A stretch of DNA of 64,000 nt from positions 2,485,789 through 2,549,788 of the forward strand of contig JAJEKV010000074.1 of assembly GCA_021234155.1 (NCBI GenBank). Direction: 5' to 3'. This document shows, piece after piece, positions 1-64,000 of the stretch. The translations under genes and the position numbers were made by a program. Position 1 is the stretch's first letter, and every line of letters starts with the position of its first letter. The stretch comes from Isoetes taiwanensis (lineage: Eukaryota; Streptophyta; Lycopodiopsida; Isoetales; Isoetaceae). The notes beneath the pieces were generated by a model. It was given only the letters and a program-made list of their open reading frames with translations. It was not told the DNA's origin and searched no databases.

Positions 1-3000
1 CCCTTTCTTAGTTATTTAGCTCTTTGGAATATTCCTACCAATCGAATTGATGTCATCGTAACAAGTTGGCCGGACTTGTTAGATTACTTCTTTTCTTTCT
101 GTTGGATTATTCTTTGAGGTACTAGATTTATACATGGTTAACAATTATCCTAGTAATGATTCCTTCTTAGCGAGGAGATCAATCTCACCAAGTGGTTTCA
201 CACGCTGGATGTCCGCTAACAATCGCGGTATAATTATAGTTACTCCTATGCATTTCCTTCCCAATCCTTGACGCTTAGCTCAATATTGGGGCAATCCTTT
301 TAGTTTAATATCCGAAATGCCTTCTAATCCTAATATGGATGTTACCGCCCATACATTAACCTACTAGGCCCCATGGCCTTAGATGCTTGAGCTTGCTAGA
401 AGCTCATCCACTCGCTGCCCCGCTTGAAGTAGCAAGGTAACGTTTCTTCCCAGTCGCCGATACTTCAGGCCTTTGACGTGGCTCCCTTGATGTCAGAGGT
501 TGACTTTGTTCGTTAGAAGCCTCTCATTGCCGGCGGTGGTTTTGATGGTGTAGTTGATCACTTGAAATCTTCCATGCCGCTCTTCAAAAGCCCCAAGATG
601 GCGCTGAAAAAGATCTTTCATCTTGAACTTTTTGTCTTGGCAGCCTAAAAGACGACTCAGATCCGATATTGTTTCTTCGACTCCATCGATGTCTCATACG
701 CCGAAGTCCTCTTTGTCGCTATCGTGTTGCCTCAAGAGTGTTGAGGATGTTGATTGCTTCACCCCCGCGAACTTGCATGACATCTCTTCCTTTGATCTGT
801 TACGCTATGGGAGGGAAGGAATAACAAGGAAACTATACATGCAAAACATATAGCTTACATAGTTACAATTACTACTAGAGCTATTAGGTCTCCCTTGTGC
901 CTCCCTTCAAGTTGCACACCTACCCTTGGCAATGTCAATGTGTTCCTCCGCAATGGTGTTGATGATCTATATCCTTCTATTTGTACGCCACCATACCCCG
1001 GTAACTTGTTGATATGCTTGGGCCCTCCGATGTTTGTCTGGCTATGGCACAACACGCTTTGCATCACATTCCAACTAAAGGTGTGCTTGTCGCTGATGCT
1101 TCGACATTTCACCGCTTCCCGATCCCCGTTTCTGCGGTAATTGTTCTTCCTTCATGATACTTGAGCTATTTGAGGCGCCTTTGAGGTCGCGGCGCGATTC
1201 CTTTGGTTATACTCCTCCGAGTTTTTCTCTTCTAGCTTGTTCTTTGAATCGCCCATCCTTGGTTCATCAAGTTGCATGCAAGTCCGTGCAAGTCATCGGC
1301 TCGCCTCATTTAGTTGTTTTCTCCATCGAAGCCCAAACTTCCTTTGTTTGATCCCTCGATCACATGGTTTGACGTTATCACATTCCACAGCTTATGCCGT
1401 TTCTTTGTCTTGAGGTACCTTCCGGTGGCTTTGATTTGTGCTCGCCGGGCTTTGATCCTCCCCGCTATTCTAGGGAGCTCGTGGAAGAAGTCGGTTGCTA
1501 GCACTTCTCCGCCTTTCAGTTCCCTCGACTTTTGTCTCTATGCATGTCGCCTCTCCGGCAAGTAAGGCTTCATGGCTCTTCTCCCCGGCCGGGCGCTATG
1601 TTGTTCCGATGATGGATCCTTATCTCGCAAGCTTTGACCTTTGAGTTGAAGAAGTATCCGCTTTAGATATACTTTTGTCGCTGAATAGCCCGGCTATTAT
1701 CTTGAACTCTTTTGTCAAGGTGCTTCAGCTTGTTATCCTTGTCGCATAGGTGTCAATGCTTCTACCTTGGGCGCTTGACGGCCACATGTCGGAGATATGG
1801 TCGGCTTCTTCTTCTAATTATCGGTAGGAGTACCGACTTTAAGCCATCACCTAGTTGTTGGGGCATATCTCCTCGTCGCCTGCCTTTCGTAAGTGCATCT
1901 CCATCTAATACACGCGGTCATAGCACATCCCCTATATTACCACAAGTTGGAATTATGGTTGCCGAGATGTTGCCTTCTTAGTTGGCTCATTGATGCTCTG
2001 GGTGTTCCTCCTTCCATTGTTGAGGCCACTCATGTCATAAGTTCGCCAAGTGTTGCCGCCGCCTACTAGAGGTAGTGTTGCGCCCCGACGATGTCCCGGT
2101 GCGTCGATGATCTTGACATGACCGTGTTGTTCTTGTTCTCGACATTGCGTGGACGAGCCGCCTTCTACTTCGTGGCACTTCCGGAAGTGTTTGGAGTCGG
2201 CGGTTTGCTTGGCCTCTGGTCGTTTCTCCCCTCGTGATTTTTGCTCTTCCATTTTGATCTTGGGCTATAGTTGTGCTTCTATGCTTCCTTTTTGGTAGTC
2301 GGCGGAAGGAGCTTCCCGATCTAAGCTTAAACCGCAGAAAACATGACTCTAAACTCATGTTTCTCCATCAGACCGTGGAGCACCCGAGATATACAATAGA
2401 CATATAATGTATTTACATTGGGATTTTAATTCATCGACTTTTTCAAAACAACTAATTAAGATCTACTTAATTGTTTATACTCCTTTAGGGTTTCCCTCCT
2501 CCTATCGTGATTTTGACCCTTTTGGTTTTGCCGCATCTTCTTCGCTCGTTGACTCCGTGATTCCTTGAGATGTCGCTACCATTGTTGAGCTTCATGTCTG
2601 ATCCGAAAGCTCGCCACGCCTGGGCCATGAAAGGGTGTTCGCCGATGTGATCCCTTGAGAAAGATGCTCCTCCTAATGTGTATATTCGCTGTGAGGAATG
2701 CGGCGGATCGCCAAACGCCCCTTTACATGCGGTGTCGCTGCGGTGGTTGCCATGTGTGGTGCTTTGATCGCTTTAAGTAGGGATCACCGGTTGCTGGCTG
2801 GGGCATTCTTGAATGTCTTCAAGCTCTAAGATCATGGCTCTGTAGGGCGTGCATTGTCATTCCTCCGCAGTTGAATTTCCGAGTGCACCTCGCTGTTTGG
2901 GCTTTGCTTCATCTCGAGGTGCCTCTCCCCGTGCCTAGAAGTGTGGTAATCTCTATTGTCCCTACCATGGCTCCTTCTGGTCGCCTTTGCATGATTTGTA

Positions 3001-3900
3001 TCTGCCGGGCTAGGTCGCCTCCTCCGGCCCTTTTGGGTCCTATCCATTCAACCTCGCGACTCCTTTGGACGAGTAAGGTCGCCCTTCCTTTGGTTTCTAG
3101 GTGTTCCTTGGGTCCCGAATTCCTTTTGTTGAGCGAAAAATATTCTCCTCCTTGATCTTGCCCCTAGTGCTGATATAGGCCTTCGAAGCCCGGAGATGTT
3201 CCCCGATATGCGCCTCCTCCCTCGTGGTCTCCTCGCTGGTGCAAGGAGCCGGAAGCTCAACTTGGTCAGCCTTAGGTGCTTTGTGGTTGCCTAGCTTGGT
3301 CGCCTTTTGTTGGCGTTGTTCGACATTCGCTTTGAGCCGCCGGGCCGCAAGTCGAGGTGGTCTTCTCTCCGCTTTATACGCCTCGTGGTTGCCATGACTT
3401 CTCCCTCGACGGAAGATTATGCCTTCTCGACCCCTAGCTCGCGGATGCTAACACCAAGATCGCGTCTAACGGTTCCCGCGACCGCATTTTGTTGCCTTGC
3501 ATTCTTCCATTTGAAACTCGTGGGCGCCGAAGTTGGTGAAGGCCGAGATCCTCTTTTCGGATGTGACCTCGCCGTGATAGCCTCGGAGGTTGACACCTAG
3601 AAAATTCTTGATGCCGTTGGTTACCAAATATTCTTCCCATTTGATGAAGATTGATGATAGGCCCGGTGGTGTCCCCGCTCTACTGCTTGTCTGCTGAGGT
3701 GTTTGTCATTGTGCTTCCTCTCTTGGCCGCTTTTCCTGCCCTCTCCTTATCTCTGCCTTGTACATCGGCCGGGACCTTGATGTCTTCAAGAAGTTGCGCC
3801 TCTAGCTCTTCTCTCCGTGGCTCGCCCCCAGACTTCGAAAAGCAACGCCAGATTTCCTAGAGTCTAAGGTCTACTTGAAGGGCTCTCCTACAACATTCTC
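1..3900 (-). mobile_element. Degraded LTR-retrotransposon internal region (probable gag/pol), runs off left edge
   Basis: No intact gene is visible here. On the minus strand there are short, clean protein-like stretches that keep changing frame. At about 3640-3500 one reads IKWEEYLVTNGIKNFLGV and onward, and at about 3140-2830 another contains GDLARQIQIMQRRPEGAM. I do not recognise either as a named domain. The region lies directly downstream, on the minus strand, of an LTR-like sequence that starts at 7582, so a corrupted gag/pol coding region is the simplest reading. A stretch at about 1110-990 with spaced Cys/His residues might be an integrase zinc region, but this is weak. The frame breaks resemble the base-level corruption seen in the duplicated units. 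I found no reverse transcriptase or integrase catalytic motif that I would defend. Confidence 0.35.
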
Positions 3901-6900
3901 GGGCTATAAGCAAGCAAGGTGGCTCGAAAGCAAAGATATCGAGACATATCTATAATCTACAAGTCTATGAATATTAGGACGGTGGTATGGCATGACATGA
4001 GGATTGTTTTGCAAGACCTCCATGATGTTTGAGGCATACTCTAAGGTCCTAGCAAAGTTGGTTTAGGGGAGTCCAACCCCACACATGGAGCTGCTTGGGC
4101 AGCTCTAGACTCTAGCTCCTTTCTAGGTACCCCGGCAATAGGGAGTGTCAATGTATGCTATATAAGTCAAACCCCATTAGAAGGACAATGCAATTAGGTC
4201 AAGGTTTATGCCTTTGGCATGAGCAGAGGTGATGTAAATCCCACAGCTTGACTTGGGTTGCTATGCCGAGGTCTAGATGACTATAACAAAGGGGTGTTCT
4301 TGGGCACTTCTATCTAGGGAGTAAGGTATCAGCTTCGAGCCGAGAGCAATACTTAAGTAGCTACTAATGGGGTAGGCTTTATCTACAAACAAACTACGCT
4401 TTGGAAGAACAATTCAAGGGTTTGGGCAATTTTGGTCAATTTGAGCTAGGGTTTGACATTTCTAGCCTAATTTGAGGTCATAAATGGATTCTAGGCTATC
4501 TAATGGTCCTATTGCAACAATTTTCAGCATTTGAGAGCTCAGAGCTCAAGTTATGGAGGTTCAAAGTTTGAGGTTCACAAAACTAAAGTTTAGTTCGCCT
4601 CAAAACTAACTTTTGTTTTATGCGACAAAGGGGGCGAGCTCATCGAGACATCAGCCTCATTTCGATCAAAGGTGTCTAATTTGGGTAAACTAATGGTGTA
4701 AGGGTGATGGGCTCATCAAATTAGGGCGTAATCTAACTTTTGTTTTTACTTGGTCAATTTGGAGCTGCAATTTTGGTCAAGTTTATGAGGTTCACAAATC
4801 ATTTGCTGTTTGGCCGCTCAAAACTAACTTTTTTTTTTTGCACCAGCGAGAAATGTGAGATATCACACTTTTGGTCCGAGAGTATCCTATTTTACTAAAA
4901 TACAAACTACTACTTGCTAACTCGTCCTAATTAAGCAAGATTTGACACATAAACTACTCAAAATTATCATGTATTAACAAAATTATTGATTATTTACAAC
5001 ATATCTAATCGGGATCTCCCTTTAATTAAACTAGCTAATTACATGCCTTCCCTCATGAGGGTTACCGCATTTCGCATGAACAACAAGCAGCCGCTGAGTC
5101 TTCAAAATGTTGGACCGCCTTCCGCTTTGCCGCTTTTGAGCCTTGGCCTCCCGCCGCCTGCTCGCTCCTCCTCTTCTTGTTTCCTTCTACTTTTGCCTCC
5201 GGCCGCTTTCGCTTTGTCGAAAGTCGAGCCGGTTCCGTTTGGTGCGCATCATGTCGACGGAGTCCCGGTGTCTATCGAGATGCTGTCTCTATCTAGCTTA
5301 AGGGCCTTGGTTCTAAATCTAAGGCTTAGCCATTAATATTATCTAACATTATTAAAGCTTAAATCTAATTAAGAATTATAATTCAAACACAAACGATGCC
5401 CGCCCTCAGTGGTTGGCACGGGGGTTTGGGGGTTCAACCCCTGCGGGGGAGGTTCACCCCGCCACCGCTGGAATTTTTAAGATGAGGTTCAAAGAGATTG
5501 AAAAACTAGACTAATCTAGCTAGATCCTAGGCTAAGATTCAATTACCAAGTTACTTTTTAAATTTATAACTTTTCAAGCCGTTTTCATCAATGTCTCACG
5601 CCTTTACTTCGCGTCAGTCGCGAAAAACTAAAGTTTAGTTATTGAACCAGCGCGAGCCGCGGAGACCACCTTTACCCGCTCAACTTTTTAGTTTTATTAA
5701 GTTCCACCACCTAACTGTTGGAGACCACCTTTACCCCGCTCATTCTTTTTAGTTTTATTAAGTTCCACCACCTAACTGCTAATATTAAATTCCAATCCAC
5801 TTAACCTGCTACTAGCTTAGCATAAACCAATCCACTTAATGCTACTAGCTTAGCATAAACTACAAAATGAGAAAAAAAATTTCCCACTTTCCCGAGGTTC
5901 GAGGATCCTATCAAGTTAGTACTACGGGAGCATGGGCTGCTTTGCTCTTGGTCTCCAAGAACATTGCTCGATACCACCGCGGACGCCCCTACTCATATAC
6001 GGTGCACTCACCGTGATACAAACAGAGTTCATCCCCCATACCGCCCATGCTAATATAGGGCTCCTCCACGACACCGCAGAACCTTGAAGAGTTCCAGGGG
6101 AAGAATGAAGGGGTCCTTTACCCCCGCCTCCCTCGTGGCCTACCTAGTCGCTGAAGCGAAAACATACATGTCAAGAGGGGTACATACATCAACATCATAT
6201 GACCACCACGGCGATGGTCCGCCACATATCCCAGATAGACAAGGATCAAGACATCACATAGGGAATCCTACCCAAGGCTCGCACTCAAAGGGATGACCGA
6301 CTCATTGGGTCTCCGTGAGTTCATTGCATGTAATTCATGGCAATGGATTTACCGCATAAGAACATGGCATAGGGTTGTCCACTCCATCCGCCTCTCTCCA
6401 GGCAATACCCTTTGCGTGAGTAGGCAAAAGTGTCTGACCTGACCGTAGCCCTCCCGGATGCATAGCCAGAAGGGCTATTCCGGGTCATCATCCCAGTTCC
6501 GATGGGGTGTAGGGATCACTCCTCCAGAGATCTACATGCTGACTCAAGGTGACTAGAGGGCCACCGCCTCAGATTCGATCAACCCACCGGAAAGTCATGA
6601 ACACCACTTCACTTGTCGAGCCCATGCCTTACCCACACTCAGTGGTAAGCCATTAGACCTAGTCACAATGATCCCCTAAGAGGCCTTTACACACCGCAGG
6701 GATCGCTCAAGAGTCAACACCTAACCTCCTTCTAGCCTACCGCCCCCTTCACCCACAAACTGTGTGTGGTTCTTGCACAAGTCTAATCTATGGTGTGCTA
6801 GAGAGGCTAATCTAGAGCATCTACTACCAAGCTTGAAGTCTCTACCCCCTTCCCAATACAAGGAGTTCACAGAGATACATCATCCATATATACATCACGT

Positions 6901-7582
6901 AAGAACTAAAGAACATAGATCTAATCTATATCATAGAGTTAGGTTCTTTAGTTAGAGTCTGGTATCTACCATCTAGAGATCTAGATAGTTGTGCAAAGGC
7001 GCATTTAATAGGCTAAACCTATCGATACAATGACCGGAAAACGGTTTAGACCATTAAATCGACTACATACCGGGATCCATGAGTTGCTCCTCCCCGACCC
7101 GAAGTTCAACCATCCCACCTAACTGCTTCGAATCAAGGGAAACTAATGGTGCCATTCTCAGACTGAACTGGGAGGCGGTTTTGACTCATAGAGCAGCCAA
7201 AACAGAGCCTAAAACCCTAGGGACGAAAAATGGCAAGTTAGGGTTTCTACTTAAATAGGCAAGGGTTGGGTTAGGGTTTCCACTATCCCTTTAGGCATGT
7301 GGGATACTGGAAATGGGCCCACTTGCCTTTAATGGCTAGGTGGCCAAATGTGCCTACATGGAAATGTGTGCACCTAAATGTGCCCACATGGAAATGTGTG
7401 CACCTTAATAAATGTGCATGTGCACATTAATAAGAAATGCACATACCTAGCAAGTTGCCCCCTAGGGCTACTCATTACTGTTACACGCCTACAGACACGC
7501 CGGGCTTGAGATGCAGTAATACGCGATTTAGACAAAGACAAGATAACGCCCCGACCGTGATAATCGTGGTTGGAACGTCACA
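3900..7582 (-). mobile_element. LTR and leader region of a probable Ty3-gypsy element, copy A
   Basis: Read on the minus strand, the segment begins at 7582 with TGTGACG, a common start of plant gypsy LTRs. About 330 bp further in comes a TATA-like TATTTAAG (7257-7250) followed by an AAACCCTAA-rich stretch, as expected for an LTR promoter and transcript start. The presumed gag lies further along the minus strand below 3900. The LTR 3' end and primer-binding site were not found, so LTR and leader are not separated. Local direct repeats occur at about 5665-5790 (a unit of about 70 bp containing agttttattaagttccacc) and at about 7345-7405 (aaatgtgtgcacc units). No gene is seen. The gypsy assignment is inference from the TGTGACG start and layout. 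Confidence 0.45.
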
Positions 7583-9517
7583 AAGCCCCAAAGAAATTAA
7601 GCTTTCTATGCACAGAGTATGAGGAGCTATTAAATATAAGTGAACTTACTTGTTAAGTGAACACCTGACTCGAATTTCTATTGTCTTCAAATGCAGCCAC
7701 AAAAACCTCTCTGTTTCTCAAACACAGAGGTTTGGAAATGATACATGGTAATAGAATTAAGCCACAACAATATAACTTGTTCAAACTTGTTCATAGAGCC
7801 AACATTTTATTTGAATGCTTTAATGCATGAGCTTTGCTATGAGCATTCTAAAATGGGCACCACAATACCCTTGCCCTCAAATTTTGCAATGTGCACAATA
7901 CACCTTATTTTCTTTTTCCTCAAATAATTAATTTGTACGGTCATTCCTATAGAACCAACTATTAACCATCAGACATGCATTGTACGCATGTAAAAGAGAA
8001 AGAAAGGGCAAATAGAATTATGTGGCTCACAAAAGTTTTTTTATACTCTGCATAGTCTTGACACAGAATAGATGAAAATCCTTCATCTTACATTTCTAAA
8101 TCAGGAAATGCCTGGCTTCTACAATTTGGGCATGAAAATGGCTTCTATAACTTGGGCACAAGGGTTGATTCTTCATTTTGTCAGTAGAATTTTATTGTTG
8201 CCAGTCTTACTTTGAAATCATAGTATAACAAGCCCAAATTCGTATCTTGCAATTAGCCTATCTGCTTGCTTTCGTCTACAGATCTAGGAACACTTAATGT
8301 GCAGAATTCTTTGCAATTTATAGACCATGGGTTCCTGCCCCTTTTGAGAAAAGTTTTTTGGCTTGTTCCATGTGCCTGTGGTGTTCTAGGACTCCGAGTC
8401 TCGTATGAACAATCATCTTCTAGGAACAAGTATCTAATTCCCCCATGAAAGGCCATATTTATCTTGTTTTAGGAACAAGTATTTCAGTGCCCTACTTCAA
8501 AGGTATTGCATGTTCTTCTTCTATGGCATCTAATCGTCCTCGAATCTACCGGGCCGATGCCGATAGGATCCATTGCACTCAAAACATTTCCACCGATGAT
8601 GGGAGATCATGTAGCTATCCCGCCCAACCTCCTATGAATCGTTGGGATAAGTGTGATGCTAGTTGGAAGCACATTACATGGGAGATTTTGACTATAAAAC
8701 AAAACTACTATGTATGTCTTGTGTACAACCTCAAGATTTGTGCCTCAAAGATCTTGTCTCCATGTCACCTTGTAACCTGGCCCAGATCACACATCTTTGT
8801 CTCCATGTTAGCCCCCAAGAACCCGTCCCGATCATCATATGTTTACAGAGACAATGTAATGGAAATTTAACTATTATTTATTCTAGGTTTAGCAACCCCT
8901 GCAATTTGAATCCAATCTAGGTTTAAAGACGCAACAAAATCAAGAATCAACCCTTGTGCCTAAGTTATAGAAGCCATTTTCATGCCCAAATTGTAGAAGC
9001 TGTGCATTTCCGATAGAAATGTAAGATGAAGGATTTTCATCTATTCCGCGGTCAAGACTATGCGTAGTATAAAAAACTTTTGTGAACCACATAATTCTAT
9101 TTGCCCTGTTTTTTTTCTTTTTACATGATGATAATGCATGTCCGATGGTTAATAGTTGGTTCTATAGGAATGACCGTATTAAATTAATTATTTGAGGAAA
9201 AGAAAATAAGGTGTATTGTGCACATTGCAAAATTTGAGGGCAAATTTTAGAATGCTCATAGCAAAGCTCATGCATTAAAGCATTCAAATAAAATGTTGGC
9301 TCTATGAACAAGTTTGAACAAGTTATATTGTTGTGGCTTAATTCTATTACCATGTATCATTTTCAAACCTCCGTGGTTTGAGAAACAGAGAGGTTTTGTG
9401 GCTGCATTTGAAGACAATACAAATTGAGTGTGTTCACTTAACAAGTAAGTTCACTTATATTTAATAGCCCTCATACTGCGGTTTGAATGCATAGAAAACT
9501 TAATTTCTTTGGGGCTT
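7583..9517. mobile_element. Fold-back element with about 600-bp inverted arms, copy A
   Basis: The left arm (about 7583-8185) is the reverse complement of the right arm (about 8935-9517). The outer ends share aagccccaaagaaattaa. The inner ends share a tract reading cttgggcacaagggttgatt on the left. Arm identity is high except at small corrupted patches, for example gacacagaatag on the left against ccgcggtcaagac on the right. The spacer of about 740 bp has no recognisable protein. Long terminal arms suit a non-autonomous Mutator-like or fold-back transposon. No target-site duplication was found, partly because the left end abuts the LTR element at 7582, so the class is open. Confidence 0.75.
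8445..8870 (+). other. Open frame of 141 codons in the fold-back spacer, probably not a gene
   Basis: The frame is open for 141 codons in copy A. In copy B (31100-31447) the same DNA is broken and shifted, and only about 110 codons survive. Codon content shows no domain, signal peptide or membrane segment that I recognise, and part of the frame is a short tandem duplication. I regard it as chance or a relic of whatever the element captured. Confidence 0.15.
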
Positions 9518-10084
9518 GTGCTATAGAAGCTTGAATTCAATACTTTTGATTCGACATATGTGATATAAAAAATGCTTTAGGTTCGTAATAGAATGTCGAT
9601 TAACAATTGGGCTAGGTTCAAATACGCTATTTTTGAATCTTAGCTCAAACATAGTTGTTTTTTATGCCATGTTTTTCGTGGTCGTTTTTTCTTTCCTTGC
9701 ATTTGAAAGGAATGCAAGCAGGTTTTGTTGTTGCCGGCTTCAAGATGAGGAGACATTAATCGAAACAAAGGCATTTAAGTACCATAGGATGCCGTATGGA
9801 TTTTCTTCTGAGTTTATGGAGGTCTATTTTTACCATCCGACTCTGTTTGAAAAAGCCCTCTAACATGAAAGCATGTTCTTCACATCCTCTGTTATTCCCG
9901 AGGCAGAAGCCAACAAAAGCTCCATCGCAGAAAGGTGACAAGGCAGGTGGCCTCCGGACTCGAGAAGAGAAGCCGGGATGGAGCCATCTTCACGCTTTTG
10001 CTTTGAGAAGAGAAGCAGAGGAACGAGGAACAGCCAGGTTTAGAGAAGGAATGGGGCTGGATGACCGAGAGTTTACAGGCAGCA
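9518..10084 (+). other. No gene; conserved protein-like fragment at about 9735-9860
   Basis: This region is shared with copy B (32051-32630). A plus-strand stretch reads KAFKYHRMPYGFSSEFMEV and then YFYHPTLFEKAL, identical in both copies, which is notable given how corrupted the surroundings are. The MPYG core superficially recalls reverse transcriptases, but neighbouring RT residues are missing and I do not assign it. The rest, about 9870-10084, is a GC-richer stretch that differs strongly between the copies. Confidence 0.2.
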
Positions 10085-10195
10085 GCCAGTTTTGAGCAGT
10101 CACTAGCATATGCTAGGCATATGCCGGCATATACTTGGATATGCCCACATACACACATAAACGAGGGTTTGCCCCCCTAGGGGCAATCCAAAAAA
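10085..10195 (+). repeat. Hairpin-bearing dispersed repeat, plus orientation
   Basis: This is a member of a family of about 110 bp found three times per 22.6-kb unit. Features in order: an agcagtcactagc lead, several GCATATGC-type palindromes, cccacatacacacataaa, then a near-perfect hairpin gggtttgcccccc/taggggcaa, then an A-run. Relatives lie at 22104-22200 (same orientation), 25295-25400 (inverted), 32632-32745, 44680-44785 and 47940-48045 (inverted). It looks like a transposon terminus. The family name is unknown to me. Confidence 0.8.
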
Positions 10196-10561
10196 AAGGA
10201 AGTACATTGTTCCTTCTAGATATGATCAACACCGTGGATGCTTCAACTTCGTACCTAGGTTAAGGAAAAAAATAAAAACAAAAGAACAAAAAAATTGAAG
10301 CGTACTTGGTGGTTATCTTAAAGTCCCTACAAATCTTGTTGTCAGCTTGTAGGCTAATCCACCCATTTTTCCAAGCCCCCTCGTTCTTAGGTTTAGCTAA
10401 TCGATGTTCTAGTGGGGTTGTCTAGAGTTGGAGATTTGGCTATTCAACCTAAAAGTTCACATGGGCGGCAAAAAATTTGGGCTAAAATTTTATTTTTTTT
10501 GGCATTTTTTTCCGTTTAGTTTAGCCATTTTTCCTGTAAAAAAAAGCTACAAAATAGCCAT

Positions 10562-10870
10562 TTGGCTAACCTTAGCCATTATTTTATTCCATGGTCTCAA
10601 GAGGCTATTGTGAAGATAGAACTGGTAAAGAATCTAAAGGATGGCCTCCAAGATGTCAAGCATGCAAATAGCAATGATAAACTTGCTGCAAAGCATTCTG
10701 TCCTATCTATGGTGGTTGGAGAGGAAGGAGAATTACAGAAGACTTCACTAGTAACTAAATTGCTGAAAATACATCCTAGAAATACGAAACTAGCAGTGGA
10801 GAGAAGGAAAAGATTGTTACTAGGTGGAACAAATCTATCACTTCAACCCCAACATTTGGTCCACAGCTGA
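10562..10870 (+). CDS. Unrecognised 102-codon frame conserved in both copies
   Basis: The frame begins MANLSHYFIPWSQEAIVKI and ends at a stop at 10868-10870. The equivalent at 33103-33411 has the same length and differs essentially only at residues 42-43 (AA against LG, at a CTGC site). It is rich in Lys, Leu and Glu, with no membrane segment and no domain I recognise. It may be one exon of a captured gene, since the preceding sequence has an AG-rich boundary, or simply an undisturbed patch of repeat DNA. No promoter or partner gene is visible. Function unknown. Confidence 0.25.
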   Translation: MANLSHYFIPWSQEAIVKIELVKNLKDGLQDVKHANSNDKLAAKHSVLSMVVGEEGELQKTSLVTKLLKIHPRNTKLAVERRKRLLLGGTNLSLQPQHLVHS

Positions 10871-10929
10871 AAACAACAGTAAAAACACAATACAGGTTGT
10901 TTTTTTGAAGATTTGAAAAAAACCTACAT

Positions 10930-11150
10930 GTAGTTATACGGACGTGTGGTTTTTCAAGGATATGCTGTAGTTTTCCTTAAGCAGCCAGGGGTTTTTTTTA
11001 AAGAATGTGTGGTTTCTTAAGGAGGCGTAGTTTCTTTTTTAAGGATGTGTTATTTTCTCAGGTTGTATGGTTTTTTGAAGGGTTGTTTTTTGTAAGGTGT
11101 TGTTTTTTAAGGTATTGTTTTCTTGAGGTGTGGTTTTTTATGGTTTTCTA
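10930..11150 (+). repeat. T/G-rich degenerate tandem repeat
   Basis: Irregular repeats of the type aaggatgtgtggtttttt follow one another for about 220 bp, with a strong strand bias (T and G on the plus strand, almost no C). The same tract is at 33475-33690. It carries no coding potential. The flanking DNA to 11590 (33690-34135 in copy B) shows no gene that I can support. Confidence 0.7.
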
Positions 11151-11593
11151 AGAATTCATGTACGACCAAGTTGTCCACATGCCATTATGTGAGAGCTTGT
11201 AGAGTGTGAAACTTGACAACTTGTAGCGAAGAACCATGGACACTGGTTTGGCATCATATAGGCATTTCTTGAAGAATATTTGATCACAAGCATCTTGAAC
11301 ACTTGAAGTCAAAGCTTGAAGACCCCAAAGTGAAAGTTTGGAAGACCACTTGAATTTTAATGGTACTTCGCATGAGCCATGATGTTAGTTCTTAAGGTAT
11401 GATTTGCTATTTTCCAAGGTCTTCAATACCATTCCACCCAGAAAAATCATTTCTTTATCCATCATTTTCTCCCTTTTCATACACCATTGCCATTTGTCGA
11501 GACCAAAGTTCGCAAGACCATTTTTCCTAGTCAAAAGTACACCATTTATCCATCACATACAAAAAATTGCTAAAATTCCATCCAATTTAGCTC

Positions 11594-13221
11594 AGGCTCA
11601 AACATGCCAAGGTGGCTCAAACATGCAGGTCTCCAATATGCCACCTAGGCTCTAACATGCCAAGGTGGCTCAAACATGCCACGTGGCTCCAACATGCCAA
11701 GGTGGCTCAAACATGCCATGCGGGCTCCAACATGCAACCTAGGGCTCCAATATGCCAAGGTGGCTCAAACATGTCACGTGGCTCCAACATGCCACCCAGT
11801 TCCATCATGCCAAGGTGGCTAAAACATGCCACCTAGGGCTCCAACGCGCCACCTAGGCCCAACATGCCAAGATGGCTCAAACATGCCACCGACCCAACAT
11901 GCCACCTAGAATCAAACATGCCAAGGTGGCTCAAACATGCCAAGGTGGCTCAAACATGCCCAATGAGGGTTTCCAACATGCCACCTAGGCTCCATCATGC
12001 CAAGGTGGCTCAAACATGCCAAGGTGGATCAAACATGCCACGCAGCTCCAACATACCCAGGTTCCAACATGCCAAGGTGGCTCAAACATGCCACGCCGGG
12101 TCCAACATGCCACCTAGGCTCAAACATGCCACGCGCCAAGTTTAAGATGCCACCTTACCCAACATGCCAAGGTGGCTCAAGCATGCCACATGGGTTCCAA
12201 CATGCCAAGGTGGCTTAAACATGCCACCTAGGTTCCAACATGCCAAGGTGGCTCAAACATGCCAAGCGGGCTCCAACATGCCACCTAGGCTCAAACATGC
12301 TGTTGTGGCTCAAAGATGCCACGGGCTCCAACATGCCACTTAGGGCTCCAACATCCACCTTTGGCTCAAACATGCCAAGTTGGCTCAAACATGCCACGTC
12401 GGCTCCAACATGCCAAGGTGGCTCAAACATGCCACATAGGCTCTAACATGCCACCTAGGCTCCAATATGCCAAGGTGGTTCCAACATGCCACCTAGGCTC
12501 CAACGCGGCCACCTAGACTGGGCAAAACATGCCAAGGTGGCTCAAACATGCCGCTGTGAGGCTCAAACATGCCACTGGCTCCAACATCCACCTAGGCTCA
12601 AACATGCCAAGGTGGCCAAGCATGCCATGAGGGTCCCAACATGCCAACTAGGCTCAAACATGCCAAGGTGGCTCAAACATGCCACGTGGACTCCAACATG
12701 CCACCTAGGTGGCTCAAACATGCCACGTGGACTCCAACATGCCACCAAGGTGGCTCAAACATGCCACCTATGGCTCCAACATCCACCTAGCCTCAAACAT
12801 GTCAAGGCGGCTCAAACATGCCACGTGGGCTCCAAAATGCCACCTCGGCTCAAACATGCGAAGATGGCTCAAACATGCCACCTAGGCTCCAATATCCACC
12901 TACGCTTAAACATGCCAAGATGGCTCAAACGTGCCACCTAGGCTCAAATATGCCAAGGTGGCTCAAACATGCCACATGGACTCCAACATGCCAAGGTGGC
13001 TCCAACATGCTACCTAGGCTCCAACATGCCACTTAGGCTTCAACATACGAAGGTGGCTCAAACATGCCACCCATGTCAAACATGCTAAGGTGGCTCAAAC
13101 ATGCCGCGCGGGCTCCCACACGCCAAGATGGCTCAAATATGCCACTTAGGCTCAAACATGCCAAGGTGGTTGAAACATGCCATGTGGGCTCCAACATGCC
13201 ACGTGGGCTCCAAAATGCCAA
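11594..13221. repeat. 19-bp minisatellite array, copy A
   Basis: About 85 units with a period of 19 bp. Two main variants alternate irregularly: ctcaaacatgccaaggtgg and ctccaacatgccacctagg, plus versions with cacgtggg or catgcggg. The last nine bases of the first variant are nearly the reverse complement of those of the second, so neighbouring units can pair. Three units make 57 bp, so frames through the array encode 19-residue repeats in all phases on both strands. Those frames are by-products. The array directly abuts the copia gag remnant at 13222. Confidence 0.95.
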
Positions 13222-14200
13222 GTCCTTTTGTAAGGTGCTGGCCGCTGTTGCAAGATTCAGATATTCAGCATCAAAAGTGGCACACGCAATAGTACTTGTC
13301 TCTCCCTTAGATTTGACTGCTGTGCTTCTCATGTCACTATCCTTTGAGATTTTCTTCTCCTTCTTACAATTCGAACTGTAGTGACCCTTTTCACCACAAT
13401 TCCAGCACTTGAACTCCTTGGATTTCTTACCATCAGACTTCACATTTTCTGACTTCTTAGAGTCTTTGCTATCAGCAAACTTCTTCTTGGTGTAGCCCGA
13501 GAAGTAGACACAAAATTAGCATGGTCCACTCTCCCATCCCTTTGCTTCTGCACCAACTCCTCTTGTTGCAGTAGAATGGTTACTTTGGCTATATCAATCT
13601 TCTCCTTGTACATGATCTTCGAAGAGATAGACCAACCAAGATATCTTGAATCAGCTGTTTTTCAGACAAAGACTCCACCAAAGAGCCATGTAATCCAAGT
13701 TTATTGCTTCATCTGAGTAAGGTATGCTGTGACAGATTTGAAATCACCTAATTGGGCATGTTGCATTTTATTCTGGATTAGCATTTGGGTAGCCATACCC
13801 TTGCTGCCAAGAGACATCTCCAAATGAGACCACATCTCCTTAAACTCAGTAAAATGGTTGATTTCATGACCAATTGTCCATTCAGCAAACATTTTGACAA
13901 GAGCACAAGCTTTGGGTTTACCCCCACAAAGACTACGACGACCAGGCCGATAAAGTCTTCATCAAACACTGCTTCCATGTTACTAAATATCAAATAATTC
14001 ACCATGAACTTCTTCCAAGCATGGTAATTATTATTAGTGAGCTTTGCATTCTGTGAGAACTTGAATGGATCCATGAATTTCTCCCCGCTTTCAGCAAGAA
14101 AAGATAGTTGAGAAAACAAATTGGCCACCAAACAAAGCACCCACCTTAAAAGTTGAATCTTGAATTTTGTCGCCAAAAGGTCTTGGAAAACTCAATCTCG
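13222..14200 (-). pseudogene. gag: Ty1-copia gag remnant with CCHC zinc knuckle
   Basis: On the minus strand, the N-terminal part near 14074-13980 reads MDPFKFSQNAKL followed by NNNYHAWKKFMVNYL, typical of copia gag. Next comes a helical segment near 13892-13701 (MFAEWTIGHEINHFTEFKEM and onward, ending TAYLTQMKQ). The zinc knuckle is at 13407-13366, CWNCGEKGHYSSNC, matching C-x2-C-x4-H-x4-C. Gag would package element RNA in cytoplasmic particles. Frames change at least twice, near 13900 and 13520. After the knuckle the frame runs straight into the minisatellite at 13221, and no protease, integrase or reverse transcriptase follows. The 5' LTR and primer site lie just upstream at 14422-14769. 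Confidence 0.85.
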
Positions 14201-14421
14201 CACTGCATTTGTCCTAAAAATTCAATCTCTCTCCCAAAACACTTCCTCCAGGTAAAAAGCAAGAATCTACTCCAATGCTACAAATGAGATTTTCCACCAC
14301 CAAATCTCAGCCAAAGAACTCCTGGAAACAATGGCAATCCAATTTGGATGCTTCTTCAATAGCTTGCTCTATTCTTCCCTCAAGAAAGCGTCTGATACCA
14401 TGATACCAAAATCTGATACCA

Positions 14422-14769
14422 TGATAGAACTAGTGCAAAACCAGCACAAACCCCGCAAGATCGACTCAAGAGATAGAATAGAAGAACAAGAATAACTCTA
14501 TTGAGAAAGCAATAGGAAATACAATCTCTACTTCTGAGCATTGCATAGTATATAACGCACAATCAATATATACAACCGGTGAGACTAAGAATAGTAGTCT
14601 ACCGTTTAACCACCGTCCACTAATTATGGCACTGATTTAGGGTCGGTGCTCAGTGCTGACAAAGTGCTGCCTTCTGTACATTTCAAGACCTTCTCAAAGA
14701 TCAGTGCTAAGGCTGAACCATCGCTGTTTTAAAGACATTATGCTTAGTCAGCATATTTATATTCCAACA
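14422..14769 (-). mobile_element. 5' LTR of the truncated copia element, with primer-binding site
   Basis: The 348-bp LTR starts TGTTGGAATATAAATATG at 14769 and ends ...TTCTATCA at 14422 on the minus strand. Immediately downstream (14421-14412) is TGGTATCAGA, the initiator-methionine tRNA primer site used by plant copia elements. A second TGGTATCA-type motif follows within 25 bp. TG...CA ends and position next to gag confirm the identity. No second LTR was found on the other side of the minisatellite, so the element is truncated. Confidence 0.85.
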
Positions 14770-14799
14770 CTCTTAAGGTGCGCTGGTTGCTTAGGAGGT

Positions 14800-16330
14800 G
14801 CTACAAAGTCTTGCCCAGTGCAATTGTTTTTTTTTTCCTCAACCCCACACTGTTGAGGAGTGCGGTTCCCCACATGCCCTCAGGCCGACCTTCTTCTCTC
14901 AAATGGCCCCAATTATCTTCGGAAGTATCCTCTAGTGTTTTGATAGCATGATTCAAGGAACCAACATGAAAATTTGAATCATCCTTCCAAAGGTCGACTG
15001 AGAAATGTCCTAAGGCACCTATCCCGTGGCCATGCATCAGTGCACCAATCACGCTTAACTTTCTGCCGCTCACCTTTCCATACCGATTTTGCTAATTTCT
15101 CTAGTCTTAGAATCATAGCCTTGTTTTGGTCCATCTTATCATATATGATAGTGAGCGCCTGATCCGGTGCTCGATGGGACAAAGCTCTCCATGACCAGTA
15201 CAAGCTCCTACAAGAGATCTGGGCTGTCATGTGTGCCTTCCTTTCAATCGCACTTTTCTCTCTCTCGGGATCTCTATCTTAGCCATTTTCTCTTTTATTA
15301 CAATACAGGTGTATTGCACTGGAGAAGGCTATCCTTTTGCTATTGCAACCCTCGCGGATTTAGCTTCCACCTACCAAGGAATGAAGAATGAGAGACGTGT
15401 TTGCGGGCCATCTCCATCACAATCAAGGCCCACCTCATGAAGAATGTCTTTTTGGTTAGATGAGGGAGCCTCTTCACATTCTCTCCCCTTCAAGAGTGAT
15501 TTTCGACCAGAGGGCATCGCCTCAAAGATTCTCATCTATGTACATAGACGCCAGGGCCTTTCCTCGCTAGAGTGTGAGGCCCCGCTTTTTCGAGCCCGTG
15601 TTATCATGTTCAAGAACTCGCGGACCAGTAAGGAAAAGTCTTCGCCACTTATAGAAAGTGGACATTGGAATACCATAGGCTCTATGCCATGCTTTCAAGC
15701 ATACCGCTTGTTATTTAGCATGAGCTCGGACCCCGCCCCGTTTCTCTCAACAAACGCCTAACATGTTAAAAAGCAAATGTGGTCCCCGTCTCAAGCACTC
15801 AAGTTCCAATAGAAACTACGATGATACACCTAATCTACGGTGGAGAAGTTTAGAAAGCATCTTCGCATGCAACAAAGCCAAGATGTAAAGTCTAAAATGG
15901 AAGCCATGGATCTTTCTCGCCTTTTAATGGCCACAGCGTAGGTGAACCCGGGAGTCCGTTCACCATTTTGTACATCCTTTTCGGTGCCTTTTCAACTTCA
16001 ATTTGCATGGCATAGGGTTCTTCAATGACCTGCCTCTTTCACGCCTTTATGAGTGTTCCATTAATAAAGAACATTGTCCATTAACACCAAACATCCGACC
16101 ACCTAACCAAAGTCGCGGTAATTGTGGCATTTCAACACAAGTTTGGCATCGCATATCGCCTAGAGACAAATGCCTAGAGAAAATGCCATGGCAATGTTAC
16201 CGAGCACTTTCTGTTCGTCTAAAGCAGCAGCCACATATAAACCTCCTTCAAGCAAGGCTTCTGGTTATGTGGATCGCTGCCAAGGCTCGGGTGAGCACCC
16301 TATGGGTTGTCTCGACGCCCCGAAGAAGAT
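14800..16330 (-). pseudogene. Unrecognised minus-strand reading frames, copy A
   Basis: Short minus-strand protein stretches match the better-preserved copy B frames at 37445-38880. Examples are ALTIIYDKMDQNKAMILRL near 15160-15100 and FSVDLWKDDSNFHVGSLNH near 15000-14955. In copy A they are broken by clustered changes. I do not recognise the protein. A captured host gene or part of an unclassified transposon are both possible. The plus-strand frames across this region are antisense shadows. Confidence 0.3.
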
Positions 16331-16840
16331 AGACATGTTAAGACTGTAATTAATAAGACAGTGTCTATTTGCCCTCTACTACATGTGATACCGGGCTAGT
16401 TACTCTCCGAGAATTTATAGGTACCTTAGTCTAGAATATGTTGTGCAAGACGCCTTCACATCCTGGACCACTACTAGCCGCGCATGCCAATTTAAATAAA
16501 TTATAACCGTTTCTGTCAATTTCTTCATTTCTATTGGCCAAGCAATTTTCTAGTTGGCATATTCCAAAAGACCTTTTATAACCCCAAAAAATCCCTAATG
16601 CCCTATTACATAGCCAGATTAGACATTAATGATCCCTAATGCTAATGGATGGCAGCCAATAGATCTTCTAATGCTGACTAATGCAACTCCACAAATGAAC
16701 ATTGGCCGTCCAAGCAGCCCTCCAAAATGATCTAAACCGTCAAAACGGAAAACCACTTATCGCCCCATCTTCCAAAGGTTTGGCCTTCGAGCAATGCAAA
16801 AATAACATAAAAGACTAGTAATGATTCAATATTAGGGGTC

Positions 16841-17329
16841 TTGTATAATAATGATGATGCCTACCAAGAACAAGGACATCAGCCAGGCCAAAGAAGAACA
16901 GAGGGAAAGAAAGCATGCAGCTTTGTGAAAATTGGCCATAATCCTAAGAAGACTGGATGGCATTGTGGGAAGAAAAACACCTACGATGGCACCATTGGAA
17001 ACAAGGAGATCGATTGTGGCGCTAGCAAGAACAGAAGAAAAGAAAGACTGCAGAATGAAACCTTAGGTGAACTTCACATTTGGGTAATATCACTTTTGTT
17101 GACAGTTCCTTGTGTCAACGATGCTGGCCCCTTTTTCCGTGCAGGAATGTTAACCAACGTGGCATTCCCCTATACAAATCCCCAACTCGTAAAGGAATGT
17201 CATTGTATTTTTATCTGTAATGGTGACACGTGTCCACTATTCTTTAAGAGCCAGTTCACATGCAACAATGGCAAGAGAGGGGCCATGTTATACCTTGTGC
17301 AAATTGGCGAGGGAATTCGCTTAGTCTAG
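16841..17329 (+). CDS. Unrecognised 162-codon frame, intact only in copy A
   Basis: The frame starts MYNNDDAYQEQGHQPGQRR with a basic, polar first half, followed by a Cys-containing second half (FRAGMLTNVAFPYTNPQL and onward). In copy B the first half is scrambled at 39410-39600, and only the second half, from 39645 to 39878, is retained, with identical sequence. I recognise no domain. The surrounding region 16330-18240 (38880-40790 in copy B) is otherwise gene-free AT-rich DNA, and much of it is identical between the copies. Confidence 0.2.
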   Translation: MYNNDDAYQEQGHQPGQRRTEGKKACSFVKIGHNPKKTGWHCGKKNTYDGTIGNKEIDCGASKNRRKERLQNETLGELHIWVISLLLTVPCVNDAGPFFRAGMLTNVAFPYTNPQLVKECHCIFICNGDTCPLFFKSQFTCNNGKRGAMLYLVQIGEGIRLV

Positions 17330-18239
17330 TGACAATCCAATTTATTCCTACAAGAAACTTATTCAGGGTGGCCAAGGCCAAGGAACGCTTTTCTTCCTGT
17401 TCTTATAACAAATGGCCTAACGTGCAACAATTCTACCAAGGTGAATAAGTTACAATTTTTTCTTTGAAATCGCAATGGCTTAAAAGTAATGTTTAGGTTC
17501 TCTTCACCAATCAAATTTGCTGAACATCTTCAATTATTCTTGATGATTTATAGATATCACAACAAGTCCAATCAAAAGATGCCACATACGCATCTTATTG
17601 AGGATTGTGAAAAATTTAACCAGCTTGATGGGCTATAAATCCAAATCCGGACTCATCAATATTATGAAATTGATTAGAAAGAGGCACACTTAGAAATTTG
17701 GGGTCAAAGCCCTTCATTTTGCATGCCTGTTTAGTTCTTCACAAAAGTCAAAGACATGCATCATGGAGTAAAGTTGCAGACTTACATGGGCGGTTGTTAG
17801 TCCTACATCGCCTTCCAGAATGTGTCATTATATTACGGAGTTTAAAGCAGACAGAAATGAAATAGAATGGCAATGACTTAGATATTGCATGCATGCATGA
17901 ACTCTACAACTTCTTTCCTCAAATCTAGAACTTGACATAACACTTACATCATATAAAATACACAGTTGTGCTCTCCAGCCAAACCTGCTTATGCGAGAAC
18001 ATGTAAGGGCCAACTATACAATCTTGCCCAGCGATATAGATAAGATGACAACATACATATATCAATATGTCCAGATGAAATATTCTCTTAGAAAAAGATT
18101 CCAGGATTGCCAAGCTCTATAGAATATTGTTACCTGCCCAAAAAAAAAAAGCTATCACATACTGTCAAACCTTGAATCTCTCAGTGAGTAGAATAGCATT
18201 GTGCTAAGTATAGTTATCATCACCTAATATAATTTTAAA

Positions 18240-18300
18240 GGAACAGGTGTCACAAGACGGAGGGTTGCCCTCGATGGCCGGAGGGTGAAGTGGCTTAAAT
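18240..18300 (+). repeat. Short dispersed repeat with CGGAGGGTTGCCCTC core
   Basis: The motif cggagggttgccctcg, followed by ggagggtgaagtggcttaaa, also occurs at 40790-40855 (same orientation) and, inverted, at about 53180-53237. There the core becomes a palindrome, cggagggcaaccctccg. The better copies share the lead aacaaggtgctgcgca. It is probably the end of a small transposon. The stretch from 18300 to 21167 holds no gene that I can support. Confidence 0.6.
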
Positions 18301-21167
18301 CATAGTTTAAAGTCATATTTTGACAATCAATTCAAAACCATAACCCCTAACATTTAGAAACTAAATCCTCTCAGAGACAATCTAACTACCTTTATCTTCC
18401 AAAATGCGCCTAAAGAGTTTAGCAACCTCGTGAAATAAAGAACACACAAATTTCAGAACTATAACATATACGGGGCTATTTGGAAAAATATTTAAAATTT
18501 AAGGGCATTTTGGAAATTTTAAAAATACAAAGGGCTTTTTGGGAATTAAGTCAAGGAAGGGAGCCCCCGAGAAATCGGGGCAACCCGTGATAAGGCAAAC
18601 ACTTGTTAAACACATTATACTTCCAAACAATCTTGTTTATTTCAAGAACCATGTATATAATGAGATTAGAGAATGCCAAACTTTTAAATTGAGATAGGGA
18701 GGAATGATAAGATTGACGCTCCAAAACGTAAGCTAAGAATAAGAACAATAGCCAATATTGGCACACATTTAAGCAGCTATCAGTATTTTATGCTGGTAAT
18801 GATAGAGGTCCAATGCATTTTGCTTAGCTTAGGCATTCATGTTGTGAATAATAGCATATTCTTCAAGTACTATACTGGAATGTACACTTCCAAAATCTAA
18901 ATCGGTTGTGATCACTCTAGAAGAGAAAAGGTATACAAAAATAAACCGCTACTATAGGTCTAAAATAACCACAGATCGCGGCATTAGTCTAGAAATACTA
19001 AATATGTGTCCAACCATTTATGAATGAGGCCCAAAATAATGAAATGGGAGGACACACTTTGTACTTTGCATTTGTCCCAACTATATAACTCAAAATACAA
19101 CTAAATAATCTATGTTTGAAACAAAGAATACACAAATAACAAATAATACAACCATTACGATCTATATTTATGTTTTAGACAACTTCCATACCATGCCTTT
19201 TCAACAGCTTGCCGTGTCAGAGGTGCTTCCAATCATTTCAACTATAGTACATTGTACATTATTATGTTATAGTTGAAGACAACCTTCTAAAACATAAGAC
19301 CTATTTGAATGAATTAGAGACATTTTTGAAGATTCATAATATGATACAATCCATCCTTCCACCGCTTCCTTCCCCAAAATTAATATCAAATGCAACTCTT
19401 TTGTTCTCTCGCCATACGCTTACAACTCAAAATAACATTTAATTTGTAGAATCAACTCTATGTAAAGACAATTTCATTTAAAATTAATCATTGGGCATAA
19501 GTATTTGTCTATGTTAAAATGCTAGAACCAAATATGTCACACAATGTCCAACCAAACCATATCTCTTGTTTGGGAGGAAGATATAATGTCAATGAGAGTA
19601 CGCCCAAAGAGTAAAACGTGGTGCCCTGTTGCAATATGTCCCAATATGTTCCATCAGGTTTTACAATTTGAATTTAAAGGTATGGTAAATGGCATATTAA
19701 TTTTGCAATTACAAACATTCTCAGAGCTTCCCCAAAACAAACATGTAGCTAAAATAATCTACTCTACCAATGTTCTATATGTTCTTGTAATTTCTAAGTA
19801 CATATGGTTGCCATTAAAAAAAAAAGCTTATCCTAGCGTAGAAGCTACCCGCTTTTTCATATACGCATAAATGTTTGTTAAATGCCACAAAACCTTCTTG
19901 AGACACATGGAAAGATCACATCAGATCCTTGCATGAACAACCGCTCTAACAAATCTTTTGATGATCTTTACCAATGCCTTCCTCGAACTATCGCCGCTAA
20001 TTAGCATGCCGCCATATCAAACAAACCATCGCCATCATTACTTTTTCGGGCTTCTTCAAGTTTAATCGTTAGTATTTTGTTCTAGTCTCGCAAACTCATC
20101 TCTCAACATGTAATCGAAGCTGCAGATTTAGAGCGGTAGATGATGCAACCGATCAAAGAAGCATTGCAATGACTTCAACTACCAAACCAAGCTAAATGAA
20201 ACCATCTCCACAACACTCATGCATACCCGGGCAAAAGTAAAGGAAAAGATCAAAAGGGCAACGCTTATTTGGTCGAAGGTTACCCGATCTTGAAGCACAT
20301 TTGTTGCTTCATCCGATCGATAAAAGCTCCATGTTGCAACATAAAATTTCTAGAATGCATACCTTCAAAATGACTTCTAGCATTGCTGATTGAGTCATTT
20401 CCAAAATCCTCATGGAATTATCGTGAAGCAACTACCCTCCGTCAGATGCTTATTAAACCTTGAAGACAAAGATATTAGGGTGTTCTTTGTTTACGCTTGC
20501 CAAAGCACCGCTTGAACAACAATGGCGTGAAGTCGCAGATATGCAAGCCATTCACCAAAACCATTTAAATTGCTATTTCGGCCGCAGAGCTCCACATTTA
20601 TCCGCATAAAAGAAACCATGGAATATAAAAGCTCTATTAAGGGGAGAAGAAAACATCAAAAAGAGCATGGCCCCGAGTCATGGCCCAACTGCTTTGGTTC
20701 AAGCAAATACAAATCTTGAAGCAAATAGTGCGTGGGCATATCGCTTGTGGCTTGTTGTCGCCCCGCCTCGAAAAAGCTATGGAGAAAACCATCAACGAAG
20801 AACTCTACCAAGGAAAGAACAGCTTAAGCCAAGACTAAGCATGCTTGCTATCCGGGTGCCACAACACCGAAGCCTAGGGTTTCGCGGTAAATAGTAAACA
20901 TGTGCAAAATAGTATGAAATGATACTTACTAGATCCCAGCCAAACCGTGGAAATGATGATCGTGGAGAAGGCTAAGAAAAATTGTAAAGAATATAGATCA
21001 TGGATAGTCAGAGGCGAAAAACCGTGGAGCCGAAGGCTTCGAGAAAATATGGATGATCTATCTCGACGGACTCCATATATTTGTTTGCTTTTAGCTTAAC
21101 TTCTTATCTGCCTACGCATGATCCGGACGTATTGCCAACTGCTGCGTATGTTCCCGGATTTTTGAGT

Positions 21168-22020
21168 GTTCTAAACGAGGTGCCCTCGACTACCGGGGCC
21201 GCCGGATCTGGCCAACCGACGGCCTGCATCAGATGTTGAGCCTCGACACCTCTCGCTTCGATTATGCTCCATTATGATTGGGGACGCTTTATGATTTTAA
21301 GATGTCGTAATAATAGTTTGCCTAAGGTTTTGATGGTATATCGAGCCTCTATACGGTTTCGCTTTAAGCTTTTTAGAATATGAAATACACGGATTCAAAC
21401 TCTACCAAAATAACTCAATGTCCTAATAAGACTACTTTAACCAATCTAACCAAAGGAGCTAATGTGACTATTTTTTATCTTAAATCTATGCTTTTTTTTT
21501 TATAATAACCCATTGAATTGTTTTTTAGGATATGGTCTATGATTTCAAGAATTATATCTATATCAAATCCCCGAACCCCTATTATTTTGCTACATATTCT
21601 AAACGAGGTGCACCTCGACTACCACAAATGTCGGATTCGCCAACCGGGACGCCCGTGATCGTATGTTGGAGCCCCGACACCTCTCGCTTCGACATTATGC
21701 TCCATTATGATTGGGGACGCTTCTTATGATTTTAAGATGTCGTAATAATGAAGTTTGCCTTAAGGTTTTGATGGTATATCGAGCCTCTATACGGTTTTTA
21801 AGCTTTAAGCTTATTTGGATTCAACTCTACCAAAAATAACTCAATGTCCTAATAAGACTACTTTAACCAATCTAACCAGTGAGCTAATGTGACTATTTTT
21901 ATCTTAAATCTATGTTTTTTTTATAATAACCCATTGAATTGTTTTAGGATATGGTCTATGATTTCAAGAATTATATCTTCTATCAAACTCCCCTCGAACC
22001 CCTCGCTATTTTGCTACATA
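21168..22020 (-). repeat. Two tandem about 425-bp units with tRNA-like Pol III boxes, copy A
   Basis: Unit 1 is 21168-21596 and unit 2 is 21597-22020. Each starts ttctaaacgaggtgc and contains tatcgagcctctatacggtt. On the minus strand each contains a tRNA-like A box (TAGCTCACTGG in the best copy) about 60 bp before a B-box-like GGTTCGAATCC. In copy A the boxes are degraded (gattcaaac forms at about 21391-21470 and 21818-21890). This is the layout of a tRNA-derived SINE head, although the 3' tail and target duplications were not identified. Confidence 0.55.
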
Positions 22021-22103
22021 TTGTTTTACAAGTTAACCGGTTTCATGAGGGGTTCTCCGCAACATAAATGACCTAGCATTTAAAGCCAACAAAGGTTTTA
22101 GCC

Positions 22104-25100
22104 ATTAGCATATCCTATGTATATACCGGCATATACTTGAAATATGCCATAAACCCACATAAACAAGGGTTTGCCCCTTTAGGGGCAACCCAAAAAAATA
22201 CATTCAAACTAGGGGCCTACCTCCCTATATCTCTTAGAATGAAAGATTCCGCCATTAAGAACCTAAAGATGTCACGCCATGACATCGTAAACCGGACCCA
22301 AGTGTGGCAATGCATGTGGTTTCCCAAGAGTTTCGTGAAATCATATTTATTAACCAAGGCAGCTTTTAGATCGACTAACTGTGGCGCTTTAGATCGACTA
22401 CTTTCGCAATAGCAAGCCAAACTCGAATCCACTATACCTCAAACTTTAAGAGAATAACACCGCAACTAAGGCTTGTACTTCTCCTTATGTTAGCATTGCC
22501 CAACAATCTTCCAGTTGCTTTTGTTTAAAGCAAAAATAGGAGAGTATGCAATCAATATGCATAGCATAGTATGCAATCTATATGTATATCATAATTTTAG
22601 TACTGGGAATGGTGAAAGGAAAAGGAAAATGAACATGTAGGATCATATCTCACAATGTCATATGCAGGGATGCGAGATACATCTCTTTACAGACGTTGCA
22701 GAAGGAAAACCATGAATTAATCTACTCTTAGGACAATAATTTTGAATATTGAAGAACAACATCGTAAGAAGAAGAAGAAGAGATTTTAACGCCACGCCAA
22801 GGCAGCAGCCCTATCCACATGTGACACTTTACAACACACCCGATGGGTCCCGCCCCCACCACTTTTACATTACCGGGCGGGTCCTTCCCCACCAACTTTA
22901 CATTGCATGGCCACTTTCACAACGAGGCGCTGAACCCGTGACCTTGGGTATGGCAAGAGCGACATCGAATAGGACTAACTGGTTGCGGAAGCATCTTGCC
23001 ATACACTTTGAAGCAGCCCGACGAAGACTGCGAGCAGTCAGAGAAGCTGTGAAGGGAGGATGACCGCCGCAAAAGAGTTATGGTAGCTGCATGTTGCAAA
23101 GCAGAAAGCCCCGCTTTGTGCAACTAACTGCCTATATATATCCAAGACTATTTTATGAGCTAGATAATATAAAGCCGGAATGAAAAAGCATCAAATCGAA
23201 GAGCAAGGTAAGAATGTGGGTTTTCACCTATGATAAAAATGGTCCAAGCTCATATGGTGGAAGAAGGGGCATTTTGCTTGATCTTCAAACCTTTCCATGA
23301 TTTCGCGTCAGCCAAACAAGACAGATCGATTTTTAAATCGCCAAATGAAGTTTGTAATCGCTAAATCACGTAAATCCAGCCAGAGTTTGTTTTGAGAAAG
23401 TACAAATCCCACAGCTTCAACTTCTACATACCTCACAATCCTCTTTGGATCCAAAGATCGAATTTGTAAAGGGGAAGAAATGGAGATGGAGGGCTCCATC
23501 GATCATCCAACTATGGCGATCCATCAATCTATTGCAATTAGAAGGACCCGATAAAGATCTAAATTCACATTCTTCTGCTTGTCGCATTTCGTGGAACCAA
23601 ATCCAACCGGAGAAAACCCAAATGCGCAATTAACAAGCTTGGGCTCTTGTGTTGTTCCAATGGCATTTTTAGTTATCTCAGAGTGAGGAAGGAGCTCCAA
23701 TGGAGTAACCCAGTTTTTAGAAGAGGGTTAGTGGCATTTTTAGTTCTTTGAGTGAGGAAGAATCTTCAATTGAGCAACCCAACCAGGGAAGAGGGTTGCC
23801 ATCCGGCATGGTCATGGTTTATCCGTCGGGCGGAATACCCCCGGGCTTGAGAAGGGCTTTTGGCTATGACCTAACATGCAAATAGCCGTGGATTGCTTGA
23901 AGAGCAAGAAGGCCACCGCGGAGAGATCCCCAAGATTGGACGGAATGGTCGACCATCTATCCGGCCATGGATTCGCCATCGCCACCTTGAAATTTCAAAG
24001 TAAATTTTGAGATCACCGTAATTACACCTTCCAAAAAATAAATCAAATCCGTTCTGAAAAACATAATCTTTTCATTAGGAGAAAGCATGACCCTCGATGA
24101 TATTTACCCTCGTTGAATATGGCCATAGCTCCACCTTTCTTGATTTCCATTGTATTAACATTGTTATTTAAGTAGATTGTCTTTTTGTTTTAAAAGCAAC
24201 ATTTCTCCCTAACACCTCCTCAAATGTTCTACAACAAGAACCCAAGAAAAGCATTTTCATAGAGCCCATTCCTCGCTTCTTATCTCCATACTCTAGAAAC
24301 GACAACATGAATAAGAATGAAAAGTTTGTGCCTAGGGTATAGCTGTAGCTCATAATACAACAACATGCGATCTCGTGAAGCATCCACCAAAATGTGCGCA
24401 TATGAAAATTCAAGAGAGAAAAACCTTTATGAACCCTTTTTTAGCATAGCACAATCTCGATTCGCATAGCACATATGCTTCGTGGCACAATTTTGCAAAG
24501 ATGTGATCGGGGCTTCAATTTGCATTGAAGACATTGAAGGTCGTAATTGGGTTTTGGTCTTGGAGTGTCCTGATTCAGCCTTTGGTGTCCGGTGGCTCTC
24601 GAGCCCGGCGAAGCCTCCTAATGCGATGTCCTCAATCCCACGGCGGAAGTATTATCTCATGCGACGATTCCTGGTTATCCAATTTGAAATCTCTCTTTAA
24701 AATTGGAGACATTGTCTCAAATGGATAGTAATTGGTAATATTCTCGAACCTAAGAAACCCAAATGGAAAAATAGGACTAATTCAACCAAAGAAACACTTT
24801 GTTCAATAAAGATAAAGGTGATTGAAATAAATTAATTGGAATAAAAAACAAATACCACCTGGTTCGCTTATAGAAGAACAAAATTCATTTCCAAGGTCAG
24901 GTAATAATTGAATCTGTTGAATCTTTGTAGAGCAAATATATATTGAAGGAACATGGATCTAGCCGGGCTGGGGAGGAGGAGGATGAGGAGTTTTCCGAGA
25001 TGAGATCCCAGCCATTGCCAATGAAGAAATTCAACCATTGCTTGCAGAGGAAGATCACACGTGGAAGTAAAGAATTTTCCTTTTTGAATTTAGGAAAATC

Positions 25101-25400
25101 GAAAAATACTGCACGGTTCAAGCCGGGTGGAACTTTTCTCACCGGGAAATATTAGGGACATCCATTTTTCAAAACAAAATAGATCGCTTTGTATGGGTAG
25201 TGATAGTGATAAACGATTTTGGAAACTTCAAAAATACAAAGGGCTTTTTGAGAATTAAGTCAACAATTAAGGTTACTTTGGTATGTTTCTATAATAATTT
25301 TTTTCGTTGCCCCTGGGGCAAACCTCGCTTATGTGGGTATGTGGGCATATTTATATGCCGCATATACCTAGCATATGCCGGATGATCGCTAAAATCAAGC
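22104..25400. mobile_element. 3.3-kb segment bounded by inverted hairpin repeats, copy A
   Basis: The hairpin-bearing repeat at 22104-22200 faces an inverted relative at 25295-25400, so the two could be terminal inverted repeats of about 100 bp. Inside there is no transposase. Plus-strand pieces at 23445-23633 and 24482-24700 are partly protein-like, and from about 24990 comes a 200-bp repeat also seen at 47640 and 62350. A GAAGAAGAA tract lies near 22768. No convincing target-site duplication was seen. It may be a non-autonomous element that has picked up host sequence. Confidence 0.5.
24990..25195 (+). repeat. 200-bp dispersed repeat, copy A (uninterrupted)
   Basis: This runs from about gagatcccagc to gggtagtgata. 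It also occurs at 47640-47850 and, split by an insertion, at 62350-62516 plus 63657-63695. It contains gcagaggaagatcacacgtg and ends catccattttt-caaaacaaaatag. The family is unknown. Confidence 0.7.
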
Positions 25401-26060
25401 CACCGTAAATGGTCGGTCATCTAGCCCCGCTATCACCGCTACACAAACGCCATCCGCCGGACTTGGCCATGGCTTTTGCACTCCTGATTGTGGTTCTTCC
25501 TTCCGCGCCTTTATACCCTCTAGGGCATAATCTTAGGGCATGGGTTCTCGGAAGGGCGGTGATGTTCAACAGCCACTTAGAGAAAATTTTAATCGGTTCT
25601 TCCGTGATTTGGTTTTGGCAATCGGTTATCGACATTGCAACCATAATGCCGGGTTATGGCGCCGATAGTTTATTCCCAGATCAACATTGCATCAATGCCG
25701 CTATCTCATCTCGCCGCAAGATTGTTTCAGATTTCAAAGATACCCCTTTTTTTTTCCGCTTGCTGCATCGGTAAGGCATGGGTTCGGGAAGGGGTGTGAT
25801 GTTCGGGCCGAGCCACTTAGAGAAAATTTGTGACGGCTTCTTCCAGATTTGTTTTGGTAATGCAAAGGACTTTCCACAGGGGAAAAATGACGCTTCTTGG
25901 TGTCACAATCGCTTGCTGCTGTATGTACCGGTGGGATTTCCTCTCTCTCCTCAACCGGATCAAGGTTTCCATATCCGTGGCCTTCAAGATGATTTTGGAA
26001 CTAGCAAAGAATTTTCACCATCGTGGAGAGGATTTTTGCAGTAAAAAACAGCAGCATCGA
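25400..26060 (+). other. Unit end with internal direct duplication, copy A; no gene
   Basis: A segment of about 95 bp (25530-25625, with gcatgggttct and gccacttagagaaaatt) recurs at 25775-25860. The same pair exists in copy B at 48195-48290 and 48440-48535. Plus-strand frames are open but differ between the copies, and no domain is recognised. The copy A/copy B junction is at its right end. Confidence 0.4.
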
Positions 26061-29000
26061 TGTCTAACGTGTTCACCACTTTTTGTATTTTGTTGCCTTG
26101 CATTCTTCCATTTCAGAGCTTCGTTAGTGTTCGAGTTGGTGTCGAGATCCTCTTTGATGTGACCTCGTTAATTGATAGCGGAGGTTGACACCTAGAAAAT
26201 TCTTATGATGCCGTTAGTTTACCAAATATTCTTCCCATTTGAAAGATTGATGATAAGCAGTGGTGTCCTGTTCTACTTTCGTTTGGCGGTTTAGGTGTTT
26301 GTCATTTGTACTTCCCTCTCTGGAATTACGCCTTTCGGTCTCCTCTCCTTATCACCTTGTACACGCCGGTGGGACCTTGATGTCTTCAAGTTTAGCCTCT
26401 AGCTCTTAAGTGGCTCGGCCCGTGCCGAAAACAGCGGCTATTTTTCTAGGTCTAAAGGTCTACTTGAAGGGGCTCTCCTACAACATTCTGGGCTATAAAC
26501 AAGCAAAGGTGAAACAAGGCAGCATTCTTGGAGACATATCTATAATCTAAAGTCTATGAATATTAGGGGCGTGGTATGGCATGACATGAGGATTGTTTTG
26601 CCATCCCATGATGTTTGAGGCATACTAAGGTCCCCAGCAAAGTTGGTTTAGAGGGGAGTCAATCTCACGTGGGCTGCTTGGGCAGCTCTGGAGCTCTAGC
26701 TCCTTTCTAGGTACCACAGTAGGTGTCCCATGTAGTGACTATATAAGTCAAAGCTCTATTAGAAGGACACGAAGTGGGTCAAAGGTTTATGCCTTTGGCA
26801 TGAAGCTTGAGAGGTGATGTCTGGCAGTTGGACTTGGGTTGCTATGCTGAGGTCTAGATGACTATAACAAAGGGGTGTTCTTGGGCACTTCTATCTAGGA
26901 GTAAGGTGTCAGCTTCGAGCCGAGAGCAATACTTGCGAGCTACTAATGGGGTAGGCTTCTATCTACAAACAAACTTCTGGTTTGGAAGAACAATTCAAGG
27001 TTTAGAGCAATTTTTGTCAATTTGAGCTAGGGTTTGACATTTCTAGCCCCCTAATTTGAGGTCATAAATGGATTCTATAGGCTATCTAATGGTCCTATTG
27101 CAACAATTTTCGAGGGCGATTTGGAGCTCTGTAGCTCAAGTTATGGAGGTTCAAAGTTTGGAGGTCTCAGGTTGCTGCCCTCGCTTCAAAACTAACTTTT
27201 TGTTTTGCGACCCGGTGAGCTGTGAACATCGATCATTCAATCAAGGTTTGGGTAAACTAATGGTGTAAAGGGGTGATGGGCTCATCAAATTAGGCGAGAA
27301 TGCGACCCCCTGGGTCAATTTGGAGCTGTTTTGGTCAAGTTTGGGCGAGGTCTCACGACTTCGCCTCGCTTCAAAACTAACTTTTTTTTTTCGACCCGGT
27401 AGCTGTGAGATATCACACTTTTTGATGCGAGGTATCTATTTTACTAAAATACAAACTACTACTTGCTAACTTCGTCCCTAATTAAGCAAGATTTGACACA
27501 TAAACTACTCAAAATTATCATGTATTAACAAAATTATTGATTATTTACAACATATCTGGGGATCTCCCTTAATTAAACCTAGCTAATTTACATACCTTCC
27601 CTCATGAGGGTTACTAAACCCATGAGCGGTATGGTGTTGAGTCTTCAAAATGTTGGACCGGCTTACATTTCTGCGCTTTTGAGCCTTGGCCTCCCGCTCG
27701 TTCCGTCCTCTCTCTTCTTGTTTCCCTTGACCTCCTTGGCCTCACAGGTGTTTAAGCCTTGTCGAGAAAGTCGGCGGTCTGTTTAGTGCGCATCATGCGA
27801 TGGAGTCCACAGTGTCTATCGAGATCTTTGTCTCTATCTAGCTTAGGAGCCTTGGTTCTAAATCTAAGGCTTAGCCATTAATATTATCTAACATTATTAA
27901 AGCCAAATCTAATTAAAATTATAATTCAAACACAAGCGATGCAGCCCTCCGATTAGTTGTACGGGGTTTAAGGGGTTCAACCACGTGGGTGGGAGGTTCA
28001 ATTCTCGCTACAGCGGAATTCTTTTAAGATGAGGTTCAAAGAGATTGAAAAACTAGACTAATCTGCTTCTAGATCCTAGGCTAAGATTCCGAATTACCAA
28101 GTTACTTTTTAAATTCTATAACTTTTTCAAGCTGTTTCATCAATGTCTCACTGACTTTAGCCTCGTCGTAAAACTAAAGTTTAGTTATTGAACCGGTGCG
28201 GCTGTGAGACCACCTGCACGGCTCATTCTTTTTTAGTTTTATTAAGTTCCAAATTCACTAAGCTTATTACTGGCGGGGTTGAGACCACCTTGCGGCTCAT
28301 TCTTTTTAGTTTTATTAAGTTCCAATTCACTAGCTTGCTAATATTAAATTCCAATCCACTTAACTGTTACTAGCTTGGCATAAACCAATCCCTTAAGCTG
28401 TTACTAGCTTAGCATAAACTACAAAATGAAAAAAAATTTCCCCACTTCAGGGGTTCGGGATCCTATCAAGTTAGTACTCTGGGAGCATGGCGATGCTTTG
28501 CTCTTGTCTCCAAGAACATTGCTCACGATTACCAACTGGCGTCCCCTACTCGCTCCCCTGATTGCACTCCCGCAGGTATACAAATATGTTCATCCCCCAT
28601 ACCAGCTCCATGCTAATATATAGGCCCCTCCGCCGTATCAACTGCAACCTTGAAGAGTTCGATTGGGAAGAATGAAAGGGTCCTTTACCCTGTCTCCCTC
28701 GGGGCCTACCACAGGCTGCGGGCGTAAACATACATGTCATGGGTACATACATCAACATCCTTATGACCACCACGAAGGATGGTCCGCCCATATCTGCATA
28801 GACAAGGATCACACATCACATAGGGAATCCTGCCAAGGCTTTCGGACTCAAAGGGATGGTGGCGGCTTGGGTCTCCAGAGGATTCATTAAGGGGCAATTC
28901 ATGGCAATGGATTTGGTGGCATAAGAACATAGCATAGGGTTGTCCACTCCATCGCCCCTCATTGCACACTTTGCGGAGTGGGAAAAGTGTCGGGACCTGG

Positions 29001-30125
29001 CCTTAACCCGGGATGCATAGCGGAAAAGGCTATTCTGAGGTCATCATCGATTCGATGGGGCAGGTAAGGATCACTCCTCCCAGATCTACATCTTGACTCA
29101 AGGTGACTGGAGGGCCTTGCTTATTCCACCCGAACCTTTGGAAAGTCATGAACACCCTTCGGTGTGGTGTCGAGCCCATGCCTTACCCACACTCGGTGGT
29201 AAGCCATTAGACCCTAGTCACAAATGATCCCGGTGGGCCTTACACACGGGAGGGATGCGTTCAAATCGAGGAACCTCCTTCTTAGCGGTCGGCCCTTCAC
29301 CCTACAACGGTGTGGTTCTTGTACCACCCAGGCGAATCTATGGTGTGCTAGAGAGGCTAATCTAAGGGATCTACTACCAAGCTTGGGGAGGTCTGCCCCT
29401 TCCCAATACAAGGAGTTCAGGAGGAGATACATCATCCATATACATCACGGAAGAACTAAGAACATAGATCTAATCTATATCATAGAGTTAGGTTCTTTGG
29501 TTAAATCACAGTATCTACTCATCTAGAGATCTGAATGTGCTAAAAAAGCGATTTAATAGGCTAAACCCTCTTGATACAATGGTGGAAAACGGTTTAGACC
29601 ATTAAATCGACTACATCCAATCCATGAGTTGCTCCTCACTTGAGTTGACCATCCCTTTTGACGCTTTCGAATCAAAGAAACTAATGGTGCCATTCTCTCG
29701 GTCACGTCACGGGATGATTTTTGACTCATAGAAGCGACAAAAGCGAGGCTCTCTAAAACCCTAGGGACGAAAAAATGGCAAGTTAGGGTTTCTCTACTTA
29801 AATAGGCAAGGGTTGGGGCTTAGGGTTTCCAATTATCCCTTTAGGCATGTGGGATAATTGGAAATGGAATGACTGCCTTTAATGGCTAGGTGGCCAAATG
29901 TGCCTACATGAAATGTGTGCACCTAAATGTGCCCACATGGAAATGTGTGCACCTTAATAAATGTGCATGTGCACATTAATAAGAAAATGCACATACCTAG
30001 CAAAGTTGCCCCCTAGGGCTACTCCACTGGCTACCGTCGGTTACCGTCGGTTGGAGTGGCGTGTGCGATATTAACGATCTGATGCTCGATCACGGGACCA
30101 GGTATCTTGTGTTGGGGACGTCACA
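26060..30125 (-). mobile_element. Same LTR element, copy B, cut at the duplication junction
   Basis: This is the counterpart of 3455-7582. The minus-strand LTR start TGTGACG is at 30125-30119. Only a few hundred bases of presumed gag (26090-26470) remain before the junction. Differences from copy A are frequent and clustered, for example around 27170-27440 against 4600-4870 and 27940-28020 against 5398-5475. No gene is seen. Confidence 0.45.
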
Positions 30126-32050
30126 AAGCTAAAGAAATTAAGCTTTCTATGCAGGTGAGAGGCTATTAAATATAGGTGAACTTACTTGTTAAGTGAACAC
30201 GACTCAATTTCTGTTGTCTTCAAATGCACCACAAAACCTCTCGTTTCTCAAAACGGAGGTTTGGAAATGATACATGGTAATAGAATTAAGCCACAACAAT
30301 ATAACTTGTTCAAACTTGTTCATAGAGCCAACATTTTATTTGAATGCTTTAATGCATGAGCTTTGCTATATGAGCATTCTAAAATGGGCACCACAATACC
30401 CTTGCCCTCAAATTTTGCAATGTGCACAATACACCTTATTTTCTTTTTCCTCAAATAATTAATTTTGTCGCGGTCATTCCTATAGAACCAACTATTAACC
30501 ATCGGACATGCATTGTGCATGTAAAGAAAAAGAAAGGGCAAATAGAATTATGTGGCTCACAAAAGTTTTTTTATACTCTGCATAGTCTTGACCACGAATA
30601 GATGAAAATCCTTCATCTTACATTTCAAATCGGGAAATGCACGGCTTCTACAATTTGGGCATGAAAATGGCTTCTATAACTTGGGCACAAGGGTTGATTC
30701 TTCATTTTGTCGGTTAGAATTTTATTGTTGCCGTCTTACTTTGAAATCATAGTATAACAAGCCCAAATTAGTATATCTTGCAATTAGCCTATCGCTTGCT
30801 TTAGTCTCTGAGGATCTAGGAACACTTAATGTCTTGAGAATTCTTTGCAATTTATAGACCATGGGTTCTGCCCTTTTTGAAAAAGTTTTTTGGCTTGTTC
30901 CATGTGCACACGTGGTGTTCTAGGACTCGAGTCTCATATGAACAATCATCTTCTAGGAACAAGTATCTAATTCCCATGAAAGCCCATATTTATCTTGTTT
31001 TAGGAACAAGTATTTGATTGCCCTACTTCAAAGGTATTGCATGTTCTTCTTCTATGGCATCTCTGGTCACGAATAGAACAACATGCATGATAGGATCCAT
31101 TGCACTCAAAACATTTCCACCTGTATGATGGGAGATCATGTAGCTATCCTGCCCAACCTCCTATGAATCAGTGGGATAAGTGTGATGCTAGTTGGAAGCA
31201 CATTACATGGGAGATTTTGACTATAAAACAAAACTACTATGTATGTCTTGTGTACAACCTCAGTATTTGTGCCTCAGCATCTTGTCTCCATGTCAGCCTT
31301 GCAACCTGTCCAGATCACCACATCTTTGTCTCCATGTTAGCCCTGCAACCTGTCCAGATCATCATATGTTTACAGAGACAATGTAATGGAAATTTAACTA
31401 TTATTTATTCTAGGTTTAAGCAACCCTGCAATTTGAATCCAATCTAGGTTTAAAGACGCAACAAAATCAAGAATCAACCCTTGTGCCCAAGTTATAGAAG
31501 CCATTTTCATGCCCAAATTGTAGAAGCCAGGCATTTCCTGATTTAGAAATGTAAGATGAAGGATTTTCATCTATTCTGTGTCAAGACTATGCAGAGTATA
31601 AAAAAACTTTTGTGAACCACATAATTCTATTTGCCCGTTCTTTCTCTTTTACATGCGTATAATGCATGTCTGATGGTTAATAGTTGGTTCTATAGGAATG
31701 ACCGTACAAATTAATTATTTGAGGAAAAAGAAAATAAGGTGTATTGTGCACATTGCAAAATTTGAGGGCAAATTTTAGAATGCTCATAGCAAAGCTCATG
31801 CATTAAAGCATTCAAATAAAATGTTGGCTCTATGAACAAGTTTGAACAAGTTATATTGTTGTGGCTTAATTCTATTACCATGTATCATTTTCAAACCTCG
31901 TGTTTTGAAAGCAGAGAAGGTTTTGTGGCTGCATTTGAAGACAATACAAATTCGAGTCAGGTGTTCACTTAACAAGTAAGTTCACTTATATTTAATAGCT
32001 CCTCATACTCTGTGTTTGAATGCATAGAAAACTTAATTTCTTTGGGGCTT
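30126..32050. mobile_element. Fold-back element with about 600-bp inverted arms, copy B
   Basis: Same structure as 7583-9517, with left arm about 30126-30730 and right arm about 31457-32050. The spacer here clearly shows a 44-bp tandem duplication (31280-31370, units with tgtctccatgt and aacctgtccagatca). In copy A the same place is blurred by errors at the CTG-containing positions. The four arms together give a consensus that exposes which bases are corrupted in each. Confidence 0.75.
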
Positions 32051-32631
32051 GTGCTATAGAAGCTTGAATTCAATACTTTGGATTCGACATCTGAGGATAT
32101 AAAAAATGCTTTAGGTTCGAGAATAGAATCTTTGGATTAACAATTGGGCTAGGTTCAAATCGGTTACTTTTTGAATCTTAGCTCAAACATAGTTGTTTTT
32201 ATGCCATGTTTTTAATGTCTTGTTCTTTTCTTCCTTGCATTTGAAAGGAATGCAGAGGGCTTTGTTGTTGCCAGTTTCAAGATGAGGAGACATGCACTGG
32301 AAACAAAGGCATTTAAGTACCATAGGATGCCGTATGGATTTTCTTCTGAGTTTATGGAGGTCTATTTTTACCATCCGACTCTGTTTGAAAAAGCCCTCTA
32401 ACATGAAAGCATGTTCTTCACATCCTCTGTTATTCCGGGGCAGAAGCCAACAAAAAGCTCCATCGTGAGGAAGCCGGGACAAGGCAAGCGGGGCCTCAGG
32501 GACTCTGAGAAGAAGCCGGGGGATGGAGCCATCTTCTGCTTTGCTTTTGCTTTGAAAAGAAGCGAGGAGGGGAGCGGAGGAGCAATGAAGCGAAGAAGGA
32601 ATGGGGGTTGGATGACCAGAGTTCTGAGGCG

Positions 32632-32745
32632 GCGACCGGTTTTGGCGATCACTAGCATATGCTAAGGCATATCTTGGCATATCTGGATATGCCCACATAC
32701 ACACATAAGCGAGGGTTTGCCCCAAGGGGCAATCAAAAAAGACAT
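32632..32745 (+). repeat. Hairpin-bearing dispersed repeat, plus orientation, copy B
   Basis: Counterpart of 10085-10195, with the same order of GCATATG palindromes, cccacataca tract and TTGCCCC/GGGGCAA hairpin. The hairpin loop is shortened here (gccccaaggggc). Confidence 0.8.
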
Positions 32746-33102
32746 TGTTCCTTCTAGATATGATCAACCGCCAGGTGGATGCTTCAACCATTACCTAGGT
32801 TAAGGAAAAAAATAAAAACAAAAAACAACAAAAAATTGAAGCGTACTTGGTGGTTATCTTAAAGTCCCTACAAATCTTGTTGTCGAAACATAGGCTAATC
32901 CACCCATTTTTCCAAGCCCCTCGTTCTTAGGTTTAGCTAATCCCGATGTTCTAGTGGGGTTGTCTAGAGTTGGAGATTTGGCTATTCAACCTAAAAAGTT
33001 CACATGGTGACAAAAATTTGGGCTAAAATTTTATTTTTTTTGGCATTTTTTTCCGTTTAGTTTAGCCATTTTTCCTGTAAAAAAAAGCTACAAAATAGCC
33101 AT

Positions 33103-33411
33103 TTGGCTAACCTTAGCCATTATTTTATTCCATGGTCTCAAGAGGCTATTGTGAAGATAGAACTGGTAAAGAATCTAAAGGATGGCCTCCAAGATGTCAA
33201 GCATGCAAATAGCAATGATAAACTTCTTGGCAAGCATTCTGTCCTATCTATGGTGGTTGGAGAGGAAGGAGAATTACAGAAGACTTCACTAGTAACTAAA
33301 TTGCTGAAAATACATCCTAGAAATACGAAACTAGCAGTGGAGAGAAGGAAAAGATTGTTACTAGGTGGAACAAATCTATCACTTCAACCCCAACATTTGG
33401 TCCACAGCTGA
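33103..33411 (+). CDS. Unrecognised 102-codon frame, copy B counterpart
   Basis: Same frame as 10562-10870, intact over 102 codons. The only protein-level difference is near residue 42, where copy A reads Ala-Ala and copy B reads Leu-Gly. That conservation mostly reflects the near-identity of the two units here and is not evidence of selection. Confidence 0.25.
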   Translation: MANLSHYFIPWSQEAIVKIELVKNLKDGLQDVKHANSNDKLLGKHSVLSMVVGEEGELQKTSLVTKLLKIHPRNTKLAVERRKRLLLGGTNLSLQPQHLVHS

Positions 33412-33474
33412 AAACAACAGTAAAAACACAATACAGGTTGTTTTTTTGAAGATTTGAAAAAAACCTACATGTAG

Positions 33475-33690
33475 TTATACGGACGTGTGGTTTTTCAAGG
33501 ATATGCTGTAGTTTTCCTTAAGCAGCCAGGGGTTTTTTTTAAAGAATGTGTGGTTTCTTAAGGAGGCGTAGTTTCTTTTTTTAAGGATGTGTTATTTTCT
33601 CGGGGTTGTATGGTTTTGAAGGGTTGTTTTGTAAGGTGTTGTTTTTTTAAGGTATTGTTTTCTTGAGGTGTGGTTTTTTATGGTTTTCTA
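33475..33690 (+). repeat. T/G-rich degenerate tandem repeat, copy B
   Basis: Counterpart of 10930-11150 with small indels in the T runs. No coding content. Confidence 0.7.
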
Positions 33691-34136
33691 AGAATTCATG
33701 TACGACCAAGTTGTCCACATGCCATTATGTGAGAGCTTGTAGAGTGTGAAACTTGACAACTTGTAGCGAAGAACCATGGACACTGGTTTGGCATCATATA
33801 GGCATTTCTTGAAGAATATTTGATCACAAGCATCTTGAACACTTGAAGTCAAAGCTTGAAGACCCCAAAGTGAAAGTTTGGAAGACCACTTGAATTTTAA
33901 TGGTACTTCGCATGAGCCATGATGTTAGTTCTTAAGGTATGATTTGCTATTTTCCAAGGTCTTCAATACCATTCCACCCAGAAAAATCATTTCTTTATCC
34001 ATCATTTTCTCCCTTTTCATACACCATTGCCATTTGTCGAGGACCAAAGTTAAGCAAGACCATTTTCCTAGTCAAAAGTACACCATTTATCCATCACATA
34101 CAAAAAATTGCTAAAATTCCATCCAATTTAGCTCAG

Positions 34137-35768
34137 GCTCAAACATGCCAAGGTGGCTCAAACATGCCATGCAGGCTCCAATATGCCACCTAGGCTCTAA
34201 CATGCCAAGGTGGCTCAAACATGCCACGTGGGCTCCAACATGCCAAGGTGGCTCAAACATGCCATGCGGGCTCCAACATGCAACCTAGGCTCCAATATGC
34301 CAAGGTGGCTCAAACATGTCACGTGGGCTCCAACATGCCACCCGGGCTCCATCATGCCAAGGTGGCTAAAACATGCACCCCTAGGCTCCAGCGTGCCACC
34401 TAGGCTCAACATGCCAAGATGGCTCAAACATGCCACCTCGACTCCAACATGCCACCTAGAATCAAACATGCCAAGGTGGCTCAAACATGCCAAGGTGGCT
34501 CAAAACATGCCCGTAGGCTCCAACATGCCACCTAGGCTCCATCATGCCAAGGTGGCTCAAACATCTTTCCAAGGTGGATCAAACATGCCACGCAGGCTCC
34601 AACATACCTAGGTTCCAACATGCCAAGGTGGCTCAAACATGCCACGCCTTGGGTCCAACATGCCACCTAGGCTCAAACATGCCATCTTGGCTCAAGATGC
34701 CACCTTGGCTCCAACATGCCAAGGTGGCTCAAACACTCCACATGGGTTCCAACATGCCAAGGTGGCTTAAAACATACCACCTAGGTTCCAACATGCCAAG
34801 GTGGCTCAAACATGCCATGCGGGCTCCAACATGCCACCTAGGCTCAAACATGCCAAGGTGGCTCAAAGATGCCTCGTGGGCTCCAACATGCCACTTAGGC
34901 TCCAACATCCACCTTGGCTCAAACATGCCAAGGTGGCTCAAACATACTATACCCTTGAGGGCTCCAACATGCCAAGGTGGCTCAAACATACCACCACGGG
35001 GCTCTAACATGCCACCTAGGATCCAATATGCCAAGGTGGTTCCAACATGCCACCTAGGCTCCAACGTGCCACCTAGGCACAAACATGCCAAGGTGGCTCA
35101 AACATCTTGCAGTAGGCTCAAACATGCCACACAGGCTCCAACATCCACCTAGGCTCAAACATGCCAAGGTGGCTCAATCATGCCATGAGGGCTCCAACAT
35201 GCCAACTAGGCTCAAACATGCCAAGGTGGCTCAAACATGCCACGTGGACTCCAACATGCCACCTAGGTGGCTCAAAACATCTGCCACGTGGACTCCAACA
35301 TGCCACCAAAGGTGGCTCAAACATGCCACCTGGGCTCCAACATCCCACCCTAGCCTCAAACATGTCAAAGCTCAAAAACATGCCACGTGGGCTCCAAAAT
35401 GCCACCTAGCTCAAACATGCGAAGATGGCTCAAACATGCCACCTAGGCTCCAATATCCACCTAAAAGCAAACATGCCAAGATGGCTCCAAGCGTGCCACC
35501 CTGGGCTCAAATATACCAAAGTTGGCTCAAACATCCCACTTGGACTCCAACATGCCAAGGTGGCTCCAACATGCTACCTAGGCTCCAACATGCCACTTAG
35601 GCTTCAACATACGAAGGTGGCTCAAACATGCCACCCATGTCAAACATGCTAAGGTGGCTCAAACATCTGCCTTGAGGCTCCCACCGCCAAGATGGCTCAA
35701 ATATGCCACTTAGGCTCAAACATGCCAAGGTGGTTGAAACATGCCATGTGGGCTCCAACATGCCAAAA
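34137..35768. repeat. 19-bp minisatellite array, copy B
   Basis: Same array as 11594-13221, with nearly the same order of variant units. It has scattered insertions such as ctt or gg inside units, for example near 34563, 35104 and 35280. Those insertions break the 19-bp register and look like sequencing error. A unit-by-unit alignment of the two arrays would show whether any unit was truly gained or lost. Confidence 0.95.
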
Positions 35769-36850
35769 TGCCAAGTCCTTTTGTAAGGTCTTTGCCATTG
35801 TTTGCAAGATTAGGATATTGACATCAAAAGTGGCATGAGTAGTACTTGTCTCTCCTTAGATTTATTCTTTGTGCTTCTCATGTCACTATCCTTTGATTTT
35901 CTTCTCCTTCTTACAATTCGACGTAGTGTGACCCTTTTCACCACAATTCCGGCCTTGAACTCCTTGGATTTCTTACCATCGGACTTCACATTTTCTGACT
36001 TCTTAGAGTCTTTGCTATCAACAAACTTCTTCTTAGTGTAGCCGAAGTAGACACAAAATTAGCATGGTCCACTCTCCCATCCCTTTGCTTCTGCACCAAC
36101 TCCTCTTGTTGCAGTAGAATGGTTACTTTGGCTATATCAATCTTCTCCTTGTACATGATCTTCGAAGAGATAGACCAACCAAGATATCTTGAATCATTTG
36201 TTTTTCAACTGACCTCCACCCGGCACCATGTAATCAAAGCCCATTGCTTCATCGGTAAGGTATCTTTGTGGCTGATTTGAAATCACCTAATTGGGCATGT
36301 TGCATTTTATTCTGGATTAGCATTTGGGTAGCCATACCCTTGCTGCCAAGAGACATCTCCAAATGAGACCACATCTCCTTAAACTCAGTAAAATGGTTGA
36401 TTTCATGACCAATTGTCCATTCAGCAAACATTTTGACAAGAGCACAAGCTTTACGGTTTACCACTGCCCCCGCCTTGAATGTCTTGATAAAGTCTTCATC
36501 AAACCTTTGCTTCCATGTTACTAAATATCAAATAATTCACCATGAACTTCTTCCAAAGCATGGTAATTATTATTAGTGAAACTTTTGCGTTACGTGAGAA
36601 CTTGAATGGATCCATGAATTTCTCCACATTTTCAGCGATAAAAAGATAGTTGAGAAAACAAATTCGTCACCAAACAAAGCACCCACCAGAAAAGTTGAAT
36701 CTTGAATTTTGTCGCCAAAAAGGTCTTGGAAAACTCGAATCTCGCACCAGATTTGTCTGAAAAATTCGAATCTCTCTCCCAAAACACTTCCTCCAGGTAA
36801 AAAGCAAGAATCTACTCCAATGCTACAAATGAGATTTTCCACCACCAAAT
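35769..36850 (-). pseudogene. gag: Ty1-copia gag remnant, copy B
   Basis: Counterpart of 13222-14200. The segment ALVKMFAEWTIGHEINHF at 36440-36390 is intact. The zinc knuckle near 35910-35965 has lost recognisable spacing: the codons containing ctgtag and ccagcac in copy A read cgtagt and ccggcc here. That is a clear example of corruption at CTG/CAG sites. The minisatellite again abuts the truncated end. Confidence 0.8.
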
Positions 36851-36966
36851 CTCAGCCAAAGAACTCCTGGAAACAATGGCAATCCAATTTGGATGCTTCT
36901 TCAATAGCTTGCTCTATTCTTCCCTCAAGAAAGCGTCTGATACCATGATACCAAAATCTGATACCA

Positions 36967-37316
36967 TGATAGAACTAGTGCAAAACCAGCACAAACCCCG
37001 CAAGATCGACTCAAGAGATAGAATAGAAGAACAAGAATAACTCTATTGAGAAAGCAATAGGAAATACAATCTCTACTTAAGGCATTGCATAGTATATAGC
37101 AGCACAATCAATATATACAACCCGGTGGGACTAAGAATAGTAGTCTGGTTTAACCACAGATCCACTAATTATGGCGGTTTTTAGGGGTTAACTCGATCTT
37201 GACAAAGTCTTTACATTGGTTCATTTAGAAGCACCTTCACCATTTTTGTGTGCTAAGTCTTGAACCCGCTTCTGTTTCAGCACATTATGCTTAGTCAGCA
37301 TATTTATATTCCAACA
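36967..37316 (-). mobile_element. 5' LTR of the truncated copia element, copy B
   Basis: This 350-bp LTR has the same TGTTGGAATA start (37316) and TCTATCA end (36967), with the TGGTATCAGA primer site at 36966-36957. Its middle part (37125-37280) differs heavily from copy A in clustered patches, while both ends are identical. Confidence 0.85.
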
Positions 37317-37379
37317 CTCTTAAGGTGCGCTGGTTGCTTAGGAGGTGCTACAAAGTCTTGCCGGTCACAATTGTTTTTT

Positions 37380-38880
37380 TTCCTCAACCCCACCTTTGTT
37401 GAGGAGTCGCGGTTCCCCCCATGCCCTCGGTAGACCTTCTTCTCTCAAATGGCCCCAATTATCTTGGAAGTATCCTCTAGTGTTTTGATAGCATGATTCA
37501 AGGAACCAACATGAAAATTTGAATCATCCTTCCAAAGGTCGACTGAGAAATGTCCTAAGGCACCTATCCCGTGGCCATGCATCAGTGCACCAATCACGCT
37601 AACTTTCAAGCGTTCACCTTTCCATACCGATTTTGCTAATTTCTCTAGTCTTAGAATCATAGCCTTGTTTTGGTCCATCTTATCATATATGATAGTGAGC
37701 GCCTGATCCGGTGCTCGATGGGACAAAAACTCCATGACCGATACAAGCTCCTACAAGAGATGCAGGGGCATCATGTGTGCCTTCCTTTCAATCTGCAATT
37801 CTCTTCTCTCTCGTGGATCTCTCATCTTAGCCATTTTCTCTTTTATTACAATACAGGTATTGCACTTGGAGAAGGCTATCCTCTTTGCTATTGCAACCTC
37901 TGCGTGATTTAGCTTCCACCTACCAAGGAATGAAGAATGAGAGACGTGCTTTGCGGATCATCTCCATCACTTGGCACGTCCACCTCATGAAGAATGTCTT
38001 TTTGGTTTGGGGCCAGGAGGGGGCCTCTTCACATTCTCTCTCACCCCCTTGGTGGTGATTTTTCGATCGTAGGGCATCGTCTCGACATTCTCATCTATGT
38101 ACATAGGCAATGAGGGCCTTTCACGCTAGGTGTGAGCCTCGGCTTTTTCGAGCCCGTGTTATCATGTTCGACAACTCACGTGACCCGATGGGGGAAAAGT
38201 CTTAGCCACTTATAGAAAGTGGACATTGGAATACCATAGGCTCTATGCCATGCTTTCAAGCATACACCTTGTTATTTAGCATGAGCTTACGGACTGTCAG
38301 TTCTCACGAACAAGCGTCTAACATGTTAAAAGCAAATGTGGTCTATGCGAAAACACTCAAGTTCCAATAGAAACTAAGCATACACACCTAATCTTTTGTG
38401 GAAGTTTGCGAGCATCTTAAATGCAACAAAAGCGAAGATGTAAAGTCTAAAATGGAAGCTGCCGTGATCTTTCTCTCAGCTTTAATGGCCACAGTAGGTG
38501 AACGTGGAGTCCGGTTCACCATTTTGTACATCCTTTTCGGTGCCTTTTCAACTTCAATTTGCATGGCATAGGGTTCTGCTTCAATGACTGTCTCTTTCAC
38601 AGTCTTTATGAGTGTCGACACAGCAACATTGTCTACTAACACCAAAGCATTCGACCACCTGACCAAGTCGTGCAATTGTGGCATTTCAACACAAGCTTGG
38701 CATCGCATATCGGCCTAGAGACAAATGCCTAGAGAAAATGCCATGGCAATGTTACCGAGCACTTTCTGTTCGTCTAAAGCAGCAGCCACATATAAACCTC
38801 CTTCAAGCAAGGCTTCAGTGGTTGGCAGGATCGCGGCCGCGCTCTGGGTGAGCACCCTATGGGTTGTCTCGACGTCCTGA
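37380..38880 (-). pseudogene. Unrecognised minus-strand gene-like region, copy B
   Basis: Three consecutive minus-strand stretches look like exons of one protein. The first starts after a ttcttcag acceptor near 38880 and includes EALLEGGLYVAAALDEQKVL, ending at a stop near 38712. The second (38708-38388) includes MPQLHDLVRWSNALVLVDN and IKTVKETVIEAEPYAMQIE. The third (37735-37445) includes APDQALTIIYDKMDQNKAM and ends LEDTSKIIGAI. Composition is soluble, with no transmembrane segment, and I cannot name the family. The middle (about 37940-38390) is corrupted. It resembles captured gene sequence more than a retrotransposon polyprotein. Confidence 0.35.
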
Positions 38881-40789
38881 AGAAGATAGACATGTTAAGA
38901 CCAGAATTAATAAGACAAGTGTCTATTTGCCCCTCTACTATGCGTATACCGGCTAGTTACTTCCAGAGAATTTATAGGTACCTTAGTCTAGAATATGTTG
39001 TGCAAGATCGCCTTCGCGATCCGGACGACTACTAGCTGTGCCATGCCACGCAATAAATTATAACCGTTTCTGTCAATTTCTTCATTTCTATTGGCCAAGC
39101 AATTTTCTAGTTGGCATATTCCAAAAGACCTTTTATAACCCCAAAAAATCCCTAATGCCCTATTACATAGCCAGATTAGACATTAATGATCCCTAATGCT
39201 AATGGATGGCAGCCAATAGATCTTCTAATGCTGACTAATGCAACTCCACAAATGAACATTGGCCGTCCAAGGCGCCCCTCAAAATGATCTAAACCGTCAA
39301 AACGGAAAACCACTTATCGCCCCATCTTCCAAAGGTTTGGCCTTCGAGCAATGCAAAAATAACATAAAAGACTAGTAATGATTCAATATTAGGGGTCTTG
39401 TATAAGCACAATGATGGCGCCACCAGTAACAAGGACATCAACTCTGGCCCGGCAAAAAACGAGGAAAAAGCAAACATCGGCTTGTGAAATTAGTCATAAT
39501 CCTAGCGGTTGGATGGCACCGGGGAAAAAACAATGGCACCATTGGAAACAAAGGAGATCGATTGTGGCCTAGCAAGAAACGGAAAGAAAGAAAAGGCTGA
39601 GGAATGAAACCTTAGGTGAACTTCACATTTGGGTAATATCACTTTTGTTGACAGTTCCTTGTGTCAACGATGCTGGCCCCTTTTTCCGTGCAGGAATGTT
39701 AACCAACGTGGCATTCCCCTATACAAATCCCCAACTCGTAAAGGAATGTCATTGTATTTTTATCTGTAATGGTGACACGTGTCCACTATTCTTTAAGAGC
39801 CAGTTCACATGCAACAATGGCAAGAGAGGGGCCATGTTATACCTTGTGCAAATTGGCGAGGGAATTCGCTTAGTCTAGTGACAATCCAATTTATTCCTAC
39901 AAGAAACTTATTGCGGTGGCCAAGGCCGCCGCGAACGTTTCTCTTCCCAGCCTATAACAAATGGCCTAACGTGCAACAATTCTACCAAGGTGAATAAGTT
40001 ACAATTTTTTCTTTGAAATCGCAATGGCTTAAAAGTAATGTTTAGGTTCTCTTCACCAATCAAATTTGCTGAACATCTTCAATTATTCTTGATGATTTAT
40101 AGATATCACAACAAGTCCAATCAAAAGATGCCACATACGCATCTTATTGAGGATTGTGAAAAATTTAACCAGCTTGATGGGCTATAAATCCAAATCCGGA
40201 CTCATCAATATTATGAAATTGATTAGAAAGAGGCACACTTAGAAATTTGGGGTCAAAGCCCTTCATTTTGCATGCCTGTTTAGTTCTTCACAAAAGTCAA
40301 AGACATGCATCATGGAGTAAAGTTGCAGACTTACATGGGCGGTTGTTAGTCCTACATCGCCTTCCAGAATGTGTCATTATATTACGGAGTTTAAAGCAGA
40401 CAGAAATGAAATAGAATGGCAATGACTTAGATATTGCATGCATGCATGAACTCTACAACTTCTTTCCTCAAATCTAGAACTTGACATAACACTTACATCA
40501 TATAAAATACACAGTTGTGCTCTCCAGCCAAACCTGCTTATGCGAGAACATGTAAGGGCCAACTATACAATCTTGCCCAGCGATATAGATAAGATGACAA
40601 CATACATATATCAATATGTCCAGATGAAATATTCTCTTAGAAAAAGATTCCAGGATTGCCAAGCTCTATAGAATATTGTTACCTGCCCAAAAAAAAAAAG
40701 CTATCACATACTGTCAAACCTTGAATCTCTCAGTGAGTAGAATAGCATTGTGCTAAGTATAGTTATCATCACCTAATATAATTTTAAAA

Positions 40790-40855
40790 GGAACAAGGTG
40801 CTGCGCACGGAGGGTTGCCCTCGATGGCCGGAGGGTGAAGTGGCTTAAATCATAG
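40790..40855 (+). repeat. Short dispersed repeat with CGGAGGGTTGCCCTC core, copy B
   Basis: Counterpart of 18240-18300, with an intact aacaaggtgctgcgcacgg lead that also occurs inverted near 53237. The stretch from 40855 to 43736 shows no gene that I can support. Several minus-strand frames there differ from copy A. Confidence 0.6.
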
Positions 40856-43736
40856 TTTAAAGTCATATTTTGACAATCAATTCAAAACCATAACCCCGAA
40901 CATTTAGAAACGAAATCCTCTGTAGACAACGAACTACCTTTATCTTCCAAAATGCAGCTAAAGAGTTTAGCAACCTGTGAAATAAAGAACACACAAATTT
41001 GAACTATAACATATCTCTGGGGCTATTTGGAAAAATATTTAAAATTTAAGGGCATTTTGGAAATTTTAAAAAATACAAAGGGCTTTTGGGAATTAAGTCA
41101 AGGAAGGGCCCACGAAAATCGGTGCAACCTGCATAAGGCAACACTTGTTAAACACATTATACTTCAAAACAATCTTGTTTATTTCAAGAACCATGTATAT
41201 AATGAGATTAGAGAATGCCAAACTTTTTAAATTGAGATATAGGTAGAATGATAAGATTGGGCGTTCCAAAGCGTGTAAGCTAAGAATAAAACGATGTAAT
41301 ATTGGCACACATTTAAGCGACTATCAGTATTTTATCTTTGGTAATGATAGAGGTCAATGCATTTTGCTTAGCTTAGGCATTCATGTTGTGAATAATAGCA
41401 TATTCTTCAAATTACTATCTTGGAATGTACACTTCCAAAATCTAAATCGGTTGTGATCACTCTAGAAGAAAAAAGGCATACAAAAATAAACTGCTACTAT
41501 AGGTCTAAATCTGACCGGATCGTGCATTAGTCTAGAAATACTAAATATGTGTCAACCATTTATGAATGAGGCCCAAAATAATGAAATGGGGAGGACACAC
41601 TTTGTACTTTTGCATTTGTCCCAACTATATAACTCAAAATACAACTAAATAATCTATGTTTGAAACAAAGAATACACAAATAACAAATAATACAACCATT
41701 ACGATCTATATTTATGTTTTAGACAACTTCCATACCATGCCTTTTCAGCAGTTGCCGTGCCAGTGCAGTGTGCTTCCAATCATTTCAACTATAGTACATT
41801 GTACATTATTATGTTATAGTTGAAGACAACCTTCTAAACATAAGACCTATTTGAATGAATTAGAGACATTTTTGAAGATTCATAATATGATACAATCCAT
41901 CCTTCCACCGCTTCCTTCCACACGCAATTAATATCAAATGCAACTCTTTTGTTCTCTCTCTCAGTTCTGGGTTTACAACTCAAAATAACATTTAATTTGT
42001 AGAATCAACTCTCTATGTAAAGACAATTTCATTTAAAATTAATCATTGGGCATAAGTATTTGTCTATGTTAAAATGCTAGAACCAAATATGTCACACAAT
42101 GTCCAACCAAACCATATCTCTCTTGTTTGGGAGGAAGATATAATGTCAATGAGAGTACGTCCAAAGAGTAAAACGTGTGCCCAGTGTTGCAATATGTCCC
42201 AATATGTTCCATCAGGTTTTTACAATTTGAATTCAGAAAGGTATGGTAAATGGCATATTAATTTTGCAATTACAAACATTCTGTAGCTTCCCAAACAAAC
42301 ATGTAGCTAAAATAATCTACTCTACCAATGTTCTATATGTTCTTGTAATTTCTAAGTACATATGGTTGCCATTAAAAGAAAAGCGATTATCCTAGCAGAG
42401 AAGCTACCCGTTTTTCATATACTGCACAATGTTTGTTAAATGCCACAAAACCTTCTTGAGACACATGGAAAGATCACATCAGATCCTTGCATGAACAACC
42501 GTTCTAACAAATCTTTTTGATGATCTTTACCAATGCCTTCCTGAACTCAATGGCGCTAATTAGCATCTTTGCCATATCAAACAAACCATCGCCATCATTA
42601 CTTTTTAGGTTCTTCAAGTTTAATCGTTAGTACTTGTTTCTAGTCACGCAAACTCATCTCTCAACATGTAATCGAGTTCGCGGACTTAAAAGCCGATAGA
42701 TGATGTGCAAGCTGATCAAAGAAACATTGCAATGACTTCAACTACCAAACCAAGCTAAATGAAACCATCTCCACAACACTCATGCATCACCCAGAGCAAA
42801 GCAAGGAAAAGATCAAAAAGGGCAACGTTTATTTGGTGAAGGCTACGATCTTGAAGCACATTTGTTGCTTCATCGATCGGATAAAAAGCTCCATGTTGCA
42901 ACATAAAATTTCTAGAATGCATACCTTCAAAATGACTTCTAGCATTCTTTGATTGAAACGCTTCCAAAATCCTCATGGAATTATCGAGGGAAGCAACTAC
43001 CTCTACCTTTCGTATGCTTATTAAACCTTGAAGACAAAGATATTAAGGGTGTCTTTGTTTTACGTTGCCAAAGCAACGCTTGAACAACAATGGCGAGGAA
43101 GAGAACATATACAAGCCATTCACCAAAACCATTTAAATTAGTTATTTCTGGCTGCGAGGCTCCACATTTATCCGGACAAAAAGAAACCATGGAATATAAA
43201 AGCTCTATTAAGGGAGAAAACATCAAAAAGAGCATGGCACGAGTCATGGCCCAAGCTGTTTTGGTTCAAGCAAATACAAATCTTGAAGCAAATGGTAAGT
43301 GTGGGCATATCGTGCTTGTGGCTTGTTCTAACGCTCACTCTCGAAAAAGCTATGGAGAAAACCATCAGCGTAAGAACTCTAAACCTCACGAAGGAAAAAC
43401 GGTTAAACCCGATTACACGAAGCATGCTTGCTATCGGGTGCCACAATACACGAAGCCTAGGGTTTTACATTTGCAAATAGTAAACATGTGCAAAATAGTA
43501 TGAAATGATACTTACTAGATCGAATAAACAGTGGAAATGATGATGCGTGGAAGCGTGAAGAAAATTACAGAATATAGATCATGGATAGTAGAAGCGTAAA
43601 ACCGAGGGAAATTTGAAGGCTTAGAAAAATATGGATGATCTATCTCGGCCGGACTCCATATATGCGTGTTTGCTTTTTAAGCGCTAACCTCTTATCCGAT
43701 ACTGACTGCGATCCAGATCGGAACAAACAATCATTG

Positions 43737-44600
43737 CGGATGTTAGGCATTTTTAGTGTTCTAAGCGAGGTGCACCACGGACTACCACGATCGTCCGGAT
43801 CTGTCAATCCGGACGACCCAATATGTTGGAGCCTCTGGACACCTCTCGTTTTAGATTATGCTCCATTATGATTGGGGGCGCCTATGATTTTAAGATGTCG
43901 AATCTGAGTTTGCCTAAGGTTTTGATGGTATATCGAGCCTCTATACGGTTTAAGCTTAAGCTTTTAGAATATGAAATCTGGGGATTGAACCTCTACCAAA
44001 ATAACTCAATGTCCTAATAAGACTACTTTAACCAATCTAACCCGGTGAGCTAATGTGACTATTTTTTTATCTTAAATCTATGTTTTTTATAATAACCCAT
44101 TGAATTGTTTTAGGGATATGGTCTATGATTTCAAGAATTATATCTATATCAAATCCCTGGAACCCCCTATTATTTTGCTACATATTCTAAGCGAGGTGCA
44201 CCACTACTACCACGGTCGTCGGATCTGTCAATCAGATGGCCAGACTGTATGTTGGAGCCTCACGGACACCTCTCGTTTCGATTATGCTCCATTATGATTG
44301 GGGGCGCCTATGATTTTAAGATGTCGAATCTGAGTTTGCCTAAGGTTTTGATGGTATATCGAGCCTCTATACGGTTTAAACTTAAAGCTACGGGGATTCG
44401 AACCTCTACCAAAATAACTCAATGTCCTAATAAGACTACTTTAACCAATCTAACCAGTGAGCTAATGTGACTATTTTTTATCTTAAATCTATGTTTTTTT
44501 TTATAATAACCCATTGAATTGTTTTAGGGATATGGTCTATGATTTCAAGAATTATATCTCTATCAAATCCCCCTGGAACCCCCTGTTATTTTGCTACATA
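43737..44600 (-). repeat. Two tandem units with tRNA-like Pol III boxes, copy B
   Basis: Counterpart of 21168-22020, with units at about 43737-44186 and 44187-44600. Unit 2 preserves both boxes on the minus strand: A box TAGCTCACTGG at 44464-44454 and a perfect B box GGTTCGAATCC at 44404-44394. Box spacing is about 60 bp, longer than in an ordinary tRNA. No acceptor stem or anticodon arm could be built, so this is not a tRNA gene. Confidence 0.6.
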
Positions 44601-44674
44601 TTGGAGCTACAAGTTAACCGGTTTCCAGAGGGGCTCCCCTGCAACATAAATGACCTAGCATTTAAAGCCAACAG

Positions 44675-47600
44675 TGGGTTTTTAGCAGTCATTAGCATAT
44701 CCCATGTATATACTGGCATATACTTGAAATATGCCATAAACCCACATAAACAAGGGTTTGCCCCCTTAGGGGCAACCCAAAAAATACATTCAAACTAGGC
44801 CTACCTCCCCTATATCTCTTAGAATGAAAGATTCCGCCAGATTAAGAATCCGAAAGATGTCACGTCATGACATCAGAAACTGGACCCAAGTGTGTGGCAA
44901 TGCATGTGGTTTCCCCAAGAGTTTCAGAAATCATATTTATTAACCAAGGCAGTTTTAGATCGACTAACCAGGGCAGTTTTAGATCGACTACTTTCTGGCA
45001 ATAGCAAGCCAAACTCTGAACGACCATACCTCAAACTTTAAGAGAATAACACTGGCAACTAAGGCTTGTACTTCTCCTTATGTTAGCATTGCCCAACAAT
45101 CTTCCAGTTGCTTTTGTTTAAAGCAAAAATAGCAGAGTATGCAATCAATATGCATAGCATAGTATGCAATCTATATGTATATCATAATTTTAGTACTGGG
45201 AATGGTGAAAGGAAAAGGAAAATGAACATGTAGGATCATATCTCACAATGTCATATGCAGGGATGCGAGATACATCTCTTTACAGACGTTGCAGAAGGAA
45301 AACCATGAATTAATCTACTCTTAGGACAATACTCTTTGAATATTGAAGAACAACATCAGAAGAAGAAGAAGAAGAGATTTTAACGTCACGCCACAAGGCA
45401 GCGTCCTATCGGACATGTGACACTTTACAACACACCCAGATGGGTCCTGCCCCCACCACTTTACATTGCTGAAGTGGGTCCTTCCCCCACCAACTTTACA
45501 TTGCATGGCCACTTTCACAACGAGGCGTTGAACCCGTGACCTTGGGTATGGCAGTAGCGATTACTGGAATAGGACGAATCTGTCGTGAAGCATCTTGCCA
45601 TACACTTTGAAGCAGCCCGATCTAAAGACTATGAGCAGCTGTAGAAGCTGTAAGGGAGGATGACCGCAATGCAGTAGTTATGGTAGCGATGTTGCAGTGC
45701 AGGAAAGCCCTGTTTTGTGCAACGAATCTGTCTATATATATCCAAGACTATTTTATGAGCTAGATAATATAAGCTGTGAATGAAAAGCATCAAATCAGAG
45801 AGCAAGGTAAGAATGTGGGTTTTCACCTATGATAAAAATGGTCCAAGCTCATATGGTGGAAGAAGGGGCATTTTGCTTGGATCTTCAAACCTTTCCATGA
45901 TTTCGTGCCGCCAAACAAGACAGAGACTGGATTTTAAATCGCCCAATCAGAGTTTGTACTGTTAAATCACAGAAATCCAGCCAGAGTTTGTTTTGAGAAA
46001 GTACAAATCCCACAGTTTCAACTCTCTACATACCTCACAATCCCCCTTTTGGATCCAGCACTGGAATTTGTGCAGTGGGAAGAAATGGAGATGGAGGGCT
46101 CCATCGGATCATCCAACTATGGCGGATCCATCAATCTATTGCAATTAGAAGGACCGGATAAAGGAATCCAGAAATTCACATTCTTCTGTTTGTCGATTCT
46201 GTGAACCAAATCCACCTGGAGAAAACCCAGCGGCAATTAACAATAGCTTGGGCTCTTGTGTTGCTCCAATGGCATTTTTAGTTATCTCAGAGTGAGGAAG
46301 GAGCTCCAATGGAGTAACCCAGTTTTAGAAGAGGGTTAGTGGCATTTTTAGTTCTGTCGGAGTGAGGAAGAATCTTCAATTGAGCAACCCAACTGTAGAA
46401 GAGGGTTAAGCCATCTGAAGGCGGGTCATGGTTTATCTGTCAGAAGTGGAATACCCTGGCTTGAGAAGGGCTTTTGGCTATGACCGAACATGCAAATAGC
46501 CAGGGATTGCTTGAAGAGCAAGAAGGCCACCGTGAGAGATCTCCAAGATTGGACGGAATCGTGTCGACCATCTATCTGGGCTGCTCATGGATTCGCCACG
46601 TCACCTTGAAATTTCAGGCGAAATTTTGAGATCACCAGAATTACACCTTCCAAAAATAAATCAAATCAAGTTCCGATAAAAAACACAATCTTTTCTCATT
46701 AGGAGAAAGCATGACCCTCAGATGATATTTACCCTGTTGAATATGGCCATAGCTCCACCTTCTTGATTCTCCATTGTATTAACATTGTTATTTAAGTAGA
46801 TTGTCTTTTGTTTTAAAAAGCAATATTTCTCCTGCAACACCTCCTCAAATGTTCTACAACAGCGCAAACTGAAGAAAAAGCATTTCTCATAGAGCCCATT
46901 CCGGCTTCCTTATCTCCATACTCTAGAAACGACAACATGAATAAGAATGAAAGTTTGTGCCTAGGGTATAGCGAGCTTCATAATACAACAACATGCAGAT
47001 CTGGTGAAGCATCCACCAAAATGTGCGACATGAAAATTCAAGAGAGAAAAACCTTTATGAACCCTTTTTAGCATAGCACAATCTCGGATTCGGCATAGCA
47101 CATATGCTTCAGGGCACAATTTTGCAAAAGATGTGATTGGGGCTTCAATTTGCATTGAAGACATTGACACAGAATTGGGTTTTGGTCTTGGAGTGTCCGG
47201 ATTCAGCTTGGCAGGTCTGGTGGCTCTCAGAGCCTGGCGAGCTCTCCGGAATGCAGATGTCCTCAATCCCACGAAGGAAGTATTATCTCATGCAGACGTT
47301 TCTGGTTATCCAATTTGAAATCTCTGCTTAAAATTGGAGACATTGTCTCAAATGGATAGTAATTGGTAATATTCCTGGAACCGAAGAAACCCAAATGAAA
47401 AAATTAGACTAATTCAACCAAAGAAACACACTTTGTTCGAATAAAGATAGCAGGATTGAAACACGAATTGGTCGGAATAAAACAAATACTCACGGAAGTT
47501 CGTTTATAGAAGAACAAAATTCAATTCTGTTGGCTGTGCACAGAATTGAATTGTTGAATCTTTGTAGAGCAATATATATTGAAGGAACATGGATCTAGCC

Positions 47601-48050
47601 AAGGGCGGGGGCAGAGGAGGAGGATGAGGAGCCTTCCGAGATGAGATCCCAGCTTATTGCCAATGAAGAAATTCAACGATTGCTTGCAGAGGAAGATCAC
47701 ACGTGTGGAAGTAAAGAATTTTCCTTTTTTGAATTTAGGAAAATCGAAAATAATGTACGTGTCAAGCTGTGAACTTTTCTCAGCCCAGAAATATTAGACA
47801 TCCATTTTTCAAAAACAAAATAGACTGCTTTGTATGGGTAGTGATAGTGATAACGGCATTTTGGAAACTTCAAAAATACAAAGGGCTTTTTGAGAATTAA
47901 GTCAACAATTAAGGTTACTTTGGTATGTTTCCTATAATAATCCTTTTTGGGTTGCCCCTAGGGGGGCAAACCCTCGTTTATGTGGGTATGTGGGCATATT
48001 CAAGTATATGCTGGCATATACCTAGCATATGCTGATGACTGCTAAAAACT
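44675..48050. mobile_element. 3.4-kb segment bounded by inverted hairpin repeats, copy B
   Basis: Same structure as 22104-25400 with better-preserved ends. The left end contains tttttagcagtcattagc near 44670-44695, and the right end is its reverse-complement equivalent, gctgatgactgctaaaaa, near 48025-48045. Ends this similar support terminal inverted repeats. The internal sequence has no recognised gene. Confidence 0.5.
47640..47850 (+). repeat. 200-bp dispersed repeat, copy B (uninterrupted)
   Basis: Counterpart of 24990-25195. It shares tcaagctgtg and catccatttttcaaaaac with the interrupted copy near 62470-62516, and thereby shows what the 62-63 kb locus looked like before insertion. Confidence 0.7.
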
Positions 48051-48735
48051 GGCTACTGCCTGTAAATGGTCGGTCATCTAGCCCCGTTATCAGCCTGCTA
48101 CACAAACGCTATCCGCCGGACTTGGCTATGGCTTTTGCACCTCGGATTGTGCCCTTCCTTCCGCGCCTTCCTTATACCCTCTAGGGCATAATCTTAGGGC
48201 ATGGGTTCTGGGAAGGGCGTGTGATGTTCAGCGAGCCACTTAGAGAAAATTTGCATCGGTTCTTCCAGATTTGGTTTTGGCAATCGGTTATCGACATTGC
48301 AACCATAATGCTGGTTATGGCGTCAGATAGTGCTTCTATTCCGGTATCAACATTGCATCAGTAATGCCGGTTATGGCATCTCGCTTCTGCAAGATTGTTT
48401 GCATTTCAAAGATACCCCCTTTTTTTTTCCGTTTAAGGCATCGGTTAGGGCATGGGTTCTGGGAAGGGTGTGTGATGTTCAGCGAGCCACTTAGAGAAAA
48501 TTTGCATCGGTTCTTCCAGATTTGGTTTTGGCAATGCAAAAGGACTTTCCAAATAGGGGAAAAAATGACGTTTCTTGGTGCTGCGACCTCTGCTTGCTGC
48601 TAGGGCGACTGTGGGACGCCCCCTCTCTCTCAAATCCGGGACTGTTGCTTCATATCCAGGGCCTTCTGCATGATTTTGGAACTAGCAAAGAATTTCACCA
48701 TCGTGGAGAGGATTTTTGTGCAAAAAAACAGTTGA
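48050..48735 (+). other. Unit end with internal direct duplication, copy B; no gene
   Basis: Counterpart of 25400-26060. The two internal repeats (48195-48290 and 48440-48535) match closely, including tgtgatgttcagcgagccac. A pyrimidine-rich gene-free stretch follows from 48740 to 49190, with several tcctatttc repeats. Confidence 0.4.
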
Positions 48736-49193
48736 AAGTTGGATTCCTTATTTCAATTTTTCTGGAGACTTCTCAGGCGATTCTTCTCTAACGATTTCTC
48801 TGGCGACTGCTTCTCTGAGGTTAGAATTCGTAATGCAATTCCTAACTTCTGCATGCTATTCCTGCTTTCTTATTTCCTTTCGCTATCGTTGGTTCTATGG
48901 CGAAAGTTCTGTATGCTAATCCTATTTCCTATTTCATTTTTCTGTTCCTATCTCTTATTTAGGGCTTCTAAGTTTAGGAACAGAGTTTTTGTTGAATGCT
49001 TTTATCTTCTATTTAATGCTATTTCCTATTTCTTATCTATGGTTCTTATTCTATTGAATAGGGTCCACATTCCTACAGAACATGTAGAGCAAATCAATGT
49101 AAGAAAACTAGCATTAGGTCCTTAAGCCCTAGCATTTGCTTCATGTATAACAATAGAGAATAATAATTGCATATTCTGACCCATCTCATTTAG

Positions 49194-50101
49194 AAGTTTA
49201 TGATTTTGATGGACCATTTTCCGAAGGGGAGTCTCCTGGATATGCTGAAATTAACTTCCTTAAATACAAAGCAGAAGAAATGTCTGAGCTCTGGGTTCCA
49301 TTTTCCGGGAAGCGTGCTTTGGCCTGTGGATCGTGATTGCACCTAAGAAGTTTTCTGACCAATGCTAAGCAATCCGACATATTTGTTGAGTATGTGCAAA
49401 GGGTGGAGAAGGAGGTTGGCACAAAGGTAGGAAGTATACCTTTCTGGTTAGGCGATTGTTTAGTAAGATAGGGATTGATAGGATAAGAATGGCAGCAAGG
49501 AGAGAACTTTTTCTTACTTAAAGACCTTGGTACAGAAAAAACTGCTACCCATACTTGATAGCCAAAATGAACATTTTCAGAAGAAAGAACAAAGCTTGTT
49601 TCCACAAAGTTATTTAATAACTATGTTTGAAATTTATATATTCAGATTTACAACAATTTGACGTTAATACGGAGCTTGACTATTAACTTCATCATGTTTG
49701 TTTTTATGCTGTTTGGCAGATTGTGAAAAGATCAGCACAGAGAAACCATTCTTTTCAGAAGCTTTTCTCACTTCCTTCTGAAGAATTTCTAATAAATGAC
49801 TTTGCCTGCGCAATAAAGAAGAAAATACTACTTCAGGTTGGCAAACAACAACTTCATGTCTTAATGTTATTTGGTATTGGTATCTGACCTTCCAGGAGCA
49901 TTACTTTTTCTCACTTTTATGGGAAGATATCGAAGAGATAACTGAGATAGTACCACCATTAGGCTATGTTGCTATAACAATTCTTGTGTTTACACGCAAA
50001 GGGCGTGGTTTTGATGCGCAACAGAGTGCAAAAAGTATGGACTCACGTGGAAGACTCAAGTTTCAGTTCCAGTCCTTTGTGAGACCTGGATATGCCTTCA
50101 G
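49194..50101 (+). pseudogene. Fragment of a C2 and GRAM domain-containing protein gene
   Basis: Three exon-like blocks match the C2/GRAM family. Exon 49194-49426 encodes DGPFSEGESPGYAEINFLKY, then MSELWVPFSGKRA, the end of a C2 domain, and finishes VEKEVGTK before gtagg. Exon 49720-49836 (acceptor ttggcag) encodes SFQKLFSLPSEEFLINDFAC, the GRAM start. Exon 49896-50101 encodes LLWEDIEEI and later GRLKFQFQSF. Family members act in membrane lipid binding. Signs of decay are an in-frame TGA within the C2 block (near 49327), where the family has a coding residue before LHLR, and loss of the GRAM exon that should precede the LWEDIE block. Exons on either side are absent. Identification rests on remembered family sequence. 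Confidence 0.8.
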
Positions 50102-50467
50102 GTAACTAGCTTGTAACACTAGCAAGTGCAAATTTTTGTTTTTATACATCTACTTTGGCAGACCATGTATGCTGCCAAAAACTTTTATAATAAAAATGAC
50201 TGAGAACACATGTTACGAAGGTCTCAGAATTCTTTTCTTCACATGAAAATGTGTATGAAAGTAGCTCTCATGGCTCTTCAAACTGGGAAAGGTTTAAAGA
50301 ACATTCTGACCTAGATGGACAACAAGCATTTAGTAGAAATTTTATGTTTTTCGGTGCCAAAGGTATCTTAATGACGTCTGTTCTATAGCATGCCCAACCA
50401 AGCAATGTGGTGTGGTGTGTGGTCACATGTCCAGTTGGATGCTGCCTAGTGGCGTGACGTTAAAACT

Positions 50468-50468
50468 A

Positions 50469-50523
<55 letters not shown>
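50468..50523. repeat. (CTAT)n microsatellite
   Basis: About 14 uninterrupted CTAT units. The flanks from 50102 to 51612 are gene-free intergenic or intron-like DNA. Near 51370-51500 there is a short direct repeat containing gtttaagatatatgagcaaa. Confidence 0.95.
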
Positions 50524-50524
<1 letters not shown>

Positions 50525-51612
50525 AACATGATATAGCTCTGGCATTTGTAACATCAGATTGGATGCAAAACAGTATGGGTGGATATTCTTACCAGGATTT
50601 TGTTATACTAGCTTGAGCATGTAAATCAGTCTGATCTTTGCCTTAAAGACAAGCATTGAAACGTGGAAGAAGATAGGTATAGCAGACAAAATATCAAAAT
50701 TGTTCCTTTGGATGGAATGATATATTTCTTTGAACGCACACATAAATAAATTGGAATTACCAATATGTTTTCTTCTATGACTTCTCAGTCTTAGAACATG
50801 GTCCAAAACACAAGTTCTTTGTTAACAAATAATTGAATTCTAATAGAGGTCCACGTATACACGTCACAATCCCAACTATCAACATTTGATATGTCTCAAA
50901 TTGATACTCCCGGTCCATGCATACTCTTTGCAACTCCTGACATGCTGAATGGAGGGATGTCCCTGAGATATTTAAGAAGTGGGCCTTTCTTGAGCATTCA
51001 TAATATTACCTATATTCACGTCGCTTCTGCATGGTAAGAAATGTGAGGCACAAACTAATGTTAGGTTAAGCACAGATTAAAGTAGCCCAGATTGGAGCAA
51101 CTAAAGGAATGCGGCCAAGTAATGCGAAAAGCTCATAACTTATACACGGACAAAAGCAATAAAAAATGGAATTAAGTTGAGAAACCATTATAAAGTGTAG
51201 TAGTAAGAGAGCATATTTTGAGAAATTTTATAAAGAATAAGTATGCATGAAATCATATCATGCCTTATAACATGGCAAAGTTCCTCCATGGCATAATCTT
51301 GAACAAAAAGATTAACCTTATAATGTTTTTATTACGTGCACTATTAAACTATATGTATGTTTAAGATATATGAGCAAAATCATGTTGTAGTATTTTCATT
51401 TTACAGTTTTGCACACCAAACAATTCTCTAACATGATTTTGCATGTTTAAGATATATGAGCAAAATCATGTTGTAGTAATTTTCATTTTACGGTTTGGCA
51501 TAGGAGAGTTTGGCCCATATTTAAACACTGCCTAGATACTATCTATGCAGATGCAAAATGGCCTTACGGAACTGCAAACAGGTTAGGCCATGATAAGAAT
51601 TGCATAGGATAC

Positions 51613-52758
51613 AATCTAATATCAATGATGATTTGCTTCCGGATGGTTTCTTGGCGGAGCGCCTGCGCCTGCGCCTGCGGGTAGGGCGGCAACAGGGGGA
51701 GGAGGCCGCCCTCTTTCTCCTCTGACCGGCACTGCTACAGCCATCCTTGCAGACCCGAATCCCTAATCTGATGCTAGTGGGGTTTGCCAATGGCCATGGG
51801 GTTTCTTTCTTGAAAGAGTTTGCAGATTTTGATTCAGAAACAGCTTCAAGGCGGTCTTTCTGGTTTGTGTTGGTAAGCCACTAACGTGGCCTTTTGCTTT
51901 CAGTCTTTTAACAAGAATGATGATTTTGTTTAAGCAAATCACACTGAAAGGGCGTGGAGCCTATAAGGTGAAGCAGATTTAAGCGAGGAATTAGAAAGAA
52001 AGCGGTTTCGGTCTTCTTAGGCGCCTTTTTTAGATGGATCCTCCGATCGATGGTTTTCTTCCCCCCTCTTGCTCTTTCTTGCTAGCGGAAGATTTAGGGA
52101 TGTTTTCTTGGAAAGAGCCGGTGTAAGTTCTTGGTCACAATTTTACAGTTTAAAACAGGATGTCGAGATTGTTTGATATTGCCGAGCTAGGGGCTGTTGG
52201 TGTCGGGAAGGCGCTTCCATATCAAGACCGATATCATGAGCCAAACTTTAGGGAGTTTTGGTGGCTGGGTGAGGTCTAGCCTATTGCGGGTTGGCCGGTA
52301 GGCACTTCCCGAACAATCGACATCTCATTTCAATCTCACATTTGGTAGCAAAACTGCATAATTGGATCATAGTTCGAAGCATATTACCTTCTCTGAGCAG
52401 TGCGGGAGATTGTTCAGGTTACCCTTTGTCTCTTTTCTCTTCATTTCTAAATTTGCAAGAGGTTCTTGAAGCATTCAAGATTTGTCTACGACTTGTGGAA
52501 AATGCGGATTTAACTCCTGTAGTATTCTATTTAGCTAAGAAGATGTTCATACTGTAGTATTAGTTGGATAGAAGAAGAGGTTGAGAGAGCCGTATGAGTA
52601 CTATAGCTGCAGACATGATTCAGATCCATGAGGGATCCTTTGTACTTTATTCATATCTGATCCATGAGGGATCTTTGTATTGTAATTCTTCCAATATGTT
52701 CAATACAAAAAATCTTACCTTCAAAAAAAAAAAAAAAAAAAAAAAAATCTAATATCAA
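51613..52758 (+). mobile_element. Poly(A) retroposon with 13-bp target-site duplication
   Basis: The target duplication aatctaatatcaa lies at 51613-51625 and again at 52746-52758. Between them is about 1.1 kb ending in ttcaatacaaaaaatcttacc and a run of about 28 A (52719-52747). This is the signature of target-primed reverse transcription of a plus-sense RNA. The 5' part (51640-51790) is GC-rich and the remainder has no recognisable ORF. Possible sources are a 5'-truncated LINE or a processed transcript. The 3' end contains a short direct repeat (gatccatgagggatc twice, near 52622 and 52658). Confidence 0.75.
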
Positions 52759-53179
52759 AATTAATATATTTAGTGCAACAAACTGATCGATCTTAATATT
52801 TTAAAACTTTGAAAGTTGTATTTAAGCTTCAAGCATAATAAATAAACATTTTAAAGGAACAATTTCAAACTTTAATTTATAAGGAAAGCCCATTCTTTCT
52901 AATGACCATAACTTCATTAAGTTTTGAAATTAATCCAATGAAAATCCCAGCAACGCTGGGCACTTTTTCTAGTAGAATATAAGAAGTAAATTGTTACTCC
53001 TAGGCAAGCAACGTGATTACGATTTCTTTGCCATATGTTTGATATCGCCAAGTTCTAAACAACCACATTGGCTTGAAGAAAATGCTAGAAACAAAAACAT
53101 ATATTCATGATACAAGCCTTGGCAAAGAAAATGATTATGGGTCATTCATTAAGAAGGCATTTTTACATAGCTGGGATTA

Positions 53180-53237
53180 TTTAAGCCATTTCACTCTCGG
53201 GTCACGGAGGGCAACCCTCCGTGCGCAGCACCTTGTT
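53180..53237 (-). repeat. Inverted copy of the CGGAGGG dispersed repeat
   Basis: On the minus strand this reads aacaaggtgctgcgcacgg and then agggttgccctccg, matching 40795 and 18245. The core here is a 17-bp palindrome. The rest of 52760-53470 holds no gene that I can support. Confidence 0.6.
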
Positions 53238-53799
53238 TTTTTTTTTGTTGATTTTATGGAAATGAACCTGATATTCAAACATACCAATTGATTTGATTGA
53301 CCTTGGAATTGCAAGTTTGTATTTATCCTACAGGTGTTGGCTTTGCCCAAAATAAAAACCTTTTCGACATTGCACATCTTGCTTAGAAATACTTCTTAGA
53401 TACAGATTTTCTTGTTCCTAATGTTAGAATTGCAAAAGATATTGGTCACACATTCCATAGTATCTCCATAGGGTATAAAATCACTCGTGGGGTTGAAAAA
53501 GTAGTGTCCGGACGTCTGCTTGCTTTGCTTTGCTTTTGCTTTATCGAATTGCTTTGCTCGTTCTTCTCAGCACACAGCGAACTGTGAATTCCCCCCAAAC
53601 TCGATCACTCCTACGGATCGATGACATGGCTGTCCGATTATTGGGGAATCAGTTACGGTTGGCTTTGGCGGGAGGAATGATGGAGTGTAATTGCGAAATT
53701 GAAGGAGGCAGGTTGGCGGGAACTGTCCTCTCTTGCCATTCTCAGAATTTGGTTACGGTGGAGAATCAATGATTGGAGTTTCTCATATTCATAATTTGA

Positions 53800-56166
53800 A
53801 TGGATGAAGATGAGAAGAGACTGATTTTTCGTGAAATTGATGCTGCCAGAAAGAGGGAATCAAGGAAACGCAAAAGGGAATTGATGGAAGCGCCTGCTAA
53901 TTCCAAAGAATTAAGCCTCAAAGCAGAGAAGAATTCAGGAGATTTCAAAGGATATGCATGATTATTTTGAGGATCTGACAAAACATGCCAATGCTTTAGA
54001 TAAGGCTGCTATTGTGGACAGATTTGTAAGAAAGATAAAACCAAATGTACCTTTACAAGTAAGCGTTGCAGACAAAAGAGAGACAAAGGTTATGCAAAAA
54101 GTGATTGCTAATGTGAAGGAAACTATGCAGCTGCACAAACGAACCAGAAAGATTGACATTCTGGCAGCAAAAAGGTCAACTTTACAAATGGTTACATCCA
54201 CAGAGAATAAACTTAATCATTCTCGCAAAGAGCCGGCTGCTTGAAGTGCCTAGAAAATCTATTTGTGCAGCCTATAGAAGAAGAGTAATGGCAGAAAGGG
54301 AATCAGGTCCCTGGTCTATGTTTTTGAGGAAGAAAAGGTCTGATTCTGTCAGTGATGAAGTGAAAAAGGTTGTCTGCAGTTTCTGGACTGAAAACACAAG
54401 AGTTTCTCCATACAAAAAACATGTGAGGAAGTTTAAGACAGAAAATGGCAATAAAGTTGACCATCCAATCCATTTGCTTGAGGTCTCCCAGGTATTTATA
54501 TCTGGAATGTTTCTGGTCAGCTGTTAATTTGTAGTGTTTGATAAAACTTTTCATGTTGAAGTTGAACAATTTATGCTTCACATGTTTTATGTATGAATTT
54601 GCTATCTGCATTGTTTTGATTCCCTATTGCTTTATAAATTTGCATTACGCAATGTCTCAGTATCTTTGATTAATTACTTATTATGATTGATTTGCTTCAT
54701 TGTTTCAGTACTTTCATGATTTTGCTTTATGCATTACAAAATGAATTTTACATGTTGTCTGCAGCTCCAGTTCTATATGGCTTTCAAGCAACAATATCCA
54801 CATATCAACATTGCACAACAAACATTTGAGAGGCTGAAGCCTTCATTTGTTAGAAGACTTCATGAGAGGGAAACTTGCTGCTGTCAGTATCACATCCATT
54901 TGGAATTTGTTCTTCAAACACCGAATGAATAAGAACAGACCCTAGAGGTGTTCATGAAAATTGTTCCTGCAATTGCAGTGTGTGTGGAGAAGGAGATGAA
55001 TGCAAAGCTAAATTGATGACTTACAAGTCTACTAGTGAGTTGTGGAGGGAACTTGTATGTGAAAAGCAAGATCCCTTAGAAGAATGGCACAAGCATTCCT
55101 GTCTGATGGTTGCTTGTAAATCTTGTGGTTTGAAAAGGTACATTTAACATTCATGTATATCTATTTTGGAAATGAGCTAACGTTGTAGCTTTCAGATTGC
55201 CAATCTGTCCAAAGGAAAAGACAATGAAAGACATTTCTGTTGAGTGGAAACAGTTTGAGAAGGTATATTAATTTGTTTTAGTGTTATTTACTTTTTCTGA
55301 AACTTGTTTAGGACCTAACATCACCAAATTGTCTGCTGTATTGCAGCAAGAGCCTGGTAATTTGAAGGAGAGTTCAATTCGTAAGAGGGGAGGAAAAAAA
55401 CCAACTAAAGTCACAAGATTAGCATACAAGTCTGCTCCAGTACAAGAGTTTATTCAGTATGCCAACAAGACACTTGTGCAATTTGTTCCACATAATTACA
55501 CGGCACATTGGCAGGCAAAGCAATTTAAGCAATGCTTAGCCAACTTTCCAAAGAATACTATTGTATCAGTAATTGATTTTGCTGAGAACTATAGCCTCAA
55601 AATTCAGAAGGAAGTACAATCATGCCATTGGCATACCGACCAAATTACTATTCTTGTTCACATTACCTATAGACATCCTACAGAAAAGGAAGAGGAAGAA
55701 TTTAGGAACACAGTCGCATCTTGTTCAGATCGAGAAACAAGTTCAGGTACAGATCGAAGAATAATTAAGGAGACACATTTTTACATTTCTGATTGCAAGG
55801 AGCATTCAACTGAGTTTGTCAACCATCGCTTGAAAGTCCATGCACGTTGGCTTTGAAACAAATGAATATAGAGTACGGCAACCATGTTTTTGGAGTGATG
55901 GTTGCACATCTCAATTCAAAGGTGCCAGACCCTTCTGGTACATAGGTAGAAATTTTGTGAACAATCCTACTCTGGAATATTTATGGTGTTTTTTTGCAAG
56001 TTCTCATGGTAAAGGAGAACATGATGGAGTCGGAGCTGTTTTGAAATTAATTCTAGCAAAGGAGCAACTGAAGTATGATTCTGGAAAGCCGCAATGTGCT
56101 AAGGATCTTTGTGGAATTCCTAAAATGGTACATTGAAAACCATCCTTGTGCCAATGAAAAAAAGAG
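53800..56166 (+). pseudogene. DDE-type transposase, N-terminal and catalytic part, frame-shifted
   Basis: Likely start at 53800 (MDEDEKRLIFREIDAARKR). Exons as read: 53800-54491, 54765-55137, 55196-55262 and 55347-56166, all with GT-AG borders. Features in order: a basic N-terminus; a Cys/His-rich middle (ETCCCQYH, then CSCNCSVCGEGDEC, then HKHSCLMVACKSCG); and the catalytic core. Candidate catalytic acids are Asp in VIDFAENYS (codon 55575), Asp in FWSDGCTSQFKGARPF (55897) and Glu in SSHGKGEHDGVGA (56017). It would cut and join the element ends in the nucleus. Damage: frameshifts near 53945, 54220, 55845 and 56110, and a stop at 54930. Related proteins with an HGKG-x-x-DG-x-G motif occur in animals, from memory. 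The copy is inactive as read unless the breaks are sequencing errors. Confidence 0.8.
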
Positions 56167-56890
56167 GTATTTTCCGGTAGGCTGGCCTAGTGTTTGCTTT
56201 GATGGAATTGCTTTGATGCTTTGCTTTTTTGCTTTTTGCTTTGACTAACTTTGCTTTGAATTGGCCTTGCATATGCTTTCTCGATTCATTAAATTTGCTC
56301 TGCATTTGCTTTCTGCATTTATCTTGGCTTTCATTCAATTCCGTGGTTGTCTCATTACTTTTGATTTTACGCTTTGATTATCTTTGCTCACGATGGAATT
56401 GCTTTGATGCTTTTGCTTTTTGCTTTTGCTTTTGCTTTTGCTTTGATTAATGCTTTGACTAACTTTGCTTTGAATTGGCTTTGCGGTTTGCTTTCTACGC
56501 ATTCATTAAATTTGCTCTGCATTTGCTTTACGCATTTTATCTTGGCTTTCATTCAATTCCGTTGGTTGTCTCATTACTTTTGATTTACGCTTTGATTATC
56601 TTTGCTCGATGGAATTGCTTTGATGCTTTTGCTTTTTGCTTTTGCTTTTTGCTTTTGCTTTGATTAATGCTTTGACTAACTTTGCTTTGAATTGGCTTTG
56701 CATTTGCTTTTTCGCATTCATTAAATTTGCTCTCGCATTTGCTTTTCTGCATTTATGTTGGCTTTCATTCAATTCAGTGGATGTCTCATTACTTTTGATT
56801 TTACGCTTTGATTATCTTTGCTAACAATTTGCTGCTCTTGCATTTGCTTTTCGAATTTGCTTTGCTTTGCTTTTGCATTAACTTGCTTTG
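56167..56890 (+). repeat. Transposase intron made of a three-copy 190-216-bp array rich in TTTGCTTT
   Basis: Units begin gatggaattgctttgatgct at 56201, 56392 and 56608. They end near 56823 and are about 191, 216 and 216 bp long. Each unit contains many GCTTTG/TTTGCTTT words and shared tracts such as tggctttcattcaattc. The GT donor after aaaaaaagag (56166) and an AG before tcaatgctttccgtg (56891) make this an intron between catalytic and C-terminal transposase exons. The same word is concentrated just inside both transposon ends. Confidence 0.75.
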
Positions 56891-57560
56891 AGTCAATGCT
56901 TTCCGTGTACTTTTGGAATATTGAAGCTAAGGACATAGATAAGTCCTGAAAAGAAGGAATGGAAAACTTTGAATGGGAGCTCAAAGTTACATAGCATTAG
57001 GGCACTTGATAGGAAGGATCCAACAAAAGTGAGTACCGGATGCCTTGCTTGTTTTGCCAAGCATGTTTTCATGGAGATTGGGATAATTGCATTAACAAGA
57101 GAAGGATAGGAGGCTGGAAAGAAGGTGTATTAAAACCAAAAGAAGTACAACCAAAGTGAATGCGAGAAGACAAATTATCCAATGAGGAGGAGGAAGAAGA
57201 AGATGATGATGATGAGGGTGAGCTTGATTACCTCGGTGACATCTTAGAAGTTGGGGATAACTTTGTTTGCACTGCGAGAAAAAATAATGATGAGGGTGTC
57301 GACTTTTACTTACCGCGGTGTCTTGAGACAAAGCAAACATTGCTGGATTCTTATGTTGATGAGTGGGGAATGTATACAATGTTGGAGAGGTTATAGTATC
57401 GAAGCCACTACTATCAGCAATTAGACACTCTAACTTTTCAATTGTTTGGTGGACAAGCCGGTGGCTTCAATTTACTGACCACTTGGTAAGGCATGTTAAG
57501 TTTGACATGAATGATATTGGTGGCAACATGTACATGTTAGGAGAAGAGACCCCGCCGAAA
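56891..57560 (+). pseudogene. Transposase C-terminal part, frame-shifted
   Basis: The region continues with YFWNIEAKDIDKS. After a stop and shift near 56947 it reads WKTLNGSSKLHSIRALDRKD, then a Cys-rich stretch, CLACF...CFHGDWDNC, that needs one frame change near 57056. A stop at 57157 is followed in frame by an acidic run (EEEEEEDDDDEGEL, about 57180-57225) and VGDNFVCTARKNNDEGVDFY. Another shift near 57367 leads to YNVGEVIVSK and RHVKFDMN. The order (linker, Cys motif, acidic stretch, beta-rich C-terminal domain) matches the end of the same transposase family as I recall it. The true 3' end is uncertain, and an open frame continues to 57861. Confidence 0.65.
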
Positions 57561-57685
57561 ATCATGTCATCTTTACCGCTTCGGGGAATGAGTTCAATGC
57601 TCTCGATTTGGGTTTCAGTTCACAAGTGCATAGTACAAAACATTGACATTCATATTGATATTGTTACAACAGTTTACAATAGAGT

Positions 57686-57845
57686 GCACAATGATGTGCA
57701 TTCAAAATCGCAAACTGGGGGAAAAAATTTATGTATGCCGGTATATTCACATCTAACATTACATTGCACAATGATGTGCATTCAAAATGTGGCAACCGGG
57801 AAGAAAATTTTATGGTTGCCAAATGTATTTTTCACATCTTACACT
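57686..57845 (+). repeat. Local tandem duplication of about 80 bp
   Basis: The stretch beginning gcacaatgatgtgcattcaa at about 57688 is repeated from about 57765, with several substitutions. It lies in the gap between the convergent transposase and FCP1-like frames and may contain their 3' ends. No gene is seen from 57861 to 58012. Confidence 0.7.
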
Positions 57846-58012
57846 TTTCTTGACATTCCTTAACATCCATTGCCTCACAACCGTCTTCCGTGAACCCGCA
57901 AGAGCGTAACTCCGCTTAAGGTAAGAAGATATGGCAAGCCAAACAAATCAAGCAAATCAAGCAAAAAAATAAATTGCTTACCGAAGTTCCATCATGGCAA
58001 CCGCCTCACGTT

Positions 58013-58692
58013 TCACAGAATAGCCCATCTTGGATTCTCCCGCACATGCTTGGAACACAAATCCAAAATATCAAAGTCTTCTTGTTTGACAATTTCTGGG
58101 GCAAGATGTTCTTTCACAAATTTTGTAGGCTCAGGACTTTCAGCCCAACCAAACAATACATCCTTCATCTTTTCAAACCATTCTGTGCCCTCATCAAACT
58201 GAAATGAGCTAACTATTAAAGAATGGTACACCGGTGAAAAAAAAAAAGATTTATACAGAGAATCATCCACCAACAAGACATTCTTCATTTCAGGATATGC
58301 TTCAATGACATAAGAAAGTGGCTTCAAATAGACCGGCTTGTCTGGATTGGCTGGGTGTGGATAAGGCAATTTCAAACATTGTGCTCCTTCCCAAATGAAC
58401 TTGAACTTAATAAGATAATCTGCGAGGCAACATCTGCTGCCGGGCACTCAATGATGTTGTAGCGGTTCATCTTGGACCAAATAGCAATTTCAAAATGTTC
58501 TAGGGCCCGGTCCATGAAATTATGCAAACCTGGTGCGCAAACCCGAAGACTTTGTTGGTTGTGTACGGTTTCTTGATTTGCGGTATTGGTGTTCTCAGGT
58601 TTGTCATGCTTATGCCAACTCTTCATAAGCACACCATTCAAATCAAGGACCAACAGTTTGTCTTTGTGCCTCCCTACAAACAAGAGATACAT
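58013..58692 (-). pseudogene. FCP1-homology (NLI-interacting-factor-like) phosphatase domain, one frameshift
   Basis: The minus-strand sequence begins at an acceptor (tttgtag) near 58673 and reads GRHKDKLLVLDLNGVLMKSW, with the HAD/FCP1 first motif as DLNGV. The usual second Asp is Asn, as I recall for plant relatives. EHFEIAIWSKMNRYNI follows (motif around the WS residues). A one-base shift near 58420 is needed before YLIKFKFIWEGAQC. Then come KPVYLKPLSYVIEAYPEMKN and VLLVDDSLYK, the Asp-Asp motif, and a C-terminal part ending near 58013. Such domains dephosphorylate Ser/Thr of nuclear proteins, although the DLNG variant may be inactive. It lies inside the transposon, convergent with the transposase. 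Confidence 0.75.
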
Positions 58693-58964
58693 TTTAAAAA
58701 CACTTTAGACACAAACTAAGATATGACATTGTCAACTATGAAAAGATTACAGATTCACATATTCAATGAAAACATTTTATTTTAATGAAAAGTTTACTGA
58801 TTCTAATATTTAGAAAAGATTTTATTTTAACGTAAATCTTACAAATTGAAAATATGACAATGTCAAATACTGAGTGGTTTACGGGTTCAAAGTTTAGCCC
58901 TTCCCATTATAGGCATCTAATATTCTTTCTATTGGAGTCGTTTGTCACCTTTTGTAACTTGCAC

Positions 58965-59482
58965 CTTCTCAAAGAACTACTTTGGGAATAGGTTTGATTG
59001 CTTTCTTCTTTTTGTTGGCCCGCCAAAGACGCTTCCTTTGAATTGTTTGTATTCTTTGTTGCATCCTCTTGAACTTCTCTTCCATCCTCCCCGACGGCTT
59101 CTTTGTCTTGCTCATCCACCGCGGTAATTACGTTGTGGCATCTGCAATTGTGACCACCAATTTGTCCGACTCCTGCTGATCCACAATCGTGGAGTTGTGC
59201 ACTTCCGCGGCATTCGATGTGAATATCCGAGTTGGAGTTACGGGATCGGGAAGAATAGTCTGGCGAGGGTTCAAGGCTAGTTTCCTTGATATTGATTGTA
59301 GCTCTTCTCAACCTGCTCTTAATTCCCAAAGAAGCTCCTTCCCTCGAAGAACTTGGAATATTTTCTAAAATACCTTCATATGCACGGTCAGAATCACCAG
59401 CATCTTCATTCACATCAAAAAATTCACCAAATTCATCTAAATCCACATAGTCATCATGTTTCCTTTTTGTTGGTAACTTTTC
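58965..59482 (-). pseudogene. Acidic, low-complexity exon with a basic patch, upstream of the FCP1 domain
   Basis: The acceptor ttatttgcag precedes EKLPTKRKHDDYVDLDEFGE. The exon is rich in Asp, Glu, Ser and Asn, with TKRKHDD a possible nuclear signal. A Cys/His patch (ECRGSAQLHDCGSAGVG, then HNCRC) follows, and near the end comes SQSSSLRR before a possible donor at 58964. Joining this donor to the FCP1 acceptor at 58673 is attractive by order and composition but is not in phase as read, so a single gene is inference. Function unknown. An AT-rich intron-like gap (58693-58906) separates it from the FCP1 block. Confidence 0.45.
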
Positions 59483-59636
59483 CTGCAAATAACATGACCA
59501 AAACTTTTCAACAAAAGCAATTTTCACAAATAAAGCAAAGCAAATAAATAATACTTACTTTCTTAGATGATTCTTACGTTTCTTTGTTCTTCTTTTTCTT
59601 CTCCTTCATTTGCATTGGTCTCTAAGCCAAGTTCTT

Positions 59637-60330
59637 CAAAAGAATTTCATTGGGACATCCATAGAACAATCCGGGCATTTTTTATTCTCTACAAGAAGCG
59701 GTGCAAATTAAATGATAAGCATGTTGGCATGGTAGCACCGCACTAATCTTGTAGTCATCTTGGAAAGCTAATCCACATGCAGAACATGGTATTTCATAAC
59801 ACAATGGCAACCTGCTTTGCAATAACTTGAACTGAATACAGGAGGCATTTACACTACTCAAGTTATAGCAATTAGCCCTGTAATTCTTCCATTTGAGCAG
59901 GTCCCTTTCTAGCACTCCATGTAATGCTTCCAATTCATTCTTCTTCTCAACTTGATGATCATCCACCTTTTCAATAAGGCTCTCTAATTTCCTGCAATAG
60001 AATTTCTCCTGCATCAAGTCCTGCATCAAGTCCTCAATTCTTTTCTTATCAGAATCAGACTTTTCTACTTTGGATTCCAAAAAATTGATCTCAGCCTGCA
60101 ACCTGCTTATGTCTTCTCTGCTTGCTTCGATCCTGGCAATATCTCTCTCATTCACATGTCTGTTTAGGGTGATCTTGCTTGCAATGTCTGCCAGATCTTT
60201 CTTGCACAATTCAAATTCACCCTCCAACCTATTCACTTCTTCATCCAAGACCCTAACATTAAACATTAAGCTACCTCTGTTTAGCAAAGGAACAAAGACT
60301 TGCCCGAGAGTAAACACATGCATTACTTGG
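59637..60330 (-). pseudogene. Coiled-coil and RING-H2-like protein inside the transposon, one frameshift
   Basis: On the minus strand, residues about 25-150 form a heptad-rich coiled coil (VLDEEVNRLEGEFELCKKDL, LQAEINFLESKVEKSDSDKK, LESLIEKVDDHQVEKKNEL). A zinc motif follows: CSAC, 15 residues on PCQHAYHLIC, then after a one-base shift CPDC (59677-59666). The spacing C-x2-C, C-x1-H-x2-H-x2-C, C-x2-C is that of RING-H2 ubiquitin ligases. The frame break falls between HLIC and CPDC. Downstream on the same strand are the acidic exon and the FCP1 domain, and upstream is an N-terminal piece at 60748-60380. It could be an exon of one large gene. Confidence 0.6.
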
Positions 60331-60375
60331 CTTCAATGGTGTGGGATTTGGTGTGGTTCTTCTTTACTTGCCTGA

Positions 60376-60748
60376 GAGGTCAAGCGCCGTGGAATGTTTT
60401 GGTTCGAGCTTAACTAGCTTCCTTGGGTACATCAACTTGTTCTTTAAATGAAACCCGGTTTATCTTGTGTTCGTCCCGTTAAGAGCTGCCGACTACAATT
60501 CTCCCAAGTAAATGCAAAGGCAAATTTCTTCCCCGAGCTCATTGTTCGCCGCACCATGAGGATAAAGCTCGAGATAAGAAAATCTAGCAGTTCTTTTTAA
60601 ATGAGGCTTCACATAAAATTTCTTAATTTTACCGTCGGTGAAGCCATGATTCCGAGATCGATTCCCAATCCTCGTCGAGAATTTGATCCTCCAACCATTT
60701 AATCCATTTCTGCGGTACCATTCCTTCGTCAGAAAGCTTCATCGCCAT
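60376..60748 (-). pseudogene. N-terminal exon(s) of the minus-strand transposon gene, unrecognised
   Basis: The first ATG at 60748, about 130 bp inside the right terminus, starts MAMKLSDEGMVPQKWIKWLE and runs to SESWLHRR before a stop. A one-base shift gives DGKIKKFYVKPHLKRTARFS, then LELYPHGAANNELGEE. A later frame gives MYPRKLVKLEPKHSTALDLS and a possible donor near 60370. Tryptophan-rich and basic, it recalls small DNA- or chromatin-binding modules, but I do not recognise it. Its position suggests that transcription starts in or near the transposon end. Confidence 0.4.
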
Positions 60749-61010
60749 CGCCAGAGGTAGTTATGGCGCCAAAATTCTGATTCCGGAGCTGACCGAAATG
60801 TGAACCGAAAAAGTTTGCTTTTGCTTTGCTTTTTGCTTTGCTTTTTCGCGTTTTTTTGTACCCGACTAGTGATTTTATACCCCATAACGAATGCCGATTC
60901 TTAAAATGATCTTTCCTTCTTCTAGTTTTTTCTTTCAAAATGTTAAAACGGAAACGAATTTATAATGAATTACAAAAAAACAATGTTAAAGAATATCAAA
61001 GCAATCTAAA

Positions 61011-61466
61011 TTATAAGGAAACGGATTCATGGGCAGCATGATCTAGAAACGCAGGGAACTCCACATTTCCGGTGCAATGTCCATGAGGAAGAACTGGACA
61101 GTCTATAAGTGTAGAGGCATCTTTATCAACACAGATGTAGATCTCATAAAGCTGAGGAGTTCTTTCTTCATCTTTGTTACATTGAATATCAACAAAATGC
61201 CCCACAACATCCTCTAAAACCGCAACAATCCTGTGTACACTATAATGCCTACCATCTGGCCTGATACCTGCATTCTCAAGTGGCCATAAAAGATCAAGCT
61301 TTTCGCGCAGCCTAAGTGTGGCCTCAAAGTATAAATGTTGGTCTAGAAGGTTCCCAGCACAAGTTCCATGCTTATCCCATTCATGAGTCCAAAATTCTTG
61401 GCCATCATTACTAGGGCAATCAAAAGAACTCCAATATCTAGCTAACTCTGGCTTTAGATCCTCTAT
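61011..61466 (-). CDS. RNase T2 (S-like ribonuclease), 3' exon
   Basis: The acceptor ttatgatgcag precedes IEDLKPELARYWSSFDCPSN. The second conserved catalytic block, FWTHEWDKHGTC, is complete, with its His, Glu and Lys-His residues. GIRPDGRHYSVHRIVAVLED, a Cys-containing strand, YEIYICVDKDASTLIDCPVL and a final NVEFPAF follow to the stop at 61011. RNase T2 enzymes cleave single-stranded RNA through a 2',3'-cyclic phosphate and act in vacuole or apoplast. Length and cysteine pattern match plant S-like RNases. The partner exon with the first active-site block is at 61845-61984. A stretch of about 120 bp without a gene separates this stop from the transposon end at 60882. Confidence 0.85.
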   Translation of the reverse strand: MEDLKPELARYWSSFDCPSNDGQEFWTHEWDKHGTCAGNLLDQHLYFEATLRLREKLDLLWPLENAGIRPDGRHYSVHRIVAVLEDVVGHFVDIQCNKDEERTPQLYEIYICVDKDASTLIDCPVLPHGHCTGNVEFPAFLDHAAHESVSL

Positions 61467-61844
61467 CTGCATCATAAACAGAATTTCAATACAACAAAAA
61501 TAAATAATAGTTCAAATTACTAATTTCCTGCTGTAAAAACAAAGATACCCTCAAAAACAAAGACAGAGTATTTTCATGAAAGTAGAGAGTATTAGAAACA
61601 AAAACATTTAGGAGAACAGCTCGTTTCAGAAATAAACAGAGATATTGTTCATACCTTCATATTGATGTTTGAGATACTTATCTGCTCTAATTACAAATGT
61701 CTTGAGTGGTGGTGGGAGACAATGAAGGAAGCTCCAAAACAGAAAATTTTGATGTGAAAGAGAGTGCTAGTTGAATATAGAATCTGAAAGAGGGGCAGAG
61801 GATTTTAACGGAAAAAACATGTACCAGATCAAAAAATATTATAC

Positions 61845-61984
61845 CTTAGAGACGTCAAATAGGTCAGAATGATCGCAGTTTTGGGGCCACGTTCCATCGT
61901 TGTTATTAGGCCATAGCCCATGAATGGAAAAATCTGCAATGGGTTTTCCGGTGGATGGATAGCAGCAGACGCTCCTCCCGCCCA
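61845..61984 (-). CDS. RNase T2, middle exon with first active-site block
   Basis: Bounded by a ttcttag acceptor (at 61985) and a gtata donor (below 61845). It reads GRSVCCYPSTGKPIADFSIH and GLWPNNNDGTWPQNCDHSDL, with the catalytic His in IHGLWPNN, and ends FDVSK, joining in sense to the exon at 61466. The intron is about 380 bp. The first exon, which should encode the signal peptide and the QWPxSYC stretch, is not found between 61985 and 62350. The gene is therefore 5'-incomplete here, either by deletion or because exon 1 lies beyond the inserted DNA. Confidence 0.85.
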
Positions 61985-62348
61985 CTAAGAAAAGATTCTA
62001 GTCAATCAGAAAAAATAAAAGGCAACAAGAACAAGCACTCATATCCGAGGCACCTGAAGAACGAGGTAGAAAAAATCGAATCCCTGAGATAGGCCCACGG
62101 CCTGCGCGTCTAGACACGGGAATAACCATCTCCAAGCTACCTTTTCTAGCGCAAATTTCTTGCCCATTTTTTGCACTACAAAATAAACCGAATGCTCTAG
62201 CTTTTATCAAAAGTAGCCACAATCGGCGCCTTGCTACAGCGGCAATGCTCTTTTGAGCACGCAAACTGGCCATCCCGTCCATAGCTATAATGCCTTCATT
62301 TTGTAAGCGTTGCAACTGCGGCACTGAACATCTTGTGAGAAAATACAA
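61985..62348 (-). other. Open minus-strand stretch upstream of the RNase exon, unassigned
   Basis: An open frame of 116 codons (MYFLTRCSVPQLQRLQNEGI and onward) ends at 61998. It is arginine-rich and ends in a short hydrophobic stretch (CLLFFLID) but lacks the expected RNase N-terminus. It may be intron 1 of the RNase gene or unrelated inserted DNA. Confidence 0.15.
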
Positions 62349-62349
62349 A

Positions 62350-62516
62350 TGAGATCCAGCTTATTGCCAATGAAGAGATTCAAGGATTGATTGCAGAGGA
62401 AGATCACACGTGTGGAAATTAAGAATTTTCCTCTTCTGAATTAGGAAAACCAAAAACAATATACGTGTCAAGCTGTGGGCTCTTCTCAGCCCAAAAATAT
62501 TAAACATCCATTTTTT
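62350..62516 (+). repeat. 200-bp dispersed repeat, left half (interrupted)
   Basis: Matches 47640-47815 and 24990-25170 from gagatcc to catccattttt. The right half resumes at 63657 with aacaaaatagactgcttt. Confidence 0.75.
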
Positions 62517-63656
62517 AAGTGCTAGGGAGCCTGCCGGTTGGAAGCGTTCCGAATCCGGCGGGGCGCCGCCGCCGCTGCCGATTCGGCCGGAAACCGCCCA
62601 ACCGGCAAGTTCTCATCGTGAAACCGCCGAAAGGCGAAATTCCAGCGATCCAAAAAGGAAATAGTATTATTCCCTTTTTTCGTCATTTTTTTTTTCCTTT
62701 TCGAGCTTCAGCGATGGCGAACTTCCGGAGCTTCGGCGATGGCGATCTCCGTCGTCGTCGAGGCGCTTGCAAACTTTTTTGTTTTTTTCTGCTGCTGGAG
62801 CTTGGAGCTACCTATGGAGCGGCTATTTTGCTTACAATGGACGAAGTTTTTAGTGTTTCCGCTTAATCTTGTTGCTAAAGGTTATTTTGAGTTTGAAAGA
62901 TCTTTATCTTCTGTTCTGCTTCTAATTTCCTTTTGTTCGGACAGTAGAACAGAGGCGAGATACAACATTGTTTGCAGGCGCAAAGGTTTTTCGAGCTTCT
63001 TGCAACCATTTTGGAAGATCGGCTTTTAGATCGAGGTTTTTGAAGCAGAGGCCGAGGGTTTTGAAGCGGAGGTCGAGCTTTTGAAGCAGGGAAGAGAGTT
63101 TAACTGGTTTGTTTGCATGCGGCATGAAGAAGCACATATCTGATTGTTTGAAAGAAGCTTACGACCCTATTTGCCATGGTTTTGGGTAGGAGAAGAGTGG
63201 GCATGTAGAATCTTGGGGTTTTAGCTTGGAATCCGAGAAAAGCATGGATGTGGTAGCTGTTAGACTCAAGCAAATCAGTGGCTTGCATAGCAGGGATTCA
63301 TTCTTTGAAATATATGTAAGTTTTCCTGATTAATGAAATTGTTATCCGATCTGTATTAAATCTGTGTAAAGGCTCATGGCATGAGGCGATACTTCTCTCA
63401 GGACATAATGCCAGCTCCTCTGCATCTCAGCTATGGCGGAAATCGTTGGCATGCTGATTAAATCTTGTAAAAAATCCGTGTAAAGCAGTATTAAGTCTTG
63501 TAAAATACAACTGTAAATAAACTGGTGTTGTAAAATAACAGTAAATAAGCTTGTGGCGGCGCTCTAAGCGGCGCCGCCGAGAAACCCCAGAGCAAAAATT
63601 ACCTGTTTAAAAAAAACATCAAAAAATCGAGGAATTTCGCCTTCCGGCGGTTTACG
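62517..63656. mobile_element. 1.14-kb insertion with inverted GC-rich ends in the dispersed repeat
   Basis: The insertion is defined by comparison with the two uninterrupted repeats. Near its ends are inverted copies of cgtgaaaccgccgaaaggcg (62617-62636), the right one being the reverse complement at 63630-63656 with two or three changes. About 100 bp of extra GC-rich sequence lies outside the left inverted repeat, so either the insertion is nested or the left end is extended. No transposase is present. The plus-strand frames 62519-63029 start in GC-rich sequence and show no domain. It looks like a non-autonomous DNA element. Confidence 0.6.
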
Positions 63657-63672
63657 AACAAAATAGACTGCT
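63657..63672 (+). repeat. 200-bp dispersed repeat, right half
   Basis: aacaaaatagactgct resumes the repeat interrupted at 62516 and continues to about 63695, overlapping the 3' end of the kinase gene. The repeat may therefore derive from a kinase 3' region, or it inserted there. Confidence 0.6.
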
Positions 63673-64000
63673 TTACATAAGTAGTGAATAGCCCAAGCTA
63701 TGGTCACCAGCCAAGCTTTTAGACAACACAACCTCCATTTTCTTCTTCACGTCAGCCATGTTTGGTCTTTCTATTCTGGCTTCACTCACACACCACAGTG
63801 CTAGTTCCCCCATTTCATCAAATTCCTTCTCTAAAACCGATTCAGCCAGCACTGGATCCAACAATTCTCTTCTCATCATTTCCTTATTTCCGAAGAATCT
63901 ATTTGCCCACTCTGCCAGCAGCTCAAAACCTGAGCCATTCTCCCGAATCACAGCTTTTTTCCCTGAGATTAGCTCGAGGAGTAGTATCCCGAAACTGTAC
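63673..64000 (-). CDS. Receptor-like protein kinase, C-terminal end (partial at window edge)
   Basis: The minus-strand frame is open from the window edge to the stop at 63673, about 108 codons. It opens with YSFGILLLELISGKKAVIRE, the kinase subdomain IX region that normally follows the DVYSFG Asp. EKEFDEMGELALWCVSEARI and RPNMADVKKKMEVVL follow, the subdomain XI Arg and C-terminal lobe of plant receptor-like kinases, and then a short tail. Catalytic lysine, HRD and DFG lie outside the window. These kinases sit in the plasma membrane and phosphorylate Ser/Thr. The subfamily cannot be told from the tail. The Met at 63951 is internal, not a start. Confidence 0.85.
   Translation of the reverse strand, partial: YSFGILLLELISGKKAVIRENGSGFELLAEWANRFFGNKEMMRRELLDPVLAESVLEKEFDEMGELALWCVSEARIERPNMADVKKKMEVVLSKSLAGDHSLGYSLLM

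Follow-up and report, generated by a model that had tools for sequence, protein, structure and literature searches.

Plant MULEs carrying mudrB or antisense plant-mobile-domain (PMD) genes resemble the element described here in being plant DNA transposons with a second gene beside the transposase, antisense in several groups, and one of them is entered with a C3HC4 ring finger, under the transposase in that account (PMC6446971). VANDAL21, with its silencing suppressor VANC21, provides an example of an element-encoded accessory factor with the kind of role proposed below (PMC8616336), and the TransibSU and RAG1-RAG2 transposons combine a transposase and an accessory protein within one inverted-repeat element (PMC4411706). 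A RING finger is present in RAG1 and in some Chapaevs, and a 2015 paper stated that no other transposable elements were known to have RING (PMC4411706). Additionally, Kolobok lineages with accessory proteins, including a RecQ on the complementary strand, share 4-bp duplications, purine ends and an accessory gene that sometimes lies on the other strand (PMC9587614). FCP1, SCP, UBLCP1 and CTDNEP1 phosphatases, as well as Tim50, belong to the same Pfam family as one domain of the Isoetes protein.

The window, a 64,000-nucleotide stretch of Isoetes taiwanensis contig JAJEKV010000074.1, holds a 7,412-bp transposon at 53471-60882 with the terminal inverted repeats and target-site duplication (4 bp, CATA) of an inverted-repeat DNA transposon (Table 1). 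When at most 3 mismatches are allowed, its left terminal inverted repeat matches 175 places in the genome and the reversed control none, and identical 4-bp duplications flank 11 of 15 family copies examined, together with the diverged loci L018 and L020. Kolobok elements duplicate TTAA (PMC9587614), whereas TTAA occurred in 0 of the 13 Isoetes duplications read, and that superfamily was rejected; to choose between Sola, Academ, Ginger and others takes more than a 4-bp duplication. The putative transposase carries the motifs VIDFAENY, FWSDGC and SHGKGEHDG and conserved acidic residues; no Pfam family scored above cut-off for the window and other-lineage proteins, Pfam DDE matches numbered 0, the best PDB sequence match was unconvincing (E 0.78), and no relatives were found in Pfam, PDB sequences, viral contigs or prokaryote genomes. 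Rough first-look counts across the genome gave 6,892 transposase-core, 2,087 RING-exon and 3,263 NIF candidates, the NIF set including host genes.

Table 1. Features of the transposon in the window and of its two genes (window positions)
Feature	Position	Strand	Basis and remarks
Target-site duplication CATA, left	53467..53470	.	Read directly; repeated at 60883-60886
Left terminal inverted repeat, GGGTATAAAATCACT...	53471..53500	+	Pairs with right inverted repeat
Putative transposase gene, spliced	53818..57578	+	tblastn against lineage B and C proteins; frames broken in window copy
Tandem repeat, 216 bp, ~3 copies	56237..56891	.	Between transposase-coding stretches
FCP1-like (NIF) exon	58013..58673	-	Pfam NIF; DLNGVL (DxNxV), IWS, VLLVDDS; frame break near 58410-58447
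Predicted linker-FCP1 intron	58674..58948	-	Donor AAAG|GTGACA, acceptor TTGTAG|GG, both phase 1; by eye
Acidic/charged linker	58949..59554	-	ORF 58907-59554; position matches charged linker of lineages A-C
RING-H2 pattern CSAC..CQHAYHLIC..CPDC	59666..59786	-	Conserved across lineages; frame break before last CxxC
Coiled-coil region	59800..60332	-	Bounds by eye; aligns with counterpart in other lineages
N-terminal region, conserved, fold unknown	about 60463..60760	-	Matches to lineage sequences; bounds approximate
Right terminal inverted repeat	60853..60882	-	Pairs with left inverted repeat
Target-site duplication CATA, right	60883..60886	.	Read directly

Convergent with the putative transposase runs a second set of exons, encoding on the minus strand an N-terminal region, a coiled coil, a RING-H2 pattern, an acidic linker and an FCP1-like domain; the initial annotation had placed these at 57990-60748 between the transposon ends, and both the placement and the order are correct. 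The N-terminal segment runs over about 60739-60463, the coiled coil and RING share one exon (60332-59666, minus strand), a further small intron boundary may lie at the start of the linker, and a donor of similar position and phase to that of the predicted intron was recovered by script in other lineages. Reading frames are broken in both genes of the window copy, through either decay or assembly error, and this copy is probably a decayed relic. The majority consensus of 15 window-family copies still has broken frames, and diverged lineages were therefore used instead.

The claim that the element carries this RING/FCP1 gene convergent with its transposase is likewise supported, in the window family and in other lineages. 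Of 73 candidate places for the RING exon of the window family, 40 were scored, at 93-100% identity and with the window among them, and at 36 of these 40 the right inverted repeat is listed 526-541 bases outside the exon, facing in. The full two-gene layout is found in the window family and in three other diverged lineages, and partially in one more, with whole elements recovered in other lineages. Among the matches listed, transposase and RING exon within 8 kb lie on opposite strands in 69 of 69 pairs (0.22 pairs expected), with RING downstream in 67; RING-NIF pairs share a strand in 21 of 21 cases, with NIF downstream in 20; and all 14 transposase-NIF pairs are opposite and downstream. Within lineage C, where copies decay, a RING exon lies at most 12 kb from 30 of the 47 transposase matches taken (at most 4.5 kb in 27), every pair being on opposite strands with RING downstream; for the other 17 none is listed within that distance, and 61 of the 92 RING matches lack a listed transposase. 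Other copies were checked for absence of the exons, which proved to be present; among the copies fetched, L014 has lost part of the FCP1 exon along with most of its transposase, and in L013 a portion of the linker is gone. RING/FCP1 is present at L015 with no transposase detected, FCP1 and transposase at L016 with no RING exon detected, and at L020 inverted repeats and duplications bound an element that retains the second gene alone. We conclude from sequence comparison that the minus-strand exons belong to an old group of DNA transposons with two genes, of which they form the second.

RING-H2 domains follow the pattern C-x2-C-x(9-39)-C-x(1-3)-H-x(2-3)-H-x2-C-x(4-48)-C-x2-C, which by eye is matched in lineages A-C as CxxC-x15-CxHxxHxxC-x8-CxxC. 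The spacing before the last CxxC is x9 instead of x8 in the window family, and in the single row of L024 a Tyr replaces the first His. All eight Cys/His ligands, which relatives keep, are readable in the window once the last CxxC is taken from another frame. Pfam RING models reach only sub-cut-off scores in the window (zf-RING_11, 16.3 bits against 27; zf-RING_2, 15.1 against 27.3), and zf-RING_2 scored below its 27.3-bit cut-off, at 13.2-15.1 bits, in four proteins from the window and other lineages.

Pfam NIF (PF03031; cut-off 21.8 bits) matches the window ORF at 58372-58704 with 33 bits and the copies at L017, L016 and L019 with 71, 74 and 45 bits, respectively, and the nearest solved structures by sequence are UBLCP1 (E 0.0015) and CTDNEP1 (0.003). 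Motif I, however, reads DxNxV rather than the catalytic signature DxDx(T/V), the second catalytic Asp being replaced by Asn (DxNG) in 13 of the 13 copies that span motif I, out of 17 extracted; the first Asp, the motif II Ser, the Lys and the DD motif are, by eye, apparently retained. In CTDSP1 the second Asp assists nucleophilic attack (PMC7281111), and Tim50 in fungi is an FCP1-fold protein without phosphatase activity (PMC8346121). Because of this altered motif, phosphatase activity of the transposon domain is doubtful, and the straightforward phosphatase initially envisaged is not upheld. The 20 further NIF loci sampled comprise 12 with DxDx, taken to be host genes, 5 of a repeated DxNG class and 3 that are unreadable. 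No transposase of the window element's family was found near the multi-copy DxNG genes L049 and L050, and L022, an FCP1-type gene with DLDHTLL and without transposase, was rejected as a transposon copy.

Between lineages, at dS 0.6-1.44, dN/dS is 0.23-0.43 for the RING exon and 0.15-0.26 for FCP1, and purifying selection on the second gene is evident from substitution comparisons both across lineages and inside them. Moreover, its distances track those of the transposase (Spearman 0.80, 0.50 and 0.69, with 0, 5 and 0 of 2000 permutations as high). Codon-position bias was not found among the 15 copies of the window family, so that selection is visible only at larger divergence; as judged from these copies, the window family decays neutrally.

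The initial annotation had left open a choice between one fused gene and several captured fragments, and the first alternative is now favoured, as a single spliced gene, on the strength of predicted splice models: a script recovered open in-phase paths from RING to FCP1 at 7 of 10 loci, with none at L021, L025 and L026, and at 9 of 10 the FCP1 exon is preceded by an acceptor of one shared phase, chosen by eye from the AGs. Separate fragments are correspondingly less favoured. Two genes that merely adjoin, a RING protein ending at a conserved stop and an FCP1-like protein, we consider unlikely; such an arrangement would account for the RING frame closing, across lineages A-C, with a peptide and stop that are conserved and for the ATG directly upstream of motif I in some FCP1 exons, although in L019 and L025 the stretch from acceptor to motif I contains no ATG. 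A frame control speaks for the splice models, with 31 open paths in the true FCP1 frame (7 loci) against 5 in the two wrong frames. The models are no proof, as those wrong-frame paths fall one each at 5 of 10 loci, and a stricter first script found open in-phase paths at L019 alone, with out-of-phase controls open in 1 of 7 models at L018, 0 of 44 at L020 and 1 of 3 at L019. Perhaps a RING-only form exists alongside the fused form.

As regards function, the earlier idea of an accessory factor fares well in that the RING/FCP1 gene behaves as an accessory gene, and it has the look of an old, functioning component of the element, not of a fragment captured from the host. The best explanation as a whole, a tentative one whose chances fall just short of even, is an accessory second gene whose product joins a RING and a phospho-protein reader in trans: the RING part would bring in a ubiquitin-loading enzyme; the FCP1 fold, in which Asn replaces the second catalytic Asp, would bind a phosphorylated host protein more than dephosphorylate it, with either the RNA polymerase II tail or some silencing factor as candidate partner; the coiled coil would multimerise the protein; and retention or removal of the intron would yield a RING-only or a RING-FCP1 form. 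The effect might be to keep the element expressed and out of silencing, or to assist the transposase in transposition. A structural transposase cofactor serving assembly, target choice or repair, with ubiquitin transfer and phospho-binding of little weight, is somewhat unlikely, yet it fits the co-divergence and has precedents in transposons encoding RAG1-like and RAG2-like proteins (PMC4411706) and in mudrB, apparently required for integration (PMC6446971); it leaves the specific conservation of RING ligands and FCP1 motifs unaccounted for, and the solitary second gene of L020 also speaks against it, although a cofactor in trans would fit that as well. That the domain is an active phosphatase despite DxN, promoting element transcription through the RNA polymerase II tail, seems quite improbable: NIF membership (71 and 74 bits), the apparently kept residues and purifying selection agree with it, whereas the residue that assists attack in CTDSP1 (PMC7281111) is the very one replaced in every motif-I copy. 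More improbable still is the most elaborate version of the accessory-gene reading, in which an element-encoded ubiquitin ligase uses an FCP1-derived pseudophosphatase to read the phosphorylated form of RNA polymerase II, or of a silencing factor, on the element, marks the silencing machinery for removal, and is switched by the retained intron between a free RING and a reader-fused form. Captured host fragments riding as passengers without function for the element are largely refuted; the broken frames of the window copy and the neutral decay of its family would suit them, but the same gene is common to several lineages with saturated synonymous sites, co-diverges with the transposase and differs in motif I from the 12 sampled DxDx loci, grounds on which recent capture from a host FCP1 gene was also rejected.

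Set against the systems described above, the second gene of plant MULEs is PMD or mudrB rather than RING-FCP1, and the MULE groups shown in that account have 9-10-bp duplications, in contrast to 4 bp in the window element (PMC6446971). VANC21 has a reported hypomethylating effect (PMC8616336), whereas the role in Isoetes is inferred, and the two are likened by role, not by sequence. TransibSU has 5-bp duplications and is itself without RING; where RING is present in those systems it sits in the transposase relative and in the Isoetes elements in the accessory protein, and the account of TransibSU and RAG1-RAG2 does not mention an FCP1 domain (PMC4411706). Compared with the FCP1-family phosphatases and Tim50, the Isoetes domain has DxNxV for DxDx(T/V), is linked to RING and is encoded by a transposon. 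Two-gene DNA transposons were already known, but searches of open-licence papers for RING or FCP1 in transposons turned up none whose conserved accessory gene couples a RING finger with an FCP1-like domain of altered active site. For a high-copy plant transposon group, the gene is a specific candidate, open to testing, for a means of acting on the host's ubiquitin or transcription machinery.

The coiled-coil/RING exon of the minus-strand second gene was recovered at 40 scored places among 73 candidates, the window included, at 93-100% identity, in a search of the Isoetes taiwanensis assembly (1,658,258,908 bases in 1,110 contigs; an excerpt of PMC8566536 describes 1658.30 Mb in 204 scaffolds plus 909 contigs, Nanopore polished with Illumina). 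An inward-facing right inverted repeat lies 526-541 bases outside this exon at 36 of the 40 places; at the remaining four, none was found among the 67 of 175 repeats compared. The minus-strand exons are standard equipment of the element: the initial annotation's placement of RING-H2/coiled-coil and FCP1 exons inside the transposon is confirmed, and the other copies that it proposed to search carry the RING exon.

The inverted-repeat pattern has 175 genome matches at up to 3 mismatches, versus 0 for the reversed control, and identical 4-bp duplications flank 11 of the 15 family copies checked (the window copy and 14 fetched loci), with none at L003, L008, L013 and L014. The fetched copies share 93.6-96.4% identity with the window copy, with 3,069 bases missing from L014, 857 from L001 and 543 from L013. 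Among the inverted-repeat matches, a second, related variant, GGGGTGTAAAATCGCTAGTGGGG, has many genome occurrences with identical letters and may represent a non-autonomous or sister family. Frames are broken in both genes of the window copy, transposase and second gene alike. Because Nanopore assemblies polished with Illumina can carry false frameshifts, such broken frames may reflect either decay or assembly error.

Coordinates of features in the window and, where a locus is named, in fetched loci
Feature	Position	Strand	Details
Inverted repeats of the element	ends 53471 and 60882		start GGGTATAAAATCACT
Target-site duplication	flanks element on left and right		CATA; direct read
216-bp tandem repeat	56237-56891		about 3 copies; within transposase region
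Simpler predicted intron	58674-58948	-	would join RING part and FCP1 in phase, by eye
Coiled-coil/RING exon	59682-60332	-	
Ribonuclease T2 family exon	61011-61511	-	123 bits; directly beyond element's right end
Conserved peptide and stop after RING exon	L018:2860-2939		same place in other loci of lineages A-C
L018 element	L018:949-7904		6.96 kb; ATGA duplications
L020 element	L020:778-4160		3.38 kb; inverted repeats, AATA duplications

The full two-gene layout is present in lineages A (L017, L020, L023, L024, L025), B (L019, L021, L026), C (L018, L027, L028) and D (the window's family); in lineage E (L015, L016), L015 holds RING and FCP1, with no transposase detected in the 3.1 kb beyond them, and L016 holds FCP1 and transposase, with no RING exon detected. 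With L017, a diverged relative, as query, positions were compared for 150 listed transposase matches, 150 listed RING matches and 101 of 150 listed NIF (FCP1-like) matches, namely those at or below 84.8 bits. Among these listed matches, 69 transposase-RING pairs lie within 8 kb (chance expectation 0.22), 69/69 on opposite strands and with RING downstream in 67; the 21 RING-NIF pairs all share a strand, NIF being downstream in 20, and transposase and NIF are opposite and downstream in 14/14. For the L018-type lineage, comparing the best 47 of 150 listed transposase and the best 92 of 150 listed RING matches, 30 of the 47 transposases are accompanied by a RING exon no more than 12 kb away, always opposite and downstream (27 of these within 4.5 kb), and 31 of the 92 RING matches, some being fragments of a single copy, pair with one of the 47; three more of the listed transposases adjoin lineage-E-type NIF matches on opposite strands. 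Absence of a partner is weak evidence, since about 150 of 2,000-7,000 candidates were listed per search. In the L020 element, which lacks the transposase, the RING-FCP1 gene is retained, its FCP1 exon interrupted by one stop.

The data support the initial interpretation in part: recent capture of the second gene, as initially raised, is not borne out, and the gene is read instead as a conserved accessory gene of a transposon group; the mechanism proposed for this gene is one that we infer. Pairwise Nei-Gojobori comparisons at intermediate divergence gave RING-exon dN/dS of 0.43 (L020-L024, dS 0.60), 0.30 (L019-L021, dS 0.96), 0.29 (L021-L026, dS 1.07) and 0.23 (L020-L025, dS 1.34), and FCP1 values of 0.26 (L017-L024, dS 0.86) and 0.15 (L017-L025, dS 1.44). 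Less clear are the L018-L028 RING exon (0.65, dS 0.26) and L018-L026 (0.39, dS 0.99), L026 including part of an adjoining element. Transposase values were 0.06-0.29 in 20 of 30 unsaturated pairs and 0.44-0.84 in the other 10, which are close pairs or, we think, pairs in which some stretches are frame-shifted. Over all three parts, close pairs (dS <0.15) span 0.14-1.17 and reach at least 0.4 in 13 of 15, which fits the expectation after insertion. Counting against selection within the window's family, its 15 copies have no third-position excess of changes (variable sites at codon positions 1/2/3: transposase 135/134/142, RING 56/61/63, FCP1 32/36/32) and decay neutrally. The transposase, RING and FCP1 trees recover the same lineages, and distance matrices correlate (Spearman) at 0.80 for transposase-RING (14 copies; reached by 0/2000 permutations), 0.50 for transposase-FCP1 (15; 5/2000) and 0.69 for RING-FCP1 (16; 0/2000), figures raised by near-identical copies among the taxa.

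Whether these exons form one fused gene or captured fragments was left open by the initial annotation; a fused gene is the probable reading and fragments the less favoured one. A same-phase acceptor lies upstream of the FCP1 exon in 9 of 10 loci (chosen by eye among the AGs listed), and a search allowing consensus AG/GT sites showed that RING exon and FCP1 motif can be joined by an open in-phase path in 7 of 10, six via one or two mini-exons and L027, less convincingly, without; L021 yielded no consensus donor, and L025 and L026 no open path. In a control using the same kind of sites, the true FCP1 frame gave 31 open paths in 7 loci and wrong frames five, one each in 5 loci. A stricter script left open paths in L019 alone, its out-of-phase controls giving one for L018 and one for L019. 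Were the first intron retained, the RING frame of lineages A-C would run on through a conserved peptide (AIMDALRGNSNISLRALIHK or its relatives) to a stop, which suggests two possible isoforms switched by intron retention.

The FCP1-like domain exceeds the Pfam cut-off of 21.8 bits in the window (33) and in relatives (71, 74 and 45). Its motif I reads DxNG in 13/13 copies that include it (17 extracted, several from one family), and also in L018, L026 and L027, under a script that required N and left exceptions uncountable; among 20 other NIF loci sampled, 12 were DxDx, 5 of a repeated class were DxNG and 3 were unreadable. Nucleophilic attack in CTDSP1 is made by the first Asp with help from the second (passage in PMC7281111), and fungal Tim50 keeps the FCP1-type fold and has no phosphatase activity (excerpt of PMC8346121). 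Given the DxNG motif, this second-Asp role and the Tim50 precedent, a binding role is the favoured prediction. Of the RING/phosphatase accessory factor originally envisaged, the conserved accessory gene stands, but the DxNG sequence indicates that it is probably no simple phosphatase. The RING has no Pfam match above cut-off in window or relatives; most rows keep eight ligands (CxxC-x15-CxHxxHxxC-x8/9-CxxC), Tyr replaces the first His in L024, and some decayed copies are without parts of it. A further gene, at L049 (G000:C179:239600-247400) and L050 (G000:C1102:2061400-2069400), also encodes an FCP1-like domain that reads DxNG, with no transposase of the window element's kind found nearby; the gene's adjoining ORFs we take, by eye, to resemble ParB-like and methyltransferase-like proteins, and a further one at L049 to be En/Spm-like.

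The putative transposase matched no Pfam family above cut-off (its hit to an HTH model of the Sleeping Beauty type, E 0.025, fell below it), had no convincing match among PDB sequences and no relatives in viral contigs or prokaryote genomes. Its conserved D, D and E/D residues, in VIDFAENY, WSDGC and HGKGEHDG, would fit a DDE/D enzyme. TTAA duplications are a mark of Kolobok (as a section of PMC9587614 has it), whereas the window's transposon group does not use TTAA at the 13 duplications that were read.
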